From Acidaminococcus massiliensis (lineage in GTDB: Bacteria; Bacillota; Negativicutes; Acidaminococcales; Acidaminococcaceae): DNA of 64,000 nucleotides. Positions 1 to 64,000 of the stretch are shown here, one piece after another; the stretch's first letter is position 1; every line of letters starts with the position of its first letter. Position numbers and translations under genes: made by a program. The notes beneath the pieces are model-generated. The model worked only from the letters and a program-made list of their open reading frames with translations, was not told the origin of the DNA and searched no databases. The stretch lies in assembly GCF_900095825.1 (NCBI RefSeq), contig NZ_LT608315.1, positions 1,476,311 to 1,540,310 of the forward strand, in the 5' to 3' direction.

Positions 1-1
1 G

Positions 2-1084
2 TACATGGGCAAATGCCGGAACCTGACCCCGGAGCAGCGGGCAGCTTATGAAGCGGAAGGCCGGAAACCTACCATCCGGTTCCGGGTGCCGGAAGACCAG
101 GATATCGTGGTCCACGATGAAGTCCGGGGGGATGTGCATTTCGAGTCCAATGGTATCGGGGATTTCGTCATCGTGAAGAGCGACGGCATCCCGACCTATA
201 ACTACGCAGTGGTCATCGATGATGCCCTCATGGGGGTCAACTGCGTGATCCGGGCGGAAGAACATCTGTCCAATACCCCTCGGCAGCTGCTGCTCTACGA
301 TGCCCTGGGGTTCAAAAAACCCACCTTCGGCCATATTTCCCTGATCTTGGGGCCGGACCACAAGAAGATGAGCAAACGGCACGGGGCTACGTCCGTGGAC
401 CAGTACCGGCAGATGGGCTATCTGCCCGATGCCATCGTGAACTTCCTGGCTCTTCTGGGCTGGGCGCCCAATTCTGACCAGGAAATCTTCTCCCGGGAAG
501 ATTTGATTCGGGAATTCTCTTTAGACCACGTGGCCAAGAATCCGGCTGTGTTCGACATCAAGAAGCTGAACTGGCTGAATGCCCACTATATGCGCCAGCT
601 GTCTGATGAGGACTATGTGGCCTTTGCCGTACCCTTCATGAAGGAAGCCGGCTATATGACCGGGGAAGAGACCGGGGAAAAGCTGGAATGGCTGAAAAAG
701 GTCATCCTCACTGCCCGGGACCAGGCCGAATTCGGGAAGGAAATCCCGGAAAAGGTGGCTCTGTACTTCACCGATGCCTTCGATTTCGAGACGCCTGAAG
801 CGGAAGCCGTGCTGAAGGAAGAAACGGTGCCCCAGGTGATGGGCCTGTTCCTGGAGAAACTGGCGGCTGCGGAAAATCTGGACCATGCCAGTACCAAAGC
901 CCTGTTCAAGGCCGTCCAGAAGGAAACCAAGCTGGGAGGCAAGAAAGTGTTCATGCCTGTCCGGGTGGCCCTCACCGGAAACCAGCATGGGCCGGAACTG
1001 GCAGAAATGATCCCGCTTCTGGGCAAAGAACGTACGGCAGCCCGGATCCGTGGCAGCCTGGCTAAAGCCGGCGTGAGCCTGTAA
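2..1084 (+). CDS. gltX: Glutamate--tRNA ligase, 3' part
   Basis: Charges tRNA-Glu with glutamate in the cytoplasm (class I aminoacyl-tRNA synthetase). The reading frame is open at the left edge, so the gene begins before the window; about 360 C-terminal residues are present and roughly the first quarter, with the HIGH motif, is missing. The class I KMSKR motif is encoded at 365-379, and the segment around it (AIVNFLALLGWAP downstream) is typical of GltX. The C-terminal anticodon-binding part ends in a normal stop. cysS follows 15 bases later with its own AAAGGAG site, so the two synthetases are probably co-transcribed. A GlnRS is unlikely because that family lacks this C-terminal helical domain. 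Confidence 0.96.
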   Translation, partial: YMGKCRNLTPEQRAAYEAEGRKPTIRFRVPEDQDIVVHDEVRGDVHFESNGIGDFVIVKSDGIPTYNYAVVIDDALMGVNCVIRAEEHLSNTPRQLLLYDALGFKKPTFGHISLILGPDHKKMSKRHGATSVDQYRQMGYLPDAIVNFLALLGWAPNSDQEIFSREDLIREFSLDHVAKNPAVFDIKKLNWLNAHYMRQLSDEDYVAFAVPFMKEAGYMTGEETGEKLEWLKKVILTARDQAEFGKEIPEKVALYFTDAFDFETPEAEAVLKEETVPQVMGLFLEKLAAAENLDHASTKALFKAVQKETKLGGKKVFMPVRVALTGNQHGPELAEMIPLLGKERTAARIRGSLAKAGVSL

Positions 1085-1099
1085 AGAAAGGAGTCTCTC

Positions 1100-2545
1100 A
1101 TGAGCATCCGTGTATATAATGATATGACCCGGCAGAAGGAGGAATTCGTCCCCTTGCATCCAGGGAAAGTGGGAATCTATGTGTGCGGGGTCACGCCCTA
1201 CAACCATCCTCATATCGGAAACGCCCGGCCCTTTGTGGTCTGGGATGTGATCCGCCGGTTCTTGGATCATGAAGGGTACGATGTGACCTATGTGCAGAAC
1301 TTCACCGATGTGGACGATAAAATCATCCGGGCCGCCAATGAAGAAGGAGTCACCTGGGATGTGATCGCCAACCGGTACATCAAGGCCTATTTCGAAGTGA
1401 TGGACAAGCTCCATGTGAAGCGGGCCCATATCTATCCCCGGGTCTCCGAACACATCCCGGACATCATCCACACCGTCCAGCAGCTGATCGACAATGGCTA
1501 CGGCTATGTGGTGGACGGGGATGTGTATTACCGGGTGGAACGGTTCAGCCATTACGGAGAGCTGTCTGGCCGGAAGCTGGAAGACATGATGGCCGGCGCT
1601 CGGGTGGACGTGGACGAACGGAAAGAGAATCCCATGGATTTCGCCCTGTGGAAATCTGCTAAACCGGGAGAACCTTCTTGGGACAGCCCCTGGGGCAAAG
1701 GCCGCCCGGGCTGGCACATCGAATGTTCTACCATGAGCACCAAGTACCTGGGGAATACTTTGGACTTCCATGGGGGCGGCAGCGACCTGATCTTCCCCCA
1801 TCATGAAAACGAAATCGCCCAGAGCGAAGGGGCTACGGGAGTCCATCCTTTTGTCCGGTACTGGGTCCATAACGGGTTCATCACCATCAATGAAGAAAAA
1901 ATGTCCAAATCCCTGGGCAACTTCAAGACGGTGTATGATCTCTTGAAGGAATACGAACCGGAAACCATCCGGTACTTCATCCTGAATACCCACTACCGGA
2001 GCCCCTTGGACTTCAGCCAGGAACGGCTGGCGGAAGCGGGACGGAGCCTGGAACGGCTGCGCACAGCTCAGAACAACCTGCGGGAGATCCAGCAGGTGAT
2101 CACCGTGGGACCGGATGCAGAAAGCCTGGCCCTCCGGGATAAGGTAGCGGAATTGCGCCAGGGCTTCTTCGACGCCATGAGCGACGATTTCAACACTTCT
2201 TTGGCCATCAGCTATCTCTTTGCCCTGGCCAAAGAAATCAATGTATACCACAATGCCATCATCAGCGGAGCCAAGAAGCCTGACGGCAAGCTGGTGGAGC
2301 AGATCGCCAAGGCCTGGAAGGAAATGCTGGACGTGATCGGCATCCTGGAAAACGAACCGGCTGCCAACGGAGAAGGGGGCGCCGTGAGCAACGAGGAAGC
2401 GGAAATCGCCGCCAAGATCGAAGAACGGCAGGCAGCCCGAAAAGCCCGGGATTTTGCTAAAGCCGATGCCATCCGTGACGAACTGGCTGCCAAGGGAATC
2501 ATCCTGGAAGATACGCCCCAGGGCGTACGGTGGAAGAGAAAGTGA
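1100..2545 (+). CDS. cysS: Cysteine--tRNA ligase
   Basis: Charges tRNA-Cys with cysteine. The 481-residue protein has the expected family length. The N-terminal CGVTPYNHPHIGN segment contains the HIGH-type motif and the first zinc cysteine; GWHIECS and FPHHENEIAQS supply the other zinc ligands; EEKMSKSLGN is the KMSKS loop. The C-terminal part is the helical DALR-type anticodon domain. The start ATG lies behind AAAGGAG. Its 3' end overlaps the mrnC start by 16 bases, pointing to translational coupling. The gltX-cysS-mrnC order is common in Firmicutes. Confidence 0.97.
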   Translation: MSIRVYNDMTRQKEEFVPLHPGKVGIYVCGVTPYNHPHIGNARPFVVWDVIRRFLDHEGYDVTYVQNFTDVDDKIIRAANEEGVTWDVIANRYIKAYFEVMDKLHVKRAHIYPRVSEHIPDIIHTVQQLIDNGYGYVVDGDVYYRVERFSHYGELSGRKLEDMMAGARVDVDERKENPMDFALWKSAKPGEPSWDSPWGKGRPGWHIECSTMSTKYLGNTLDFHGGGSDLIFPHHENEIAQSEGATGVHPFVRYWVHNGFITINEEKMSKSLGNFKTVYDLLKEYEPETIRYFILNTHYRSPLDFSQERLAEAGRSLERLRTAQNNLREIQQVITVGPDAESLALRDKVAELRQGFFDAMSDDFNTSLAISYLFALAKEINVYHNAIISGAKKPDGKLVEQIAKAWKEMLDVIGILENEPAANGEGGAVSNEEAEIAAKIEERQAARKARDFAKADAIRDELAAKGIILEDTPQGVRWKRK

Positions 2546-3021
2546 GATACGAACAGTATCAGAGGCTCCTGGACCATGTGCTGGGGACCTGCGGCAAACC
2601 TCAGGAACTGCCGGAACCCCGGCTGATCCATCCGGTGGAACTGGCCTATATCGGGGATGCGGTGTTCTCCCTGTACGTGCGGATGCGGCTTTTGCCTGTG
2701 AGCAGCCATGTGCAGGTGCTCCACGATCTGGCCAGCCGGATGGTGTCTGCAGTGATGCAGGCCAAAGCCATGGATGACCTGGAAGAGGCTGGAATCCTGA
2801 CGGAAGAAGAAGCACAGATTGCCCGGCGGGGCCGGAACACCAAGAGTACGGTGCCCAAAAGCGCCAGTGTCCGGGAATACCGCCAAGGCACGGCGTTTGA
2901 GGCTCTGATGGGCTATCTTTACCTGACGGACCGGAAGGAACGGCTCCAGGACCTGATGGACCGATCTTTTGAACGGATCCGTCGAGCTATGGAGGAAGAA
3001 AGGAAACAGAAAAAGAAATGA
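2530..3021 (+). CDS. mrnC: Mini-ribonuclease III
   Basis: Mini-III is the RNase III catalytic domain without a dsRNA-binding domain; in Bacillus it matures 23S rRNA ends. This 163-residue protein matches that size. The stretch [18 protein letters not shown] carries the conserved acidic helix (ELAYIGDA) of the family, and [10 protein letters not shown] near residue 125 is the second catalytic helix. Translation starts at a GTG inside the end of cysS, and the stop overlaps the thyX start (ATGA), so cysS, mrnC and thyX look tightly coupled. Confidence 0.93.
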
Positions 3022-3731
3022 TGCATGTGAAACTGCTCCGCTATACTCCCGAACCGGACCGTACCGTAGCCATGAGCGCCCGGCTCTGCTATTCTCCCAT
3101 CGGGGCGGCGGAACTGGAAACCAAGATGTCCGATAAGGAAGTGGCCAGCCTGGTGCGCCGGCTGGGCCAGATGGGGCACACTTCCACTTTCGAGCATGTG
3201 AGCTTCACCTTTGCCATCGAAGGGGTGTCCCGGGTACTGACCCACCAATTGGTGCGCCACCGGATCGCTTCCTACAGCCAGCAGAGCCAGCGGTATGTGA
3301 AAGAACACGATTTCGAGACCATTCTGCCGCCCAGCCTGGCTGCCCGGCCGGAATGCAAAAAGGAATTCCAGGACCTGTGCGGAAAGATCCAGGACCTGTA
3401 CAACAAATGGACGGAAGCAGGGGTACCGGCGGAAGATGCCCGGTACATCCTGCCCAATGCGGCGGAAACCAAGATCGTGGTCACCATGAACGCCCGGAGC
3501 CTGCTCCATTTCTTTCAGCTCCGGTGCTGCAGCCGGGCTCAGTGGGAAATCCGTGCCCTGGCCTGGGAGATGCTCCGCCAGGTGAAGGAAGTGGCGCCCA
3601 TCCTCTTTGAAAAGGCCGGCCCTACTTGCGAAAGCGACCGGGTCTGCCACGAGGGGAAAATGAGCTGCGGACGGCTGGCAAAGCTCCTGGCCCAGGATGC
3701 AGCCCAAAAGGCTGCCGGGGAGAAGGCGTAA
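3018..3731 (+). CDS. thyX: FAD-dependent thymidylate synthase ThyX
   Basis: Makes dTMP from dUMP using methylene-tetrahydrofolate, FAD and NADPH. The 237-residue protein carries the ThyX signature [14 protein letters not shown] from about residue 80 (consensus RHR-x7-S with FAD/dUMP contacts). [22 protein letters not shown] is the conserved substrate-binding helix region. The start overlaps the mrnC stop as ATGA. No thyA is seen in the window. There is no sign of truncation. Confidence 0.95.
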
Positions 3732-3737
3732 GCGGCC

Positions 3738-4421
3738 ATGGGGTATAAACCGATCGAAGAGATCCAGCAAGAGACCCGTCAATGGGATTTCATCCAGGGG
3801 CTGCCGGACCAGGTGGGGAAGTTCACCAAGAAATTGGTGGACACCATCGACGGCCAGGTGCTCACTATCTGCCGGTATGAAGCCCCCGAACTGCGGGCTC
3901 GGCTGGACATCATCTACACTTCCGAGACCTTCGACTACATCGTGGTCCATACCATGGGGATGAATTCCTATCGGGACATCCGGTTCATCTATAAAGACCG
4001 GGATGTGTTCGCTCGGAACGTGAGAGCTTACTTGCCCGGGATCCTCCACAGTATGGAAGATCCTGCCAGCGTGAACCTGGGAGAGCAGGTGGCGGAGCAC
4101 GGAATCCTCACCTGGGAATACGGCAACAGCCTGCCGGAAAAAATCGGTCCCTTCGAGCTGTATATCAAGCCGGCCCATGCCATCGAGCACATCAATGGGT
4201 CCATCATCTTGATCGACTATTCCAATTTCGTCCGGATGGATCAGCTGATCATCATGTACAATCGGCTCCGTGACCAGTTCTTCGGGGAAGTGAAGATCAA
4301 TTCTGTATTCCACGCCTCCATGGATTTCGACAGCAAGAACCTGAAGGTATTGGAAGGGAAGCTGAAAGAGCATCTGGAAGAGACCCTGAAAAAGGTGGAT
4401 GAGGCAGATCATACCATTTGA
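3738..4421 (+). CDS. Conserved hypothetical protein (227 aa)
   Basis: I do not recognise this protein. It is soluble (no signal peptide or membrane segment), acidic, and starts six bases after thyX, apparently as the last gene of the gltX-cysS-mrnC-thyX group. Mixed alpha/beta composition is suggested by alternating hydrophobic stretches (FDYIVVHTMG, GSIILIDYSN). The C-terminal 30 residues are Lys/Glu-rich and probably a long helix. Its base composition and codon use match its neighbours, so it is likely native. An imperfect hairpin (4424-4449) without a T tract follows the stop. Confidence 0.75.
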   Translation: MGYKPIEEIQQETRQWDFIQGLPDQVGKFTKKLVDTIDGQVLTICRYEAPELRARLDIIYTSETFDYIVVHTMGMNSYRDIRFIYKDRDVFARNVRAYLPGILHSMEDPASVNLGEQVAEHGILTWEYGNSLPEKIGPFELYIKPAHAIEHINGSIILIDYSNFVRMDQLIIMYNRLRDQFFGEVKINSVFHASMDFDSKNLKVLEGKLKEHLEETLKKVDEADHTI

Positions 4422-4479
4422 TTGGACTGCTGCCTTTGGGCGGCAGTCCGGTCGCGGCAGGAGAAGGAGAAAAAAGTCC

Positions 4480-4508
4480 TTGACTTTTTTCTCTTTCTCT
4501 TTTATACT
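4480..4508 (+). promoter_or_regulatory. Sigma-70-type promoter of the tRNA cluster
   Basis: TTGACT and TATACT are separated by 17 bases, and the -10 ends 33 bases before tRNA-Asp. No gene intervenes, so it most likely drives the four-tRNA transcript. Confidence 0.8.
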
Positions 4509-4541
4509 ATACAAGTCGGCGCTTGAAAAGGCAGCCGCAAC

Positions 4542-4618
4542 GGCCCAGTAGTTCAGTTGGTTAGAATGCCGCCCTGTCACGGCGGAGATCGTCGGTTCGA
4601 GTCCGTCCTGGGTCGCCA
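4542..4618 (+). tRNA. tRNA-Asp (GTC)
   Basis: Seventy-seven bases including an encoded CCA. The acceptor arm GGCCCAG pairs with CTGGGTC; the anticodon loop CTGTCAC gives GTC; the T arm contains GGTTCGAGTCC. First of four tRNAs. Confidence 0.97.
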
Positions 4619-4621
4619 ATT

Positions 4622-4697
4622 GCCTCGGTAGCTCAGTTGGTAGAGCAAAGGACTGAAAATCCTTGTGTCCGCAGTTCGATTCTGCGCTGAGGCACCA
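4622..4697 (+). tRNA. tRNA-Phe (GAA)
   Basis: Seventy-six bases with encoded CCA. Acceptor GCCTCGG pairs with CTGAGGC; anticodon loop CTGAAAA gives GAA; T loop GTTCGATTC. Three bases after tRNA-Asp. Confidence 0.97.
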
Positions 4698-4705
4698 TTC
4701 TTCAT

Positions 4706-4780
4706 GCGGAAGTAGCTCAGTGGTAGAGCATCACCTTGCCAAGGTGGGGGTCGCGAGTTCGAATCTCGTTTTCCGCTCCA
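4706..4780 (+). tRNA. tRNA-Gly (GCC)
   Basis: Seventy-five bases with encoded CCA. Acceptor GCGGAAG pairs with TTTCCGC; anticodon loop TTGCCAA gives GCC; T arm GAGTTCGAATCTC. Confidence 0.97.
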
Positions 4781-4789
4781 TTTTCATAT

Positions 4790-4863
4790 GGCGACGTAGC
4801 CAAGCGGTAAGGCAGAGGTCTGCAAAACCTTTATCCCCAGTTCGATTCTGGGCGTCGCCTCCA
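4790..4863 (+). tRNA. tRNA-Cys (GCA)
   Basis: Seventy-four bases with encoded CCA. Acceptor GGCGACG pairs with CGTCGCC; anticodon loop CTGCAAA gives GCA. Last of the cluster, followed directly by a terminator. Confidence 0.97.
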
Positions 4864-4871
4864 AATGGATT

Positions 4872-4919
4872 AAAGGGGCTGTGAAAAAATGACTTTTCAT
4901 TTTTTCACAGCTCCTTTTT
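4872..4919 (+). terminator. Intrinsic terminator of the tRNA cluster
   Basis: AAAGGGGCTGTGAAAAAATGA pairs with TCATTTTTTCACAGCTCCTTT around a short loop and ends in a T run. It belongs to the GGGGCTGTGAAAA terminator family that recurs in this window. Confidence 0.88.
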
Positions 4920-4935
4920 ACAGAAAGAGGGAAAA

Positions 4936-5451
4936 ATGCATCTCGAACGCCATTACGATCTTACCTATGCCCGCCTCATCCGGCCCTTTGTCGGCCATCC
5001 TGGCAGGATCCGGGCTCTTCGGCTGGCCAACAGTGCCCTGGTGGTGCTGATGTATATCGCGTATCCCCTGCTTTTGGGGGAACTGTTCTATGAGGGAGGC
5101 TTGGTCGGGAATGGCCTGCTGCAGAAAGTTTTCTGGGTGCCGGCCCTTTCTTTTCTGTTGGTGACGGCGGTGCGGCGCTGGATCAACCGTCTCAGGCCCT
5201 ATGAGGCATGGCCCTTGAAGCCTCTGATCCCCCGGAACAAGCGGGGAGAATCCCTGCCCAGCCGCCATGTGTTTTCTTCCACGGTGATTGCCATGGTATA
5301 CCTGTATATCCATCCAGCGGCTGGGGTGTGCTTCCTCCTGGTGAGCTTGGCCAGTGCGGCTGTCCGGGTGTGGGGCGGGGTCCATTATCCCAGTGACGTG
5401 GCCGCCGGCTTCCTGGCAGGGGTGGGGAGCGGACTGGCACTTTGGCTGTAG
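4936..5451 (+). CDS. PAP2-family phosphatase, membrane
   Basis: A 171-residue integral membrane protein of the type-2 phosphatidic acid phosphatase family; relatives dephosphorylate undecaprenyl pyrophosphate or phosphatidyl phosphates at the membrane. The three phosphatase motifs are visible in order: RRWINRLRP near residue 80, PSRH near residue 108 (usually PSGH), and a final R-x5-H-x3-D in RVWGGVHYPSD near residue 145. Hydrophobic segments flank them. It sits alone after the tRNA terminator with a GAAAGAGGG ribosome site. Substrate cannot be told from sequence; recycling of the undecaprenyl carrier is the common role. Confidence 0.85.
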   Translation: MHLERHYDLTYARLIRPFVGHPGRIRALRLANSALVVLMYIAYPLLLGELFYEGGLVGNGLLQKVFWVPALSFLLVTAVRRWINRLRPYEAWPLKPLIPRNKRGESLPSRHVFSSTVIAMVYLYIHPAAGVCFLLVSLASAAVRVWGGVHYPSDVAAGFLAGVGSGLALWL

Positions 5452-5488
5452 GAAAGACTGACTGTACAAAGATACAGACAGGTGCCTC

Positions 5489-5517
5489 TTGAATTTTCTT
5501 TCAATTCCGCGTATAAT
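5489..5517 (+). promoter_or_regulatory. Promoter of the M15-like gene
   Basis: TTGAAT and TATAAT are spaced 17 bases apart, 55 bases upstream of the proposed start codon. Confidence 0.7.
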
Positions 5518-5571
5518 TAAAGCGGTGTATTATGCTTTGAAATCTTAACGTTGGGAGATGTGCTGAATCGC

Positions 5572-6195
5572 ATGGATAAAGTCGTACTCACTGTTGTCTT
5601 ATTTTCTTCGCTGACTGTTTCTGTTTCTGCCTCTGCTGCCGGTATGGCGCGGCGTGCGGTGCCTTTCAACTATGGCGCACGTACGTCTTCTGCGTCTTCA
5701 GCAGGCGGGTACAGGGTATCTACTATGGAAAACAGAGGGAAAGCCCTGTCCTACAAGCCCATTTCTACCAAGCAGGCCTATGCCTGGCGGCGGGATTTTG
5801 GCAAGAGCAACCTGCGGAAGTGGAGCAGCACAGAAGGGATGGATACGTCCTGGAGAAGTAACGGCACTACGGATACGGCTCATTTCAAAGCCTCTACGGT
5901 GGCCTTCCTGGATCATCTCAATGACTTGGCCCGGCGGAATGGGGTCACTTTTGTGATCACCGGCGGGGCGGAGCGGGGGTACCATGCTTCCGGCACTTAT
6001 TCCCATGCAAACGGGTATAAAGTGGATATTTCTGATGAGGGAGCCATGTGGGGATCCAAACCCTTCAAGGTGCTGCATATGGCCCTGGCTCCCTTTAAAC
6101 ACCAGATCGTCCACGAACTGGAAAATGCCCATTATGACATTACCATTTATCCCTACAATTACCGGGGACGGTATTCCTGGGGGTATAAATACTGA
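5572..6195 (+). CDS. Secreted M15-like peptidase/amidase domain protein
   Basis: Probably a secreted cell-wall hydrolase. An N-terminal signal peptide (MDKVVLTVVLFSSLTVSVSA, cleavage near ASAAG) precedes a Ser/Arg-rich linker. The C-terminal half contains SHANGYKVDI, resembling the zinc-binding SxHxxGxAxD motif of VanY/M15 D,D- or L,D-peptidases, and a later histidine in HQIVHELENAHYD that could be the third ligand. The ATG chosen gives the cleanest signal peptide, but a TTG at 5551 or GTG at 5560, closer to GGGAG, are alternatives. Transcribed alone from its own promoter and closed by a terminator. The enzymatic assignment is by motif only. Confidence 0.6.
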   Translation: MDKVVLTVVLFSSLTVSVSASAAGMARRAVPFNYGARTSSASSAGGYRVSTMENRGKALSYKPISTKQAYAWRRDFGKSNLRKWSSTEGMDTSWRSNGTTDTAHFKASTVAFLDHLNDLARRNGVTFVITGGAERGYHASGTYSHANGYKVDISDEGAMWGSKPFKVLHMALAPFKHQIVHELENAHYDITIYPYNYRGRYSWGYKY

Positions 6196-6202
6196 GAAAT
6201 AA

Positions 6203-6238
6203 AAGGGGCTGTTGCAGGGGCAACAGCCCCTCTTTTAC
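6203..6238 (+). terminator. Intrinsic terminator
   Basis: AGGGGCTGTTGC and GCAACAGCCCCT form a perfect stem closed by a very short loop and followed by CTTTTA. Member of the GGCTGYTGC palindrome family. Confidence 0.9.
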
Positions 6239-6251
6239 GAAAGGACCCAAC

Positions 6252-7181
6252 ATGACCAAATGTACTCTTTGTCCCCATGACTGTGGGGTGGAACGGCCAG
6301 AATCTGACGGGGCTCCAGGGACTCTGGGCTGGTGCCGGATGCCCTGGCGGCCTCGGGCGGCCAGGGCGGCGCTCCATCAGTGGGAAGAGCCCTGCATCAG
6401 CGGTACCACGGGCGGCAGCGGCACCGTGTTCTTTTCCGGCTGCACACTTCAGTGCGTGTTCTGCCAGAACAGCGAAATCAGCAGGGATGGAAAGGGGTGG
6501 GAAGTGACGGCTGCTGACCTGCGCCGGATCTATAGGGAACTGATCGGCCAAGGGGCCCACAATATCAACTTGGTGACTCCTACCCATTTCCTGCCTACCA
6601 TCTTGGCATCCCTGGAACCGAAGCTGCCGGTGCCGGTGGTGTACAATTGCGGAGGTTACGAAAAGGTGGAGACCCTCCGGCAGCTGGAGGGAAAGGTGCA
6701 GATCTACCTGCCTGATCTGAAGTATGTCAGTGAAGAAGCGGCCTGGCGATACAGCCATGCGAAAGATTATTTTGCCACAGCCACTTCTGCCATCCGAGAG
6801 ATGTTCCGGCAGACCGGGCCCTATGCAATGGATGAGGAAACAGGTCTTTTGAAAAAAGGTGTGATCATCCGGCACATGATCCTGCCCGGGCAGCTGGAGG
6901 ACAGCAAGAAAGTCATCGACTGGGTGGCGGAAAATTTCGGCCCCGGCCAGGTGCTGTTCAGCCTCATGCGCCAGTATGTGCCCTGCGGCTTGGCCAAACA
7001 GGGGCAGTATCCGGAAATCGGCCGGCCCCTTTCTGAAGAGGAATACCAGGAAGTGGAGGACTACCTGTTCCAGAGTCCCATCGAGGATGGTTTCGTCCAG
7101 GAAGCCGGTTCCGCCGACAGCCAGTTCATCCCGGCCTTCGATGGGACGGGGGTGAAGGAACAGTTGACCATTTCCCGCTGA
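6252..7181 (+). CDS. Radical SAM protein, PflX/COG1313 type
   Basis: A 309-residue radical SAM enzyme resembling the PflA-related proteins annotated PflX. Cys64, Cys68 and Cys71 (CTLQCVFC) form the CxxxCxxC that binds the 4Fe-4S cluster for SAM cleavage. An additional N-terminal CTLCPHDCG element, typical of this subgroup, may bind a second metal. It is monocistronic between a terminator and the next promoter, with no glycyl radical enzyme adjacent, so its partner is unknown. The family has no settled substrate; activation of a glycyl radical protein is only one possibility. Confidence 0.85.
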   Translation: MTKCTLCPHDCGVERPESDGAPGTLGWCRMPWRPRAARAALHQWEEPCISGTTGGSGTVFFSGCTLQCVFCQNSEISRDGKGWEVTAADLRRIYRELIGQGAHNINLVTPTHFLPTILASLEPKLPVPVVYNCGGYEKVETLRQLEGKVQIYLPDLKYVSEEAAWRYSHAKDYFATATSAIREMFRQTGPYAMDEETGLLKKGVIIRHMILPGQLEDSKKVIDWVAENFGPGQVLFSLMRQYVPCGLAKQGQYPEIGRPLSEEEYQEVEDYLFQSPIEDGFVQEAGSADSQFIPAFDGTGVKEQLTISR

Positions 7182-7193
7182 CAATGCTATAAT
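7164..7193 (+). promoter_or_regulatory. Promoter for the ZTP-regulated gene
   Basis: TTGACC and TATAAT with an 18-base spacer, overlapping the end of the radical SAM gene and leading directly into the riboswitch. Confidence 0.7.
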
Positions 7194-7202
7194 TGAATGG
7201 AC

Positions 7203-7300
7203 AGATCATGTGACTGACGGAAGTGGGTCCACCCACAGGGAGCATGGTCGTAGAACGCCGACCGTCTGGGCACCTGCTGTGGCCCGGGGCCGGCTTTTTC
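7203..7300 (+). promoter_or_regulatory. ZTP (pfl) riboswitch with terminator-type platform
   Basis: The leader contains the pfl-motif core: TGACTGACGGAAGTGGG, then CCACCCACAGGGAGCATGG, then CCGACCGTCTGGGCA, in the expected order. A GC-rich hairpin (GGCCC/GGGCC region) with CTTTTTCTTTT follows at about 7280-7303, consistent with control of transcription termination. In the known class ZMP/ZTP binding turns on folate and purine genes when 10-formyl-THF is low. The downstream gene is a 10-formyl-THF-using AICAR transformylase, which fits. Confidence 0.88.
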
Positions 7301-7325
7301 TTTTGACCCTAAGGAGGAATCTTTC

Positions 7326-8501
7326 ATGAAAGAACTGAAACTGAAGTATGGTTGCAATCCCAACCAGATCCCGGCCCGGATCTTTATGCAGAATGGGGCG
7401 GATCTGCCCATTACGGTGCTCAACGGCAATCCGGGGTACATCAATTTTCTGGATGCCTTCAACAGCTGGCAGCTGGTGCGGGAACTGCGGAGAGCCACCG
7501 GTCTGCCGGCAGCCGCTTCCTTCAAACATGTAAGCCCGGCCGGGGCGGCTGTAGGCCTGCCGCTGACGGATACCCTGAAGAAGATCTACAGCGTGGAAGG
7601 CCTGGACCTGTCCCCTCTGGCCAGTGCCTATGCCCGGGCCCGTGGGGCGGACCGGATGAGTTCTTTCGGGGATTTCGTGGCTCTGTCCGACGTGTGCGAC
7701 AAAGCCACCGCCCTGGTGCTCCAGCATGAAGTGTCCGACGGGGTCATTGCGCCCGGGTACGAACCGGAAGCCCTGGAAATCCTGTCCGCCAAGAAAAAGG
7801 GCCGTTACAATGTGATCCAGATCGACCCGGCCTACGAACCGGAAGAACTGGAAACAAAGCAGGTCTTCGGCATCACCTTTGAACAGAAACGGAACAACGA
7901 CCATATTACGGAAGACCTGCTCCGGAACCGGCCTACGAAGAACAAGGAAATCCCAGAAGCCGCCCGGCGGGATCTTTTGATCGCCATGATCACCCTGAAA
8001 TACACCCAGTCCAACTCCGTGTGCTATGTGAAGGACGGCCAGACCATCGGCGTGGGCGCCGGCCAGCAGTCCCGGATCCACTGCACCCGTCTGGCCGGGG
8101 ACAAAGCGGACAAATGGTGGCTGCGTCAGAGCCCCAAGGTGCTGAACCTTCCCTTCCGGGCGGATATCCGGAAACCGGACCGGGACAACACCATCGACGT
8201 GTACACTTCTGACGACTGGGAAGATGTGCTGGCTGACGGAGTATGGGAAAACTTCTTTACGGAAAAACCGGAACCCATGACCCGGGAAGAACGGAAGGCC
8301 TGGATCGCCAGGAACACCGGGGTAGCCCTGGGTTCCGACGCTTTCTTCCCCTTTGGGGACAACATTGAACGGGCCCACCGGAGCGGGGTGGAATACATCG
8401 CCCAGACCGGCGGCAGCATCCGGGACGACAATGTGATCGCCACCTGCGATAAATACAACATCGCCATGGCCATGACGGGAGTCCGGCTGTTCCATCATTG
8501 A
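7326..8501 (+). CDS. Phosphoribosylaminoimidazolecarboxamide formyltransferase (stand-alone)
   Basis: Transfers the formyl group of 10-formyl-THF to AICAR in purine synthesis. The 391-residue protein corresponds to the transformylase half of PurH and lacks the N-terminal IMP cyclohydrolase (MGS-like) domain. The catalytic Lys-His pair is in SFKHVSPAG (K67, H68), and QSNSVCYVKDGQTIGVGAGQQSR is the conserved substrate-binding region. ATG follows TAAGGAGG. It is a single gene between the ZTP riboswitch and a terminator. IMP cyclohydrolase must be encoded elsewhere (for example PurO or a separate PurH domain). Confidence 0.92.
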   Translation: MKELKLKYGCNPNQIPARIFMQNGADLPITVLNGNPGYINFLDAFNSWQLVRELRRATGLPAAASFKHVSPAGAAVGLPLTDTLKKIYSVEGLDLSPLASAYARARGADRMSSFGDFVALSDVCDKATALVLQHEVSDGVIAPGYEPEALEILSAKKKGRYNVIQIDPAYEPEELETKQVFGITFEQKRNNDHITEDLLRNRPTKNKEIPEAARRDLLIAMITLKYTQSNSVCYVKDGQTIGVGAGQQSRIHCTRLAGDKADKWWLRQSPKVLNLPFRADIRKPDRDNTIDVYTSDDWEDVLADGVWENFFTEKPEPMTREERKAWIARNTGVALGSDAFFPFGDNIERAHRSGVEYIAQTGGSIRDDNVIATCDKYNIAMAMTGVRLFHH

Positions 8502-8505
8502 TGGT

Positions 8506-8558
8506 AAGGGGTTGTTGTACGTGTGAAAATCACCCACGTACAACAACCCCATTTTTTT
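8506..8558 (+). terminator. Intrinsic terminator
   Basis: GGGGTTGTTGTACGTG pairs with CACGTACAACAACCCC, then ATTTTTTT. Palindrome family with a CACGTG-like centre. Confidence 0.92.
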
Positions 8559-8590
8559 AACATTTTTTTTAAACATTTTTCCCAAAACGG

Positions 8591-8619
8591 TTGACAGCCG
8601 TTATAAAAAAACTTATAAT
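8591..8619 (+). promoter_or_regulatory. Promoter of the leuA leader
   Basis: A near-consensus TTGACA and TATAAT, 17 bases apart, just upstream of the T-box leader. Confidence 0.88.
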
Positions 8620-8639
8620 AAGCAACATCAAGTTCAAAA

Positions 8640-8918
8640 ATGTAATCAAAAATGACTGCGAAGGAAAGAAGATCAGAAAACGGGTTCCCAGAGAGTCGAC
8701 AGTTGCTGCGAGCCGATAATCCGTTTCTGAATGATGACTGGTTCCTGAGTCGTCCGGGTGATAGGTAGTCCGGAACGGGAGGTCCCGTTACAGGCCTTAG
8801 CCTTATACCGAAATGGTAAGAGGTGAAAGGGTCGGTCTTTTGATCGGCTGAATTAGGGTGGTACCGCGTGGAATTTACAACCTCGCCCCTACAGGATACA
8901 GGGGGCGGGGATTTTTTA
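8640..8918 (+). promoter_or_regulatory. T-box leader (leucine candidate) of leuA
   Basis: The T-box AGGGTGGTACCGCG is at 8855-8868, followed by a terminator at 8881-8917 (CCTCGCCCCT/GGGGCGGGG region, then ATTTTTT). Upstream, GAGAGTCGACAGTTGCTGCGAG is typical of stem I. ATCA (8672-8675) pairs with TGAT (8732-8735) and ACGG (8680-8683) with CCGT (8721-8724), leaving an internal loop whose 3' side contains CTG (8727-8729) followed by A. CUG is therefore the candidate leucine specifier. A second hairpin (GATGACT/AGTCGTC) follows. Uncharged tRNA-Leu would allow read-through into leuA. Confidence 0.9.
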
Positions 8919-8951
8919 TGGCCCGCCTCGGAAAACAAGGAGGAAACCATT

Positions 8952-10640
8952 ATGCATAAGCCCATTAAAAAGTACATTCCTTTCCAAGGAGTCAGTCTGC
9001 CGGACCGGACCTGGCCGGATAAGACCATCACCAAGCCTCCCATCTGGTGCAGTGTAGATCTGCGGGATGGGAACCAGGCCCTGGTGACCCCCATGCAGCT
9101 GGAAGAGAAGCTGCTGCTGTTCACCACTCTGGTGAAGATTGGATTCAAGGAAATCGAAGTGGGGTTTCCCTCTGCTTCCGATACGGAATATGAGATCCTC
9201 CGGACCTTGATCGAGGACAACTACATCCCCGACGATGTGACCATCCAGGTACTGGTCCAGGCCCGTCCAGAACTGATCAAGAAGACTTTCGAGGCGGTGA
9301 AGGGTGCCAAGAACGTAATCATCCACTTCTACAACTCCACATCCACCCTCCAGCGGAAAATCGTATTCCGGAAGGATATGGAAGGAATCACAAAAATCGC
9401 CGTGGACGGGGCCAAACTGATCCGGGAGCTGACGGAAAAGGAAATCGCCAAAAGCGGCATGAACATCCGGTATGAATATTCTCCCGAAAGCTTTACGGGC
9501 ACAGAAACCGACTATGCAGTAGAAATCTGTGAAGCGGTGCTGGATACCCTGGGAGCCACCAAGGAGAAACCGGTGATCATCAACCTGCCCTCCACCGTGG
9601 AAATGTCCACCCCCAACACCTATGCGGACCAGATCGAATATTTCATCCGCCACATGAAGGACCGGGAACGGGCCATCATCAGCCTGCATCCCCACAACGA
9701 CCGGGGCGAAGGAGTGGCCGCTACGGAGCTGGCTCTGATGGCCGGAGCCGACCGGGTAGAAGGGACCCTGTTCGGCAACGGGGAACGGACCGGGAATGTG
9801 GATATCGTCACCCTCGCCCTCAACATGTACACCCACAATGTGGATCCCCAGCTGGATTTCTCCCACATCAACCGGATCAAACGGATCTGTGAAAGTGTCA
9901 CCAAGATGAAGGTGGAACCCCGCCATCCCTATGCCGGGGAACTGGTCTTCACCGCTTTTTCCGGGTCTCATCAGGATGCCATCCGGAAAGGCTTCAAGTA
10001 CATGGCGGATACCAACAGCCGATACTGGGAAGTGCCCTACCTGCCCATCAACCCGGCAGATATCCACCGGGAATATGAACCGGTGATCCGCATCAACAGC
10101 CAGTCCGGCAAAGGGGGCGCGGCCTTTGTGATGCAGCAGGCGGTGGGCTACTACCTGCCCAAGGAAATGCATCCGGAATTCGGCCATATGGTGAAGGAAG
10201 CAGCCGATGAATACGGCGACGAGCTGTCTGCTACCCAGATTGTGGAACTGTTCAACAAGAAATATGTGGATTTCCGGGGCAAGTACGACCTGGGGGCCCA
10301 TAAGGTCTACGACAACCATGATGGGGATGAGGATACCAGCACTACTTTTGAAGGAGATATCAAGGCCGACGGCACGGAAATGCACATCACCGGCAATGGG
10401 AACGGCCCCATCGATGCCTTCTTCAACGCGTTGAACAAAATCGGGGTGGACGGGTTCGAATTCATCAACTACCATGAACACGCCATTTCCCAGGGGTCCA
10501 ATTCCAAGGCCATTTCCTATATCGAACTGAAGAAACCGGATGGGAACCATATCTTCGGAGTGGGGATCCATCCCAACATCAATACGGCTTCCTTACTGGG
10601 CATCATCAACGCCATCAACCGGGCCATCGCTCGGCAGTGA
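8952..10640 (+). CDS. leuA: 2-isopropylmalate synthase, type 2 LeuA
   Basis: Condenses acetyl-CoA with 2-ketoisovalerate, the first committed step of leucine synthesis. The 562-residue protein fits the longer type 2 LeuA class: HMGL-like TIM barrel (VDLRDGNQALVTPM metal/substrate loop near residue 40, HPHNDRGEG near 245), then the C-terminal regulatory domain ending in GIHPNINTASLLGIINAINRA. The ATG with AGGAGG is chosen; longer frames would begin inside the T-box terminator. It is monocistronic, with no leuBCD next to it, and controlled by the upstream T-box. Confidence 0.95.
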   Translation: MHKPIKKYIPFQGVSLPDRTWPDKTITKPPIWCSVDLRDGNQALVTPMQLEEKLLLFTTLVKIGFKEIEVGFPSASDTEYEILRTLIEDNYIPDDVTIQVLVQARPELIKKTFEAVKGAKNVIIHFYNSTSTLQRKIVFRKDMEGITKIAVDGAKLIRELTEKEIAKSGMNIRYEYSPESFTGTETDYAVEICEAVLDTLGATKEKPVIINLPSTVEMSTPNTYADQIEYFIRHMKDRERAIISLHPHNDRGEGVAATELALMAGADRVEGTLFGNGERTGNVDIVTLALNMYTHNVDPQLDFSHINRIKRICESVTKMKVEPRHPYAGELVFTAFSGSHQDAIRKGFKYMADTNSRYWEVPYLPINPADIHREYEPVIRINSQSGKGGAAFVMQQAVGYYLPKEMHPEFGHMVKEAADEYGDELSATQIVELFNKKYVDFRGKYDLGAHKVYDNHDGDEDTSTTFEGDIKADGTEMHITGNGNGPIDAFFNALNKIGVDGFEFINYHEHAISQGSNSKAISYIELKKPDGNHIFGVGIHPNINTASLLGIINAINRAIARQ

Positions 10641-10647
10641 GGGATTG

Positions 10648-10695
10648 TGGGGCTGCTGCACGTGTATGGTTTGTACAGGTGCAGCAGCCCCTTTG
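10648..10695 (+). terminator. Intrinsic terminator of leuA
   Basis: GGGGCTGCTGCAC...GTGCAGCAGCCCC hairpin with loop containing TATGGTTT, then TTTGCTT. The loop is nearly identical to that of the terminator at 42641. Confidence 0.88.
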
Positions 10696-10699
10696 CTTA

Positions 10700-10729
10700 T
10701 TGCATGCCCCAACCTCTTTGCCGTATAAT
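10700..10729 (+). promoter_or_regulatory. Promoter of the Nudix-FNR operon
   Basis: TTGCAT and TATAAT with an 18-base spacer, 34 bases before the Nudix start codon. Confidence 0.72.
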
Positions 10730-10763
10730 GGAAGAAATATTTTTTGACGAAAGAGGCACCGAT

Positions 10764-11297
10764 ATGGAATACTGGGATATCTATGACAGCAGGAAACAGG
10801 TCACCGGGCGGAAAATGGTCCGGAATGACTGGCATATGGAACCGGGGGACTACCATCTGACAGTGCTGGCTCTGATCCGGGATGTCCAGGGGAAAATCCT
10901 GATCACCCAGCGGAAAGCGGACAAGGAATGGGCCGCCCTGAAATGGGAGATTCCCGGAGGCGGTGTCCGGGCGGGAGAAACCTCCCAGCAGGCGGTGCTC
11001 CGGGAAGTGGGGGAAGAGACCGGGCTCCATTTCGCGCCGGAAGACGCCCGGTGCATCCACACTTACCGCAGTGACAGCCCAGCGGAACGGAACAATTATT
11101 TTGTGGATATTTATGAATTCCGGGGGAATTTTACCCGGGATCAGGTGAAAATCCAAGAGGACGAAGTGGAAAGCTTCCAGCTGGCCACATCGGCTCAGAT
11201 CCGGGAACTGGGAGAGCGGGGAGACTTCCTCCACTATCAGCGGCTGGAGGGACTCCTGGAACGAAAAGAAGAGCCGGCAGAGGGAGGGAAGGCATGA
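10764..11297 (+). CDS. Nudix hydrolase
   Basis: Hydrolyses a nucleoside-diphosphate-linked substrate, identity unknown. The Nudix box G-x5-E-x7-REVGEE-xG is present (GGGVRAGETSQQAVLREVGEETG, split across residues about 64-87), so the metal-binding glutamates are intact. The N-terminal EYWDIYDSRKQVTGRKMVR resembles the Nudix subgroup related to isopentenyl-diphosphate isomerase-like YfcD proteins. ATG behind AAAGAGG is chosen over an upstream ATG that overlaps the -10 box. The stop overlaps the regulator start as ATGA, so the two are coupled. Confidence 0.88.
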   Translation: MEYWDIYDSRKQVTGRKMVRNDWHMEPGDYHLTVLALIRDVQGKILITQRKADKEWAALKWEIPGGGVRAGETSQQAVLREVGEETGLHFAPEDARCIHTYRSDSPAERNNYFVDIYEFRGNFTRDQVKIQEDEVESFQLATSAQIRELGERGDFLHYQRLEGLLERKEEPAEGGKA

Positions 11298-11986
11298 CCA
11301 GCCTTATCCCTGCCCACTGCAAGGCATGCCGGGGGGAATGTCTGAAGAACGTGGAATTCCTGGTAGGGCTGCCGCCGGAAAAGGTGACTACCCTGCTGCG
11401 CCGGTCAGTGCGGCTGAATTTTGCCAAAGGGGAGCATCTGTTCCACGAAGGGGAACCCTGTGATGCCATCTACATCATCCACCAGGGGCGGGTGAAGCTG
11501 TGCACCTACGATCAAGAGGGCCAGGAACGGATCGCTGGGATCTTTGTGGAACACGATACCATCTGGGAGGGAGTGCTGGTGCCGGACAGCCGGTATTCTG
11601 CCTCAGCCATTGCCATGACGGCGGTGGAATGCTGTAAATTGGCCCGTAAGGATTTCGAGGAGGCCATCCAGGAGCCGGAAGTGGCCATGCGGATCATCGC
11701 TCTTTTGAGCAAGAAGCTCCATGATGCCAACCGGCGGAACCTTTTGAAGAGCATCGCCGATCCCAAGGAACGGGTGGCCGGGCTGCTGCTGTACCGGTAT
11801 CGGCGGCAGACCAGCGACACCATCACCATGCGCCTGGAGGAAATGGCCGGCAGCCTGGCCCTCCGCCCGGAAACCATCAGCCGGAAGCTGAAGGAACTGG
11901 AACGGGAAGGCTACGTAAAAAAGACCGGCCAGAGCAGCATCAAGGTCCTGGACCCGGACCGGCTGATGGAACTGGTGAATTATTGA
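11294..11986 (+). CDS. FNR-like oxygen-sensing Crp-family regulator
   Basis: A 230-residue Crp/Fnr activator. The N-terminal cysteines C9, C12 and C16 plus C113 (or C114) match the spacing expected of a 4Fe-4S oxygen sensor such as FNR. A cNMP-binding-type beta roll (residues 25-120) and dimer helix follow. The recognition helix PETISRKLKEL has E193, S196 and R197, the same E-xx-SR that reads TTGAT in E. coli FNR. Exactly such sites (TTGATnnnnATCAA) stand before pflA and pflB just downstream. It likely activates both under anoxia. Its stop codon lies inside the first FNR box. Confidence 0.9.
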   Translation: MTSLIPAHCKACRGECLKNVEFLVGLPPEKVTTLLRRSVRLNFAKGEHLFHEGEPCDAIYIIHQGRVKLCTYDQEGQERIAGIFVEHDTIWEGVLVPDSRYSASAIAMTAVECCKLARKDFEEAIQEPEVAMRIIALLSKKLHDANRRNLLKSIADPKERVAGLLLYRYRRQTSDTITMRLEEMAGSLALRPETISRKLKELEREGYVKKTGQSSIKVLDPDRLMELVNY

Positions 11987-12024
11987 TTGGAATCAAGGAA
12001 CCTTTTCCCCAAAACACATACAAT
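11983..12024 (+). promoter_or_regulatory. FNR box and -10 of the pflA promoter
   Basis: TTGATTGGAATCAA (11983-11996) is a perfect FNR palindrome. A -10-like TACAAT lies at 12019-12024, its first base 29.5 bases from the box centre, which places the box near -41.5 as in class II activation. It overlaps the stop codon of the regulator gene. Confidence 0.88.
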
Positions 12025-12077
12025 GAGACCCATCAAGAGGCGTACGAACTGCGACCCCTTTGATGGGGTCTTTTTTT
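12025..12077 (+). terminator. Terminator-like hairpin between fnr-like gene and pflA
   Basis: ACCCATCAA pairs with TTGATGGGG around a 22-base loop and is followed by TTTTTTT. It can terminate the regulator transcript. The predicted pflA start point falls in its 5' arm, so transcripts from the FNR promoter would form it only partly. Confidence 0.75.
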
Positions 12078-12090
12078 ATCAGGAGGTATT

Positions 12091-12822
12091 ATGATCCAGG
12101 GACGTATCCATTCCATTGAAACCTTCGGGTCCGTCGACGGGCCCGGAACCCGCTTCATCATCTTTGTCCAGGGCTGCAACATGCGCTGTTTGTACTGCCA
12201 CAATGTGGACACCTGGAAATGCGGCCAGGGAGGCCAGCTGAAAACCGCCGATGAGCTGCTGGACCAAGCGGAGCGCTATCGGCCCTACTGGGGTCCGGAA
12301 GGGGGCATTACCGTCAGCGGGGGCGAGCCTCTGCTCCAGATGGATTTCCTGCTGGACTTGTTCCGGAAGGCCAAAGCCCGGGGCATCGGGACCTGCATCG
12401 ACACCGCAGGCCAGCCCTTTACCCGGAAGGAACCCTTCTTCAGCCAGTTCCAGGAGCTGATGGAAGTGACGGACATCCTGCTGCTGGATGTGAAGCACGT
12501 CGACCCGGAAGCCCACAAAAAGCTTACCGGCCAGCCCAACGACAACATCCTGGACCTGTTCCGGTATCTGTCGGAAATCAAAAAGCCCATCTGGGTCCGG
12601 CAGGTGCTGGTGCCCGGGTGGACCGACGATCCGGTGGCTCTGCAGCGGACCCGGGAATTCCTGGATACCCTCAGCAACATCCAGCGGGTGGAAGTATTGC
12701 CTTATCACAACATGGGCCTGTACAAATGGGAACAGCTGGGGATCCCCAACCAGCTGAAGGACGTGAAGCCTCCTACCCAGGAAGAAGTGGACAAGGCTCG
12801 GAAAATCTTGGGGGCGGTATAA
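12091..12822 (+). CDS. pflA: Pyruvate formate-lyase-activating enzyme
   Basis: Radical SAM enzyme that installs the glycyl radical on pyruvate formate-lyase. C29, C33 and C36 (CNMRCLYC) bind the 4Fe-4S cluster; SGGEPLLQ is the SAM-binding GGE motif; the 243-residue length is normal for PflA. It opens with GSVDGPGTRF, the typical PflA N-terminus. ATG lies behind CAGGAGG. The gene sits between two FNR boxes, upstream of its substrate pflB, an order the reverse of E. coli. Confidence 0.95.
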   Translation: MIQGRIHSIETFGSVDGPGTRFIIFVQGCNMRCLYCHNVDTWKCGQGGQLKTADELLDQAERYRPYWGPEGGITVSGGEPLLQMDFLLDLFRKAKARGIGTCIDTAGQPFTRKEPFFSQFQELMEVTDILLLDVKHVDPEAHKKLTGQPNDNILDLFRYLSEIKKPIWVRQVLVPGWTDDPVALQRTREFLDTLSNIQRVEVLPYHNMGLYKWEQLGIPNQLKDVKPPTQEEVDKARKILGAV

Positions 12823-12843
12823 AATAAGTTAGGTTAAACAAAC

Positions 12844-12885
12844 TTGATTCCAATCAAGGTTTTAAAATGGAAAAACGGCTATGAT
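12844..12885 (+). promoter_or_regulatory. FNR box and -10 of the pflB promoter
   Basis: TTGATTCCAATCAA (12844-12857) is a perfect FNR palindrome; TATGAT at 12880-12885 begins 29.5 bases from its centre, the same geometry as at pflA. The site would lie near -41.5. Confidence 0.88.
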
Positions 12886-12932
12886 TAAGCCATGAAAAAC
12901 GAACCAACGGGAACTCAAAAGGAGGAACTGTA

Positions 12933-15212
12933 ATGAACAGCATCAATCAGAATGTTGCGTGGAGAGGTTTTAAAGGCGTGAAATGGACGGACGATGTGGA
13001 TGTCCGGGATTTCATCCAGAACAACTATACCCCTTATGACGGGGATGAAAGCTTCCTGGCTGGGCCTACAGAAGCCACCAATAAATTGTGGGGCAGGGTC
13101 CAAGAACTCCAGAAGGAAGAACGGGCCAAAGGCGGCGTACTGGACTGCGAAACGGAAGTGGTCTCCAGCCTGACGGCTTACGGCCCCGGCTATATCGATG
13201 AATCCATGAAAGATCTGGAACAGGTGGTGGGCCTCCAGACCGACAAGCCTCTGAAACGGGCCTTCATGCCCTATGGCGGCATCAAAATGGCGGAAGAAGC
13301 AGCGGAAACCTATGGGTATAAAGTAAACCCCAAGTTCCACAAGATTTTCACCGACTATCACAAGACCCACAACCAGGCTGTCTTCGATGCCTACACCGCT
13401 GAAATGCGGAAAGCCCGCCACAGCCACATCGTAACTGGTCTGCCCGATACCTACGGCCGGGGCCGGATCGTGGGGGATTACCGGAGAGTGGCTCTCTACG
13501 GCATCGACTTCCTGATCAACAAGAAGAATGAAGATCTGGACAACTGCGGCTGCGGAGTCATGACTGACGATATCATCCGCCAGCGGGAAGAACTGGCGGA
13601 ACAGATCCGGGCCCTGAAACAGATGAAAGAAATGGCCAAAGTCTACGGCTATGATATTTCTGCTCCGGCCAAGAACGCCAAGGAAGCCGTCCAGTGGCTG
13701 TACTTCGGCTACCTGGCTGCAGTAAAGACCCAGAACGGGGCTGCCATGAGCGTGGGACGCATCTCCACCTTCCTGGATATCTACATCAGCCGCGACCTGG
13801 CGGAAGGGACCCTGACGGAAGAACAAGCCCAGGAATTGATCGACCACCTGACCTTGAAATTCCGTATGGTGAAGTTCGCCCGGATCCCCTCCTACAACCA
13901 GCTGTTCTCCGGCGACCCAGTATGGGCTACCCTGGAAATGGCCGGCATCGGCATGGACGGCCGGCACATGGTCACCCGGAACGACTATCGGTTCCTTCAC
14001 ACCCTGGAAAACATGGGGCCTTCTCCGGAACCCAACCTGACGGTGCTGTATTCTTCCGCTCTGCCGGACAACTTCAAGAAATACGCCGCCCACATTTCCA
14101 TCACCACTTCTTCCATCCAGTACGAAAACGACGATGTGATGAAGCCCGTATGGGGCGATGACTACAGCATCTGCTGCTGCGTATCCGCCACCCAGACCGG
14201 GAAGGAAATGCAGTTCTTCGGGGCACGGGCCAACCTGGGCAAATGCCTGCTGTACGCCATCAACGGGGGCAAGGATGAAAAGTTCCTGACCAAAGACGGT
14301 AAACACATGCAGGTAGGTCCGGAATATGCACCCATCACCTCCGACGTGCTGGACTACGGCGAAGTGATGCACAAATTCGACCTGATGATGGACTGGCTGG
14401 CTGGGCTGTACGTGAACATCCTGAACCTGATCCAGTACATGCATGACAAATACTACTATGAAGCGGCAGAAATGGCCCTCATCGACACTGATGTGCGCCG
14501 GACCTTTGCCACCGGCATCGCCGGCTTCTCCCATGTGGTGGATTCCCTGTGCGCCATCAAATACGCCAAAGTCTCCACGGTCCGGGATGAATCCGGCCTG
14601 GTGGTGGACTACAAGATCGAAGGGGACTTCCCCAAATACGGCAACGATGATCCCCGGGCGGATGAAATCGCTGTATGGCTGCTGAAGACCTTCATGACCA
14701 AGCTGCGGAAACACCACACCTACCGGAATTCCGAAGCCACCACTTCCATCCTGACCATCACTTCCAACGTGGTGTACGGCGGCGCCACCGGTGCCCTGCC
14801 TGACGGACGGAAAGCCTACACCCCGTTCGCTCCCGGTGCCAACCCGGCTTACGGCGCAGAACAGAACGGCCTCCTGGCTTCTCTGAACTCTGTGGCCAAG
14901 CTGCCCTATGAATATGCCCTGGATGGGATCTCCAACACCCAGACCATCGCTCCGGAAACCCTGGGCCACAACGAAGAAGAACAGAAAGCCACCCTGGTAC
15001 GGGTGATGGACGGCTACTTCGACCAGGGAGCCCACCACCTGAACGTGAACGTGTTCGGTGTGGATAAGCTGATCGACTGCATGGAACATCCGGAAAAACC
15101 GGAATACGCCAACTTCACCATCCGGGTATCCGGCTATGCGGTGAAATTCATCGATCTGACCCGGGAACAGCAGCTGGACGTCATCGCCCGCCGCGCCCAT
15201 CAGAAGATGTAA
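12933..15212 (+). CDS. pflB: Formate acetyltransferase (pyruvate formate-lyase)
   Basis: Converts pyruvate and CoA to acetyl-CoA and formate, the anaerobic pyruvate branch. The 759-residue protein has the catalytic cysteine pair in [11 protein letters not shown] (residues 414-416) and the glycyl-radical loop RVSGYAV with the radical glycine at 734, the same number as in E. coli PflB. AAAGGAGG precedes the ATG. The gene has its own FNR-dependent promoter. The two active-site cysteines separate it from glycerol dehydratase and other glycyl radical enzymes. No formate channel (focA) is nearby. Confidence 0.96.
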
Positions 15213-15240
15213 CTGTTTTCAGTCTGGTTACAAAAAGTCC

Positions 15241-15269
15241 TTGACTTTCCTAGTGAAGTAGTGTAGAAT
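15241..15269 (+). promoter_or_regulatory. Promoter of the metQ leader
   Basis: TTGACT and TAGAAT, 17 bases apart, upstream of the SAM riboswitch. Confidence 0.8.
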
Positions 15270-15291
15270 CAGAACCATCAAAATCACATAC

Positions 15292-15443
15292 CTTCATCGA
15301 GAGCAGCAGAGGGATTTGGCCCTATGAAGCTGCGGCAACCCCCGGAAGGGAAGGTGCCAATTCCAACAGGGATCCTCCCTGGCAGATGAAAAGCGAGCTC
15401 AGTCATCGAAAACGCCATCTGCCCAGCAGATGGCGCTTTTCTT
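15292..15443 (+). promoter_or_regulatory. SAM-I riboswitch with terminator
   Basis: The S-box core is clear: ATCGAGAGCAGCAGAGGGA, TGGCCCTATGAAGCTGCGGCAACC, GGTGCCAATTCC, and AGATGAAAAGCGAG. A terminator follows at 15412-15434 (CGCCATCTG/CAGATGGCG, then CTTTTCTTT). SAM binding is expected to favour termination, shutting off the downstream methionine-binding lipoprotein. Confidence 0.95.
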
Positions 15444-15480
15444 TGTGTGGCTTTCGGGAAGGAAAAAAGGAGAGATATTC

Positions 15481-16308
15481 ATGAAACTGAAAAAATGGAT
15501 TGCAGCAGCGGTATCCGTCCTGGCCCTGGCCAGCTTGGTCAGCGGCTGCGGCAGCGACAGCGGCAAGAAGGCGGCAGCGCCGGCAGAAAAGAAAAGCATC
15601 ACCGTAGGGATCACCCCAGGGTATTCTGAACAGATCATGGAAGTGGTGAAGAAAGAAGCGGAGAAACAGGGGCTGAAAGTGGAAATCAAGACATTCTCCG
15701 ACTACGTGACCCCGGACCAGGCGCTGGCCCAGAAGGATATCGATCTGAACTCTTTCCAGCATGAACCCTTCCTGCTGGCCTTCAACAAAAAGAACGGCAC
15801 CAAGCTGGTGAGCATCGGCAAGACTTACCTGGCGCCCCTGCGGCTCTATTCTACCAAGATCAAGAATGTGGCGGACATCAAGGACGGAGACAAGATCGCC
15901 ATCCCCAACGATCCTTCCAACGGAGGCCGGGCCATCCTGATGCTGAGCAAGCTGGGCCTTTTGAAAGTGAACCCTGATGTAAAGGCCACGGAACTCACCG
16001 TCAACGATATTACGGAAAACCCGAAACACCTGCAGATCGTGGAACTGGAAGCTGCCCAGCTGCCCCGGAGCCTGGATGACACTGCTGCTTCCATCATCAA
16101 CGCTGGCTATGCCAATTCCGCCGGCCTCTCCACGGACCTGGCCATTGCCAAGGAAGACAACACCAGCCCCTATGTGAACATCATCGCCGCCCGGGAAGAG
16201 GACAAGGACAACCCCACCTACAAGAAGTTCGTCCAGATCTTCCAGAGCCAGCCGGTAAAGGACTATATCCTGGAAAACTGCAAAGGCAATCTGGAACCGG
16301 CCTGGTAA
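15481..16308 (+). CDS. metQ: MetQ/NlpA-family methionine-binding lipoprotein
   Basis: Substrate-binding protein of a D/L-methionine ABC importer. A lipoprotein signal ends in LVSGC with Cys23 as lipidation site. The mature part matches the NlpA family (IKTFSDYVTPDQALAQKDID, DLNSFQHEPFLLAF, IPNDPSNGGRAILM). 275 residues is normal. ATG at this position is preferred because of AAAGGAG and the signal peptide. The SAM riboswitch supports methionine as ligand. The usual metN and metI are absent here; an M20 peptidase follows 22 bases later. Confidence 0.92.
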   Translation: MKLKKWIAAAVSVLALASLVSGCGSDSGKKAAAPAEKKSITVGITPGYSEQIMEVVKKEAEKQGLKVEIKTFSDYVTPDQALAQKDIDLNSFQHEPFLLAFNKKNGTKLVSIGKTYLAPLRLYSTKIKNVADIKDGDKIAIPNDPSNGGRAILMLSKLGLLKVNPDVKATELTVNDITENPKHLQIVELEAAQLPRSLDDTAASIINAGYANSAGLSTDLAIAKEDNTSPYVNIIAAREEDKDNPTYKKFVQIFQSQPVKDYILENCKGNLEPAW

Positions 16309-16330
16309 AAAAAGAAAGGAGAGGATCCCT

Positions 16331-17650
16331 GTGACAGAAGAAAAATATACAGCCCGTCTCCAGCGGTTCATCCAGTGCGCCACCGTCTCCAACGCCAATG
16401 TGGACCAGGTGGACTGGAGCCAGTTCGAGAAACTCCATGCAGCCTTCCGGGAATTCTATCCTCACATCTTCCGCCTGATGGAAGTGGACAAGGTGGGCCA
16501 GGCGGGTCTCCAGTTCTATTTGGAAGGAAGCGGCAGCGGGAAGAAACCCCTGCTGCTCATGGCCCATCAGGATGTGGTGGAAGTGGGGGACGGTCGCCAG
16601 TGGACCTTCGATCCTTTTGGAGGCGAAATCATCGACGGCTGCATCTGCGGCCGGGGCACCACCGACTGCAAGCACCTGCTGCTGGCGGAACTGGAAGCGG
16701 TGGAAACCCTGCTGGCAGAAGGCTGGCGGCCGTCTTACGACCTGTACCTGTCCCTGGGCTACAGCGAGGAAGTATACCTGGAAAATGATGTGGATGGAGC
16801 GGAAAAGCTCACCCGGCACCTGGAAGAGAAGGGCGTCCGGCTGGGCACCGTGGTAGACGAAGGGGGCGGTCTGTTCCCTTCGGGGAATCTCCTGGAAGCT
16901 CGGATTGGGCTGGCGGAAAAATCTCCGGTGAACTTTGAAATCTGGAAGGACTCTCCCGGAGGCCATTCCAGCCGACCCGGAAAAGGGACCGCTTTGGGGA
17001 CTTTAGCCAAAGCCATTGTGGCCATCGAAAGCCATCCGTTTCCCTACCGGCTCACCCCTCTGGCCAAAGCTCAGCTGGCGGGGATGGCCGCTCTGAAGGA
17101 GGGACGGACAAAGGAAATCTTCCTGGAACCGGAGGCACACTGGGAAGAACTGTGCCGGCTGGCCCAGGATGATCCGGCTCTGGATGCCCTGCTCCATACC
17201 ACCATCGCCTTTACTATGGCGGAAGCCAGCAAGCAGCCCAATGTACTGCCCAGCCATGCAGCTGCCCAGATGAGCATCCGGGTACTCCAGGGGGATACGG
17301 TGGAATCTTGTGAACGGTATTTCCGCCAGTTCCTGCCGGAAGGGGTGGAGATCCGCCATGTTTCCGGGAAGGATCCTCTCCCGGCCTCGGATCCGGAAAG
17401 CCATGGAGTGGAGGCGGCGGAACAGGCCCTGCAGGAACAGTACGGAAACCGGGTGCGGACCGTACCCTTCCTGATGCTGGGAGGCACCGACAGCCACTAT
17501 TATCGGCGGATCGCTGACAATGTGATGCTGTTCTCCGGCTATGTGGAGGATCCCCGCTGGGGAGCTGCCCACCAGGTAGACGAAAAGATTCCCGCCGACG
17601 CCCTGCAGGGCAGCGTGGAGTTCTTCAAGAGATTTTTGAAAAAGTATTGA
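16331..17650 (+). CDS. M20-family metallopeptidase
   Basis: A 439-residue zinc-dependent amidohydrolase of the M20/ArgE/DapE/CPG2 group, probably a dipeptidase or N-acyl-amino-acid hydrolase. The metal-binding sets are visible: MAHQDVVEV (about residues 77-85), GRGTTDCK (about 112-119), and YSEEV near 145 carrying the general-base glutamate pair. DSPGGHSSRPG is the dimerisation-domain histidine region, and GGTDSHYY near the C-terminus provides the last ligand histidine. It starts at GTG behind AAAGGAGAGG and follows metQ, so methionyl or N-acyl-methionine substrates are a reasonable but unproved guess. Confidence 0.88.
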   Translation: MTEEKYTARLQRFIQCATVSNANVDQVDWSQFEKLHAAFREFYPHIFRLMEVDKVGQAGLQFYLEGSGSGKKPLLLMAHQDVVEVGDGRQWTFDPFGGEIIDGCICGRGTTDCKHLLLAELEAVETLLAEGWRPSYDLYLSLGYSEEVYLENDVDGAEKLTRHLEEKGVRLGTVVDEGGGLFPSGNLLEARIGLAEKSPVNFEIWKDSPGGHSSRPGKGTALGTLAKAIVAIESHPFPYRLTPLAKAQLAGMAALKEGRTKEIFLEPEAHWEELCRLAQDDPALDALLHTTIAFTMAEASKQPNVLPSHAAAQMSIRVLQGDTVESCERYFRQFLPEGVEIRHVSGKDPLPASDPESHGVEAAEQALQEQYGNRVRTVPFLMLGGTDSHYYRRIADNVMLFSGYVEDPRWGAAHQVDEKIPADALQGSVEFFKRFLKKY

Positions 17651-17654
17651 GAAA

Positions 17655-17696
17655 AAGGGGGGCTGCTGCGGATCATGTGTAGCAGCCCCCCTTTAC
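17655..17696 (+). terminator. Intrinsic terminator
   Basis: GGGGGGCTGCTGC... pairs with ...GTAGCAGCCCCCC, then TTTA. Closes the metQ-M20 unit. Confidence 0.85.
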
Positions 17697-17709
17697 AAAG
17701 GAGCAAGCC

Positions 17710-18579
17710 ATGGAACTGCTTTACCAAGTGGATGGGGATCATGCCGGGTGCTGTGTGCGCCAGGCGGCACGGGGCCCTCTGCACCTTTCCGAAAAACTGT
17801 GGCGGAGGATCAAATGGAACGGAACCATCACTGTGAATGGGTCCTTGGTCAGGAGTCCCTCCCACAGGCTGGAAGCCGGGGACCGGCTGGTCCTCCGTTG
17901 GGAAGAAACGGCGGCGGTGATCCCGGTCCAGCTGCCCCTTTCCATTTTGTATGAAGATGAAGACCTGCTGGCTGTGGACAAACCGGCGGCCATGCTGATC
18001 CATCCTACCTGGGCAGGGGCACGGGATACCCTGGTCCAGGCAGTGGGAGGCTATTTCCGCAGGACGGGACAGGCCTGCGGCATCCATCCCCTGTACCGGC
18101 TGGACCGGGACACCACCGGCATCCTGCTGGTGGCTAAATCTGCCTTCGCCAAACATGCCCTGACCAAGAGTCACAGCCAGATTTACCGGGAATATCTGGC
18201 CATCTGTGAAGGCCATCTGGAATATCACCAGGGCCGGATTGCTCACCCTATCGGACGGGCGGAAGAAGGTGTGGATCGGTGGACCGTGCGTCCCGACGGC
18301 CGGCCTGCGGTAACGGACTATGAAATCCTGGCAGAAGGGGAGGAGTATACGGTGCTCCGGATCCATCTCCTCACCGGCCGTACCCACCAGATCCGGGTCC
18401 ATTTCGCCCACGAAGGGCATCCTCTTTTGGGAGATCCTTTGTATGGGAAAACCCACCCCATCCTGCAGCGTCAAGCTCTCCACGCCTGGACCGTCCGGTT
18501 CTGCCATCCCCGGACTGGAAAAGAACTGTTTCTCCAGGCACCGGTGCCGGGGGATATGAGAAAAGGGGCTGTGAAATAA
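17710..18579 (+). CDS. RluA-family pseudouridine synthase
   Basis: Converts uridine to pseudouridine in rRNA or tRNA. The 289-residue protein has an N-terminal S4-like part (VNGSLVRSPSHRLEAGDRL), the catalytic motif HPLYRLDRDTTGILL with the essential aspartate in RLDRDT near residue 136, and the C-terminal LTGRTHQIRVH motif. ATG is behind AAAGGAG. The C-terminal codons run into AAAAGGGGCTGTGAAA, the start of a terminator-like repeat whose partner arm was moved away by the insertion element. Target base cannot be predicted. Confidence 0.92.
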   Translation: MELLYQVDGDHAGCCVRQAARGPLHLSEKLWRRIKWNGTITVNGSLVRSPSHRLEAGDRLVLRWEETAAVIPVQLPLSILYEDEDLLAVDKPAAMLIHPTWAGARDTLVQAVGGYFRRTGQACGIHPLYRLDRDTTGILLVAKSAFAKHALTKSHSQIYREYLAICEGHLEYHQGRIAHPIGRAEEGVDRWTVRPDGRPAVTDYEILAEGEEYTVLRIHLLTGRTHQIRVHFAHEGHPLLGDPLYGKTHPILQRQALHAWTVRFCHPRTGKELFLQAPVPGDMRKGAVK

Positions 18580-18686
18580 TAGCTCCATGAAAACGAAAAG
18601 GAGAGGCTATGAAGAAATGGATTTTGATGTGACCCCAAAAAGTTAGACCTTAGTAACGAGATGGTTTTTACTGTCTCGTTACTTTT

Positions 18687-19532
18687 TTATGCTGCCAGCA
18701 AAGAAAGCCTGTATTGAACAGGACTTTTCCAGCCCAGTTTTTCCTTGATCCTTTGTTCGTTATAGTATTTGATGTATCGTTCGATAGCGGCTTTTAGTTC
18801 TTCGTAGCTGTAGTAGATCACTCCATAATACATTTCCTGTTTCATTAAGCCGAAAAAGTTTTCCATTACAGCGTTATCATGACAGTTACCCTTTCGAGAC
18901 ATGCTCTGAAAAATTCGTTCTTTTTTTAGTTTCCTGGTATAGGCCTTCATTTGGTATGCCCAGCCCTGATCGGAGTGAAACGTTCTTCGATATGGACAAT
19001 CAGCAGTAATTTCGATTGCTTCAGCTTGAGCTTCCAGTATGCTTTCAGCCGAAGGACGTTTGGCTATTCCATAGCTGATGATTTCATCATCGAACATGTC
19101 CAGGAAAGGATCCAGATAAAGCTTGTGCAGGGTCAGATGTCCCTGTGTATCTACTTCATAATATTTGAATTCTGAAGTATCGGTCGTAATCTTCTGATGT
19201 GGGATATTCGTCTCAAAACGACGATGTATTCTATTCGGAGCAATGGTCCCTACCTTACCCTTATAGGAACTGTATTTACGGCTTTTCCGGGTAAAGGATG
19301 TTACCTGAAGGCTCAGTTTCTGCATGATACGTTGAACTTTCTTCTTGTTCACGCAAATCCCTTGATTCTTCAGCTCACCGGTCATGCGCCGATATCCATA
19401 ATCTTTATGCTGGCTGCGGATTTCCTGTATTTTGTCCTCTACTTCCTGGTCTGGATTCACGCGGTCAAACCGTTTCTGCCAGTACATATAGGTCGCTTTG
19501 GGCATTTGAGTATAGGAGAGAAGGTCTTTCAA
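18687..19532 (-). CDS. IS3-family transposase OrfB (DDE integrase)
   Basis: The 281-residue catalytic subunit. An HTH_21-type segment (HKDYGYRRMTGEL) is followed by the rve integrase core: first aspartate in ITTDTSEF, second in the LDPFLDMFDDEIISYG region, and the glutamate in VMENFFGLMKQE. FHSDQGWAYQ is the usual FHSDqG motif. Its start overlaps the orfA stop by four bases, so expression is by coupling or frameshifting. The sequence is full length with no internal stop. Confidence 0.93.
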   Translation of the reverse strand: MKDLLSYTQMPKATYMYWQKRFDRVNPDQEVEDKIQEIRSQHKDYGYRRMTGELKNQGICVNKKKVQRIMQKLSLQVTSFTRKSRKYSSYKGKVGTIAPNRIHRRFETNIPHQKITTDTSEFKYYEVDTQGHLTLHKLYLDPFLDMFDDEIISYGIAKRPSAESILEAQAEAIEITADCPYRRTFHSDQGWAYQMKAYTRKLKKERIFQSMSRKGNCHDNAVMENFFGLMKQEMYYGVIYYSYEELKAAIERYIKYYNEQRIKEKLGWKSPVQYRLSLLAA

Positions 19533-20107
19533 TTTGAATGATCTTCGGAGACTGGAGATGATTTTCGCAACTCTCTCATTTTTGCTTCGTCCTCTAAACG
19601 CAGTCTCCTCAGTTCTTTTAAAAAAGCATTCTCTATACGGAGTTTAAGATTTTCATCCTCTAACTCCTTGACATGTTCCACACTGATGTCGACCATCGGC
19701 TGCTGAACCTGGGTATCTGTTTTTTTGGTTTGAGATTTGTTCAAAGTTCTCTTCCTGCCTTTTTTATGTGACCGTAAAGCATCTGGTCCCGCAATTCTAA
19801 ATTCATTGACCCATCTGGCAATCATTGATGGGTTGTTGATCCCTACTTGAATTGCTAGTTCCTGATATGAGATTTCATTTGTTAAGTAAGACTCTACCAC
19901 AGAAAGTTTTTCTTTGAAAGAGTATATTTTTTGAGAGCGGGATCTTTTCAGTCCATCATCACCAAATGCCTTGTAAGCAGCAACCCACTTTAGCAGCTGG
20001 CTGCTACTTGCCATCCCATATTTACGTGAAATAGAAATACACCCTTCGTCACTGTTCAAATATTCCAGTACTATTTTTTTCTTAAATTCATAGCTGTGTT
20101 TTGCCAT
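19529..20107 (-). CDS. IS3-family transposase OrfA (helix-turn-helix)
   Basis: A 192-residue DNA-binding subunit with two helix-turn-helix segments: CISISRKYGMASSSQLLKW and ISYQELAIQVGINNPSMIARW. A Lys/Arg-rich linker and a C-terminal coiled coil (EHVKELEDENLKLRIENAF) follow, as in IS150 InsJ-type proteins that pair with InsK. It is read leftward from just inside the right inverted repeat. Confidence 0.92.
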   Translation of the reverse strand: MAKHSYEFKKKIVLEYLNSDEGCISISRKYGMASSSQLLKWVAAYKAFGDDGLKRSRSQKIYSFKEKLSVVESYLTNEISYQELAIQVGINNPSMIARWVNEFRIAGPDALRSHKKGRKRTLNKSQTKKTDTQVQQPMVDISVEHVKELEDENLKLRIENAFLKELRRLRLEDEAKMRELRKSSPVSEDHSN

Positions 20108-20183
20108 AAAAAACTGACCCCCAATTGTTAGATTTTTGGTCTAACAATTGGGGGTCAGCTCATTTCTCATTTCTTCACAGCCT

Positions 20184-20864
20184 CTATTTTATCTTTACCG
20201 GTACTTCTTTCCCGATCCATAGGGAATCAGGGGTTACTTGGCAGTCATAGGCCAGGAGATGGACGCCGGCCTCTTGGGCGTCCAGGAGAGCTTGGCCGAA
20301 ATCCGGATCTGTTTTCCAGTTGGGTTCGAAATGGTCCACGTTTTCCATCTGGATCACCAGGAACACATAGGCTCCGTATCCTTCCCGGCCGGCTCGGATC
20401 AGTTCGTGGAGGTGCTTGGCCCCCCGGGCGGTAGGGGCATCGGGGAAGCGGACCACCCCATTTTCTTCCAAGGTAACGCCCTTGACTTCCAGGAAGGCTT
20501 TCCGGCTGCCCTGTTCCAGATAGAAGTCGAAGCGGGACTGGTCATACCGGTATTCCGGCTGGATCCGGGTCAGACCGGGGAGACCGCCCTGTTCCAGCCA
20601 TTCTTGGACCACTTTGTTGGGGGCTTGGGAATCCATGTTGATCAGCCGGGTCCCTTTTTCCACGGCCACCAGGTCATACTTGGTCTTCCGTTTGGGATTT
20701 CCGCTGGCTGTCAGGTAGACCCTGGCCCCGGGGACCAGCAGTTCCCGGCAGCGGCCGGTATTCTTCACATGGCAGGTTTCTTCCCGGCCACCGATCTCCA
20801 CCTGGGCGATGAATCGATTGGGCCGGGCCAGGAACCGGCCGGATGTAATGTTGGGATAGTGCAT
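20184..20864 (-). CDS. sfsA: SfsA-family DNA/RNA nuclease
   Basis: SfsA proteins combine an N-terminal OB-like domain with a C-terminal PD-(D/E)xK nuclease fold; E. coli SfsA was first noted for sugar fermentation stimulation. Conserved family segments are CHVKNTGRCRELLVPGARVYL, YDQSRFDFYLEQ, FLEVKGVTLEENG (the D-ExK site) and FPDAPTARGAKHL. The ATG before HYPNITSGRFLARPNRF matches the usual N-terminus; a GTG at 20909, overlapping the upstream gene, would add 15 residues. It lies downstream of the MBL hydrolase in a probable two-gene operon, with the IS just beyond its 3' end. Confidence 0.92.
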   Translation of the reverse strand: MHYPNITSGRFLARPNRFIAQVEIGGREETCHVKNTGRCRELLVPGARVYLTASGNPKRKTKYDLVAVEKGTRLINMDSQAPNKVVQEWLEQGGLPGLTRIQPEYRYDQSRFDFYLEQGSRKAFLEVKGVTLEENGVVRFPDAPTARGAKHLHELIRAGREGYGAYVFLVIQMENVDHFEPNWKTDPDFGQALLDAQEAGVHLLAYDCQVTPDSLWIGKEVPVKIK

Positions 20865-20890
20865 AGGGTATTGAGGAGTCCTTTCTTTTT

Positions 20891-21691
20891 TTACCACACT
20901 TTCAGGCACTCCAGGTCGTTGGGGATGAACAGATTCCCCTTGTAATATGTTTTCCCTTCGGCGGTGTAGAGGGCCTTCCGCTGGGGAAGGCAGGTGTCTT
21001 CCGTGTGGTACAGGATCAGATTGGGGACCTGGAGCCGGTCCCCATTTTCACAGGCTTCCCGGACCGTGGAGTGATGCTTTTCGTAGGGACGGAACCGTTC
21101 CCGGTCCCGGTAGAGACAGAAGGCCTCGTGGAGCAGCCACTGGCTCCCGGCCAGCCGGGTGAAATTGGCGTCGTTCAGAGGTTCATCCCCGCAGCAGCCC
21201 AGCTTGTGCCCATTGCTTTCCAGAGTATAGCCGAACTGCCGGGCCTTGGTGGAATGGATGTCGAAAAAGGTCACATCCCAGCCACGGATCTTCAGGGTCT
21301 CCCCGTCTTCCACCGGGATGAAATGGAGCCGGGTATCCAGGAATCCCAGATCCCCTGGATCCAGCAGCAGAGCTGCCGTGGAGCGGAGCAGATGGATCAC
21401 TTCCTCATGGCCATAGATCCGGGCTTCCCCCACATAAGTCCCCCGTTTCATAGCCTTGACGATCATCCGTATGAGCCAGAACACCCCCAATACATGGTCC
21501 ATGTGTCGGTGGGTCACAAAGATGTCCTTGATCTTCTGCCAGGGGAGACGGGCCCGCTGGAGCTGCCGCAGGATCCCGTTGCCCCCGCCCCCGTCCACCA
21601 GAAGGTACCGTTCATTCTGCCGCAGGACGTAGCAGGTGTTGTAGCAGCGGGTGGAGATGGCATGCCCCGTGCCCAAAAAAAGAATTTCCAT
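20891..21691 (-). CDS. MBL-fold metallo-hydrolase, RNase Z-like
   Basis: A 266-residue metallo-beta-lactamase-fold protein. It begins MEILFLGTGHA as RNase Z-type proteins do, carries the zinc motif THRHMDH near residue 62, and has CCGDEPL and HEAFC segments for later ligands. KHHST resembles the third RNase Z histidine motif. It lacks the long exosite expected of a typical RNase Z, so a small-molecule phosphodiesterase or other hydrolase is as likely. Its 3' end touches the sfsA start region, suggesting an operon. Confidence 0.85.
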   Translation of the reverse strand: MEILFLGTGHAISTRCYNTCYVLRQNERYLLVDGGGGNGILRQLQRARLPWQKIKDIFVTHRHMDHVLGVFWLIRMIVKAMKRGTYVGEARIYGHEEVIHLLRSTAALLLDPGDLGFLDTRLHFIPVEDGETLKIRGWDVTFFDIHSTKARQFGYTLESNGHKLGCCGDEPLNDANFTRLAGSQWLLHEAFCLYRDRERFRPYEKHHSTVREACENGDRLQVPNLILYHTEDTCLPQRKALYTAEGKTYYKGNLFIPNDLECLKVW

Positions 21692-21762
21692 AAATCGCTT
21701 TTCCTTCCGTAGAGTTGTCTATAGTATACCCTATGGAACCAGTAGAAGAAAAGAGGGCGGGG

Positions 21763-21813
21763 AAAAATGAAGCCGTGAAAGAATAGCTTTTCATTTTTTT
21801 ACAGCCTCATTTT
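21763..21813. terminator. Hairpin terminator at the 3' end of the LysR gene
   Basis: AAAAATGAAGCCGTGAAAGA and TTTTTTTACAGCCTCATTTTT are complementary with few mismatches. Read leftward it overlaps the last LysR codons and ends the LysR transcript. It is the GGCTGTGAAAA family in the other orientation. Confidence 0.75.
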
Positions 21814-22669
21814 TCACAAAGGCCAGGAATTTTCCTAAGGCTGGATGAGTCCGGGGATCCTGGAGCCACACCAGGTTGATGCTGGCCGCGGGGACCCCTT
21901 GGAGGGGAATGGCTGCCAGCTCCTTTTCCACTTGGGCGAATTCTTCAGAAAGGAACCCTACCCCGGCACCGGAGCGGATATAGGATAGGATGGTGAACAC
22001 CTGGCTGGTCTGGTGGAGAATCTGGGGTTCCGTCCGGGCTTGGGCGAAGAGCCGGCGGAGGTAGCGGGTCTGGCCGAAGGTATCCGGGAATAGCACCAGG
22101 GGCTGGTCGGCCAAGTCCTGGAAGGATACTTCCTTTTTCTGGGCCAGGGGATTCTCCGGAGCGGTGAACAGTTCCAGCCGGCTCTTTTTCAGCACTCGGC
22201 AGTGGTAAGGAGGCAGGGGCAGATGGTTGGTGACGCACAGGATCAGGTCCAGTTCCTGACGGTCCAGGAGGCCGTAGAGTACACTGGCGGTATCTTCTAC
22301 CGTCCGGAGCTGGAAATAGGGATGGGCTGCCAAAAATTCCCGGTGGAGCTGGGGAAAGATGGTATTCCCGCACATGGGGACAACTCCGATCCGCAGGATC
22401 TGCCGGCCGGTCTTTAGGGAAGCTGCCAGTTTTTCTAGTTCCTCGCTTTCTTTCAGCCAGCGCTGGCAGCCTTCCCACAACTTCCGGCCTTCTGGGGTCA
22501 AAGAAATGGTGCTGTGCTGCCGTTCGAACAGGGCCACCCCGCAGTCCTGTTCCAGTTCTTTGATGGCTTTGGAGACGGCGGGCTGGGAGATGTGCAGTTT
22601 TTCTGCCGCCCGGGAGAACGTCCCCCACTGGCAGACCGCAGCAAATGTGGGGATCAGGGATAGACGCAT
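21791..22669 (-). CDS. LysR-family transcriptional regulator (MleR-like position)
   Basis: A 292-residue LysR regulator: N-terminal winged HTH (FSRAAEKLHISQPAVSKAIKELE) and C-terminal periplasmic-binding-like effector domain. The second of two nearby ATGs is preferred because of its distance from GAAAGGCGG. It is divergent from the malolactic-type enzyme gene, the arrangement of mleR-mleS in lactic acid bacteria, so it probably controls that gene in response to a dicarboxylate. A palindrome in the shared promoter region is a likely operator. Confidence 0.9.
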   Translation of the reverse strand: MRLSLIPTFAAVCQWGTFSRAAEKLHISQPAVSKAIKELEQDCGVALFERQHSTISLTPEGRKLWEGCQRWLKESEELEKLAASLKTGRQILRIGVVPMCGNTIFPQLHREFLAAHPYFQLRTVEDTASVLYGLLDRQELDLILCVTNHLPLPPYHCRVLKKSRLELFTAPENPLAQKKEVSFQDLADQPLVLFPDTFGQTRYLRRLFAQARTEPQILHQTSQVFTILSYIRSGAGVGFLSEEFAQVEKELAAIPLQGVPAASINLVWLQDPRTHPALGKFLAFVKNEAVKK

Positions 22670-22691
22670 GGACATCCGCCTTTCTTAAAAT

Positions 22692-22706
22692 ATAACCTAC
22701 AGTTAT
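22692..22706. promoter_or_regulatory. Candidate LysR operator
   Basis: ATAAC-CTACA-GTTAT is a perfect 5-base inverted repeat around five bases, containing a T-N11-A pattern, in the 119-bp divergent intergenic region. Confidence 0.5.
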
Positions 22707-22788
22707 GTAAAACAACAAATTGATAGTTCACAAAGTTATCCTAATAGAGTATAACAGGAGCATCAGAAAAAAGAAAGGTGCGATACAG

Positions 22789-24414
22789 ATGAAAAAAGGC
22801 TATGCACGGATTAATGATCCCTTTTTGAATAAAGGTACGGCATTTACGGAAGAGGAACGGGAACAATTCGGCTTGGTGGGAATCCTGCCTCCTGTGGTCC
22901 AGACGCTCCAGGAACAGGTGGACCAGGCGTATGGGAATGTCCGGAACAGGGAAGGGGTCAGCGCCAAACGCCATTACCTCATGAACCTTTTCAGCCGGAA
23001 CCGGACCCTGTTCTATGCCCTATTCCAGCAGCATGTGAAGGAATTCATGCCCATTGTGTACGATCCGGGGATTGCGGAAAGCATCCGGAACTACAGTGAT
23101 TTCTTCGTGACGCCCCAGAATGCGGTGTACCTTTCCATCGACCGGCAGGACCAGTTGGAACAGGCTCTGGTGAACGGAGCGGAAGGTCGCCGGATCCGGC
23201 TCATGGTGGTCACTGACGGGGAAGCCATCCTTGGCATCGGAGACTGGGGAACCAACGGGGTCAGCATCTCCACCGGGAAGCTGATGGTCTATACGGCGGC
23301 AGCCGGCATCGATCCCTCCCAGGTGCTGCCCGTGGTGCTGGACGCCGGGACCAATCGGCAGAGCCTGCTGGAAGATCCCCTCTATTTGGGGGTGCGCCAC
23401 AGCCGGGTGAAAGGGGAAAAGTACCTGGCCTTCGTGGACCGGTTCGTAGCCACGGCGGAGCGGCTCTTCCCGGGGCTGTACCTCCATTTCGAAGATTTCG
23501 GCCGGGACCATGCGGCTCAACTGCTGGATAAATACAAAAACGCCCATCCCGTGTTCAATGACGATATCGAAGGGACGGGGATCATTACTTTGGCTGGGAT
23601 CCTGGGAGGCCTGGCCATTACGGGAGAAAAGCTCCGGGACCAGAAATACCTGTGCTTCGGAGCAGGGACGGCCGGCTGCGGCATCGTCCGGCGGATCTAT
23701 CTGGAAATGCAGGAACAAGGGCTGACCGCGGAAGAAGCCCGGCAGAGATTCTACCTGGTGGACAAGCAGGGCCTGCTCTTTGACGATATGGAAGACCTGA
23801 CACCGGAACAGAAGCCCTTTGCCCGGAAGCGGGAGGAGTTTGCTCCTGGGGCCCGGCTGGACACTCTGGAAAAAGCAGCGGCCGCCATCCATCCCACCAT
23901 CCTGGTGGGGACCTCCACCTGTGCCGGCGCCTTTACAGAATCCATCGTCCGAGAAATGGCTTCCCACTGCATCCGTCCCATGATCTTCCCCTTGAGCAAT
24001 CCCACGGAACTGGCAGAAGCCAAAGCCTCTGACTTGATCCGTTGGACGGAAGGGCGGGCCCTGGTAGCCACCGGGATCCCCTCGGAACCGGTGGAATATA
24101 ATGGTGTCTCTTACGCCATCGGCCAGGCCAACAATGCCCTGATCTATCCGGGGCTGGGGTTGGGGGTCATTGCCAGCCAGGCCCGGCTCCTCACCGACGG
24201 GATGATTTCTGCCGCCGCCCATTCCTTGGGGGGCATCGTGGATCCGGCCCAGCCCGGTGCTGCCGTCCTGCCGCCGGTTTCTCGGCTCATGGATTTTTCC
24301 GAAACGGTGGCCGCTGCGGTGGCAGGAGAAGCTCGGAAGGAAGGCCTGGCCGGGAAGGAATTTTCCGATCCCCAGACGCTGGTCCGGTCCGCCAAATGGA
24401 CACCGGTCTACTGA
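22789..24414 (+). CDS. mleS: Malolactic/NAD-malic enzyme family protein, closest to MleS
   Basis: Decarboxylates L-malate to lactate (malolactic enzyme) or pyruvate (malic enzyme). At 541 residues it has the MleS length. Recall of Lactococcus MleS shows extended agreement: [67 protein letters not shown] and [14 protein letters not shown]. The NAD-binding [11 protein letters not shown] motif is intact. ATG after AAGAAAGG is used; an earlier ATG would add 23 unlike residues. The divergent LysR gene and the following dicarboxylate transporter support malate utilisation. Malolactic versus malic activity cannot be separated by eye. Confidence 0.88.
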
Positions 24415-24512
24415 GCACCGGAAAAGTTTCCAATTTTTTCTTTTTCCGAACAATTTAAATGAGGTACAATAAAAAAATCTGATGAAATTCTAAAGAAAGA
24501 AGGATGTATCTC

Positions 24513-25925
24513 TTGACCGTTTCGAAAAAATGGAAACAACTGTCCCTTTGTATCTTCCTGGGAATCACTTTCTTCCTGATCCCGGCCCCGGGGGATCTTG
24601 CTCCTGCCGGCTGGCATGTGTTCGGCATCTTTGCCGCCACCATTGTGGGATTGATCCTGAAGCCCCTGCCCATGGGGGCGGTGGCTCTCCTTTCCCTGAC
24701 GGTCCTGTGCCTGACCCACACTTTGGAACTGGAGGAGGCCCTCAGCGGGTTTTCCAATTCCACCATCTGGCTGATCGTGACGGCCTTCTTCATTTCCCGG
24801 GGCATCATCAAGACCGGCCTGGGAGAGCGGATCGCTTATCTGTTTGTGGAGCGCTTCGGGAAAAGGACCCTCTTTTTGGCCTATTCCCTCATTGCCAGCG
24901 ATGTCCTGATGGCCCCGGCCATGCCCAGCAACACGGCCCGGGCGGGAGGGATCCTGGCTCCCATCGTGAAATCCTTGGACCTGGCCTTCGATTCTGATCC
25001 GGAAAAGGGGACGGAAGATCGGCTGGGGCGGTTCCTGGTCCCTGCCATCTTCCACACCGATCTGGTCATTTCTGCCATTTTCCTCACTTCCATGGCAGCC
25101 AATCCCATGGCGGTCAGCTTTGCAGGGAGCGTGGCCGGAGTCCAGATGACCTGGGGCGGTTGGCTGGCTGTTTCCTGGCTGCCCGGGGTGGTTTCCGTGC
25201 TCCTGGTCCCGCTGCTCCTGTACCGGCTTTTTCCGCCTCGGCTGAAGGAAACCCCGGAGGCGCCGGCCTTTGCCCGGCAGAAACTGAAAGAGATGGGTCC
25301 TCTGAAAAAAGAAGAAAAGGCCATGGTGGCCATTTTCCTGCTCCTCATCCTCCTGTGGGCAGGGGGACACAGCCTGGGCATCCATGAAACTCTCACAGCC
25401 TTCATCGGCCTCTGTCTGCTGCTCCTGACCGGGGTGCTGGAATGGGAGGACGTAAAAGGGGAGAAAGGGGCTTGGGATACCCTGGTCTGGTTCTCCGTCC
25501 TGGTGATGCTGGCCAACCAGATGAATGCCAAGGGGATGATCCCCTGGTTCAGCCGGGAGATGGGGCTCCTGGTATCCGGTGCCGGTGGCTTTACGGCCAT
25601 GACGGTGCTGGCCCTCATCTATTTCTACTCCCATTATCTTTTTGCCAGCGGTACCGCTCATGTGAGCGCTATGTATGCGGCATTTCTCGGCGTCATGGTC
25701 AGCGCTGGGGCACCCTCTGCCATGGGGGCCTATGTGCTGGCCTGGTTCAGCAGCATGTTCGGCTGCCTGACCCATTACGGCTGCGGTCCGGCTCCCATCT
25801 TTTTCGGTATGGGCTGCCTGACCCAGAAAGAATGGTGGAAAACCGGTTTCCTCCTATCCCTGTTCCACCTTGCCGTCTGGGGCGGCCTGGGCTGCCTGTG
25901 GGGAAAGGTGATAGGGGTGTGGTAA
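24513..25925 (+). CDS. DASS/SLC13 dicarboxylate transporter
   Basis: An integral membrane anion:sodium symporter or antiporter of the divalent anion family, most likely for malate or another C4 dicarboxylate given the adjacent malolactic-type enzyme. Many hydrophobic helices; the conserved family segment SNSTIWLIVTAFFISRG is near residue 90 and the C-terminal half holds HYLFASGTAHVSAMYAAF. The TTG start is chosen because AGGA at 24501-24504 is 8 bases upstream; it also gives 470 residues, exactly the length of the paralogue at 37999. An ATG at 24504 sits on the ribosome site itself. Confidence 0.88.
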   Translation: MTVSKKWKQLSLCIFLGITFFLIPAPGDLAPAGWHVFGIFAATIVGLILKPLPMGAVALLSLTVLCLTHTLELEEALSGFSNSTIWLIVTAFFISRGIIKTGLGERIAYLFVERFGKRTLFLAYSLIASDVLMAPAMPSNTARAGGILAPIVKSLDLAFDSDPEKGTEDRLGRFLVPAIFHTDLVISAIFLTSMAANPMAVSFAGSVAGVQMTWGGWLAVSWLPGVVSVLLVPLLLYRLFPPRLKETPEAPAFARQKLKEMGPLKKEEKAMVAIFLLLILLWAGGHSLGIHETLTAFIGLCLLLLTGVLEWEDVKGEKGAWDTLVWFSVLVMLANQMNAKGMIPWFSREMGLLVSGAGGFTAMTVLALIYFYSHYLFASGTAHVSAMYAAFLGVMVSAGAPSAMGAYVLAWFSSMFGCLTHYGCGPAPIFFGMGCLTQKEWWKTGFLLSLFHLAVWGGLGCLWGKVIGVW

Positions 25926-25932
25926 AGTGTGA

Positions 25933-25966
25933 AAAGGGGGTGCTGCGCGTGCAGCACCCCCTTTTT
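25933..25966 (+). terminator. Intrinsic terminator of the malate locus
   Basis: AAAGGGGGTGCTGC and GCAGCACCCCCTTT form a stem with loop GCGT, followed by TTCC. A -10-like TATAAT (25973-25978) for the next operon comes immediately after; no good -35 is visible. Confidence 0.88.
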
Positions 25967-26024
25967 CCGTGCTATAATGGAACCATCGATGACAGAAAAG
26001 TACCACTTGTCTGGGAGAACTTTC

Positions 26025-29000
26025 ATGAAAGAGATGGAAAATACAATCAATTTATGGGAATCGCTCCAGGAGGCGGTGCGCACGCCGGCCTTCTGCAAAG
26101 CTGTAGGCCTTACCTTGGAACAGGTACAGCAGCAGCTCAAAGCCTGCCGTCTGGAGGAAGCCTGTCCCCTCCTGGAAAGCACCGCCGATCCCCAAGGCCG
26201 GTTCTCTGCCTCGGCTGCTTTGGAGATCCTCCGAGGCTTCCTGCCGGTCCTGGCGGATGAACCGCCCCAAGGCTGGCTGTCTGACTGCTACCAGTATCTG
26301 CTCCGTCAGATCTTCCCGGAAACCACGGAACCGGAGCCTCCGGAAGCCGCCCTCCGCTACGGAGCCGGACGGCGGACCCTGCTCCAGCTCCTCCGGGGCC
26401 TGTACCATTACGAAAAGCTCCGCTGTCCCTTCGATCCCCGGATGAACATTGCCCTGCTGCCGGTGAAAGAAGTCCGGAAGGAACATTATACCCGGGAATA
26501 TCTGCGGTTCTGCACCTTGGTCCGGGACCGGTATTTGTACGAATTCATGCGCCTGGGGACGGAAGTGACTCCCTTCAATACCTTGGGGCATATCGGCGGG
26601 GTGTCCTATGTGGCGGTGTTTATGGCCCGGCAGCTCCACAAACAGGGGGTGCCGGTGGATGTGGCCCTCATTGCCGGGGCTGCGGCAGTCCATGATATGG
26701 GCAAATACGGCTGCAAGAAAGGAGAGGAGAAACGAGTCCCCTACCTCCATTATTATTATACGGACCTTTTCTGCGAACGGGAAGGGCTGCCCCAGATGGG
26801 GCACATTGCTGCCAACCATTCGGTGTGGGATCTGGAATTGGAGAACCTGTCTGTGGAATCCCTGCTGCTGATTTATGCAGATTTCCGGGTGAAAAGCTTC
26901 CGGGATCAGGATGGGAAGGAAGTGGTCCGTTTCTACACCCTCCGGGAAGCCTTTGACGTAATCCTCCGGAAGCTGGACGATGTGGATGGGGCCAAGCGCC
27001 AGCGCTACCAGAAGGTGTATATGAAACTGGCGGATTTCGAGGCCTATATGGAAGAAATGGGGGTCACCACGGAACTGCCGGCTGATTTTGCCTCGGCACC
27101 GCGCCAGGAAAAAGTCCGGCCCCGGCGGGAAAATGTCCTCCTGGAAGGAGAAGAGGTGGTCCGCCAGCTGAAATATGCCGCCATTGCCCACAACATCCGG
27201 CTCATGAGCCTTTTCCGCAGCGAGCGGGATTTCGGCAACCTGATCGAAGCCGCCCGCAGCGAGCAGAACTGGAAGAACCTCAGAGCCTATATCAGCATCT
27301 TTGAAGAATATTCCACTTACATGACGGAACGGCAGAAGCTGATGACCCTCCAGTTCCTGTATGAGCTCCTGAGCCACCAGGAAGAGGACATCCGAGTCCA
27401 GGCAGCCACTCTCATGGGGAAGATCGTAGCCAATTTCAACGAACGCTACACCAAGGAACTGCCACAGGGGGTGCTGCTACCCCGGAAGAAGGTCACCAAC
27501 CAGACCTTGTTCCGGCAGTACCTGGACCAGATCATCGATCCGGAGCGGCGCTATACCCAGCAGCACAAGAACCGGATCGGCTCCTGTCTGGGACCCTTTG
27601 TCCGGTCGGTGCTGGCCACCCGGTACCAGCGGCTGGGGACGGCCCAGGCCAACATCGTCGAAGAAGAGCATCCCACTGCCCCCTATCTGGACGTGCTGGC
27701 GGGCTGGTATCAGCTGCCGGCGCCTACTCCGGAACAGCGGATGACCCTGCTCCAGGCTCTGCTGTTCCTCCGTCCGGAAGATCTCACTAGGGAATTTTGC
27801 CAAAAAGTAGAGCAGACACTGGAAGAAGCGGCGGGGGATCCCATCCTCATTGTGCGGATCGGAGCCCTTTATGCTGCCCACCATCTCTTCGGGGAAAAAG
27901 CAGGAAAAGGAACCTTCGTCCTCCAGCTGCTCCGGACCATGGACCTGCCGGAAGATCCCCAGGCTTTTGCCGAAAGGGAAAGCAGCCTCTTCCTAGAAGA
28001 CCTGAAAAGTGGGGTCCACTGGATGATCAAGATGGCCAACATCCATCTCATGTGCCACGCCCTGCTGCACCGGAAAGAACCGGGGAATGTGATGCACTTG
28101 GGGATGCATCTGTGCAACTTGGTGAAGGTCAGCGAATACCTGGCCGTGCGCCAGGCGGCCGGAGAAGCACTTCTGGAGATCGCCGATTCCATGACTTACG
28201 CCCAGCGCAACGAAATGGCGGTGGAGCTGTTCAACGGCCTGGAAATCGGGGACCTGCAAATCACCAAATACGTGCCGGAATACCTGGGCCGGATGATCTT
28301 GAAGCTGCTGCCGGAGGAACTGGATGAATTCCTCTCTTCCCTCCGGGAAGACATGGATTCCACCAATTTCCAGCTGGCCGGGGCGGCGGTGGATACCATG
28401 GGGGTAGTGCTGGAAAATTTCCAGGCATTTGCAGATCGGTTCCCCGGAGCGGGGGGAGAAAACGAAAAACGCCAGCTCCGGCTGCTCTACGCCATCCTCC
28501 GGGCCTTTGCCCATTACAACCGGGAACTGAGCCGGGATGCTTTCCGGGACCTGGCCGCTTACGTGTTCCGCAGCCGGCAGATGTCGGATGGCCGGAAGGA
28601 TTTCCTTTTCCTCCACAGCTGCAAGAAGATCTGGGTGCTCCTCAACGAAAATACTGAAGGGAAACTGGATTTCTACAGCAATGCGGCGGTCCTGAACCAT
28701 TTGTACCGATACATCGGCCGGGTGGAAGCCCAAGGGGGCGGCTTCGCCTTCCCCGCAAAGCGGAAGGTCTGCTTCTACCCCGGCACCTTCGATCCCTTCA
28801 GCAGCGGACACAAAGCAGTGGCCCGGCGGATCCGGGATATGGGGTTTACAGTGTATCTGGCCCTGGATGAATTCTCCTGGTCTAAACACACCCAGCCCCG
28901 GCTCATGCGCCGGAAAATCATGAACATGTCCGTGGCGGATATGGAGGATATCTATCCCTTCTCGGAGAACCTGCCGGTGAACATCGCCAACCCGGAAGAT

Positions 29001-30962
29001 ATCCGGAAACTGAAGGCAATCTTTGCCCACAAGGAACTGTACCTGGCTGTGGGATCCGATGTGGTGGAAAATGCCTCGGCTTACCGGCTGGAGCCGGCGG
29101 AAGATTCCATCCATTCGGTGAACCATATCATATTCCAGAGGGAGACTCGGGAAAATTCCAACTGGTACACGGATGCTCCGGCCCGGCAGGAACAGGAAAA
29201 GACCGCGGAAAAGAAGATCCGGGGAAAGATCCTCCATCTGCGGCTGGATAAATTCTACGAGGATGTGAGTTCCACCCGGATCCGGGAGAATATCGATCAG
29301 AACCGGGATATTTCCGCTCTCATAGACCCGGTGGCCCAGAACTTCATCTATGCAAACAATTTGTATCTCCGGGAACCTGCCTATAAGCACATCTTGGAAG
29401 CCAGGGAAATCGGCATCGGAGAATTCCGGCCCCGGAAAGGGGAGGAATTGCCCCATCTTCCGGAACTCTTGGAAGGAAAGGGGACGGACGGCCTGCTGCT
29501 CCGGCGCTATCTGGAATGGCGGGGCGAAGACGGCCGGCCGAAGGTCTTTACCCAATATGTGGACAGCGGGGAACGGGGGAAACATCTGGCGGCTTTCGGA
29601 GCGGTGCACCAGGTGCCGGTCCGGGAACTGCTCCTGGAATTCCAGGATCCCCAGGCGGCAGAACACATCCGGGAAGAAGCTTCTGGGCGCATTGCGGCCC
29701 TGGGGTATTTTGCGGTCAGCGGGGACAGTCCCATCTCCCATCCAGGACAGATCCTCCTGACGGAGATGATGACGGAACTGATCAACCGGGATTTCACTTA
29801 TGTGGTTTACCATCCGGTGGATCCTTCCGGCTATCGGGAAGAGGCCATCGGAGCCTTGGTCCGCCAGGGCTTTGTGGATATCGCTCCGGAAGGGGCGTCC
29901 CATCCTCTTTATGCCGTCCAGATCAAATCCCCGGTGGTATTGTTCCGGGATGTGGAAACCACCATCAAGAATCCCTTCAACAAGAATCCCCGGGTGCTCC
30001 GGGCCCTGGATCGGGCCCACAACAATCTCCTGCGGGTGCTCCGGAGGCTCTATCCGGGGAAACTGATCCTTTCCTTCAACCCCAGCGCCATGCACTACCG
30101 GATCATCCAGAAAGTGGCCCGGCTCAATGGGGTCTCCACCTTGGAAGATCCCAAGAAACGGCGGGGACCCTACATGTCCGTCCCCTTCGGGAAGGCCCTC
30201 AGCGATGTGCTGGTGCCTAACACGGTAACCAAAGCCCTCCATATCGAAAAGTACTTCAATCGGGCCGTGAAGGGGTTTACCTTGGCGGAAGCTCATCATT
30301 ACGCTACCGTGGATAACCAGGTGAAGACCATCCGGTCCTTCCGCCGGCCGGTGATCCTCATCGACGATCTGCTGGAAAAAGGGCATCGGATGCGGATGCT
30401 CACGCCCTATCTGAAAAAGAACGACGTGGAAGTCCGGGAAGTATTGGTGGGGGTCATGACCGGCTATGCCATGGACCTGATGGCCCAGCAGGGCCTCCAC
30501 TGTGAAAGCGCTTACTTCCTGCCGTCCCTGGAACTGTGGCTCAACGAGCGGGACTGCTATCCCTTCATCGGCGGGGACAGCATCGATAATGCCAACAACT
30601 ACAGCGGTTATGACCGGAATCCTTCGGTGAACCTGATCCTGCCCTATGTGAAGCCAGAATTCATCTGCGGCGGAGAGGCGGATGCGGTGAACCTCTATTC
30701 CCTTACCTGTCTCCAGAATGCCCGGCTGATCATGGAGACCCTCCAGGACGAATACCAGGCCCTGTATGAAAAACGGCTCACTTTGAAGCGGCTGGGAGAA
30801 GTGCTTTCCGTGCTCCGGATCCCGGATATGGATATCGGGGTGAAATTCGACGCCAACATGGACCCCACCCGTTTCATCGACAACGACATCGAACGGCTGG
30901 TGCGGCTGCGCTGGGGAGAAGGCGGCATCCGGCTGCAGGAAAGGAACCGGGGTGGCGAATGA
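26025..30962 (+). CDS. Giant multidomain protein: HD + helical repeats + nucleotidyltransferase + GNAT-like + PRTase
   Basis: A 1645-residue cytoplasmic protein with no signal peptide or membrane segment. Visible parts in order: an HD-type phosphohydrolase (H189, HD at 223-224, H260, H265, about residues 185-330); a long alpha-helical region resembling HEAT repeats (about 370-905); a NadD/CoaD-type nucleotidyltransferase (YPGTFDPFSSGH ending at H929, and SSTRIR at 1082-1087); a GNAT-like segment (about 1210-1310, ALVRQGF); and a type I phosphoribosyltransferase with PRPP loop VILIDDLLEKGHR (D1447, D1448). All motif residues look intact. ATG behind GGGAGA is chosen; longer frames begin in the terminator. 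It is followed closely by two oxidoreductase-fold genes. The assortment suggests making, salvaging or degrading a nucleotide-type cofactor or signal; that is inference, and I know of no described function for the whole protein. Confidence 0.85.
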   Translation: MKEMENTINLWESLQEAVRTPAFCKAVGLTLEQVQQQLKACRLEEACPLLESTADPQGRFSASAALEILRGFLPVLADEPPQGWLSDCYQYLLRQIFPETTEPEPPEAALRYGAGRRTLLQLLRGLYHYEKLRCPFDPRMNIALLPVKEVRKEHYTREYLRFCTLVRDRYLYEFMRLGTEVTPFNTLGHIGGVSYVAVFMARQLHKQGVPVDVALIAGAAAVHDMGKYGCKKGEEKRVPYLHYYYTDLFCEREGLPQMGHIAANHSVWDLELENLSVESLLLIYADFRVKSFRDQDGKEVVRFYTLREAFDVILRKLDDVDGAKRQRYQKVYMKLADFEAYMEEMGVTTELPADFASAPRQEKVRPRRENVLLEGEEVVRQLKYAAIAHNIRLMSLFRSERDFGNLIEAARSEQNWKNLRAYISIFEEYSTYMTERQKLMTLQFLYELLSHQEEDIRVQAATLMGKIVANFNERYTKELPQGVLLPRKKVTNQTLFRQYLDQIIDPERRYTQQHKNRIGSCLGPFVRSVLATRYQRLGTAQANIVEEEHPTAPYLDVLAGWYQLPAPTPEQRMTLLQALLFLRPEDLTREFCQKVEQTLEEAAGDPILIVRIGALYAAHHLFGEKAGKGTFVLQLLRTMDLPEDPQAFAERESSLFLEDLKSGVHWMIKMANIHLMCHALLHRKEPGNVMHLGMHLCNLVKVSEYLAVRQAAGEALLEIADSMTYAQRNEMAVELFNGLEIGDLQITKYVPEYLGRMILKLLPEELDEFLSSLREDMDSTNFQLAGAAVDTMGVVLENFQAFADRFPGAGGENEKRQLRLLYAILRAFAHYNRELSRDAFRDLAAYVFRSRQMSDGRKDFLFLHSCKKIWVLLNENTEGKLDFYSNAAVLNHLYRYIGRVEAQGGGFAFPAKRKVCFYPGTFDPFSSGHKAVARRIRDMGFTVYLALDEFSWSKHTQPRLMRRKIMNMSVADMEDIYPFSENLPVNIANPEDIRKLKAIFAHKELYLAVGSDVVENASAYRLEPAEDSIHSVNHIIFQRETRENSNWYTDAPARQEQEKTAEKKIRGKILHLRLDKFYEDVSSTRIRENIDQNRDISALIDPVAQNFIYANNLYLREPAYKHILEAREIGIGEFRPRKGEELPHLPELLEGKGTDGLLLRRYLEWRGEDGRPKVFTQYVDSGERGKHLAAFGAVHQVPVRELLLEFQDPQAAEHIREEASGRIAALGYFAVSGDSPISHPGQILLTEMMTELINRDFTYVVYHPVDPSGYREEAIGALVRQGFVDIAPEGASHPLYAVQIKSPVVLFRDVETTIKNPFNKNPRVLRALDRAHNNLLRVLRRLYPGKLILSFNPSAMHYRIIQKVARLNGVSTLEDPKKRRGPYMSVPFGKALSDVLVPNTVTKALHIEKYFNRAVKGFTLAEAHHYATVDNQVKTIRSFRRPVILIDDLLEKGHRMRMLTPYLKKNDVEVREVLVGVMTGYAMDLMAQQGLHCESAYFLPSLELWLNERDCYPFIGGDSIDNANNYSGYDRNPSVNLILPYVKPEFICGGEADAVNLYSLTCLQNARLIMETLQDEYQALYEKRLTLKRLGEVLSVLRIPDMDIGVKFDANMDPTRFIDNDIERLVRLRWGEGGIRLQERNRGGE

Positions 30963-30990
30963 GCCGGTCCATTGGAAAGGAGCGAAAGAG

Positions 30991-31977
30991 ATGGAAAAAG
31001 AATGGTATCATATCAGCGATCTGCCGAAAGAAGTGGGGGTTTCCCATCCCCTATCCCTGGCTGGACGGCCGGCGCTCCCGGCCAAGAAACGGGTGCACAT
31101 CCTGGCCCTGGGGGATGTGGGCCGGACCATGCTCCTGGGGCTCCGGCTCCTGGGGGCGGACCAGATTGCTTCCATCGGTCTCTGCGACCTGGACGAAAAA
31201 AAACTCCAGCGGCTGGAAATCGAAATCAACCAGATCCGCTATCCCTTCCCCACCGAGGAACAAGTGCTGCCTCCTGTGGACATCATACCGGAAGACCGGC
31301 TCTTTGCCTGCGATGTGTTCATCTTCTGTGCCACCAAGGGCACGCCTCCCATCGGGGCTAAGGGGGATATGCGGATGATCCAGTTGGAGGCCAACCGTGA
31401 GCTGGTCCGGCATTTCGGAGAACTGGCTCGGAAGGCGGCTTATAAGGGGCTGGCCTGCATCGTCTCCGATCCCGTGGACAACCTGTGCCGGGCCTTTTGG
31501 GAAAGCTCCGGCCTGGCGCCCTGGCAGGTCCAGGGGTACGGGCTGGGGGTCATGCACGCCCGGGCCTGCTACTATGCGGAAAAGGATCCCCAGCTGAGCC
31601 ATTATCTTACGGAAGGACGGGCTTTCGGACCCCATGGCCAGGACCTGGTGATCGCTGACAGCCTGGAACAGTACGATGATGCCCTCTCCCGGGAACTGAC
31701 CCGAAAGACAGTGGCCTGCAACCTGGAAGTCCGGGCTCTGGGATATAAGCCCTATCTGGCGCCGGCTCTTTCCAGTGCGGCCCTTTCCATCCTGCTGACC
31801 CTCCGAGGGGCCTGGCATTACGGATCCCTGTATCTGGGTGACCAGGAAGAGGGAGCTTTCTTGGGCCTGAAGAACCGGCTGACGGAAACAGGTTTCGAAT
31901 ATGAGGATCCGGCTCTTTGCCCCGCCCTTTACGGACGGATCCGCCAGGCCTATCTGAATCTGTGCCGGATGAAGTGA
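30991..31977 (+). CDS. Divergent lactate/malate dehydrogenase-fold protein
   Basis: A 328-residue protein that follows the LDH/MDH plan: Rossmann start KKRVHILALGDVGRTMLLGL (about residues 31-50), strand VFIFCATKGTPP like the usual VITAG loop, SDPVDNLCRAF in place of TNPVD, and FGPHGQD with H215 at the position of the catalytic histidine. The usual partner aspartate (in LD-ARFR) is replaced: the corresponding segment reads MHARACY, with H189 and R191. Catalysis, if any, must differ from LDH. ATG follows AAAGGAG, 28 bases after the giant gene, indicating one operon. Substrate unknown. Confidence 0.75.
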   Translation: MEKEWYHISDLPKEVGVSHPLSLAGRPALPAKKRVHILALGDVGRTMLLGLRLLGADQIASIGLCDLDEKKLQRLEIEINQIRYPFPTEEQVLPPVDIIPEDRLFACDVFIFCATKGTPPIGAKGDMRMIQLEANRELVRHFGELARKAAYKGLACIVSDPVDNLCRAFWESSGLAPWQVQGYGLGVMHARACYYAEKDPQLSHYLTEGRAFGPHGQDLVIADSLEQYDDALSRELTRKTVACNLEVRALGYKPYLAPALSSAALSILLTLRGAWHYGSLYLGDQEEGAFLGLKNRLTETGFEYEDPALCPALYGRIRQAYLNLCRMK

Positions 31978-32002
31978 CCGGCTGCTGCAGGAAGGGATTG
32001 CT

Positions 32003-33106
32003 ATGTTCTATGTGATCAAGCTGGGATGGCAGGAAGAAGAGGATACCGGGCGGGTGGACCGGGTGCTGGCCAGGGCCCTCCGGGACCATCCTCATCAGGT
32101 GGTGGGGACAGCTGCGGAATTTGCCCGGCTCTTCCCGGAAGAGGGCCCTAGGGGACCTCAGCGGCTGCTTTTTGTGGTGAACCTGGCCCGGGGCGGCATG
32201 AGCCTGGGGTTCGCCAAGCTCATTGCCTATGTTTCCCAGCACCGGCACTGCCTGGAAAACTGCGTGGGCAGCGTTGTGGTGGACGGGGCGGAGGAACTAT
32301 TCACCAAGAAGGCCGGCCGGGAGATGATTTTCCTGGCCAACCGGTCCGGCTGCAGCTTCCCCGGCGCTCCCCTTGTGGAAGCTACTGGCTCCCTGTACAA
32401 TTTCAACATCCAGGCCAAGCTCCAAGGAGTGGACAACCTGGAAGCCTACGAAAATGCCGTGGAACGGCTGGTGAGACAGCTCCTGGCCTTCCAGGGGGCT
32501 CCGGTACCGGAAGGGAGAAAGCACCGGATCGCCCTGTTCCATGCCAGCAGCCGGAAGACCTCCAACACCCTGCTCCTTTGGAGCCTGGTCCGCCGTGCCA
32601 TGGGCAGCCGGGCCCTGGTGCGGGAAGTGAACCTGCGGAACGGCACCGTGGTGGATTGCCGGGGCTGCAGTTACGAAGCCTGTCTTCATTTCGGGGAGCA
32701 GGGGGATTGTTTTTACGGGGGCGTCATGGTGGAAGAAGGGTATCCTGCCATCCGGGAAAGCGATACCCTGGTGTTCTGCTGTCCCAATTACAATGATGCG
32801 GTGAGCGCCAACATCATGGCTTTCTTCAACCGGATGACCGCTCTGTACAGGAAAGATTTCCTGGAATTCGCCAAAAAGCGGGTCTTTGCCCTGGTGGTCT
32901 CCGGCTACAGCGGGGGAGACATCGTGGCGGAGCAGATCATCGATGCCCTGAACTGCAACAAGAGGTTTCTCCTGCCACCCCATTTCGCCCTGATGGAGAC
33001 CGCCAACGATCCGGGAAGCATCCTCCTGAATGAGGGAGTGGAGCAAAGGGCACAAGAGATGGCGGAGAGGATCGCAGGGAGTCCGGAATCAGAAGCCTCA
33101 AGATAA
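32003..33106 (+). CDS. Two-part flavodoxin-fold protein with cysteine cluster
   Basis: A 367-residue protein. The C-terminal half (about residues 170-350) resembles NADPH-dependent FMN reductases and iron-sulfur flavoproteins: HRIALFHASSRKTSNT is the phosphate-binding start, DCRGCSYEACLHFGEQGDC supplies four cysteines (C-x2-C-x4-C-x7-C) fit for a 4Fe-4S cluster, and FCCPNYNDAVSANIMAFFNR is the flavin-side loop. The N-terminal half (residues 1-150) looks like a second, degenerate flavodoxin-like unit lacking clear cofactor loops. It is the last gene of the three-gene operon and is closed by a strong terminator. An electron-transfer or reductase role is likely. Confidence 0.75.
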   Translation: MFYVIKLGWQEEEDTGRVDRVLARALRDHPHQVVGTAAEFARLFPEEGPRGPQRLLFVVNLARGGMSLGFAKLIAYVSQHRHCLENCVGSVVVDGAEELFTKKAGREMIFLANRSGCSFPGAPLVEATGSLYNFNIQAKLQGVDNLEAYENAVERLVRQLLAFQGAPVPEGRKHRIALFHASSRKTSNTLLLWSLVRRAMGSRALVREVNLRNGTVVDCRGCSYEACLHFGEQGDCFYGGVMVEEGYPAIRESDTLVFCCPNYNDAVSANIMAFFNRMTALYRKDFLEFAKKRVFALVVSGYSGGDIVAEQIIDALNCNKRFLLPPHFALMETANDPGSILLNEGVEQRAQEMAERIAGSPESEASR

Positions 33107-33163
33107 GAGCCGCCTAGTTGGCCGAATCCTTTTGATTGCAGAGGATCCAAGTTGGAATCATCG

Positions 33164-33198
33164 AAATAGTACTGTCCAGAAAAGACAGTACTATTTTT
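33164..33198 (+). terminator. Intrinsic terminator of the three-gene operon
   Basis: AATAGTACTGTC and GACAGTACTATT are perfectly complementary, followed by TTTATTTATCTTT. Unlike the two recurring terminator families, it has a unique sequence. The rest of 33107-33319 is AT-rich and shows nothing else I can name. Confidence 0.9.
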
Positions 33199-33319
33199 AT
33201 TTATCTTTATAGAAATATGAATTTACAAACTGCTGAAAAATCGGGAAAAATAATAAATTTAATGACAGGGTAAGTCCGTCAGATTAAAAAGAAATGTCTA
33301 AAAATTCTAGTAAAACCTA

Positions 33320-33348
33320 TTGCATTTTTTGTGGGAAAGAGGTATATT
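33320..33348 (+). promoter_or_regulatory. Promoter of the CitMHS operon
   Basis: TTGCAT and TATATT, 17 bases apart. The operator array starts right after the -10, so a bound repressor would block initiation. Confidence 0.75.
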
Positions 33349-33349
33349 G

Positions 33350-33385
33350 TTGTCGACAAGAATTGTCGACAAAAGTTGTCGAGCA
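33350..33385. promoter_or_regulatory. Triple operator, TTGTCGACAA-type
   Basis: TTGTCGACAA occurs at 33350-33359 and 33363-33372, and the partial copy TTGTCGAGCA at 33376-33385. The repeats have an exact 13-base period and cover the probable start point. Palindromes of this kind are typical of GntR/FCD repressors; one is encoded at 37133. Confidence 0.75.
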
Positions 33386-33403
33386 AAATGGGAGGCGGAA
33401 AAA

Positions 33404-34774
33404 ATGATCGCAATAATTGCAATCGTAATGATCGGTATCATGATGTTCGTCTTGATGAGGAACAAGGCTCACCCGGTAATTGCCTTTTCCATCCTGCCAA
33501 TCCTGGCCGGGATCGCACTGGTATTTACCGTAGGAATCAACGGACCCAAAGGTGAGATCCTCAGCATCAGCGATCAGATCGGTGTTGTCATTGAAAAATG
33601 GGCAGCCGGCGGTGTAAAGACCACCATGTCCAATGCAACCCTGTTCATCTTCTCCATCATGTATTTCGGGATGATGAGCGACGCCGGGATGTTCGATCCC
33701 ATCGTCCATGGGCTGACCAAGATTTCCGGGAGCGACCCCGTCAAGGTATATTTGACCACCTGCCTGATCGCTCTGGTGTCCCAGGCTGATGGTGCTACGG
33801 CTACCACTTACCTGGTTACGATTCCTGCTATGTTACCTTTGTTTAAAAAACTGAAACTGAATGTACTGAGTATGCTGTGCTTGATCGGTGTGACCACAGG
33901 GAACTGGAACATGGTCCCCTGGGGCGGCACCATCATCCGTACGGCGACGACCGTGACCAACCTTGGTACTCCGGCAACTCCGAACGGCCTGTGGGTCAAA
34001 ATCCTCCCCACTGAACTCCTGGGTATGGTATTAGCACTGGCACTGGCAGTCTGGTTCGGCATGCTGGACCGGAAACGCCTGACCAAGGAATACGGCCCGG
34101 ATTACTTCAAGAACATCGCTCTGGACGGCCCGCAGATCGACCAGGAAACAGACGACCTGAAACGGCCGAACCTGCTGGCCTTCAACCTGATCCTGACCAT
34201 CGCCGTGATCGTATCCATGGTGGTCACCAAAGTCCCTGCTTACTTGGCCTTCATGTTGGGCACCGGCATCGGCGCCTTCGTGAACTACCGCGGCCTGGCT
34301 ACCCAGACCAAAGTCCTGGAAAACCATGCCAGCACCGCCATCGGTACGGCATCCACTTTCCTGTGCGCCGGCGTATTCCTGGGTATCTTCAAGGACTCCG
34401 GCATGACCCTTGCTCTGGCTAACCTGATCCTGGGCGTCCTGCCTCATGCTCTCCTGATCCACGCAGGCCGTATCATCGGTATCCTGGGTTCTGTGGTCGG
34501 TCTGGTATTCAGCCCGGATCTGTACTACTACTCTCTGCTGCCGGTTGTGGGCGAAGTGGTGAAGGCCGTTGGGGGCAGCCCCGAAAAAGTCGGCCTGGCC
34601 ATGCTGATCGGCGAAAACATCGGTGTTCCTATTTCTCCCTGCGTACCGACCACGTTCCTGGCCATCGGCCTGGCTGGCGTACAGCTGAAGGATCACATCC
34701 TGTATTCTCTGAAATATGATCTGCTGGTATCCGCCATTATGGTTGTGTTTGCCATGATGATGGGTGTGGCTTGA
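33404..34774 (+). CDS. CitMHS-family citrate/organic acid transporter
   Basis: A 456-residue integral membrane carrier of the CitMHS family (metal-citrate:proton symporters such as Bacillus CitM). About 11-12 hydrophobic helices are apparent, beginning MIAIIAIVMIGIMMFVLM. Family-typical segments include SQADGATATTYLVTIPAMLPL and WGGTIIRTATT. The ATG behind GGAGGCGG is chosen. As first gene of an operon with a CoA-transferase and an HMG-CoA-lyase-like enzyme, it probably imports the hydroxy-acid those enzymes use (citramalate, 3-hydroxy-3-methylglutarate or similar) rather than citrate itself; that is inference. Confidence 0.88.
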   Translation: MIAIIAIVMIGIMMFVLMRNKAHPVIAFSILPILAGIALVFTVGINGPKGEILSISDQIGVVIEKWAAGGVKTTMSNATLFIFSIMYFGMMSDAGMFDPIVHGLTKISGSDPVKVYLTTCLIALVSQADGATATTYLVTIPAMLPLFKKLKLNVLSMLCLIGVTTGNWNMVPWGGTIIRTATTVTNLGTPATPNGLWVKILPTELLGMVLALALAVWFGMLDRKRLTKEYGPDYFKNIALDGPQIDQETDDLKRPNLLAFNLILTIAVIVSMVVTKVPAYLAFMLGTGIGAFVNYRGLATQTKVLENHASTAIGTASTFLCAGVFLGIFKDSGMTLALANLILGVLPHALLIHAGRIIGILGSVVGLVFSPDLYYYSLLPVVGEVVKAVGGSPEKVGLAMLIGENIGVPISPCVPTTFLAIGLAGVQLKDHILYSLKYDLLVSAIMVVFAMMMGVA

Positions 34775-34819
34775 TGGAAAATCCGCTTTTGTGCAATAGA
34801 TTTTAGGAGGTAATCAGTA

Positions 34820-36022
34820 ATGGATGATGCAAAAGGTCTTTTGGAAGGTGTCGTTGTTCTGGATCTGACCCGGGTGCTGGCAGGGCCTTACTGCTGCGCT
34901 CTCCTGGCCGATATGGGGGCCACGGTGATCAAGATCGAGAACCCCAAGGGCGGGGATGATTCCCGTCACATGGGACCCTTCATCAACGACAACTCTGTAT
35001 ACTACGCCAACTTCAACCGCAGCAAATATGGCTGCACCATCAACTTCAAAGCTCCGGAAGGCAAAGAGATGTTCAAGGAAATGGTGAAACAGGCCGATGT
35101 GGTCATCGAAAACTACCGGCCCGGCACCATGGAGAAACTGGGTCTGGGCTATGACGATGTCCTGAGCAAGATCAACCCCTCCCTGATCTACGGCGCTGTC
35201 TCCGGCTTCGGCCAGACCGGCCCTTACAGCCGGCGGGCGGGCTATGACATCATCGGCCAGGCCATGGGCGGCATGATGAGCACCACCGGCTGGCCCGGCG
35301 GCGAACCCACCCGTGTAGGCACCCCCATCGGGGATGTATTGGGCGGCCTGAACCTGTGCATCGGCGTCCTGGCAGCCCTGGTGAACCGGGTAAAGACCGG
35401 CAAAGGTGAAAAGGTGGATGTGGCTCTGGTGGATTCCGTGGCCGCGGCTATGGAAAACATCACCATGATCTACCAGGCAACGGGCCGGATCCCTCAGCGG
35501 ATCGGCAACCGGTATGAATCTACCTATCCCTATGATTCCTTCCCGGCCAAGGACGGCAACGTGATCATCGGCACCGCCAACAACAAGCTCTATGACATCC
35601 TCTGTGACGTGATGGGCAAACCGGAATTGAAGACCGATCCCAAGTTCAAAGATGTGAAGGACCGGGTGGCCAACCATGTGGAAATGCGGAAGATCGTCTC
35701 CGATTGGACCAGCCAGTACACCATCGACGAAGTGGTGGAAACCTTGAACAAAGCCGGCGTACCTTCCTGCCAGGTGAACACCCTGGACCGTCTGGTGAAG
35801 GAACCCCAGGTGGCCGGCGATCGGAAGATGTTCCCGGAAATGGATCAGCCGGGCATCGGCAAACTGAACATCACCGCCGCGCCCCAGCACTTCACCCGGA
35901 CCAAGGCCTGCATCCGGAAAGCAGCTCCTCTCCTGGGCGAAGACAATGCAGCCATCTTCAAGAAGTTCCTGGGCTATGATGCAGCGAAACTGGCAGAACT
36001 GAAAGACAAAGGCGTCATCTGA
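34820..36022 (+). CDS. Family III CoA-transferase (CaiB/BaiF type)
   Basis: A 400-residue CoA-transferase that moves CoA between carboxylic acids through an enzyme-bound acyl anhydride on an aspartate. The N-terminal LEGVVVLDLTRVLAGPYC and KIENPKGGDDSR are standard. The catalytic aspartate is most likely the one in GTPIGDVLGGL (about residue 170). GFGQTGPYSRRAGYD is the conserved CoA-binding region. ATG lies behind TAGGAGG. The HMG-CoA-lyase-family gene follows at once, suggesting activation of a 3-hydroxy-3-methyl dicarboxylate to its CoA ester before cleavage. Confidence 0.92.
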   Translation: MDDAKGLLEGVVVLDLTRVLAGPYCCALLADMGATVIKIENPKGGDDSRHMGPFINDNSVYYANFNRSKYGCTINFKAPEGKEMFKEMVKQADVVIENYRPGTMEKLGLGYDDVLSKINPSLIYGAVSGFGQTGPYSRRAGYDIIGQAMGGMMSTTGWPGGEPTRVGTPIGDVLGGLNLCIGVLAALVNRVKTGKGEKVDVALVDSVAAAMENITMIYQATGRIPQRIGNRYESTYPYDSFPAKDGNVIIGTANNKLYDILCDVMGKPELKTDPKFKDVKDRVANHVEMRKIVSDWTSQYTIDEVVETLNKAGVPSCQVNTLDRLVKEPQVAGDRKMFPEMDQPGIGKLNITAAPQHFTRTKACIRKAAPLLGEDNAAIFKKFLGYDAAKLAELKDKGVI

Positions 36023-36041
36023 GGGGAAGGTGCAGGAAATC

Positions 36042-36971
36042 ATGGGAAAGAAAATCGAAATCGTCGAAGTGGGGCCCCGTGACGGGTTCCAGAACCTGAA
36101 AGAATACCTGCCGGCAGAAAAGAAACTGGAAATCATCGATTCCCTGATCGCCTCCGGCGTGAAGCATATGCAGATCACTTCCTTCGTCCATCCCAAGGCC
36201 ATCCCGCAAATGCGGGATGCGGCCCAGGTGGCGGAGACCTGCCTGAAGAAATATCCGGATCTGGACCTGTTCGCCCTGATCCCCAACTACAAGGGAGCAG
36301 AGAACGCCCGGAAAGTGGGTATGAAGAAGGTCACCAACGTGATCTCCCTCAGCGAATCCCACAACAAGGCCAACATCAACCGGACGAGAGACGAATCCTT
36401 CGAAGGATTGGAAAAAATCGTGAAGGATTTCTCAAAGGATATGGAAGTGTGCCTGGATGTGGCCACCGCTTTCGGCTGCCCCTTCGAAGGGAAGTTCTAT
36501 GATGTGAAGCCTCTCTTGGCCTTCCTGAAACGAGGCCATGACATGGGGATCCGTTCCTTCACCCTGTGCGATACAGTGGGCCTGGCGGATCCGAAACAGG
36601 TCCGGGAATTTGTGAAAGCCTCCCTGGAAGAATTCCCGGATTCCCATTTCGAAGTCCACATCCACGATACCCGGGGCATGGGCTTGGTGAACACCCTGGC
36701 GGCTGTGGAAGCCGGCATCGGCGGTGTCCAATCCACCCTGGGCGGCTTAGGGGGCTGCCCCTTCGCACCGGGAGCTTCCGGCAACACGGCTACGGAAGAT
36801 CTGGTATTGATGTTCAACGAAATGGGCTACGACACAGGCATCGATTTCGCCAAGATCCTGGCCGCGGCCAAGAAAGAACATGCAGAAGTGGAGGGGAACT
36901 ATTCCGGCCACAACATCAATATCCAGAACAATACCGGGTGCTGCACGCCTCCTCAGCAGCATAACGAGTAA
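36042..36971 (+). CDS. HMG-CoA lyase-family enzyme
   Basis: A 309-residue DRE-TIM metallolyase resembling hydroxymethylglutaryl-CoA lyase, which splits HMG-CoA to acetoacetate and acetyl-CoA. EVGPRDGFQN near the start holds the metal/substrate Arg-Asp pair; VHIHDTRGMG contributes metal histidines; GLGGCPFAPGASGN is the signature loop with the catalytic cysteine. The ATG after AGGA is preferred to a GTG 12 bases upstream that collides with the ribosome site. With its neighbours it could equally cleave citramalyl-CoA (to pyruvate and acetyl-CoA); family alone does not decide. Confidence 0.9.
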   Translation: MGKKIEIVEVGPRDGFQNLKEYLPAEKKLEIIDSLIASGVKHMQITSFVHPKAIPQMRDAAQVAETCLKKYPDLDLFALIPNYKGAENARKVGMKKVTNVISLSESHNKANINRTRDESFEGLEKIVKDFSKDMEVCLDVATAFGCPFEGKFYDVKPLLAFLKRGHDMGIRSFTLCDTVGLADPKQVREFVKASLEEFPDSHFEVHIHDTRGMGLVNTLAAVEAGIGGVQSTLGGLGGCPFAPGASGNTATEDLVLMFNEMGYDTGIDFAKILAAAKKEHAEVEGNYSGHNINIQNNTGCCTPPQQHNE

Positions 36972-36978
36972 ATAGGAA

Positions 36979-37036
36979 GCAAGGGCTGTGAAAAGTACCG
37001 TACATTTTGTCGGTCATTTTTCACAGCTCTTTTTTA
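36979..37036 (+). terminator. Intrinsic terminator of the CitMHS operon
   Basis: AAGGGCTGTGAAAA...TTTTTCACAGCTCTT hairpin, then TTTT. GGGGCTGTGAAAA family. Confidence 0.85.
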
Positions 37037-37132
37037 AAGCAATGTTAAATTATTTGTATTTGCGGAATCCTGAGACAAAAATGTGATATACTAAATAAAA
37101 AAGAGAAAAAAAGAGAAAGCAGGTGAAGTTGG

Positions 37133-37825
37133 ATGGAAATCTATGAGATGCCCCGGTTGGAGGGAGAAACCAACAGCGATTACGTATATCGGAGCCTCCG
37201 GGAAAGCATCATCCGGATTACACTCCGGCCGGGGGAAATCATCAGTGAACCCCTGCTGCAGAATTATTTCCAGATGAGCCGCAGCCCCATCCGGGAAGCC
37301 CTCAGCATCCTGAAACACGAAAATCTGCTTTCCGTGGCTCCCAAATCCCGCACCCAGGTGGTGCTCATGAACAAGCGCCTCCTGATGGAAAGCCGCTATC
37401 TCCGGTGCGTCATGGAAGAAAAGATCCTCAAACGGATCCTGGAAAAAGATACGGAACCCCTTCAGCAGCAACTGAAGAAAATCATGGACGAAGCGGAAGA
37501 CGCCATGAAGCATCGGTCTTCCGCTGTTAAAGTCATTTTTGACTATGACAGCCTGTTCCACCGGACCGTCTTCGAATTCGCCGGCTTCAGCTACCTATGG
37601 GATATGATCCGCACCTATAACATCCAGTACAGCCGGTTCCTGAACCTGTATGTGGAAGAAAAGCTCTATGGAGAGAGCTTCCTGCCGGACCACCGGAAGC
37701 TGATCCAGCGGATCAAAGACAAGGATTGGCCCCACCTGGAACAATACGTCAATGACAACTACGCCCATGTGGAAGGGTATCTCCGGGAACTGGAAACGAA
37801 ACATCCCAGTTATTTTGACAATTGA
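37133..37825 (+). CDS. GntR-family regulator with FCD domain
   Basis: A 230-residue transcription factor. N-terminal winged helix: SDYVYRSLRESIIRITLRPG and the recognition region MSRSPIREALSILKHENLL. The C-terminal all-helical FCD ligand domain (about residues 85-215) has the spaced Asp/His residues that bind metal and acid ligands (YDSLFHRTVFEF, DHRKLIQRI). FCD regulators usually repress catabolic operons until a pathway acid binds. The TTGTCGACAA sites upstream of the CitMHS operon are likely targets. No such site is seen at its own promoter region (-10-like TATACT at 37087). Confidence 0.9.
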   Translation: MEIYEMPRLEGETNSDYVYRSLRESIIRITLRPGEIISEPLLQNYFQMSRSPIREALSILKHENLLSVAPKSRTQVVLMNKRLLMESRYLRCVMEEKILKRILEKDTEPLQQQLKKIMDEAEDAMKHRSSAVKVIFDYDSLFHRTVFEFAGFSYLWDMIRTYNIQYSRFLNLYVEEKLYGESFLPDHRKLIQRIKDKDWPHLEQYVNDNYAHVEGYLRELETKHPSYFDN

Positions 37826-37912
37826 AAAAGGGGTGTGAAAAAATCTACACCCTGGTCACGGCCCGCGACTCATGGCCCAGGGACTGCTGCATGCGCAACA
37901 GCCCCTTTTCTT
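37826..37912 (+). repeat. Composite intergenic palindrome region
   Basis: GGGGTGTGAAAAAATCTACACCC forms one hairpin, and CTGTTGCGCATGCAG-type arms (GACTGCTGCATGCGCAACAGCCCC) a second ending in TTTTC. Between them is GCCCGCGACTCATGGCCCAGGG (37861-37882), closely matching a segment at 40337-40360. It probably terminates the GntR gene but is longer than needed for that. Confidence 0.6.
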
Positions 37913-37998
37913 ATCTTCTTTTATGGAGTATGATAGAAAACTGTACGCAGCAGTTGCTGCTGACTAACTCAATCTCCATGAAAGAAGGTCTGTTTTTT

Positions 37999-39411
37999 TT
38001 GAAAGCTGCAAGCAAATGGAAACGATTCGGCTTCTGCCTGGTCCTAGGCACCCTGTTCTTCCTGGTGCCGCCTCCCGGGAGCCTTTCCCCGGCGGGTTGG
38101 CACGTCTTCGGAATCTTTGCCACCACCATCCTGGGGCTGATCCTGAAACCCATCCCTACTGGAAATATGGCCCTCTTGGCCATTGTAGCCCTGTGTCTCA
38201 CTGGGACCCTGACTTTGGAAGAAGTGCTCAGTGGGTTTAGTTTGCCTACCATCTGGCTGGTTGTGGTAGCCTTCTTTATCTCCCGGGGCATCGTGAAAAC
38301 CGGCCTGGGGGAGCGGATCGCCTACCTGTTCGTGGAGCGGTTCGGCCGGAAACCTCTGTTCTTGGCCTATTCTTTGGTGGCCAGCGATCTGATCATCGCA
38401 CCGGCCATGCCCAGCAATGCTGCCCGGGCGGGAGGGATCCTGGCTCCCATCGTCCAGTCCCTGAACACCACTTTTGGCTCCGATCCCAAACGGGGGACGG
38501 AGAAACGGCTGGGGAATTTCCTGGTGTCGGTGGTGTTTCAGTGTGACGTAGTGATTTCTGCCGTATTCCTTACCTCCATGGCTGCCAATCCCATGATCGT
38601 CAGCTTCGCCGGAGACCTGCTGGGGATCCAGATGACCTGGGGCGGTTGGTTGGCTGCTTCCTGCGTCCCCGGGATCCTTTCCTTGCTCCTGTATCCCCTG
38701 GTGATCTACCGGATCGATCCGCCGGAGCTGAAGGAAACGCCGGAGGCACCGGCCTTGGCCCGGGAGAAGCTGGATGCCATGGGTCCCCTGAAACGGGAAG
38801 AGAAAGTCATGGGGCTGATTTTCCTGCTGCTCATCGCTCTGTGGTCCGGAGGGAGATATCTGGGCATCAGCGAGACCCTTACCGCTTTCATCGGTCTTTG
38901 CTTGCTGCTCCTTACGGGGGTCCTTTCCTGGGAGGATGTGAAAAGCGAAAAGGGGGCCTGGGATACCTTGATCTGGTTCGCCATCTTGGTGATGATGGCG
39001 AACCAATTAAACGCCAAGGGGATGATTCCCTGGTTCAGCCAGGAGATGGCTGGGCTGGTAGCCGGTACCAATGGCCTGGCAGCTATGGTGGTCCTGGGGT
39101 TGGTGTATTTCTATTCCCATTATCTCTTTGCCAGCAGCACTGCCCATGTGAGTGCCATGTATGCCGCCTTCCTTACGGTGATGGCCAGTGCCGGGGCGCC
39201 TCCAGCCATGGCGGCCTACATCTTGGCCTGGTTCAGCAGCCTGTTCTGCTGCCTGACCCATTACGGTTCCGGCCCGGCCCCTATCTTCTTTGGCGCCGGG
39301 TACGTCTCTCAGAACCGGTGGTGGGGAATCGGTTTCCTCCTTTCCCTGCTGTCCCTCCTGATCTGGGGAGGTCTGGGCAGCCTATGGGGGAAGCTGCTGG
39401 GGTTGTGGTAA
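37999..39411 (+). CDS. DASS/SLC13 dicarboxylate transporter, paralogue
   Basis: A second divalent-anion transporter, identical at most positions to the product of 24513-25925 through the membrane core (GWHVFGIFA, FFISRGIVKTGLGERIAYLF, APAMPSNAARAGGILAPIV). The TTG start gives 470 residues, the same as the paralogue, and the N-terminus KAASKWKRFGF aligns with TVSKKWKQLSL; AAGAAGG lies 10 bases upstream. An in-frame ATG at 37978 is the alternative. It stands alone between the composite repeat and the next promoter. Ligand is presumably a di- or tricarboxylate; the nearby CitMHS/HMGL module hints at a related acid. Confidence 0.86.
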   Translation: MKAASKWKRFGFCLVLGTLFFLVPPPGSLSPAGWHVFGIFATTILGLILKPIPTGNMALLAIVALCLTGTLTLEEVLSGFSLPTIWLVVVAFFISRGIVKTGLGERIAYLFVERFGRKPLFLAYSLVASDLIIAPAMPSNAARAGGILAPIVQSLNTTFGSDPKRGTEKRLGNFLVSVVFQCDVVISAVFLTSMAANPMIVSFAGDLLGIQMTWGGWLAASCVPGILSLLLYPLVIYRIDPPELKETPEAPALAREKLDAMGPLKREEKVMGLIFLLLIALWSGGRYLGISETLTAFIGLCLLLLTGVLSWEDVKSEKGAWDTLIWFAILVMMANQLNAKGMIPWFSQEMAGLVAGTNGLAAMVVLGLVYFYSHYLFASSTAHVSAMYAAFLTVMASAGAPPAMAAYILAWFSSLFCCLTHYGSGPAPIFFGAGYVSQNRWWGIGFLLSLLSLLIWGGLGSLWGKLLGLW

Positions 39412-39421
39412 AGATTTACGA

Positions 39422-39450
39422 TTGCATAAAAATTAATATTGATGTATAAT
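39422..39450 (+). promoter_or_regulatory. Promoter of the solitary binding-protein gene
   Basis: TTGCAT and TATAAT with 17-base spacing, 54 bases before the ATG. Confidence 0.8.
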
Positions 39451-39504
39451 TATCACAACATAACCCACAAAACCCTGTATATGGGCCAACAAGGAGGAAT
39501 ATTT

Positions 39505-40290
39505 ATGAAAAAGATAAAGATGTTCGCTGGAATCCTGGCCGGGCTGATGCTCTGCGCTGCAGCAGCCGGATGCGGGGGCGGTACGGGAAGCGGAGACAAA
39601 AAGGCTGCAGAGAAGAAGGAACTGATCGTAGGGACGAATCCTTCTTTTGCCCCCTTTGAATTTACGGACAAGAAAGACGGCAAGGTCATGGGCTTCGACA
39701 TCGACCTGATCAACGCCCTGGCCAAGAAAGCCGGATATGAAAAGGTGACCGTCAAAAGCATTGCCTTCGATGGGCTGATCCCTTCACTAGAATCTGGGAA
39801 CATCGATGTATCTATCACGGGGATGAGCATCACCGACGAACGGAAGAAAAAGGTGAACTTCACCGATCCCTATTATGAATCCGGATTGATGGCGGTGGTG
39901 AAGAAGGATAATACAGCCATCAATGGCCTGGATGATCTGAAGGGCAAGACCATTGCGGTGCAGCTGGGCACCACCGGGGCCAAATATGCGGAAACCATCG
40001 AGGGAGCGAAGGTGAAGACCTTCGATTCTTCGGATCTGGCCTGCCTGGAACTGAAGAACGGGGGAGCCGATGCAGTGATCAGCGATCTGCCGGTGCTCCA
40101 GTACTTCCTGAAACAGGGGGGAAGCCAGTACGCCAAGAGCGTGGGGACTCCCAAGAAAGGCGACTTCTACGGCATCGCTACAGCCAAGAAGAACAAGGAC
40201 ATGTGCGACAAGCTGAACAAAGCCTTGGCTGAACTGAAGAAGGACGGGGAATACCAGAAGATCTACGACAAGTGGTTCAAGGCGGAGTAA
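39505..40290 (+). CDS. Amino-acid ABC transporter substrate-binding lipoprotein (solitary)
   Basis: A 261-residue periplasmic-binding-type protein of the polar amino acid (HisJ/GlnH) family. Lipoprotein signal with AAAGC and Cys23. LIVGTNPSFAPFEF and MGFDIDLINALAKKAG are the standard ligand-binding start; SITGMSITDERKKKVNFTDPYYESG follows. No permease or ATPase accompanies it; its own promoter and terminator make it monocistronic. It could feed the permease encoded at 41263, since its sequence resembles the binding protein of that operon. Ligand not predictable. Confidence 0.9.
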   Translation: MKKIKMFAGILAGLMLCAAAAGCGGGTGSGDKKAAEKKELIVGTNPSFAPFEFTDKKDGKVMGFDIDLINALAKKAGYEKVTVKSIAFDGLIPSLESGNIDVSITGMSITDERKKKVNFTDPYYESGLMAVVKKDNTAINGLDDLKGKTIAVQLGTTGAKYAETIEGAKVKTFDSSDLACLELKNGGADAVISDLPVLQYFLKQGGSQYAKSVGTPKKGDFYGIATAKKNKDMCDKLNKALAELKKDGEYQKIYDKWFKAE

Positions 40291-40292
40291 AG

Positions 40293-40327
40293 AAAAAGGG
40301 GCTGTTGCATGCGCAACAGCCCCTTTT
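40293..40327 (+). terminator. Intrinsic terminator
   Basis: AAAAAGGGGCTGTTGC and GCAACAGCCCCTTTTT pair around ATGC. Near-perfect and bidirectional. Confidence 0.92.
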
Positions 40328-40336
40328 TGGGCTCGC

Positions 40337-40360
40337 GCCCCGTGACTCACGACCCATGGA
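40337..40360 (+). repeat. Short repeat shared with 37861-37882
   Basis: GCCCCGTGACTCACGACCCA here matches GCCC-GCGACTCATGGCCCA at the other site, both beside a GCTGTTGCATGC palindrome but on opposite sides of it. Followed here by TTTTTCCACACC, the complement of the GTGTGAAAAA arm at the other site. Confidence 0.5.
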
Positions 40361-40397
40361 GTGAATTTTTCCACACCGCCCTTTTCTCGAAAACCAG

Positions 40398-40426
40398 TTG
40401 TATAAACATACGCAAAGCTGTATAAT
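40398..40426 (+). promoter_or_regulatory. Promoter of the amino-acid ABC operon
   Basis: TTGTAT and TATAAT with 17-base spacing, 30 bases upstream of the first start codon. Confidence 0.78.
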
Positions 40427-40455
40427 GATTACATTATGAAGATGGAGGGAAGATC

Positions 40456-41235
40456 ATGAAAAAAATCTCTGCTGTAATGTGCGTACTGGCTGCCCTGATG
40501 CTGGCTGTAGCTGGCTGCGGGAGCGATACCAAACAGGCTGCCAATGACCAAAAAGCGATCAAAGTAGGGACCGAACCCACCTTTGCTCCTTTTGAATTCC
40601 AGGAAAAAGATTCCAAGGAATTCGCCGGTTTCGATATGGACCTGGCTCGGGCCATCGGCAAGCAGCTGGGTAAGAAAGTGGAAATCCAGAACATGGGCTT
40701 CGATGCCCTGATTCCGGCCCTGAATTCTGGGAACATCGATGTGGTGGCTGCCGGCATGAGCATCACTGACGAACGGAAGAAGGCAGTGACTTTTTCCGAT
40801 CCTTACTATACTTCCGGCCTGGTGGTGGTGGTCACCAAGGACAACAACGAAGTCAAGGGTGTGAAAGATCTGGAAGGCAAGAAAATCGCCGTGCAGATCG
40901 GCACCACTGGGGCTGACAAAGCGGCCAAGGTCCCCGGAGCCAAAGTCACTTCCTTCAATACCAATGCGGAAGTATTCCTGGAACTGGAAAACAAGGGCGT
41001 GGATGCAGTGATCATCGACAGACCGGTGGCCCAGTACTACCTGACTAAGGAAGGCAAGGAGAAGGACAAGATCGTAGGGGACACCATGGATGCGGAATCC
41101 TACGGCTTTGCTTTCAAGAAGGACAGCAAACTGGCTGCAGATTTCAACAAGGCTCTGGCTGAACTGAAGAAGAACGGGGAGTATGACAAGATCTACACCA
41201 AATGGTTCGGCAAAGATGCCAAGGCTGCCAAGTAA
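40456..41235 (+). CDS. Amino-acid ABC transporter substrate-binding lipoprotein
   Basis: A 259-residue binding protein of the GlnH/HisJ family. Lipoprotein signal ending AVAGC with Cys21. KVGTEPTFAPFEF, FAGFDMDLARAIG and GMSITDERKKAVTFSDPYYTSG are the family landmarks. AGGGAAG precedes the ATG. It starts a three-gene operon with permease and ATPase genes. Glutamine, glutamate or another polar amino acid is the likely ligand; in a glutamate fermenter such a system would supply the energy substrate. Confidence 0.92.
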   Translation: MKKISAVMCVLAALMLAVAGCGSDTKQAANDQKAIKVGTEPTFAPFEFQEKDSKEFAGFDMDLARAIGKQLGKKVEIQNMGFDALIPALNSGNIDVVAAGMSITDERKKAVTFSDPYYTSGLVVVVTKDNNEVKGVKDLEGKKIAVQIGTTGADKAAKVPGAKVTSFNTNAEVFLELENKGVDAVIIDRPVAQYYLTKEGKEKDKIVGDTMDAESYGFAFKKDSKLAADFNKALAELKKNGEYDKIYTKWFGKDAKAAK

Positions 41236-41262
41236 GCGGCCTCTGGAAAAGGACGAGAATGC

Positions 41263-41919
41263 ATGAATTTTGAGATCATCAAAGAATCCCTGCCCCTGCT
41301 GCTTGCCGGGGCAGGCATCACTGTAGAAATCACGGCAGCGAGCGTGGGCCTGGGCCTGGCGATCGGTGTCATCGTGTCCCTGATCAGGCTCTGCGGGATC
41401 AGGGCACTGCGCATTTTAGGAGACATTTATGTGACGTTCCTCCGGGGGACGCCTCTTTTGGTCCAGATCTTCCTGGTGTATTTCGCCCTGCCGGCGTTGA
41501 TCCATCACCGGGTGGACGCTTATGTGGCCGCCATTTCCGCCTGCTCCATCAATTCCGGGGCCTATGTAGCGGAAATCTTCCGGGGCGGCATCGAATCCAT
41601 CGACAAGGGACAGATGGAAGCCGGCCGGAGCTTGGGCATGACCTGGTGGCAAACCATGCGCCACATCATCCTGCCCCAGGCCTTCAAGCGGATCATTCCG
41701 CCTCTGGGCAACGAATTCATCGCCATGCTGAAGGATTCTTCCCTGGTGTCCGTCATTGGGTTCGAAGAATTGACCCGGCGGGGCCAGCTGATCATCGCCC
41801 GGACCTATGCTTCTTTTGAGATCTGGCTCAGCGTGGCCATCATCTATCTGGTCATGACATTTGCCGTGGCTCGTTTCGTAGGCGTCCTGGAAAGGCGGTA
41901 TAAGAAAGATGAACAATGA
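41263..41919 (+). CDS. Amino-acid ABC transporter permease (HisM/GlnP type)
   Basis: A 218-residue membrane permease with about five helices. [21 protein letters not shown] and the EAA loop ([23 protein letters not shown]) that contacts the ATPase are typical. It overlaps the ATPase gene by 11 bases. Functions as a homodimer in this family. Confidence 0.94.
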
Positions 41920-42640
41920 AATGATCAAAGTCCAAGGACTCCGAAAAAGTTACGGGGACAATGAGGTCCTCAAGGGCATCGATGTGACCATCGCCGAACA
42001 GGAAGTGGTGGTGGTGATCGGTCCCAGCGGCGGAGGGAAGAGTACTTTTCTGCGCTGCCTGAACTATCTGGAAGTGCCCACCGCCGGCACCATCACTTTT
42101 GACGGGATCCCCCTCAACGGGGAAGCCAACATCAACGAAGTGCGGAAAGAAGTGGGGATGGTGTTCCAGCGGTTCAACCTGTTCCCCCATATGACGGTGA
42201 TGGACAACCTGATTTTGGCGCCCATGATCGTCCGCCACGAATCCAAAGAGGAAGCGGTGGAAAAAGCCAAACTGTACCTGGACAAGGTGGGCCTGCTGAA
42301 CAAGGCAGAGGCCTATCCGGGAAGCCTATCTGGGGGCCAGCAGCAGCGGGTGGCCATTGCCCGGGCCCTGTGCATGAAGCCCAAGGCCATGCTCTTTGAC
42401 GAACCCACATCTGCCCTGGATCCGGAAATGATCAACGAAGTGCTGGACGTGATGAAGAACCTGGCCCAGGAAGGGATGACCATGGTGGTGGTGACTCATG
42501 AAATGGGCTTTGCCCGGGAAGTCGGGGATCGGATCCTCTTCCTGGACGGGGGAAAGATCCTGGAACAGGGTGACCCCACCGAATTCTTCGCCCATCCTAA
42601 AAACGAACGGGCACAGAATTTCCTTTCGAAGATATTGTAA
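41909..42640 (+). CDS. Amino-acid ABC transporter ATP-binding protein (GlnQ type)
   Basis: A 243-residue ABC ATPase. Walker [10 protein letters not shown] near residue 39, Q-loop [12 protein letters not shown], signature [15 protein letters not shown], Walker [15 protein letters not shown], and H-loop VVTHEMGFA are all intact. It energises uptake with the two preceding genes. The start lies within the permease gene, indicating coupling. Confidence 0.95.
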
Positions 42641-42695
42641 GAAGGGGGTGCTGCACGTGTATGGTTTTCACACGTGCAACAACCCCTTCTCTTTT
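42641..42695 (+). terminator. Intrinsic terminator of the ABC operon
   Basis: AAGGGGGTGCTGCACGTGT and ACACGTGCAACAACCCCTT around ATGGTTTTC, then CTCTTTT. Nearly the same hairpin as at 10648. Confidence 0.9.
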
Positions 42696-42726
42696 ATCCA
42701 AAAATTTTACATTTTCCCCATTTTCT

Positions 42727-42755
42727 TTGCAGGGATTTCTGCACAGTTGTAGAAT
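42727..42755 (+). promoter_or_regulatory. Promoter of hpf
   Basis: TTGCAG and TAGAAT, 17 bases apart, 52 bases before the start codon. Confidence 0.7.
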
Positions 42756-42806
42756 AGTATTAATAACAACGATGGGAAATGTCCCATTGGTGAGGAGGTA
42801 GTTATT

Positions 42807-43352
42807 ATGGCAGTCAAAGTTCGTGGTAAAAACATCGAGGTTACCCAGGCATTAAGAGATTATGTGGAAAAACGTGTCCAGACCATTACCAAGCAGTTCA
42901 AGACCGTAGGAGAGATTACGGCGGTGATGCGGGTGGAAAAGGGGAACCATATCGTTGAAATCACGGTCCCGGCCAGCGGCATCGTCCTGAGAGCCCAGGA
43001 ATCGTCCGAAAATATGTATGCATCCATCGACCAGTGTGTGGAAAAGATCGAACGGCAGATCCACAAATATAAGACCCGTCTGATGAAACGGAAATACAGC
43101 AATTTCCGGGATGCAGAACCGGCTCCCCTGCCGGATGTAACTGAAGAAGTACCGGAAGAGACGGAAGAATTCAAAGTGGCCCGGACCAAGAACTACACCA
43201 TGCGGCCCATGGGCGTCCAGGAAGCCATCATGCAGATGAATATGCTGAACCATGATTTCTTCGTATTCTTCAATGCGGAAACGGAAAAGATCGCCATCGT
43301 CTACCGGAGAAAGAGCGGGGATTACGGCCTGATCAATCCGGAACTGGCCTAA
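42807..43352 (+). CDS. hpf: Ribosome hibernation-promoting factor, long form
   Basis: Binds 30S subunits and drives 100S ribosome dimers in slow growth. The 181-residue protein has both domains of long HPF: the N-terminal S30AE fold (VRGKNIEVTQALRDYVEKRV to about residue 100) and the C-terminal dimerisation domain (about 125-181: TKNYTMRPMGVQEAIMQMNMLNHDFFVF...). Basic segment KYKTRLMKRKY joins them. Start ATG follows GAGGAGG. Its position directly before secA is conserved in Firmicutes. Confidence 0.95.
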   Translation: MAVKVRGKNIEVTQALRDYVEKRVQTITKQFKTVGEITAVMRVEKGNHIVEITVPASGIVLRAQESSENMYASIDQCVEKIERQIHKYKTRLMKRKYSNFRDAEPAPLPDVTEEVPEETEEFKVARTKNYTMRPMGVQEAIMQMNMLNHDFFVFFNAETEKIAIVYRRKSGDYGLINPELA

Positions 43353-43398
43353 AGGACCTTGAGGAGGGTCCCTTTCCGGGAATTCATGAAATTTTTAC

Positions 43399-43430
43399 AA
43401 AGAGTCGAGGCATTTGCCCCGACTCTTTTT
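43399..43430 (+). terminator. Intrinsic terminator of hpf
   Basis: AGAGTCGAGGCA and TGCCCCGACTCT form the stem, followed by TTTTTGACTTT. Unique sequence. Confidence 0.85.
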
Positions 43431-43447
43431 GACTTTCATATACGCAT

Positions 43448-43476
43448 TTGTTACAATTAAAAAATAGATTTAGAAT
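43448..43476 (+). promoter_or_regulatory. Promoter of secA
   Basis: TTGTTA and TAGAAT with a 17-base spacer, 46 bases before the proposed TTG start. Confidence 0.65.
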
Positions 43477-43521
43477 GATAGTTTTGCGCCTGGAGCGCTG
43501 CAGTATCGAGGAGTGATATAC

Positions 43522-46002
43522 TTGCTGGAAAACCTGATGAAACTGGTCTTTGGGGACCCTAATAAGAAAGAACTGAAGGTCTGCCAAGGCTATGTGGATA
43601 AGATCAATGCGCTGGAACCGGAAATGTCCGGTCTCAGCGATGCCCGTCTGTGTGCCAAGACCCAAGAATTCAAGCTGCGCCTGTCCAAAGGGGAGACCCT
43701 GGACGACCTGCTGCCGGAAGCCTTCGCCGTGGTCCGGGAAGCTTCCCGCCGGGTGCTGGGGCTGCGCCATTTCGATGTGCAGCTGATCGGGGGCTGTATC
43801 CTCCACCGGGGGAACATCGCCGAGATGCGTACCGGTGAAGGGAAGACCCTGGTGGCTACCCTGCCGGCCTATCTGAATGCCCTGGAAGGGAAAGGGGTCC
43901 ATGTGGTCACCGTCAACGACTACCTGGCCCGCCGGGACAGCGAAGATATGGGCCGGGTGTACCGGTTCCTGGGCCTTTCTGTAGGGCTGATCATCCACGA
44001 TATGGATTATCCCGCCCGGAAGGCGGCCTATGCAGCGGACATCACCTACGGCACCAACAATGAATTTGGGTTCGACTACCTCCGGGACAACATGGTGGTC
44101 TCTCTGGACCAGATGGTCCAGCGGCCTCTCCATTATGCCATCGTGGACGAAGTGGACTCCATCCTCATCGATGAAGCCCGGACCCCGCTGATCATTTCCG
44201 GCCCTGGGGAAAAATCCACGGATCTCTACAACATCATGGCCGATGTAGTGAAGAACTTCAAGGAAAAAGAAGATTACACCGTGGATGAGAAGCTCAAGAC
44301 TGTGGCTCCTACGGAAACTGGGATCGCCAAGGCGGAAAAGCTCCTGGGTGTGAAGAACATGTATGATCCGGAAAATGGCACGGACCTGTCCCATCAGCTG
44401 ATGGAAGCCCTGAAGGCCAAGGCCCTGATGATCCGGGACCGGGACTATGTGGTGAAGGACGGGGAAGTCATCATCGTGGACGAATTCACTGGCCGTCTCA
44501 TGTACGGGCGCCGGTATTCCGAAGGGCTGCACCAGGCCATCGAAGCCAAGGAACATGTGAAGGTGGAACGGGAAAGCCAGACCCTGGCCACCATCACCTT
44601 CCAGAACTACTTCCGGATGTACGAGAAGCTTTCCGGGATGACGGGCACGGCCAAGACGGAAGAACAGGAATTCCAGAAAATCTACGGCCTTAGCGTGTAT
44701 GTGGTGCCTACCAATAAACCCAATATCCGGATCGACTATCCGGATGTGATCTACAAGACCAAGAAGGCCAAGTACCGGGCCGTGGTGAAGGCCATCGAAG
44801 AACTCCACGCCATCGGCCGTCCGGTGCTAGTGGGGACCACTTCCATCGCCCAGAGCGAGGAACTGTCCGCCATGCTCCATAAAAAAGGCATCCAGCACAA
44901 TGTACTGAATGCCAAGTACCACGAAAAGGAAGCCGAGATCGTAGCTGATGCCGGCCAGATGGGTGCTGTGACCATTGCCACCAACATGGCCGGCCGTGGT
45001 ACGGATATCACCCTGGGCGAAGGGGTGGCCGAACTGGGTGGGCTCCATATCATCGGTACGGAACGCCACGAATCCCGCCGGATCGACAATCAGCTCCGGG
45101 GCCGCTGCGCCCGGCAGGGAGACCCTGGCTCCACCCGGTTCTATCTGTCCCTGGAAGATGATCTGATGCGGCTCTTCGGCTCTGACAATATTTCCGGGAT
45201 CATGGACAAGCTGGGGATGGACGAAGATGAGCCCATCGAACACCGGCTGGTCACCCGGTCCATCGAGAACGCCCAGAAGAAAGTGGAAAGCCGGAATTTC
45301 GACATCCGGAAACACGTGCTGGAATATGACGATGTGATGAACGAACAGCGGGAAGTGATCTATGACCAGCGCCGGAAGATCCTGGAAAAGGCGGATCTGA
45401 AGGAAACAGTGCTGGGCATGGCGGACCACATCGTGGACCGGACCATGGATATGTATGCCCCTAAAGAAGCCTACAGCGAAGACTGGGATGTCCCTGCCAT
45501 GATTAAATATGCAGAGGAATTCTATGCACCCCTGGGCCGGCTGAAGGCCGATGAACTGTCCAATATGAGCCGGGAGGAACTGGAGGAATCCCTCCACAAA
45601 CTGGCCCATGCCTATTATGATGAACGGGAAGCCGCCATCACTGCCCCCATCATGCGGGAACTGGAGAACCTTGTGATGCTGAAGGTGGTGGATACCCACT
45701 GGATGGAACACCTGGATGCCATGGATGCCCTCCGGGAAGGGATCGGGCTCCGGGCTTACGGCCAGCGGGATCCTCTGGTGGAATACAAATTTGAAGCTTA
45801 TGATATGTTCGAAGCCATGAAGGAAGCCATTGTGGATGATGTGGTCCGGTACATGTACCGGGTGAACGTAGTGACCCAGCCTACGGTGGAAGACCATCTT
45901 TCCGAGGCTTCTGTGAACAACCCCAACGTGGACGGGACGGCAGAAGGAGCCCAGGCTCCGGCAGAACTCCATAAGGCGGAGAAAAACAGCGGGTCCAAGT
46001 GA
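43522..46002 (+). CDS. secA: Preprotein translocase ATPase SecA
   Basis: Motor that pushes preproteins through SecYEG. 826 residues from a TTG start that sits 8 bases after GAGGAG; a GTG nine bases earlier overlaps that site. DEAD-type NBD1 has [16 protein letters not shown] and [14 protein letters not shown]; the preprotein cross-linking domain follows; NBD2 has GTDITLGEG and the [24 protein letters not shown] motif; then helical scaffold and wing. The C-terminus ends in an Ala/Glu/Asn-rich tail with no CxCxnCH zinc motif. Second copies are not seen in the window. Confidence 0.97.
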
Positions 46003-46054
46003 CCTTGGGGCTGAGGCCGGGCAGGAAAGGCTGAAGCACAAAAGGGATGCAGCA

Positions 46055-46086
46055 AACGGAGCTGGGGAAACCCGGCTTCGTTTTTC
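46055..46086 (+). terminator. Hairpin with T tract between secA and prfB
   Basis: AACGGAGCTGGG and CCCGGCTTCGTT pair around GAAA, followed by TTTTCCC. Probably a full or partial terminator; no clear promoter for prfB was found after it. Confidence 0.65.
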
Positions 46087-46122
46087 CCATTTTTATTTTC
46101 GAAAAGAAAGGGCTGGAATATC

Positions 46123-47223
46123 TTGTTACTGGAAGAACTGAAACCGGCGATCACCCAACTGAAAGAGAAATTGGACGAATTGAAAGGCGGGCTGAAGATC
46201 GCCCAAAAAGAAGAACGGATCGAAGACCTGGAGCATCAGATGGCAGCACCCGGTTTCTGGGATGATCCGGACAAGGCCCAGGTAGTGGCTCAGGAAGCCA
46301 ACAACCTGAAAAGCGAAGTGGAGACGTACCATGGGCTTTCCCAGAAACTGGAGGATGTGGAGACCCTCTGGGAAATGGCCATGGAAGAAAAGGATGACAG
46401 CCTCCAGGGCGAAATCGAGGAGGAAGTGGAGAACGCCCGGAAGACCCTGGCAGACTTGGAACTGGGCATGCTGCTCAGCGACCAGTACGATGCCAACAAC
46501 GCCATCCTGACCCTCCATGCCGGGGCCGGCGGCACGGAAGCCCAGGACTGGACCAACATGCTGCTGCGGATGTACACTCGGTATGCGGAACGGAAAGGGT
46601 TCACCGTGGAACTCCTGGACCTGCTTCCTGGGGAAGAAGCCGGGGTGAAAAGTGCCACTCTGACCATCCAGGGGCACAATGCCTATGGCTACCTGAAAAG
46701 TGAGAAGGGGGTCCACCGGCTGGTGCGGATCTCTCCCTTTGACGCCAACGCCCGGCGGCACACTTCTTTTGCCGCAGTGGACGTCATGCCGGAACTGGAC
46801 GAAACCGTGGAAGTGGATTTGAACATGGATGATGTACGGGTGGACTACTATCGGGCCAGCGGCGCCGGCGGACAGCACGTCAACAAGACTTCTTCCGCCG
46901 TCCGGATGACCCACCTCCCCACCGGGATCGTGGTCCAGTGCCAGAACGAACGGAGCCAGCTCCAGAACAAGGAACGCTGCCTGGCCTTGCTCCGTGCCAA
47001 ACTGTATGAATACGAAAAGGCCATCCAGGACAAAAAAATCAGCGAGATCGCCGGGGATTACCAGGCCATCGAATGGGGCAGCCAGATCCGCTCCTATGTA
47101 TTCCAGCCCTACACCATGGTGAAGGACCATCGGACCGGTGCAGAAACCGGCAACATCCAGGCCGTGATGGACGGGGATCTGGACCCGTTTGTAGAAGCGT
47201 ATCTGCGAAGCCTGAAGCACTGA
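46123..47223 (+). CDS. prfB: Peptide chain release factor 2
   Basis: Releases peptides at UGA and UAA. The 366-residue protein has the GGQ loop in ASGAGGQHVNKTSSAVR near residue 246, and the RF2 stop-codon recognition region in domain 2 (SPFDANARRHTSFA, where RF2 normally has SPF). The start is taken as TTG behind AAAGGG. Codons are continuous across the region LKGGLKIAQKEER where most RF2 genes carry an in-frame UGA and a +1 shift site, so the autoregulatory frameshift is absent. It precedes the envelope genes by a short spacer. Confidence 0.95.
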   Translation: MLLEELKPAITQLKEKLDELKGGLKIAQKEERIEDLEHQMAAPGFWDDPDKAQVVAQEANNLKSEVETYHGLSQKLEDVETLWEMAMEEKDDSLQGEIEEEVENARKTLADLELGMLLSDQYDANNAILTLHAGAGGTEAQDWTNMLLRMYTRYAERKGFTVELLDLLPGEEAGVKSATLTIQGHNAYGYLKSEKGVHRLVRISPFDANARRHTSFAAVDVMPELDETVEVDLNMDDVRVDYYRASGAGGQHVNKTSSAVRMTHLPTGIVVQCQNERSQLQNKERCLALLRAKLYEYEKAIQDKKISEIAGDYQAIEWGSQIRSYVFQPYTMVKDHRTGAETGNIQAVMDGDLDPFVEAYLRSLKH

Positions 47224-47239
47224 GCAGCGGGGTGGAGCG

Positions 47240-49339
47240 ATGAAAACCTATGAGAAACTTTTCCTGACCCTGGTGGGCCTGGGGCTGGCGGCATCTTTGT
47301 GCCTGAACTGGCAGCGGATCCAGGTGGAACGGGCCAACAAGACCATTGAGACCGTCATGGAATACAACAGCCTGGTGCGTATGGCCCAGGAGGAAGGGGT
47401 CCCCAAGGAACAGGTGTTCAAGGAGTTCCGGGACAGAGGAGTGACCACCCTTACGGTATTCGATACCAGCCTGGACAAACTGGCCCAGAAAGGGTCGGTG
47501 AACGTACTGACGGGGGCACAGCTTTTGGAACTGGCACGGGTCCAGCAGCTCCGTCCGGAATGGCAGGCCATCGTAGACAAGCCGGACTTTTTGGTGGATG
47601 CCTTGTACATTTCTGCCGGTACCAGTGAGCGGGCTTTGAAAGAAGTGGAAGAGGACATCCGGCTCCGGTTCGGGAAAGAACGGATCGTTGAACTGAGCGC
47701 CTCTCCTTTGATCCTTCGGTTCGATGGGGACACCATCATCAGCAAGAATCCCATTGCCGGGGATGAACGGGGGGTCCGGGAAATGGACCTGGGGCCTTCT
47801 ACGGATGAGCTCCAGGATGTGACGAAGAATGGCTTCCTGGTGGCCATCCGTCCCACCAATTATTGTGAACGGTACACCGCTGCCGCTGCCAGCGAAGAAG
47901 AACAGATCAACGCCTTCTTCCGCCGGCTGGATGACAGCGGAGCCAAAGTGAGCCTGATCATCGGCAGCGGCAAGCAGATGCTGGGGAATAAGAAGTACCT
48001 GCCTCTGGTGGCCCAGAACCTGCTCCAGCGGCACATTACCATGGGTATGGTGGAAGGGGTCACCCAGCTCCAGTTCGTAAAACTGGAAGGGATGACCGAA
48101 CTGGCCAGACTGGCTGACTACCAGGTGGCCCGGACCTATGTGATCGCCGATGCGGAACAGCGGAAAATGCAGGTGTTCGATGCCTTCCGCCGCTGGTCCC
48201 TGGCGGATGAGGAACGGAACATCCGGGTGAACTACATCAAGACCTTCCTGACTCCCCGGGACAACAAGACCCTGCTCCAGACCAACCTGGACTATGTGGA
48301 CCGGGTGACCCGGGACGTGGCCAGCAAGGGCTTTGCCAAAGGACCGGCGGATATTTACAAGGTCTATCAGCCCAGCCGGCTGTGGTACATCCCCATGGCC
48401 TTCTCTCTGGCCGCCGCCTGGTGCCTGTATTTCCTGCTCCTGGGCATCCTGCCGGAAAGACACTATGTCAAAGGGGTGGGGATCTTCGGGGCGTTGGTGA
48501 CCGCCGGGCTCTTTGCCGGTCCTTTGGGTCTTATGGCCCGGCAGGGGGTGGCTTTCGGAGCCGCTGTGATCTTCCCGGTACTGAGCATGCACCGGATGAT
48601 GGGAATCTGGCGGAAGAACGGATCCAAAGGCAGCCTGGGAACTGTGGCTCTGCGGACCTGTGTCCATCTCTTTGAGACAATCCTCCTGTCCCTCATCGGG
48701 GCGGCCATGGTAGGAGGCATCCTCAGCGATACCCGTTTCCTTTTGGAAATGGATATCTACCGAGGGGTGAAGGCTACCTTCATGCTGCCGGTGGTGCTGA
48801 CCTTCCTGCTGTTCCTCCGGACCCATGGCCTGTGGCAGCAGGGAGAAGACTGGCGGAAGCCTTTCCATCGGGTGATGGGATTCCTGGACCGTCCTCTGAA
48901 TTTGAAAGCTCTGTTCATCCTGGGGGTGTTCGCTTTCGTGGCCTGGGTGTTCATCGGCCGCAGCGGCCATACGGCTGGGGTGCCGGTGCCGGCCATCGAA
49001 CAGAAGCTCCGGTTCTTCTTGGAAGAGACCATGTGGGCCCGTCCCCGGGAAAAGGAATTCATGATCGGCCATCCAGCTTTCTTCCTGGCGGCCTGGGCGG
49101 CCTGGAAGAAACTGCCCACCTGGTTCTATGGGCTCTGCGTCACGGGAGCGGCCATCGGCCAGGGCAGTGCGGTGCAGACTTTCGCCCATATGCGTTCGCC
49201 CATCCTCATGAGCTATGTACGGGCCTTGGACGGTTACGGGGTAGGCGTGGCAGCTGGGCTCATCGCCCTGGCCATTTTCGCCCTGGCTTATCCCCATGTC
49301 CAGGCTTTCTATCAAAAGAGGAGGAATCCCCTTGGGTAA
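47240..49339 (+). CDS. DUF5693-like membrane protein
   Basis: A 699-residue membrane protein of unknown function resembling DUF5693 proteins of Firmicutes. An N-terminal hydrophobic anchor (LFLTLVGLGLAASLCL) is followed by an extracytoplasmic-looking domain of about 360 residues and then some eight hydrophobic segments from about residue 380 to the end. Its 3' end overlaps csaB by eight bases, so it is translated with the SCWP pyruvyl transferase; this pairing suggests a role in cell-wall glycopolymer or envelope assembly. No catalytic motif is evident. Confidence 0.75.
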   Translation: MKTYEKLFLTLVGLGLAASLCLNWQRIQVERANKTIETVMEYNSLVRMAQEEGVPKEQVFKEFRDRGVTTLTVFDTSLDKLAQKGSVNVLTGAQLLELARVQQLRPEWQAIVDKPDFLVDALYISAGTSERALKEVEEDIRLRFGKERIVELSASPLILRFDGDTIISKNPIAGDERGVREMDLGPSTDELQDVTKNGFLVAIRPTNYCERYTAAAASEEEQINAFFRRLDDSGAKVSLIIGSGKQMLGNKKYLPLVAQNLLQRHITMGMVEGVTQLQFVKLEGMTELARLADYQVARTYVIADAEQRKMQVFDAFRRWSLADEERNIRVNYIKTFLTPRDNKTLLQTNLDYVDRVTRDVASKGFAKGPADIYKVYQPSRLWYIPMAFSLAAAWCLYFLLLGILPERHYVKGVGIFGALVTAGLFAGPLGLMARQGVAFGAAVIFPVLSMHRMMGIWRKNGSKGSLGTVALRTCVHLFETILLSLIGAAMVGGILSDTRFLLEMDIYRGVKATFMLPVVLTFLLFLRTHGLWQQGEDWRKPFHRVMGFLDRPLNLKALFILGVFAFVAWVFIGRSGHTAGVPVPAIEQKLRFFLEETMWARPREKEFMIGHPAFFLAAWAAWKKLPTWFYGLCVTGAAIGQGSAVQTFAHMRSPILMSYVRALDGYGVGVAAGLIALAIFALAYPHVQAFYQKRRNPLG

Positions 49340-50420
49340 GATCCTGATTTCCGGGTATTATGGCTTTTCCAATGCAGGAGACGAAGCCATGCTCACCGCC
49401 ATCGTGACCAGCCTGAAAGAGCAGGCCCCCCAGGTGGAACTGACGGTACTCTCCGGCCATCCGGAAGTGACCGCACGGCTCCACCCGGTAAAGGCCATCC
49501 ATCGGTTCGATCTTTGGGGAATCTGCCGGGCTATGGCTGGGACGGACCTGCTCCTTTCCGGAGGAGGCAGCCTGCTCCAGAACGTGACCAGCCGGCTCAG
49601 TCTCTACTATTACCTGTCCATCATCGCCCTGGGGACTCTCCTGGGGAAGAAAGTCATGCTCTTTGCCCAGGGCATCGGGCCCATTCGGGGAAGCTTCAGC
49701 CGTTGGCTGACCCGGCTGGTCTGCCAGAAAGTGGATTTGATCACCGTCCGGGATGACGGCTCCCTGGACGACTTGAAAGCCATGGGGTTCTCCCCGGAAA
49801 AAATCCGGGTCACCAGCGATGCGGTGTTTTCCCTGCCGGAAGGCCGGAAGGAAGAAGGGACCCTTCTTTTGGATCAATTGGGGGTGGATCGTTCCCGGCC
49901 CCTGGTGGGGTTCGCCCTCCGGCACTGGAAGGGAGAAGAACGGTTCATCCAGGAATTTGCCAAGGCGGCGGATGCTCTGAAGCACCAGTACCAGGCCCAG
50001 ATCCTTTTCCTCCCTCTCCAGTTCCCGGCGGACGCCCAGCTTTCCGCCCAGGTGGAAGCTGCCATGGAAGACAGCCGGGATGTATTCATCCTGGACCAGA
50101 AATGCTCCACCCAGGGATATCAGGACCTGATCTGCAATCTCCATCTTCTGATCGGCATGCGGCTCCATGCCCTGGTGTTCGCGGCCATCAACGATGTGCC
50201 CTTTATGGCCATCTCCTATGATCCAAAGGTGGACCGGTTCGTGGACGGGATGAAGGGGAATGTGGTGGACACCATCGGACGGATCACCAGTGAAGAATTG
50301 GTCTCCATGGCCGGACGGCTGTGGCATGCGGACGGACGGCAGGGCAGAGAACGGATCTGCGCCCTGCGGGAAGAAGCCCGGGCCAATATCGGCCGGGCAC
50401 TGGAACTGATCCATCGCTAA
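49332..50420 (+). CDS. csaB: Polysaccharide pyruvyl transferase CsaB
   Basis: Adds pyruvate ketal groups to cell-wall glycopolymer, the ligand that SLH domains bind. The 362-residue protein begins GKILISGYYGFSNAGDEAML, the typical CsaB start; SGGGSLLQN, FAQGIGPI and the C-terminal GMRLHALVFAAINDVP region match the PS_pyruv_trans family. Start is a TTG 8 bases after GAGGAGG; an upstream ATG would overlap the ribosome site. In Negativicutes, SLH-domain porins tether the outer membrane to the wall, so CsaB fits the envelope architecture. Confidence 0.92.
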   Translation: MGKILISGYYGFSNAGDEAMLTAIVTSLKEQAPQVELTVLSGHPEVTARLHPVKAIHRFDLWGICRAMAGTDLLLSGGGSLLQNVTSRLSLYYYLSIIALGTLLGKKVMLFAQGIGPIRGSFSRWLTRLVCQKVDLITVRDDGSLDDLKAMGFSPEKIRVTSDAVFSLPEGRKEEGTLLLDQLGVDRSRPLVGFALRHWKGEERFIQEFAKAADALKHQYQAQILFLPLQFPADAQLSAQVEAAMEDSRDVFILDQKCSTQGYQDLICNLHLLIGMRLHALVFAAINDVPFMAISYDPKVDRFVDGMKGNVVDTIGRITSEELVSMAGRLWHADGRQGRERICALREEARANIGRALELIHR

Positions 50421-50450
50421 ACGAAAAGCAAAGATACAGGAGGTCGATCC

Positions 50451-51137
50451 ATGCTGGAAATGCGTCATGCAGGCAAGGTCTATCCTGGCGGGGCGGTGGC
50501 CCTGGAGGATATCAACGTACATATCAAGCCGGGGGAGTTTGTGTTCCTGGTGGGCCCCAGCGGGGCCGGGAAATCCACTTTCATACGGATGATTTCCCGG
50601 GAAATCGAACCCACTTCCGGGCAGATCCTGGTGGACGGGGTGGATGTGATGAAACTGAAACGGGGAGATATCCCCTATCTCCGGCGGCAGCTGGGGATCG
50701 TCTTTCAGGATTTCCGCCTGCTCAATGACCGGACGGCCTATGAAAACGTGGCTTTTGCCATGCAGGTGATCGAAGCCCCCGGCCATAAGATCCGGAAACG
50801 GGTCAGCGAAGTGCTGGAATTGGTGGGGCTGAAGGATCGGGGAGACAATTATCCCGGAGAGATGAGCGGCGGCGAACAGCAGCGGGTGGCCATCGCCCGG
50901 GCCATCGTCAATGATCCTCTCCTGGTGATCGCTGATGAACCCACCGGCAACTTGGATCCGGAGACCAGCAAGGACATCATGGAGATCTTCACCCAGATCA
51001 ACAACAACGGCACCACCATCATCATGGCCACCCATGACAAGACCATGGTGGATTACATGCAGAAACGGGTCATCGCCCTGGAAAACGGGCGGATCGTACG
51101 GGATGACCGCAAAGGAGTCTACGGGTATGAAGTTTAG
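50451..51137 (+). CDS. ftsE: Cell division ATPase FtsE
   Basis: ATPase half of FtsEX, which controls peptidoglycan hydrolases at the septum. 228 residues with Walker [10 protein letters not shown], signature [14 protein letters not shown], Walker [17 protein letters not shown] and H-loop ATHDK. The start [14 protein letters not shown] and the [17 protein letters not shown]-loop region are characteristic of FtsE. AGGAGG precedes ATG. It overlaps ftsX by 11 bases. Confidence 0.96.
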
Positions 51138-52014
51138 TACGAAATGGTATTACATCAAGGAAACCTTCACCTCCCTCAAGCGGAATTCTCTGATGAGCAT
51201 TGCTTCTATCAGCACGGTGGCCCTGTCCATCCTGGTACTGGGGATCTTCCTCACCATGGTGCTCAATGTGAACAACCTGGCCAGCCATCTGGAGAACCAG
51301 GTCCAGGTCACCATCTATATGGATGACAGTGCTTCCGCAGAACAGCTGAAACATATGGAAAAGGTCCTCCGGAGCACTGCCGGGATCGTGAAGGTGACTC
51401 CCCGGACCAAGGAAGAAGCCCTGGCTGAATTCCGGAAACGGCTGGGGGAACAGCAGAAGCTCCTGGCGGCCTTGGGGGAGGACAATCCCTTTCCGGCCTC
51501 CTTTGAGATCCAGGTGGACAATCCAGAACGGATCCCTCAGCTGGTGGCCCAGTTCCAGCAGATGCCCGGAGTGGAAACGGCCAAATTCGGCCAGGAAGTG
51601 GTGGAACATCTCTTCCAGCTCACCCGAGTGCTGCGGATCGGGGGGATCCTGCTGATCGTCCTTTTGGCCATCGCCACTCTGTTCATCATTTCCAACACCA
51701 TCCGGATCACCGTCTTTGCTCGGCGCCGGGAAGTGAATATCATGAAATACGTGGGCGCCACGGACTGGTTCATCCGCTGGCCTTTCCTGCTGGAAGGGAT
51801 GCTCATGGGTTTTGCAGGGGCGGTGATCGCTTCCCTGATCCTGGTCCAGGGCTACAATGCCATCCAGGCCAAAATCTATGGGACCCTGGCCTTTTTCCCC
51901 ATGCTCCCCAGCTGGCCCACCATGGGGTATCTATCCGCCGGGCTGATCTGTGTGGGGACCTTGATCGGGGCCCTGGGCAGCAGCATTTCCCTGCGGAAGT
52001 TCCTGGATGTATAG
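51127..52014 (+). CDS. ftsX: Cell division protein FtsX
   Basis: Membrane half of FtsEX. 295 residues with the FtsX plan: N-terminal cytoplasmic segment and first helix (MSIASISTVALSILVLGIFLT), an extracytoplasmic domain (about residues 55-165), then three C-terminal helices. The start ATG lies inside the ftsE end. The next gene encodes an EnvC-like hydrolase, the known type of FtsX partner. Confidence 0.95.
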   Translation: MKFSTKWYYIKETFTSLKRNSLMSIASISTVALSILVLGIFLTMVLNVNNLASHLENQVQVTIYMDDSASAEQLKHMEKVLRSTAGIVKVTPRTKEEALAEFRKRLGEQQKLLAALGEDNPFPASFEIQVDNPERIPQLVAQFQQMPGVETAKFGQEVVEHLFQLTRVLRIGGILLIVLLAIATLFIISNTIRITVFARRREVNIMKYVGATDWFIRWPFLLEGMLMGFAGAVIASLILVQGYNAIQAKIYGTLAFFPMLPSWPTMGYLSAGLICVGTLIGALGSSISLRKFLDV

Positions 52015-52026
52015 GAGGCGGTGGGC

Positions 52027-53160
52027 ATGAAAAAAGGCACAGCCCTCCTGGCGGCCCTCCTGGCCGGACTCCAGCTTTCTGTCCCGGTTTCCTGGGCGGA
52101 ATCCATCGAGGACAAGAAGGCGGAACTGGAAGATGTCCAGCGCCAGATGGATGAGAAGGATGCCCAGCGGGAACAGAAGAAGCAGGAAATCGGAAATGCC
52201 GTGGAACGGCTCATTGCGGCCCAGAACGAACTGGCGGAGGCCAAGCGGAAACTGGCGGCCATCGAAAGCCGGCAGCGGGCCCTGGAAATCCGGATCCGGC
52301 AGAATGAGGCGGCTCTGGCAGCCAAACAGCATGATTATGATGTGACCCGGAAAATCTACGAGAAACGGCTGCGGGATATCTATGAAAACGGCCAGGTGAA
52401 CTATCTGGATGTGCTGCTGGGGTCTGCGGACTTCCGGGATTTTGCTTCCCGGATGTACCTGCTCCAGCGGGTGATCCGGCGGGATTTCGACCTGATCGAC
52501 CGGCTGGAAGTCCAGAAAGAGGCCCTGCTGGAGCAGAAGGCCCAGCTGGAAGAAATCAGGCACCAGCTGAATTTCGCCTATGCGGAAGGCCAGGCGGAAC
52601 AGAAAATCGTGGCCCAGAAGACCGTGGAGCGGCAGGCCCTCTATGAGCAGGCCTTGGCAGAAAAGGCCCAGCTGGATGCAGAGTATGAGGAACTCCAGCG
52701 GAACAGCCAGGAAATCACTGCCATGATCCAGCGGATGGAGGAAGAAGGCCGGCTGATGCCACAGGCTGGCGGCACCGGTCAGCTCTCCTGGCCGGTGAAT
52801 GGGGAGATCACTTCTCCTTTCGGATGGCGGGTCCATCCCATCTGGGGAACCCAGATCTTCCACGCCGGGCTGGATATCGGGGCCGATTACGGGGACCCGG
52901 TCCATGCTGCGGACAGCGGTACCGTGGTCTATGCCGGCTGGATGGGCGGCTACGGGAATGCGGTGATGATCGACCACGGGGGCGGTATGGTGACTCTGTA
53001 CGGGCACAATTCGTCCATCACCGTGGGCGAAGGGGAACAGGTGAGCAAGGGGCAGACCATTGCCCTGGCCGGCAGCACCGGCAATTCCACTGGTCCCCAC
53101 TGTCATTTCGAAGTCCGGATCCACGGGGAAGTGGTGAGCCCTCTGCAGTATCTGCCGTAA
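52027..53160 (+). CDS. EnvC/PcsB-like M23 peptidoglycan hydrolase
   Basis: A 377-residue secreted protein: signal peptide (KKGTALLAALLAGLQLSVPVSWA), a long coiled coil (about residues 25-245) that in PcsB and EnvC contacts FtsX, and a C-terminal LytM/M23 domain (about 255-375). Zinc ligands are complete: HAGLD near the start of the domain and HCHFEV at its end, so it should be an active endopeptidase, unlike E. coli EnvC which only activates amidases. ATG after AGGAGG is chosen over a GTG six bases upstream. Confidence 0.92.
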   Translation: MKKGTALLAALLAGLQLSVPVSWAESIEDKKAELEDVQRQMDEKDAQREQKKQEIGNAVERLIAAQNELAEAKRKLAAIESRQRALEIRIRQNEAALAAKQHDYDVTRKIYEKRLRDIYENGQVNYLDVLLGSADFRDFASRMYLLQRVIRRDFDLIDRLEVQKEALLEQKAQLEEIRHQLNFAYAEGQAEQKIVAQKTVERQALYEQALAEKAQLDAEYEELQRNSQEITAMIQRMEEEGRLMPQAGGTGQLSWPVNGEITSPFGWRVHPIWGTQIFHAGLDIGADYGDPVHAADSGTVVYAGWMGGYGNAVMIDHGGGMVTLYGHNSSITVGEGEQVSKGQTIALAGSTGNSTGPHCHFEVRIHGEVVSPLQYLP

Positions 53161-53161
53161 A

Positions 53162-53290
53162 AGAGTGCAGAGTGAAGAGTAAAGAGCAGAGATGATTTCT
53201 GCATTCGGTGGCAAACGCCCGGCGTTTGCCTTCCAGCGGCCAGTGACAATTGACCAGTGACAGGGATGCTGCCGGGCAGCATCCCACAGA
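53162..53290. repeat. Structured spacer with two perfect palindromes
   Basis: Between the M23 and S41 genes. GGCAAACGCC (53210-53219) pairs with GGCGTTTGCC (53221-53230); GGGATGCTGCC (53263-53273) pairs with GGCAGCATCCC (53275-53285), each with a one-base centre. CCAGTGACA occurs at 53240 and 53254. The left part is a purine-rich AGAGTGCAGAGTGAAGAGTA run. No T tract follows either hairpin. It resembles dispersed intergenic repeat elements. Confidence 0.7.
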
Positions 53291-53298
53291 GGCAAATT

Positions 53299-54447
53299 AT
53301 GTTCAAGAAACGTTATACCGCCCCCCAGCTGTTGGGGGTATTCTTCCTGTCCCTGGGTGTGTTCAGCGGCGGGACCTATTATTTGATGAAAAACTGGATC
53401 GGAGACCCGGGAGCCCTTTTCCAGATCGTCCGGACCATGCACCTGATCCAGCGGCATTATGTAGGGGAAACCGATCGGAAAAAGATCTATGACGGGGCAC
53501 TCAAAGGCATGGTAGGGGTCCTGAACGACCCTTATTCTTCCTACCTGGACAACCAGGATTTCGAAGCCCTTTCCACCATGACCGAAGGCCATTTCGGCGG
53601 AGTGGGCATGGTGATGGGCCTGCGGAAGGACAACCAGTTCGTGGTGGTCTCCCCCATCGAAGACACTCCAGCTTACAAAGCGGGAATCAAGGCGGGAGAC
53701 ATCCTGCTGAAAATCGATGGGGAGGATCTGAGCGGCCAGAGTCTCAATGAAGTGGTGAAGAAGATCCGGGGGCAGGACGGTTCCCAAGTGACTCTGACCT
53801 TGAAACGGGGCAGTGAAGAAGCCAAAGACATCACCGTGACCCGCAGCGATATCAAGCTGAAAAGTGTCTATGGGCGCATGGACGGAGACGGCATCGGCTA
53901 CATCCGGGTGACCAATTTCAACGAAGATACGGACAAGGATTTCGGGGAAAAACTCCAGCAACTCCGGGATCAGGGGATGAAAGCCCTGGTGTTGGATCTC
54001 CGGGACAATCCGGGAGGCCTCCTGGAAAGCGGCGTGGGGGTGGCCCGGTATCTGGTGCCCAAAGGCCCCATCGTGTCCGTCACCGACAAGGATGGGAACA
54101 CCCAGACGGAATCTTCCAGCTTGGAAAAAGTGGATTTTCCCCTGGCAGTGCTGGTGAACCATGGGACGGCCAGTGCGGCGGAGATCGTTTCCGGTGCCAT
54201 CCAGGATACGGGATCCGGGAAGCTCTTCGGGGTGAAGACCTACGGCAAGGGCGTGGTCCAGAATATTTTCCTCCTGAGCAACCAGACGGCGGTGAAGCTT
54301 ACCGTAGCCCGGTATTATACCCCCAGCGGGAGGAGCATCGATAAAGTAGGCATTACCCCGGATGAGGTGGTGGAAGCCGCCGGTGAAGAAGGGGCCAACC
54401 AGCTGCAGGCGGCGGAAAATTATCTTCGTCAGCAGCTCCAACAGTAA
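53299..54447 (+). CDS. S41-family carboxy-terminal processing protease (CtpA)
   Basis: A 382-residue envelope protease anchored by one N-terminal helix (PQLLGVFFLSLGVFSGGTYYL). A PDZ domain (about residues 100-185: GVGMVMGLR...GIKAGDILLKIDG) precedes the S41 core with the Ser-Lys dyad: serine in GTASAAEIV and lysine in KTYGKGVVQ. DLRDNPGGLLESG is the conserved core segment. ATG behind AGAGG is chosen. Its place after ftsEX and the M23 hydrolase is common in Firmicutes. Confidence 0.93.
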   Translation: MFKKRYTAPQLLGVFFLSLGVFSGGTYYLMKNWIGDPGALFQIVRTMHLIQRHYVGETDRKKIYDGALKGMVGVLNDPYSSYLDNQDFEALSTMTEGHFGGVGMVMGLRKDNQFVVVSPIEDTPAYKAGIKAGDILLKIDGEDLSGQSLNEVVKKIRGQDGSQVTLTLKRGSEEAKDITVTRSDIKLKSVYGRMDGDGIGYIRVTNFNEDTDKDFGEKLQQLRDQGMKALVLDLRDNPGGLLESGVGVARYLVPKGPIVSVTDKDGNTQTESSSLEKVDFPLAVLVNHGTASAAEIVSGAIQDTGSGKLFGVKTYGKGVVQNIFLLSNQTAVKLTVARYYTPSGRSIDKVGITPDEVVEAAGEEGANQLQAAENYLRQQLQQ

Positions 54448-54465
54448 GGGCAAGGAGCGTGGAAC

Positions 54466-55800
54466 ATGGAAATCATCAATACCCTGGGTAGTCAGATTGC
54501 AGGCTGGAAGGCCCTTTTAGCGGGCGAAGCGGGAAATCTTCCGCCTCTGCCTTTCCTGAAGACAGGTGCGGAGATCCTTCTGGGGCTCCTGGTCCTTTTC
54601 TTCATCGCTTACCGGTTCCGGACCCATCAGCTGCGCCGGGAGCGGAAGATGCGGTACCGGATCGCCCGGATGATCGCCCACCTGTGTGATACCTATGAAA
54701 GCCTGGAAGATGTGGATTGGAAGAAACAGAAAGTCTATCGGTATCGGTTCGTGGACGGGGATCTCCAGATCCAGGAACGGGACATCGACGGAGTGGGGGA
54801 CCTGATCGGCCCGCTCCATCCGGGGGACGCCCTGAAGTATTCAGAGGAATATCTGAAGGGAGCCATCGAAAAGGCCATGAAGACCTGCAGCCAGGTGGAG
54901 TTCACGGCACGGGAAAAGGGACCGGATGGGGAGTTCCACTGGAAATCCTTCCTGTTCCAGGGTCTCAAGAATGACAAGATCCACAGCCGCAGCTGCCTTT
55001 TGTTGAAACGGGGCGTGGATGACAGCCACTGTGCAGAAATGGAAAAACGGGCCCAGCTGAGCCTGGATATGAATGAGGCGCGGGAAGCGGCCCAGGCCAA
55101 GAGTGAATTCCTGAACCGTTTCAGCCAGGATACCCGGGAAGCCCTCCGGGACATCATGGGGAACCTGACCCTCACCAAGGATGAAGTGGATCCCCAGCGG
55201 CGGAAGGAATATATGGACGAAAGCCAGGAGGAAGTCCACTATCTCATGGCCATGATCGAAGATGTGAAGGAACTGTCCGACATCGAGAACGGGAACCTGG
55301 AAATCTGCAGCGAGGAATTCAATGTGGATGGAACGTTGGAGAAAATGAACCAGCTGTTCCAGAAAGAAGCAGAAAAACGGGGCATCTCCTACAGCTGCAC
55401 CGTGGAACCCCTTCTGTATCCCCATTTGATCGGAGATGAGAAGCGGCTGGAACAAGTGCTCCTGAATCTCCTGACCCATGCCCTGCTCTTTACGGATAAG
55501 GGACAGAAGGTCCTGTGCGCGGTGCGCCAGAAACTGGTGAAGAACAAGAAAGCAGCCATGGAATTCACCGTGCTCTGTGCCGGCATGAAAGTGCCCCAAG
55601 AAATGGTGGACAAGGCCTTCCTGCCCTTCGAACTGACCCGCCAGGTGGGGAACGCCCGGGTCCACGGAGGCTTGGGCCTTGTGGTGACACAGCGGCTGGT
55701 CCAGCTTCTGGGAGGCCAGATCAAGGCGGACAATGCAGAAGGCCGGGGGATGCGCTACATCATCGAGCTGCCTTTTGCCTTTGCCAGCAGCGTCAAGTAA
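54466..55800 (+). CDS. Degenerate histidine kinase-like protein
   Basis: A 444-residue membrane-anchored protein: one helix near residue 40 (AEILLGLLVLFFIAYRF), a PAS-like region (about 75-190), then HisKA- and HATPase-like regions. The usual SHE-R-PL box reads SQDTREAL, with glutamine (Q221) in place of the phosphorylated histidine; the N box reads LLNLLTHALLFT with His for Asn; the DxGxG box is replaced by CAGMK. A G2-like GGLGLVVTQRL remains. Phosphotransfer therefore seems impossible, and a scaffold or sensor role is inferred. It starts 18 bases after ctpA. No response regulator is adjacent. Confidence 0.8.
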   Translation: MEIINTLGSQIAGWKALLAGEAGNLPPLPFLKTGAEILLGLLVLFFIAYRFRTHQLRRERKMRYRIARMIAHLCDTYESLEDVDWKKQKVYRYRFVDGDLQIQERDIDGVGDLIGPLHPGDALKYSEEYLKGAIEKAMKTCSQVEFTAREKGPDGEFHWKSFLFQGLKNDKIHSRSCLLLKRGVDDSHCAEMEKRAQLSLDMNEAREAAQAKSEFLNRFSQDTREALRDIMGNLTLTKDEVDPQRRKEYMDESQEEVHYLMAMIEDVKELSDIENGNLEICSEEFNVDGTLEKMNQLFQKEAEKRGISYSCTVEPLLYPHLIGDEKRLEQVLLNLLTHALLFTDKGQKVLCAVRQKLVKNKKAAMEFTVLCAGMKVPQEMVDKAFLPFELTRQVGNARVHGGLGLVVTQRLVQLLGGQIKADNAEGRGMRYIIELPFAFASSVK

Positions 55801-55821
55801 TTTGAAAGGAAGAATCGCGAA

Positions 55822-56667
55822 ATGCTTCATATCGGATGTCATCTGTCTTCCAGCAAAGGGTTCGCCGCCATGGGGAAGACGGCCCTTGCCATCGGGGCGG
55901 ACACCTTTGCCTTTTTCACCCGGAACCCCCGAGGCAGCCGGGCCAAAGCCATCGATCCTAAGGATGTGGAAAAGTTCCAGGCCCTGTGGGCGCCCAACCG
56001 GTCCATTCCCCTGGTGGCCCATGCCCCATATACCCTGAACCCGGCTTCCAGCAAGGAGGACGTGCGGACCTTTGCCCAGGAGACCATCGGGGATGACCTG
56101 GAAAAAATGGAAGCTATCCCCGGCAATTATTACAATATGCATCCGGGAAACCATCTGGGTCAGGGAGCAGACACCGGCATCCAGCTCATCGCAGCCTGCC
56201 TCAATGCTGTACTGCCCCGGGCGGAACATACCACCCTGCTTTTAGAGACCATGGCCGGGAAGGGGACGGAAGTGGGGCGGACCTTTGAAGAGCTCCGGGC
56301 CATCATCGACCGGCTGGAACTGCCGGAAAAAGTAGGGATCTGCCTGGATACCTGCCATGTGTGGGACGGGGGCTATGATATCGCCTCCCATCTGGACGGA
56401 GTGCTGGAAACTTTCGACCGGGTCCTGGGGCTGGACCGGCTGAAGGCCATCCATCTCAACGACAGCAAGAATCCCCTGGGAGCCCACAAGGACCGGCATG
56501 AAAAGCTGGGCTTGGGGTGCATCGGTCTGGAAGCCCTGGAAAGGGTCGTGGACCATCCGGCTCTCCGGGATCTGCCCTTTATCCTGGAGACACCCAATGA
56601 GCTGGCAGGCTACCAGGAAGAAATCTGCCTGATGCGCCGGGCTCGGGAAGCAGGGGAGGCACGATGA
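55822..56667 (+). CDS. nfo: Endonuclease IV (AP endonuclease)
   Basis: Cuts DNA at abasic sites in base-excision repair. The 281-residue TIM-barrel protein has the Nfo signatures: HIGCHLSSSKGF start, LETMAGKGTEVG, CLDTCHVWDGGYD, and IHLNDSKNPLGAHKDRHEKLG with zinc histidines and aspartate. Length is normal. Stop overlaps the thiT start (ATGA). Confidence 0.95.
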   Translation: MLHIGCHLSSSKGFAAMGKTALAIGADTFAFFTRNPRGSRAKAIDPKDVEKFQALWAPNRSIPLVAHAPYTLNPASSKEDVRTFAQETIGDDLEKMEAIPGNYYNMHPGNHLGQGADTGIQLIAACLNAVLPRAEHTTLLLETMAGKGTEVGRTFEELRAIIDRLELPEKVGICLDTCHVWDGGYDIASHLDGVLETFDRVLGLDRLKAIHLNDSKNPLGAHKDRHEKLGLGCIGLEALERVVDHPALRDLPFILETPNELAGYQEEICLMRRAREAGEAR

Positions 56668-57266
56668 AGCTCTTTGCCATGCTGGGAAAAAGCCCCCTGA
56701 CCCTCCTGACCCTGCTGGGAGTGTTCCTGCTCCTGGCCTTTTTGCTGCGGACCCGAAAGGTGAAGCTCACTACACATCAGGCTGCCGTCTGCGGACTGCT
56801 TCTGGCCCTTACCCTGGTGCTGAGCCTGCTGCCCCTTTACCGGATGCCCTACGGCGGCACCATCACCCTGGGGGGCATGCTGCCCATGATGCTCATCGCT
56901 TTTGCCTATGGTCCGGAAGTGGGGATCATGGCCGGCTTTGTCTACGGGCTGCTGAACCTGCTGCTGAATCCCTATATCCTCCAGCCGGTCCAGGTGCTCT
57001 TCGATTATCCCCTGCCCTTTATGGCCCTGGGGCTGTGCGGATTCTTCCCCCAGCGTCCTTATCTGGGCATGACAGTGGGGGTGGGTATCCGATACTTGTT
57101 CCATTTCATCTCCGGGGTGGCCTTCTTTGCCAGCTACGCGCCCAAGGGCATGTCCCCGGCAGTCTATTCCCTGGTGGCCAATGGCACCTACCTGATCCCG
57201 GACTTGGTGATCTGCATGGTGCTTTACCGACTGCTGCCCATGGACCGGTTCCGGAAGATGATGTAA
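56664..57266 (+). CDS. thiT: Thiamine transporter ThiT (ECF S component)
   Basis: Substrate-binding membrane subunit that works with the shared ECF module (EcfA, EcfA', EcfT), not present here. Of the 200 residues, about six helices are hydrophobic. HFISGVAFFASYAP and GMSPAVYSLVANGTYLIPD match the thiamine-binding region of ThiT. An extra N-terminal helix precedes the usual start. No TPP riboswitch is seen because the gene is translationally coupled to nfo. Confidence 0.88.
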   Translation: MKLFAMLGKSPLTLLTLLGVFLLLAFLLRTRKVKLTTHQAAVCGLLLALTLVLSLLPLYRMPYGGTITLGGMLPMMLIAFAYGPEVGIMAGFVYGLLNLLLNPYILQPVQVLFDYPLPFMALGLCGFFPQRPYLGMTVGVGIRYLFHFISGVAFFASYAPKGMSPAVYSLVANGTYLIPDLVICMVLYRLLPMDRFRKMM

Positions 57267-57274
57267 AAAAAAAC

Positions 57275-57302
57275 TTGCATATTTTTCTTCTTGTGGTATA
57301 AT
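57275..57302 (+). promoter_or_regulatory. Promoter of the infC operon
   Basis: TTGCAT and TATAAT, 16 bases apart, immediately before the leader. Confidence 0.8.
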
Positions 57303-57430
57303 AATCAAGTAACCAAAGTAGAGGCCACCTGCTTCTCACCTTGCGGCAACGCTCGACAGGGTCAATGATAGGGATTTGCAACGGGTGGACTTTGGTTCGC
57401 CCGTTTTATTTTATTGTTTCAAAATTTATT
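57303..57430 (+). ncRNA. infC-rpmI-rplT leader (L20-type autoregulatory leader)
   Basis: About 130 bases of untranslated leader between promoter and infC. It contains ACCAAAGTAGAGG and GGACTTTGGTTCGCCC, whose CCAAAGT/ACTTTGG parts pair over a long range, and a final CGGGTGG.../...TTCGCCCG-type hairpin with TTTTATTTTATT at 57396-57415. Position and terminator-like end match leaders by which ribosomal protein L20 represses this operon in Firmicutes. The class assignment rests on context. Confidence 0.6.
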
Positions 57431-57443
57431 GGAGGTGAACGTC

Positions 57444-57962
57444 ATAGCAAAAGATGAACTGCGGATCAATGAAGCCATCCGCGCAAGGGAAGTTCGTGTC
57501 AACTCTGTGGACGGGGAACAGTTCGGGATCATGTCCATCCATGATGCCCTGCACCTGGCCGAAGAAAAGCACCTGGACCTGGTGGAAATCGCCCCGAAAG
57601 CCAAACCTCCGGTCTGCCGGATCATGGATTACGGCAAGTATCTCTATGAACAGCAGAAAAGAGAAAAAGAGGCCCGGAAACGCCAGAGAGTCATCGATGT
57701 AAAGGAAGTCAAACTCCGGATCCGCATCGAAGACCACGATTTCGAAGTCAAGACCAAGAATGCCATCCGCTTCTTACAGGGCGGTGACAAGGTAAAAGTT
57801 ACCATCATGTTCCGGGGCCGGGAAATGACCCATCCGGAACTGGGTGAACAATTACTGAATAGAATGGCTGACCAACTGCAGGAAATTGCCACTGTGGAAA
57901 GAAAGCCGAAGCTGGAAGGACGCAACATGATCATGATCGTTGCTCCCAAAAGTTCCAAATAA
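57444..57962 (+). CDS. infC: Translation initiation factor IF-3 (AUA start)
   Basis: Binds 30S subunits and enforces correct start selection. 172 residues with both IF3 domains: N-terminal RINEAIRAREVRV... and C-terminal (from about residue 85) VKEVKLRIRIEDHDFEVK ... TIMFRGREM. A strong GGAGGTGA is 5 bases before ATA, which gives AKDELRINEAIRARE, the expected IF3 N-terminus. No ATG, GTG or TTG in frame is suitably placed. IF3 genes commonly use such rare starts for self-regulation. Confidence 0.93.
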   Translation: MAKDELRINEAIRAREVRVNSVDGEQFGIMSIHDALHLAEEKHLDLVEIAPKAKPPVCRIMDYGKYLYEQQKREKEARKRQRVIDVKEVKLRIRIEDHDFEVKTKNAIRFLQGGDKVKVTIMFRGREMTHPELGEQLLNRMADQLQEIATVERKPKLEGRNMIMIVAPKSSK

Positions 57963-57980
57963 CAAGGAGGATGTCCAATC

Positions 57981-58178
57981 ATGCCGAAAATGAAAACCCG
58001 CAGATCTGCTGCTAAACGCTTCAAAGCCACCGCTACCGGTGAATTCAAACGTGGTAAAGCTTTCCGGAGCCATATCCTGGAACACAAATCTCCTACCCGC
58101 AAGAGAAACCTGCGCAAAGCAGCTCTGGTCCACAAGACCGACCACGAACGCGTAGCCAAGATGCTGCCCTACGCATAA
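57981..58178 (+). CDS. rpmI: 50S ribosomal protein L35
   Basis: 65 residues; [22 protein letters not shown] is the L35 signature region, and the rest is Lys/Arg-rich as expected. AAGGAGG lies upstream. Second gene of infC-rpmI-rplT, which is co-regulated. Confidence 0.97.
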
Positions 58179-58224
58179 TTCCACTGTCAGAGAGATTGCA
58201 GAGATTCCAAGGAGGAAATAACAA

Positions 58225-58578
58225 ATGGCAAGAATTAAAGTCGGCGTAACCGCCCATAGACGTCATAAACACATCCTGAAGCTGGCCAAAGGCTACAGAG
58301 GTTCCAAGAGCAAGCTGTTCAAGAAGGCCAATGAAACCGTCATGAAGGGCCTGATGTATGCCCGCCGTGACAGAAGAGCTAAGAAACGTGAATTCCGTCA
58401 GCTGTGGATCGCCCGGATCAACGCTGCCACCCGGGCCAACGGCCTGAGCTACAGCCGTTTCATCTGCGGACTGACCAAAGCCGGTGTCGTGCTGGACCGG
58501 AAAGTGCTGGCCGACATGGCTGTCAACGATGCTGCCGCTTTCACCAAACTGGTGGAAACCGCCAAGGCTGCACTGTAA
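58225..58578 (+). CDS. rplT: 50S ribosomal protein L20
   Basis: 117 residues of the usual L20 length. N-terminal basic extension ([18 protein letters not shown]) and the globular RNA-binding part ([23 protein letters not shown]). AAGGAGG precedes ATG. L20 is the likely repressor of its own operon through the leader. Confidence 0.97.
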
Positions 58579-58590
58579 GAGAGATTGTAG

Positions 58591-58638
58591 AAGGGGTTGC
58601 TGCATGTGTGATCTTTACACATGCAGCAACCCCTTTGT
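58591..58638 (+). terminator. Intrinsic terminator of the infC operon
   Basis: AAGGGGTTGCTGCATGTGT and ACACATGCAGCAACCCCTTT pair around GATCTTT... loop. Same palindrome family as at 8506 and 42641. Confidence 0.92.
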
Positions 58639-58648
58639 CATGCCTAAA

Positions 58649-58671
58649 TTGTACCAAATATTACAGTACAA
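58649..58671. promoter_or_regulatory. Candidate operator of the deacetylase-ABC operon
   Basis: TTGTAC, 11 bases, GTACAA: a perfect six-base inverted repeat upstream of a -10-like TATAAT (58733-58738). Sits where a repressor or activator of the following operon would bind. No -35 with normal spacing is apparent. Confidence 0.45.
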
Positions 58672-58781
58672 ATACTTATACATATTTTATGAAAAAATAT
58701 TCACACCACCCCACAACTATGGTATAATATCCTTTATCATCAGCGAGACTTACATTATTATTCTTACAGAGGGTGAAACCA

Positions 58782-59633
58782 GTGATTTCTTTGAAAAATG
58801 GAGACGGGATCCAGTGGCCGGAGGGCAAACGGATCGCCGTCATGCTGACCTTCGACTTCGATGCGGAACTGCTGCGGTATTCCGTCATCGGGAAGCGGAA
58901 AATCGGCTTTGCAGATGTATCACGGGGCCAGTATGGGCCCAAGGAGGGGCTGAAACGGTGCCTGGCCATGCTCCAGCGGCATCAGCTGCCTGCCACGTTC
59001 TTCCTTCCGGGGGAAATCATCGAAAAGTATCCGGAACAGTGCCGGGAAATTGCAGCCGGGAAGTATGAAATCGCTTATCACGGCTATGACCACAACAACA
59101 CCATCGGGATCCCGGAAGAAGAGGAAACCGGGAACCTGGAAAAAAGTGAGGGACTGATCCAGGAACTGTCCGGCCGGAAACCGGTGGGGGCCCGGGGCCC
59201 TCTGGACGCTCTCCAGGAGTACAGCCTGGACCTGTTCAGCCGCCGGGGTTATCTCTATGATTCCACCCTGAAGGACTGCGACTGGCCCTATGTGCTGGAG
59301 AACGGCCTGGTGGAACTGCCCACGGATGTAGCTGTGGACGATTTTTCTTATTTTTACTTTTCCTATGCAGATGAAGCGCCCATCAACTGCAGTTACCTGC
59401 CTGACGATGTGTATGCCATGTGGCAGGATGCCTTCGACGAACTGGCGGCAGAAGGGGACAAGATCATGGTCCTGAAACTCCATCCCCAGCTCATCGGCCG
59501 GGTCAGCCGGATCGCTATGCTGGAACGGTTCATCCTGTATATGCAGCAACGGGGGGCCTGGATCGCCGACTGTGAGACCGTGGCCCGGTATGTGAAAGAA
59601 TTCTATAGGGTAAAGGAGAGCGAAACGAAATGA
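58782..59633 (+). CDS. NodB/PuuE-type deacetylase or amidohydrolase, first copy
   Basis: A 283-residue polysaccharide-deacetylase-family protein without signal peptide, so cytoplasmic. FDFDAE (D25, D27) and HGYDH (H100, H104) are the catalytic aspartate and zinc ligands; KLHPQLIGR near the end resembles the conserved C-terminal loop of PuuE and cyclic-imide hydrolases. GTG behind AGAGGG is chosen. Known cytoplasmic members cleave allantoin, cyclic imides or peptidoglycan fragments. The amino-acid ABC genes and racemase downstream favour a small amide or cyclic amino-acid derivative as substrate (inference). Confidence 0.82.
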   Translation: MISLKNGDGIQWPEGKRIAVMLTFDFDAELLRYSVIGKRKIGFADVSRGQYGPKEGLKRCLAMLQRHQLPATFFLPGEIIEKYPEQCREIAAGKYEIAYHGYDHNNTIGIPEEEETGNLEKSEGLIQELSGRKPVGARGPLDALQEYSLDLFSRRGYLYDSTLKDCDWPYVLENGLVELPTDVAVDDFSYFYFSYADEAPINCSYLPDDVYAMWQDAFDELAAEGDKIMVLKLHPQLIGRVSRIAMLERFILYMQQRGAWIADCETVARYVKEFYRVKESETK

Positions 59634-60475
59634 ACATGAATTGGCCGGATCACAGACCCATGGCCCTGTGTCTCTCCTTTGACATCGACGCAGAGACCTT
59701 GTGGCTCACAAGGAATCCCATCAATTACCATCATCCTGTCCATGTTTCTCGGGGACGGTATTCCGTCAAGCAGGGGATCCCCCGGATCCTTTGGCTGCTG
59801 GAGAGCGAAGGGGTCAAGGCCACCTTCTTCACCCCGGCCTACACGGCAGAACTCCATCCGGACGTGATCCAGGACATCGACGCCCAGGGCCACGAAATCG
59901 CCTACCATGGCTATCTCCATGAAGCCTATGACGATTATGAGAAAGAAAATGCCCTGATGGAGAAATGTGAGAAGATCTACCAGGGGATCATCGGCAAACG
60001 GCCCATGGGAGACCGGAGTCCTGATGGACTCCTGTACGATTTCCATTTGAAGCTTTGGCTGGAGAGAGGGTATATTTATTCTTCCAACTGGCGGGATACG
60101 GACCGTCCCTTCATCCATCAGCTGGATGGGAAGCCCATCCCCATCGTGGAACTGCCCAAGGACAGCATCAACGATGACACTTCTTATGATATGTATACCA
60201 TCCAGCACCCGGAGCACTACTACTTGAAGAGCGGACGGGAAATGGTGCAGATCTGGAAGGAAGAGCTGGACGGCCTGCTGGAAGAGGGAGGCTACATGAA
60301 TTTCGTCATGCATCCCCAGTTCATCGGCCATCCGGGGTATATCCATGCCCTGCGGAGCTTCATCCGCTATGCCAAGGACCATGGAGTGTGGATTGCCACC
60401 GATGAACAGGTGGCCCGGCATCTCCTGGCCCAGAACGGATTCCCGGAATATGGGGAAAAACAGGAAGGAAAATAA
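59630..60475 (+). CDS. NodB/PuuE-type deacetylase or amidohydrolase, second copy
   Basis: A 281-residue homologue of the preceding product, coupled to it by ATGA. FDIDAE (D18, D20) and HGYLH (H93, H97) keep the active site; RSPDGLLYDFHLKLWLERGYIY and VMHPQFIGHPGYI mark the later substrate loops. The two copies differ throughout, so they are old paralogues and may act as a heteromer or on two related substrates. No signal peptide. Confidence 0.84.
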   Translation: MNMNWPDHRPMALCLSFDIDAETLWLTRNPINYHHPVHVSRGRYSVKQGIPRILWLLESEGVKATFFTPAYTAELHPDVIQDIDAQGHEIAYHGYLHEAYDDYEKENALMEKCEKIYQGIIGKRPMGDRSPDGLLYDFHLKLWLERGYIYSSNWRDTDRPFIHQLDGKPIPIVELPKDSINDDTSYDMYTIQHPEHYYLKSGREMVQIWKEELDGLLEEGGYMNFVMHPQFIGHPGYIHALRSFIRYAKDHGVWIATDEQVARHLLAQNGFPEYGEKQEGK

Positions 60476-60501
60476 GCAGAGAGATTTGAAAGGAGCTTGG
60501 A

Positions 60502-61329
60502 ATGATGAAAGCAAAATGGATGAAAATGATGGCGGCGGCCCTGGCTGCAGTTTCTGCCTCCTTGGTGATTGCCGGGTGCGGCGGCAGCGCAAAGAAAGAA
60601 GCCAAAAAAGAAGAGGGAGGGACCCTGCGGGTCGCCATGACGGCCACCTTCCCGCCTTTTGAATATGTGGACAGCAAGACCCAGAAGTTCACCGGCATCG
60701 ATGTGGACATCGCCAACTACATCGCCAAGAAGCTGGGGAAGAAAGTGGAAGTCACCGATATGAAATTCGCCTCCCTGATCCCCACCCTTCAGAGCGGCCG
60801 GGCGGACATGGTGATCTCCGGGATCTCTCCCACGGCCAAGCGCAGTGAAGTGGTCAGCTTCACCAAACCCTATTTCTACCCGCCCAAAGCCATCGTGGCC
60901 AAGAAAGGGACCAACTTCACCACCCTGGAAGCCCTGAAAGGCCATAAGGCCGGTGCCACCATGGGCACCACCTATGTGAAGGAACTGAAATCCGTGCCGG
61001 GCATCGATGTAGTGGAACTGGACAGCGCCACCATGGCCGTCCAGGATGTCTTGAACGGCCGTCTGGATGCTACCGTGTGCGACGGCACCCATGCCATCGT
61101 GTTCTGCCAGGAACATCCGGAACTGGAAATGCACATGATGAAACTGTCCACCAGCAATGATGACACCTTTGCCATCGCCTTCCCGAAAGATTCCAAGGAT
61201 GTGGAAAAAGTCAACGCCATCCTGGATGAAATGAAGAAGAATGGGGATTTCCATAAGATCCTGGTGAAGCATATGGGCGAAGAACAGACGGCGGATTATG
61301 AAAAGAAAGTCAAGGAACTGGGCCTGTAA
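60502..61329 (+). CDS. Amino-acid ABC substrate-binding lipoprotein, first of two
   Basis: A 275-residue HisJ/GlnH-family binding protein with lipoprotein cysteine C26 (VIAGC). LRVAMTATFPPFEYVDSKT, TGIDVDIANYIAKKLG and ISGISPTAKRSEVVSFTKPY are family landmarks. It has AAAGGAG before tandem ATGs. It shares most conserved positions with the next product. Confidence 0.9.
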   Translation: MMKAKWMKMMAAALAAVSASLVIAGCGGSAKKEAKKEEGGTLRVAMTATFPPFEYVDSKTQKFTGIDVDIANYIAKKLGKKVEVTDMKFASLIPTLQSGRADMVISGISPTAKRSEVVSFTKPYFYPPKAIVAKKGTNFTTLEALKGHKAGATMGTTYVKELKSVPGIDVVELDSATMAVQDVLNGRLDATVCDGTHAIVFCQEHPELEMHMMKLSTSNDDTFAIAFPKDSKDVEKVNAILDEMKKNGDFHKILVKHMGEEQTADYEKKVKELGL

Positions 61330-61350
61330 CAAAGGAGAAGGGGAAATATC

Positions 61351-62187
61351 ATGGAACTGCGCAAGAAACTGCTGGCTGGATTGGCCATCGGACTGTCCGC
61401 CCTGCTGATCGCTGGCTGTGGCGGATCGGATACCAAGAAAGAAGCCGCCAAGGGAGCGGACGGGGGAAAGAAGCTGGTGGTGGCCATCAACGCCACCTTC
61501 CCGCCCTTTGAAAGCGTCAAGGAAGGCACCAAGGACTACACGGGCATCGATATCGAGATTGCCAAGTACATTGGGAAGAAGCTGGGGAGACCGGTGGAAT
61601 TCCAGGATATGAAGTTCGCTTCCCTGGTCCCTACCCTCCAGAGCGGCCGGGCGGACATGATCATTTCCGGGATCTCTCCCACCGCCAAACGGAAAGAAGT
61701 GGTCTCTTTCTCCAAGCCCTATTATTTCCCCATGAAGGCTCTGATCTTCAAGAAGGGGGCCGGATTCAAATCCCTGGCTGATCTGAAGGGGAAGAAAGCA
61801 GGGGCTTCCATGGGCACCACTTATGTGAAGGAACTGAAGGAAGCCGGCGGCATCGAAGTGACGGAACTGGACAATACCCCGCTGGTGGTCCAGGACATCA
61901 AGAACAGCCGTCTGGATGCCGGGCTCTTCGATTCGGCCCAGGCCTCCGTATTCGTGAAGGAGAATCCGGAGCTGGAAATGGCCATCCTGGATCTGCCCGT
62001 GGTCAACGACGATACCTTTGCCATCGCCCTGCCCAAAGATTCCAAGGATGTGGCCAAGATCAACGACATCCTGAAAGAAATGAAGTCCAACGGGGAATTC
62101 CACAAGATCCTGGTGCAATACCTGGGAGAAGCGGCCGCCAAGCAGTATGAAGCAGCGGAAGCCAAATTGGACATTGCCAAACAATAA
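61351..62187 (+). CDS. Amino-acid ABC substrate-binding lipoprotein, second of two
   Basis: A 278-residue paralogue of the preceding binding protein, lipid cysteine C23 (LIAGC). KLVVAINATFPPFESV, TGIDIEIAKYIGKKLG, SGRADMIISGISPTAKRKEVVSF and GASMGTTYVKELKEAGG recur almost exactly in both. A tandem duplication is likely. Two binding proteins for one permease would widen the ligand range. Confidence 0.9.
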   Translation: MELRKKLLAGLAIGLSALLIAGCGGSDTKKEAAKGADGGKKLVVAINATFPPFESVKEGTKDYTGIDIEIAKYIGKKLGRPVEFQDMKFASLVPTLQSGRADMIISGISPTAKRKEVVSFSKPYYFPMKALIFKKGAGFKSLADLKGKKAGASMGTTYVKELKEAGGIEVTELDNTPLVVQDIKNSRLDAGLFDSAQASVFVKENPELEMAILDLPVVNDDTFAIALPKDSKDVAKINDILKEMKSNGEFHKILVQYLGEAAAKQYEAAEAKLDIAKQ

Positions 62188-62215
62188 TCCCACTTGAAAA
62201 GAGAAGCGAAATCCT

Positions 62216-62872
62216 ATGTTTAAATTTTCCGTTTTAGTGCCATATCTGCCCCTTCTGGAAAGTGCTGTGTGGGTGACGTTGAAATTCACCTTCTTCTCCA
62301 CCTTCCTGGGGTTCATCGGGGGCTTTTTCCTGGCCCTCATCACCATCTCCCGGAACCGGATCCTGGCGCCCCTGGCCCGGTTCTATATTTCCGTCTTCCG
62401 GGGGACACCGCTTTTGGTGCAGCTGATGCTGATCTATTTCGCCACGCCCCAGATCACTGGATATACTATTTCAGCCCTGGAAGCCGGGGTCCTGTCCTTT
62501 GGACTGAATTCCGCGGCTTATATTTCAGAAGCTCTCCGGGGCGGTATCCTTTCCGTGGATAAAGGCCAGTGGGAAGCAGCCCTTTCCCTGGGGGTGCCCA
62601 AGCACCGGTTCATCCTGGACGTGATCCTGCCCCAGGCCATCAAGAATACTTTCCCGGCCCTGATCAACGAAAGCATCGCCCTCCTGAAGGATTCCAGCTT
62701 GGTTTCCGTCATCGGGGTGGCCGATACCCTGCGCTGGGCAGATTTGATCCAGGCCAAGACTTTCCGGGCTTTTGAAGCCTTCATCGTAGCGGCTGCCGTC
62801 TATTATGTGCTGGTGATGATCCTCACCTTTGTGGGAGCTTATTTTGAAAAGAAGGTGCGTATCAGTGACTGA
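62216..62872 (+). CDS. Amino-acid ABC transporter permease
   Basis: A 218-residue HisM/GlnP-type permease: [21 protein letters not shown]-like segment near residue 58 and EAA loop (EAALSLGVPKHRFILDVILPQAI). About five membrane helices. Its stop overlaps the ATPase start by eight bases. Confidence 0.93.
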   Translation: MFKFSVLVPYLPLLESAVWVTLKFTFFSTFLGFIGGFFLALITISRNRILAPLARFYISVFRGTPLLVQLMLIYFATPQITGYTISALEAGVLSFGLNSAAYISEALRGGILSVDKGQWEAALSLGVPKHRFILDVILPQAIKNTFPALINESIALLKDSSLVSVIGVADTLRWADLIQAKTFRAFEAFIVAAAVYYVLVMILTFVGAYFEKKVRISD

Positions 62873-63599
62873 CATCATCCAAGTAGAACATGTAGCAAAA
62901 AGTTTCGGCAGCCTGGAAGTGCTGAAAGACATCACCCTCAGTGTAGGGAAGGGGCAGGTGGTCACCATCATCGGTCCGTCCGGCAGCGGGAAATCCACCC
63001 TGCTCCGGTGCCTGAACCTGCTGGAAAGACCCAATGCCGGAAAAATCATCTTCGAAGGCCAGGATATCCTGGCACCGGGGGTCAAGATCGCGGACATCCG
63101 GAAAAAAGAAGTGATGGTGTTCCAGCACTTCAATCTGTTCAAGAACATGACCGTGCTCCGGAACGTGACCTATGCTCCCATGGTGGTCAACGGAAAGAGC
63201 CGGGAAGAAGCGGAAAAGGACGGCCGGGAGCTCTTGGCCAAGGTAGGCCTGGGAGATAAAGCGGACGAATATCCCAGCCGGCTTTCCGGGGGGCAGCAGC
63301 AGCGGGTGGCCATTGCCCGTGCCATGGCCATGCATCCCGATGTGCTTTTGCTGGACGAACCCACTTCTGCCCTGGATCCGGAAATGGTCAAAGAGGTGCT
63401 GGACGTGATCCGGGACCTGGCCAAAAGCGGCATCACCATGGTGCTGGTGACCCATGAAATGGGCTTTGCCCGGGATGTGTCCGATGTGATCCATTTCATG
63501 GACGGAGGCTACCTGGTGGAAAGCGCTCCTCCGGCGGAATTCTTCGCCCATCCCAAATCGGAACGGGCCCGGAAATTCCTTTCTAAGATCTTAGCCTGA
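62865..63599 (+). CDS. Amino-acid ABC transporter ATP-binding protein
   Basis: A 244-residue ABC ATPase with Walker A GPSGSGKST, Q-loop FQHFNLFKNMTV, signature [15 protein letters not shown], Walker [15 protein letters not shown] and H-loop VTHEMGFA. The GTG start within the permease end, behind GAAGG, gives MTDIIQVEHVAKSFG, the usual N-terminus; longer frames add unlike residues. Confidence 0.94.
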   Translation: MTDIIQVEHVAKSFGSLEVLKDITLSVGKGQVVTIIGPSGSGKSTLLRCLNLLERPNAGKIIFEGQDILAPGVKIADIRKKEVMVFQHFNLFKNMTVLRNVTYAPMVVNGKSREEAEKDGRELLAKVGLGDKADEYPSRLSGGQQQRVAIARAMAMHPDVLLLDEPTSALDPEMVKEVLDVIRDLAKSGITMVLVTHEMGFARDVSDVIHFMDGGYLVESAPPAEFFAHPKSERARKFLSKILA

Positions 63600-63606
63600 G
63601 GTGCCT

Positions 63607-64000
63607 ATGAAGATCCGTATCATCAACCCGGATTACGGGGTAGGGGAAAAAAACATGGCCCAGCGCTGCCGGATCCTCCAGCAGTTCGTGGGGCCCGATG
63701 TAGAACTGTCCATGGTCTGCCTCACCCGGACGAAAGTGGAAATCGACAGTGCCGCGGATGTAGTCCTGGCCGGGGCGGAGATCTTGGACCTGGCCCAGGA
63801 GGCGGAACAGGAAGGCTGTGATGCCGTGGTACTGTACTGCTTTTCCGATCCGGCGGCGGAAGCCTGCCGGGAACGGCTGAAAATCCCTGTAGTGGGCGGA
63901 GCCCAGGCATCGGTGCTCTTGGCGCCGCTCGTGGCCAGGCAGGCTGGGGTCATCCTCAGCGACCCTTCCCGGATCGGGGAAAAGGAACTGTTCCTGCCCA
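63607..64000 (+). CDS. Asp/Glu/hydantoin racemase family protein, 5' part
   Basis: The first 131 residues of a racemase, cut by the window end. IRIINPDYG, RTKVEIDSAADVVLAG and DAVVLYCFSDPAAEA match hydantoin racemase-type proteins, the cysteine in CFSDP being the first of the two catalytic cysteines; the second lies beyond the window. It starts seven bases after the ATPase gene and belongs to the same operon. Racemisation of an imported hydantoin or amino-acid derivative would complement the amidohydrolase-type genes upstream. Confidence 0.85.
   Translation, partial: MKIRIINPDYGVGEKNMAQRCRILQQFVGPDVELSMVCLTRTKVEIDSAADVVLAGAEILDLAQEAEQEGCDAVVLYCFSDPAAEACRERLKIPVVGGAQASVLLAPLVARQAGVILSDPSRIGEKELFLP

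Follow-up and report, generated by a model that had tools for sequence, protein, structure and literature searches.

Three genes of Acidaminococcus massiliensis (g1, g2 and g3) form a compact operon and constitute one functional unit, for which a role in nucleotide or cofactor metabolism appears, from the sequences, to be the most coherent reading. The genes lie on the forward strand at positions 26025-33106 of the window, i.e. the stretch of 64,000 nucleotides that we analysed, and the three ORFs are present as first described. The lead gene g1 encodes an uncharacterised enzyme of about 1,600 residues and five domains; together with its two constant partners it makes up a module that is common in anaerobes. 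The g1 protein is covered by no Pfam, NCBIfam or PADLOC model, and a literature search on the module and its architecture found no description, in agreement with the first-pass annotation, which knew of none for this combination of folds.

Table 1. Features of the operon and of the g1 protein; positions refer to the window.
Feature	Position	Strand	Remarks
hairpin with T run	25931..25966	+	16 pairs, -30.5 kcal/mol, z -7.5; direct sequence reading
extended -10 element	25970..25978	+	TGCTATAAT; direct sequence reading
g1	26025..30962	+	1645-aa multidomain protein
g1 HD domain	26472..27059	+	residues about 150-345; ligands H189, H223, D224, H242, H265, D286
g1 HEAT/ARM-type helical solenoid	27150..28733	+	residues about 376-903
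g1 NadD-fold nucleotidyltransferase	28761..29378	+	residues about 913-1118; GTFDPFSxGH, SSTxIR
g1 GNAT-like segment	29532..29945	+	residues about 1170-1307; canonical acyl-CoA loop absent
g1 type I PRTase-like domain	29988..30524	+	residues about 1322-1500
g1 PRPP-loop equivalent	30351..30392	+	VILIDDLLEKGHRM; residues 1443-1456
g1 C-terminal helical segment	30678..30944	+	residues about 1552-1640; model secondary structure
g2	30991..31977	+	LDH/MDH-superfamily protein; longest ORF begins GTG 30952
g3	32003..33106	+	flavodoxin-fold FMN-reductase-like protein, CX2CX4CX8C
intrinsic terminator at operon end	33163..33197	+	consensus scan; -17.2 kcal/mol, z -5.3

The hairpin ahead of g1 probably terminates transcription of the DASS symporter gene upstream, and the extended -10 element is, judging from its sequence, the probable promoter of the operon. 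Sites of this kind number 4 in the window against 0.56 expected, and this one has no -35 match; neither the hairpin nor the promoter was among the matches of a consensus scan of the window. The start of g1 is the ATG at 26025: the longer frame from GTG 25929 was rejected because that codon sits just 5' of the strong hairpin and the extended -10 element. For g2 the ATG at 30991 is the more likely start than GTG 30952, given the AAAGGAG directly upstream of it and the corresponding ORFs of two congeners (L034 and L041), which themselves open at the aligned codon. The module is flanked in the window by organic-acid genes, and the DASS gene, upstream here, is downstream in two congeners. The DASS/CitMHS transporters and the malolactic enzyme were rejected as members of the system, as they are not constant across the other loci.

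All three genes are linked in 78 of the 88 loci examined. Eight of the ten remaining loci lie at a contig end, the contig continuing for no more than 1226 bases beyond g1, and in the other two genomes (loci L102 and L112) g2 and g3 stand together, away from g1; the genes co-occur at every locus where co-occurrence could be tested. In a sample of 299 genomes, full-scoring g1, g2 and g3 were found in exactly the same four, belonging to four families. The order g1-g2-g3 is unchanged where g1 identity falls to 33-38%, and the module is therefore far beyond chance. The first-pass annotation had described an operon led by a 1645-residue fusion and had set co-occurrence of its genes in other genomes as a test in advance; on these counts both stand. 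Besides g2 and g3 there is no further constantly linked gene, no neighbour being present in more than 13 of the 88 loci, and hence the substrate of g1 is not indicated by its neighbours. A collection scan recovered at least 547 stretches encoding relatives of g1; among the best 80, which were fetched, most cover nearly all of g1, and many derive, according to their record titles, from rumen and other animal-gut MAGs. The module spreads by horizontal transfer and is dispensable, since full-length g1 is absent from 3 of 8 congeners; one congener has lost the module through deletion. Carriage as plasmid or phage cargo was rejected: phage records gave no match, none of the 62 stretches of viral contigs that fit a pattern encodes a relative, and the lone "plasmid" match is a 2.6-Mb Acetoanaerobium record.

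Residue conservation in g1 was read from an alignment of 84 rows, and seven diverse members were searched for Pfam domains with an E threshold of 0.5. At that threshold Pfam HD matched six of the seven (best 3.4e-5, window protein 0.013), and each of the six dimetal ligands is present in 84/84 rows, which supports the HD hydrolase signature noted at first reading. According to PMC8177086 the six-ligand dimetal motif H..HD..H..H..D is diagnostic of the YqeK-type HD domain (Ap4A hydrolase), and the HD domain of g1 displays this motif. Its profile comparison with YqeK (hhalign) is weak (P 8e-4, probability 24%; control P 0.09), and TIGR00488 (YqeK), searched in genome G000 at E 1e-3, matched a separate canonical yqeK and not the g1 HD. 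The ligand pattern supports a YqeK-like HD domain as the N-terminal part of g1. The model of the DVU_1551-family NTP transferase (NF045665) matches the same region at 3.4e-4, the match being confined to residues 182-286 with a score of 19.7 against a cut-off of 315. The helical part that follows is, in the structure model (pLDDT 89.6), a HEAT/ARM solenoid by both Foldseek and VIA-align, in keeping with the helical portion first reported, and Pfam HEAT matched 5 of the 7 members at E up to 0.5. A PDB sequence search with the N-terminal half of g1 returned only four matches, all at 0.04 or weaker. In the fold-search lists each half of g1 is filled by a single domain, NadD in one and HEAT in the other.

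The nucleotidyltransferase (NT) domain has a NadD-type fold, confirmed by sequence and by comparison of the modelled structure. VIA-align ranks 1-45 are NaMN/NMN adenylyltransferases with Z 18.5 at best, as against 14.5 for the best CoaD, and Mycobacterium tuberculosis NadD aligns over 182 residues (Z 18.5, rmsd 2.9); the hhalign E-value is 1.8e-18 to NadD and 6.9e-5 to CitC, and a PDB sequence search with the C-terminal half of g1 matched NadD, NMNAT and CoaD. The fold, on which the first-pass annotation had likewise staked its case, is thus clear. G920, D923, H929, G1010, D1012, S1082, S1083, I1086 and R1087 are invariant (84/84), so that SSTxIR keeps its SS, I and R throughout, with T in 83/84. 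At the HxGH position the second His is found in 84/84, the first His gives way to Ser (79/84) or Thr (5/84), and 31/84 rows carry Ser in place of the Gly. The SYT loop and a Trp of NadD are its nicotinate contacts. Both are missing in g1, where the profile alignment places VNIAN and a Tyr at those positions (N986 84/84, N989 74/84, Y1020 84/84); this replacement suggests that the g1 NT domain may use another substrate than NadD. The NCBIfam NadD equivalog scores g1 below its cut-off (37.4 against 112.45 bits).

GNAT chains occupy ranks 47-50 of the best 50 Foldseek matches, with E from 3.5e-5 to 5.9e-5 and no statement of the range aligned, and the GNAT-like segment resembles the GNAT half of CitC weakly in hhalign (P 0.014-0.017; three unrelated profiles 0.11-0.5). 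Pfam GNAT has no match in the seven members at E up to 0.5, and a PDB sequence search over this part returned no GNAT, the best matches being sulfotransferases from 0.019. The GNAT acyl-CoA loop has the form Q/RxxGxG/A. It is absent from the segment, whose consensus at the expected position is IxNxxQIxLTE. Hence the model gives only a fold-level hint of a GNAT domain, and the "attachment" role proposed for it at first is unproven because the acyl-CoA loop is lacking. Under the threshold of 0.5, Pfam Pribosyltran matched 4 of the 7 members, with E 6.9e-4 at best and 0.24 for the window protein, whose score of 11.1 bits lies below the Pfam cut-off of 26.3. Profile comparison with PRTases (hhalign) gave P 2.7e-4 at a probability of only 41%, a PDB sequence search matched the PRPP loop to a hypoxanthine PRTase at 0.32, and the region has alpha/beta order in the structure model. 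D1447 (83/84), D1448 (81/84) and R1455 (83/84) are conserved in a loop that reads DDLLxKG[HY]R instead of the usual DDxxxTGxT; set against the type I PRTase motif hhhhDDxxxTGxT, VILIDDLLEKGHR retains the strand and the DD, with T-G-T replaced. These features support a divergent PRTase-like domain at residues about 1322-1500, so that of the PRTase with a PRPP loop first described the DD pair stands and the canonical loop does not.

The LDH fold of g2 is confirmed by its profile match to nine LDH/MDH proteins (hhalign E 7e-16 over 272 columns) and by Pfam Ldh_1_N (27.7 bits, cut-off 27). With the L-lactate/malate dehydrogenase superfamily it shares the full-length fold, the adenosine-ribose Asp (D79, 79/80) and the equivalents of R109, R171 and H195; R141, R204 and H228 are each conserved in 80/80. 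It differs in having Asp for N140 and Met for D168 (80/80), and Ala for the first Gly of GxGxxG in 77/80. The catalytic His-Asp pair is thereby broken, the Asp position being Met in 80/80. Hence the LDH-fold gene of the first-pass annotation encodes a relative of LDH/MDH whose active site is, from these substitutions, altered. For g3, Pfam FMN_red (7e-16, 58.6 bits against a cut-off of 24) confirms the flavodoxin fold already noted; a PDB sequence search with its profile returned nothing at 1e-3. It shares the NADPH-dependent FMN reductase fold with the iron-sulfur flavoprotein Isf and has an additional N-terminal region of about 170 residues. Four cysteines (CX2CX4CX8C) are invariant in 75/75 rows and sit in what we take to be the loop corresponding to the cluster loop of Isf, whose cysteine spacing is presumably compact, unlike that of g3. 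We regard g3 as a putative Fe-S flavoprotein. The four-cysteine motif had not been mentioned in the first-pass annotation.

We propose tentatively, giving it somewhat less than an even chance, that g1-g2-g3 makes, quality-checks and works with a NAD-like dinucleotide, or a related pyrophosphate-linked nucleotide, that is not NAD: 1) the PRTase-like domain would build or bind a ribose-phosphate conjugate of some base or acid. 2) The NadD-fold domain would couple this conjugate to AMP from ATP. 3) The YqeK-like HD domain would cleave wrong or surplus product at its pyrophosphate bond, by analogy with the YqeK-NadD fusion of JCVI-Syn3A. 4) The GNAT-like segment and the HEAT solenoid may bind substrate or hold partners. 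5) The altered LDH/MDH relative g2 and the putative Fe-S flavoprotein g3 might reduce, oxidise or use the product. A YqeK domain in fusion with NadD is reported to hydrolyse erroneous NaAD analogues (PMC9426524). That fusion (JCVISYN3A_0380, Mycoplasma) and g1 both join a NadD-type NT and a dimetal-ligand HD in one chain. In g1, however, the HD is N-terminal, a large HEAT solenoid lies between the two, and GNAT-like and PRTase-like parts are added; unlike the NadD-YqeK pair or fusion, its nicotinate contacts are replaced, it has two constant partner genes, and its host retains NadD and YqeK. Canonical NadD exceeds its cut-off in 36 of 37 genomes, including 6 of 7 carriers, the exception being a carrier genome, G019, that is 63% complete; canonical YqeK occurs in 31/31 genomes, six of them carriers. 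The module therefore does not replace NAD synthesis, a role that we rejected. In favour of the dinucleotide proposal we count the linkage of the three genes, the closeness of the NT to NaMN/NMN adenylyltransferases together with its invariant residues and its replaced nicotinate contacts, the dimetal motif of the HD, the reported editing by fused YqeK, the D79, R141, R204 and H228 kept by g2, and the canonical NadD kept by carriers. Against it we count the PRPP loop without the usual TG-T together with the low PRTase scores (11.1 bits against 26.3; probability 41%), the weak YqeK profile likeness (24%) of an HD that is not among the TIGR00488 matches, the altered first His and Gly (Ser in 31/84) of HxGH, and a dispensable module with no further constantly linked gene. 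A more specific version, which we hold to be unlikely, is a route to a NAD-like redox cofactor new to the literature, with a base other than nicotinate supplied by the PRTase-like domain, AMP by the NadD-fold domain, editing by the HD, reduction by g3 via flavin and Fe-S, and g2 as a dehydrogenase adapted to the product; on this view a second pyridine-like hydride carrier, spread by horizontal transfer, would operate in parallel in anaerobic gut bacteria. Should the product be a new dinucleotide, anaerobe metabolism would gain a cofactor or signal, and a second NadD-HD editing system would come with it.

The same folds could serve metabolite repair of the ordinary NAD pool, with g1 remaking or destroying damaged pyridine nucleotides and g2 and g3 reducing or oxidising damaged forms, and no new cofactor being involved. 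The NadD-YqeK pair has been reported as a unit for proofreading (PMC9426524), no variation is seen in the HD ligands or in most catalytic residues of the NT, and g1 would be additional to the canonical NadD and YqeK that carriers retain. We nevertheless think repair rather unlikely, as the nicotinate-contact residues are replaced, proofreading needs neither a PRTase-like domain nor a 500-residue solenoid, and repair of a universal cofactor is hard to square with a patchy distribution. The module would also suit an alarmone or signalling unit by its NT and HD folds, opposed to each other within a single chain, its HEAT scaffold, its accessory distribution and its YqeK (Ap4A hydrolase) ligand motif as given in PMC8177086; in such a unit the NT makes and the HD degrades an Ap4A-like or modified dinucleotide, the HEAT part transmits, and g2 and g3 report redox state. 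This is decidedly unlikely: the linkage data for the 88 loci yield no dedicated receptor, and the substrate-binding arginines kept by g2 fit catalysis better than sensing.

In citrate lyase ligase, CitC, a GNAT domain stands beside a nucleotidyltransferase of the NT fold. The GNAT-like segment and NT joined in the g1 chain, the weak match of that segment to the CitC GNAT half and the organic-acid genes flanking the module in the window would accord with CitC-like acyl activation and transfer, the NT making an acyl-AMP, the GNAT moving the acyl group, and g2 and g3 processing the acid. We judge this very unlikely, since the NT is far nearer NadD than CitC, the acyl-CoA loop is lacking and the organic-acid neighbours are not constant elsewhere. 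Membership of g1 in the CitC family itself was rejected on the NT distances; the domain order is opposite, the host has a separate CitC, and TIGR00124 and Citrate_ly_lig (NCBIfam, Pfam) have no g1 match at E up to 1. Domains of the PRTase, HD and NT types, which have counterparts in g1, also occur in conflict systems, and the module spreads horizontally and is lost; in Acetoanaerobium, among three proteins searched, g1 weakly matches PADLOC ShosT (0.0016) and g2 Aga_Unknown (0.0075). An anti-phage system that depletes or alters NAD or nucleotides upon infection is nonetheless highly improbable, with phage records negative, no relative confirmed in viral contigs, and the HD ligands and most catalytic residues of the NT unchanged across widely diverged members; a known anti-phage system was rejected because the three window proteins have no PADLOC match at E 0.1. 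With this domain set, concrete substrates can be put to the test, and a close congener carrying a natural deletion is at hand for comparison.

The three consecutive ORFs g1, g2 and g3, which encode a large multidomain protein, a member of the LDH/MDH superfamily and a flavodoxin-fold FMN-reductase-like protein respectively, are one unit. A scan of genome contigs matched at least 590 stretches, at least 547 of which code for a relative, perhaps an incomplete one, at an E of 1e-3 or below; the best 80 of the latter, Acetoanaerobium noterae (the first distant relative, g1 35% identical, with the identical g1-g2-g3 order), the window copy and six loci from further genomes gave 88 loci, including at least one duplicate contig (L031/L037). 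g2 directly follows g1 in 83 of the 88 loci and all three genes are linked in 78, on one strand in 77 and with g3 flipped in one. The contigs of eight of the ten remaining loci end at most 1226 bases past g1, and the other two (L102 and L112) continue for 6.0 and 10.0 kb after g1 without g2 or g3, their genomes encoding g2 elsewhere with g3 adjoining. Other neighbour families each reach at most 13 of the 88 loci, whose flanks differ in length. Among 299 sampled genomes of the phylum, full-length g1 (>2000 bits), g2 (>500) and g3 (>480) are found in exactly the same four, the source genome and three from other families, with the next-best matches at 51, 33 and 52 bits respectively; the refuting case named in the first-pass annotation, three genes that never co-occur in other genomes, did not arise. 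The g1-profile matches listed outside these four carriers cover the HD or nucleotidyltransferase (NT) parts, some extending slightly beyond NT; hence, among the matches listed, the GNAT-PRTase half appears private to the g1 family.

Some loci of this set have individual peculiarities. The flipped g3 belongs to a Spirochaetes MAG (L096, 8760-9824), where it and g2 converge from opposite strands. In each of two MAGs g1 is present as two distinct copies, each on its own contig (L065 and L078 in RUG12063, L068 and L074 in RGIG5865), which could be paralogues or mixed bins. The A. noterae locus comes from a PLSDB plasmid record (pTPELB2) of 2.63 Mb with ORFs near g1 resembling ordinary chromosomal genes, and this is probably a mislabelled chromosome.

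AlphaFold2 models of the two halves of g1, built from 73 sequences, reached pLDDT 89.6 and pTM 0.88 (residues 1-904) and pLDDT 87.3 and pTM 0.87 (residues 905-1645). The HD hydrolase signature noticed earlier is upheld by Pfam HD, which at an E limit of 0.5 matches six of seven diverse members (the window protein at 0.013, the best of them at 3.4e-5), and by the ligands H189, H223, D224, H242, H265 and D286, identical in 84/84 aligned g1 sequences. According to PMC8177086, such an extended H..HD..H..H..D motif is diagnostic for a dinuclear site like that of YqeK; when the HD part was compared by profile with 22 YqeK proteins, P was 8e-4 at a probability of only 24% (HEAT-segment control, P 0.09). 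The eukaryotic matches of the HEAT/ARM solenoid reflect a shared arrangement only, because helical solenoids alone give middling Z. The proposed NadD/CoaD-type nucleotidyltransferase is likewise recovered: ranks 1-45 in VIA are NaMN/NMN adenylyltransferases (best Z 18.5, rmsd 2.9, 182 aligned), whereas the best CoaD reaches 14.5, and hhalign against 11 canonical NadDs gives E 1.8e-18. A comparison of motifs in the 84 sequences showed that: 1) all retain GxD, the second His of HxGH and, within SSTxIR, the SS, I and R. 2) Ser (79) or Thr (5) replaces the first His of HxGH, and Ser replaces its Gly in 31. 3) VNIAN and Tyr stand in place of the loop and Trp with which NadD contacts nicotinate.

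The remaining parts of g1 are less clear-cut. At the E limit of 0.5, Pfam Pribosyltran matches four of the seven members (the window protein at 0.24, the best at 6.9e-4), and an hhalign comparison with 30 type I PRTases aligned 43 columns around the PRPP loop with P 2.7e-4 and a probability of 41% (control segments, P 0.2 and 0.16). The loop equivalent reads DDLLxKG[HY]R in most g1 sequences, with D1447 and R1455 each kept in 83/84, K1452 in 66/84 and N1399-T1400-V1401 in 84/84. To judge from its sequence, the PRPP-binding loop reported at first pass survives as a divergent PRTase-like site in a putative PRTase domain. The GNAT-like segment may have a structural likeness to GNAT, four GNAT chains standing at Foldseek ranks 47-50, but no Pfam GNAT family matches any of the seven members at E up to 0.5, the best PDB sequence match of the region is a sulfotransferase (0.019), and the acyl-CoA loop is absent. 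Hence acyl transfer by this segment is doubtful. A CitC-like acyl transfer by the module is quite improbable.

Both smaller genes proved to have the folds first ascribed to them. For g2, hhalign with nine LDH/MDH proteins gave E 7e-16 over 272 columns, and the Pfam score is just above cut-off (27.7 versus 27). The positions equivalent to R109, R171 and H195 of LDH/MDH are invariant in 80 g2 sequences and the adenosine-ribose Asp is retained in 79; unlike in the superfamily, all 80 have Asp for N140 and Met for D168. g3 scores 58.6 with Pfam FMN_red (cut-off 24), and four cysteines (CX2CX4CX8C) conserved in 75/75 sequences suggest an Fe-S cluster; its N-terminal ~170 residues had no match in Pfam or NCBIfam up to an E of 1. 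In Megasphaera sp. NM10 (L035, 15830-16911) g3 is spread over two overlapping ORFs, a frameshift or sequencing error.

NadD adenylates nicotinate mononucleotide. The nearest known kind to the module, found by literature search on its components, is the NadD-YqeK pair; passages of PMC9426524 report for the NadD-fused YqeK domain of JCVI-Syn3A NaCD and NaUD activity at least equal to that on NaAD, and propose a proofreading role for it. Our tentative preference, at somewhat less than an even chance, is that g1 would pair two opposed activities as in this fusion with altered substrate contacts, the PRTase-like domain could bind the nucleotide substrate or furnish it, and g2 and g3 would provide redox chemistry, yielding a product that is not NAD. 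Carriers of the module retain canonical NadD and YqeK, and hence the g1 product is probably other than NAD; repair of damaged NAD is possible though unlikely. Synthesis of an Ap4A-like signal is rather unlikely, and that the module is a conflict system is very improbable. Neither the g1 protein nor the module is covered by a model in Pfam, NCBIfam or PADLOC, and no description was found in the full text of open-licence PMC papers. Its parts have known folds; should its product prove to be a new cofactor, the module would be categorically new.

In a midpoint-rooted FastTree phylogeny of g1, displayed without branch support, the Acidaminococcus and Megasphaera sequences are nested among clostridial ones (Hornefia, Emergencia) and Eubacterium pyruvativorans falls within the Acidaminococcus-Megasphaera group, which indicates horizontal transfer. 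Full-length g1 is present in five of eight other genomes of the genus. In another, G006, a remnant matching g1 residues 4-50 and then a stop (L032, 8320-8469) adjoins the DASS gene that lies downstream of the module in congeners G004 and G007, and reads as a deletion scar. Thus the module is accessory, yet strongly constrained where retained.

Coordinates of the operon, its signals and the parts of g1
Feature	Position	Strand	Remark
g1	26025-30962	+	1645-aa ORF, ATG start at 26025
g2	30952-31977	+	ORF, longest form; likelier start ATG 30991
g3	32003-33106	+	ORF
Upstream hairpin			between DASS symporter gene and g1; 16 pairs, T run at end of 3' arm
TGCTATAAT	25970-25978		between upstream hairpin and g1; read from sequence
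Second hairpin	33163-33197		T tail, end of operon; reported by consensus scan
HEAT/ARM solenoid	g1 residues about 376-903
NT	g1 residues about 913-1118
GNAT-like segment	g1 residues about 1170-1307
PRTase-like domain	g1 residues about 1322-1500

The upstream hairpin (-30.5 kcal/mol, z -7.5) and TGCTATAAT, which is followed by GGGAG before the g1 ATG, were picked out in the sequence itself, the consensus scan reporting neither. With these before g1 and the T-tailed hairpin after the unit, the operon looks insulated from the organic-acid genes upstream. For g2 the ATG at 30991, directly preceded by AAAGGAG, is the more likely start; congeners L034 and L041 have the initial M of their ORF at the aligned position, L048 starts there with TTG, and L033 has a Met there internal to a longer ORF.

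Adjoining the DASS symporter gene, a malic-enzyme relative (22789-24411) scores above the NCBIfam malolactic enzyme cut-off (913 versus 850 bits). The window also holds two adjoining 235-aa ORFs (20238-20942 and 21005-21709) without a Pfam match at 1e-4, and an insertion-sequence-like element (18690-20107) with two ORFs (HTH transposase part, rve integrase core) in a region of low GC (0.467). A ZTP riboswitch (7200-7278, 52.5 bits), with a TGCTATAAT site nearby at 7185, lies directly 5' of the gene at 7326 for a PurH-type formyltransferase, and a SAM riboswitch (15291-15392, 87.4 bits) precedes genes for an NlpA lipoprotein and an M20 peptidase.
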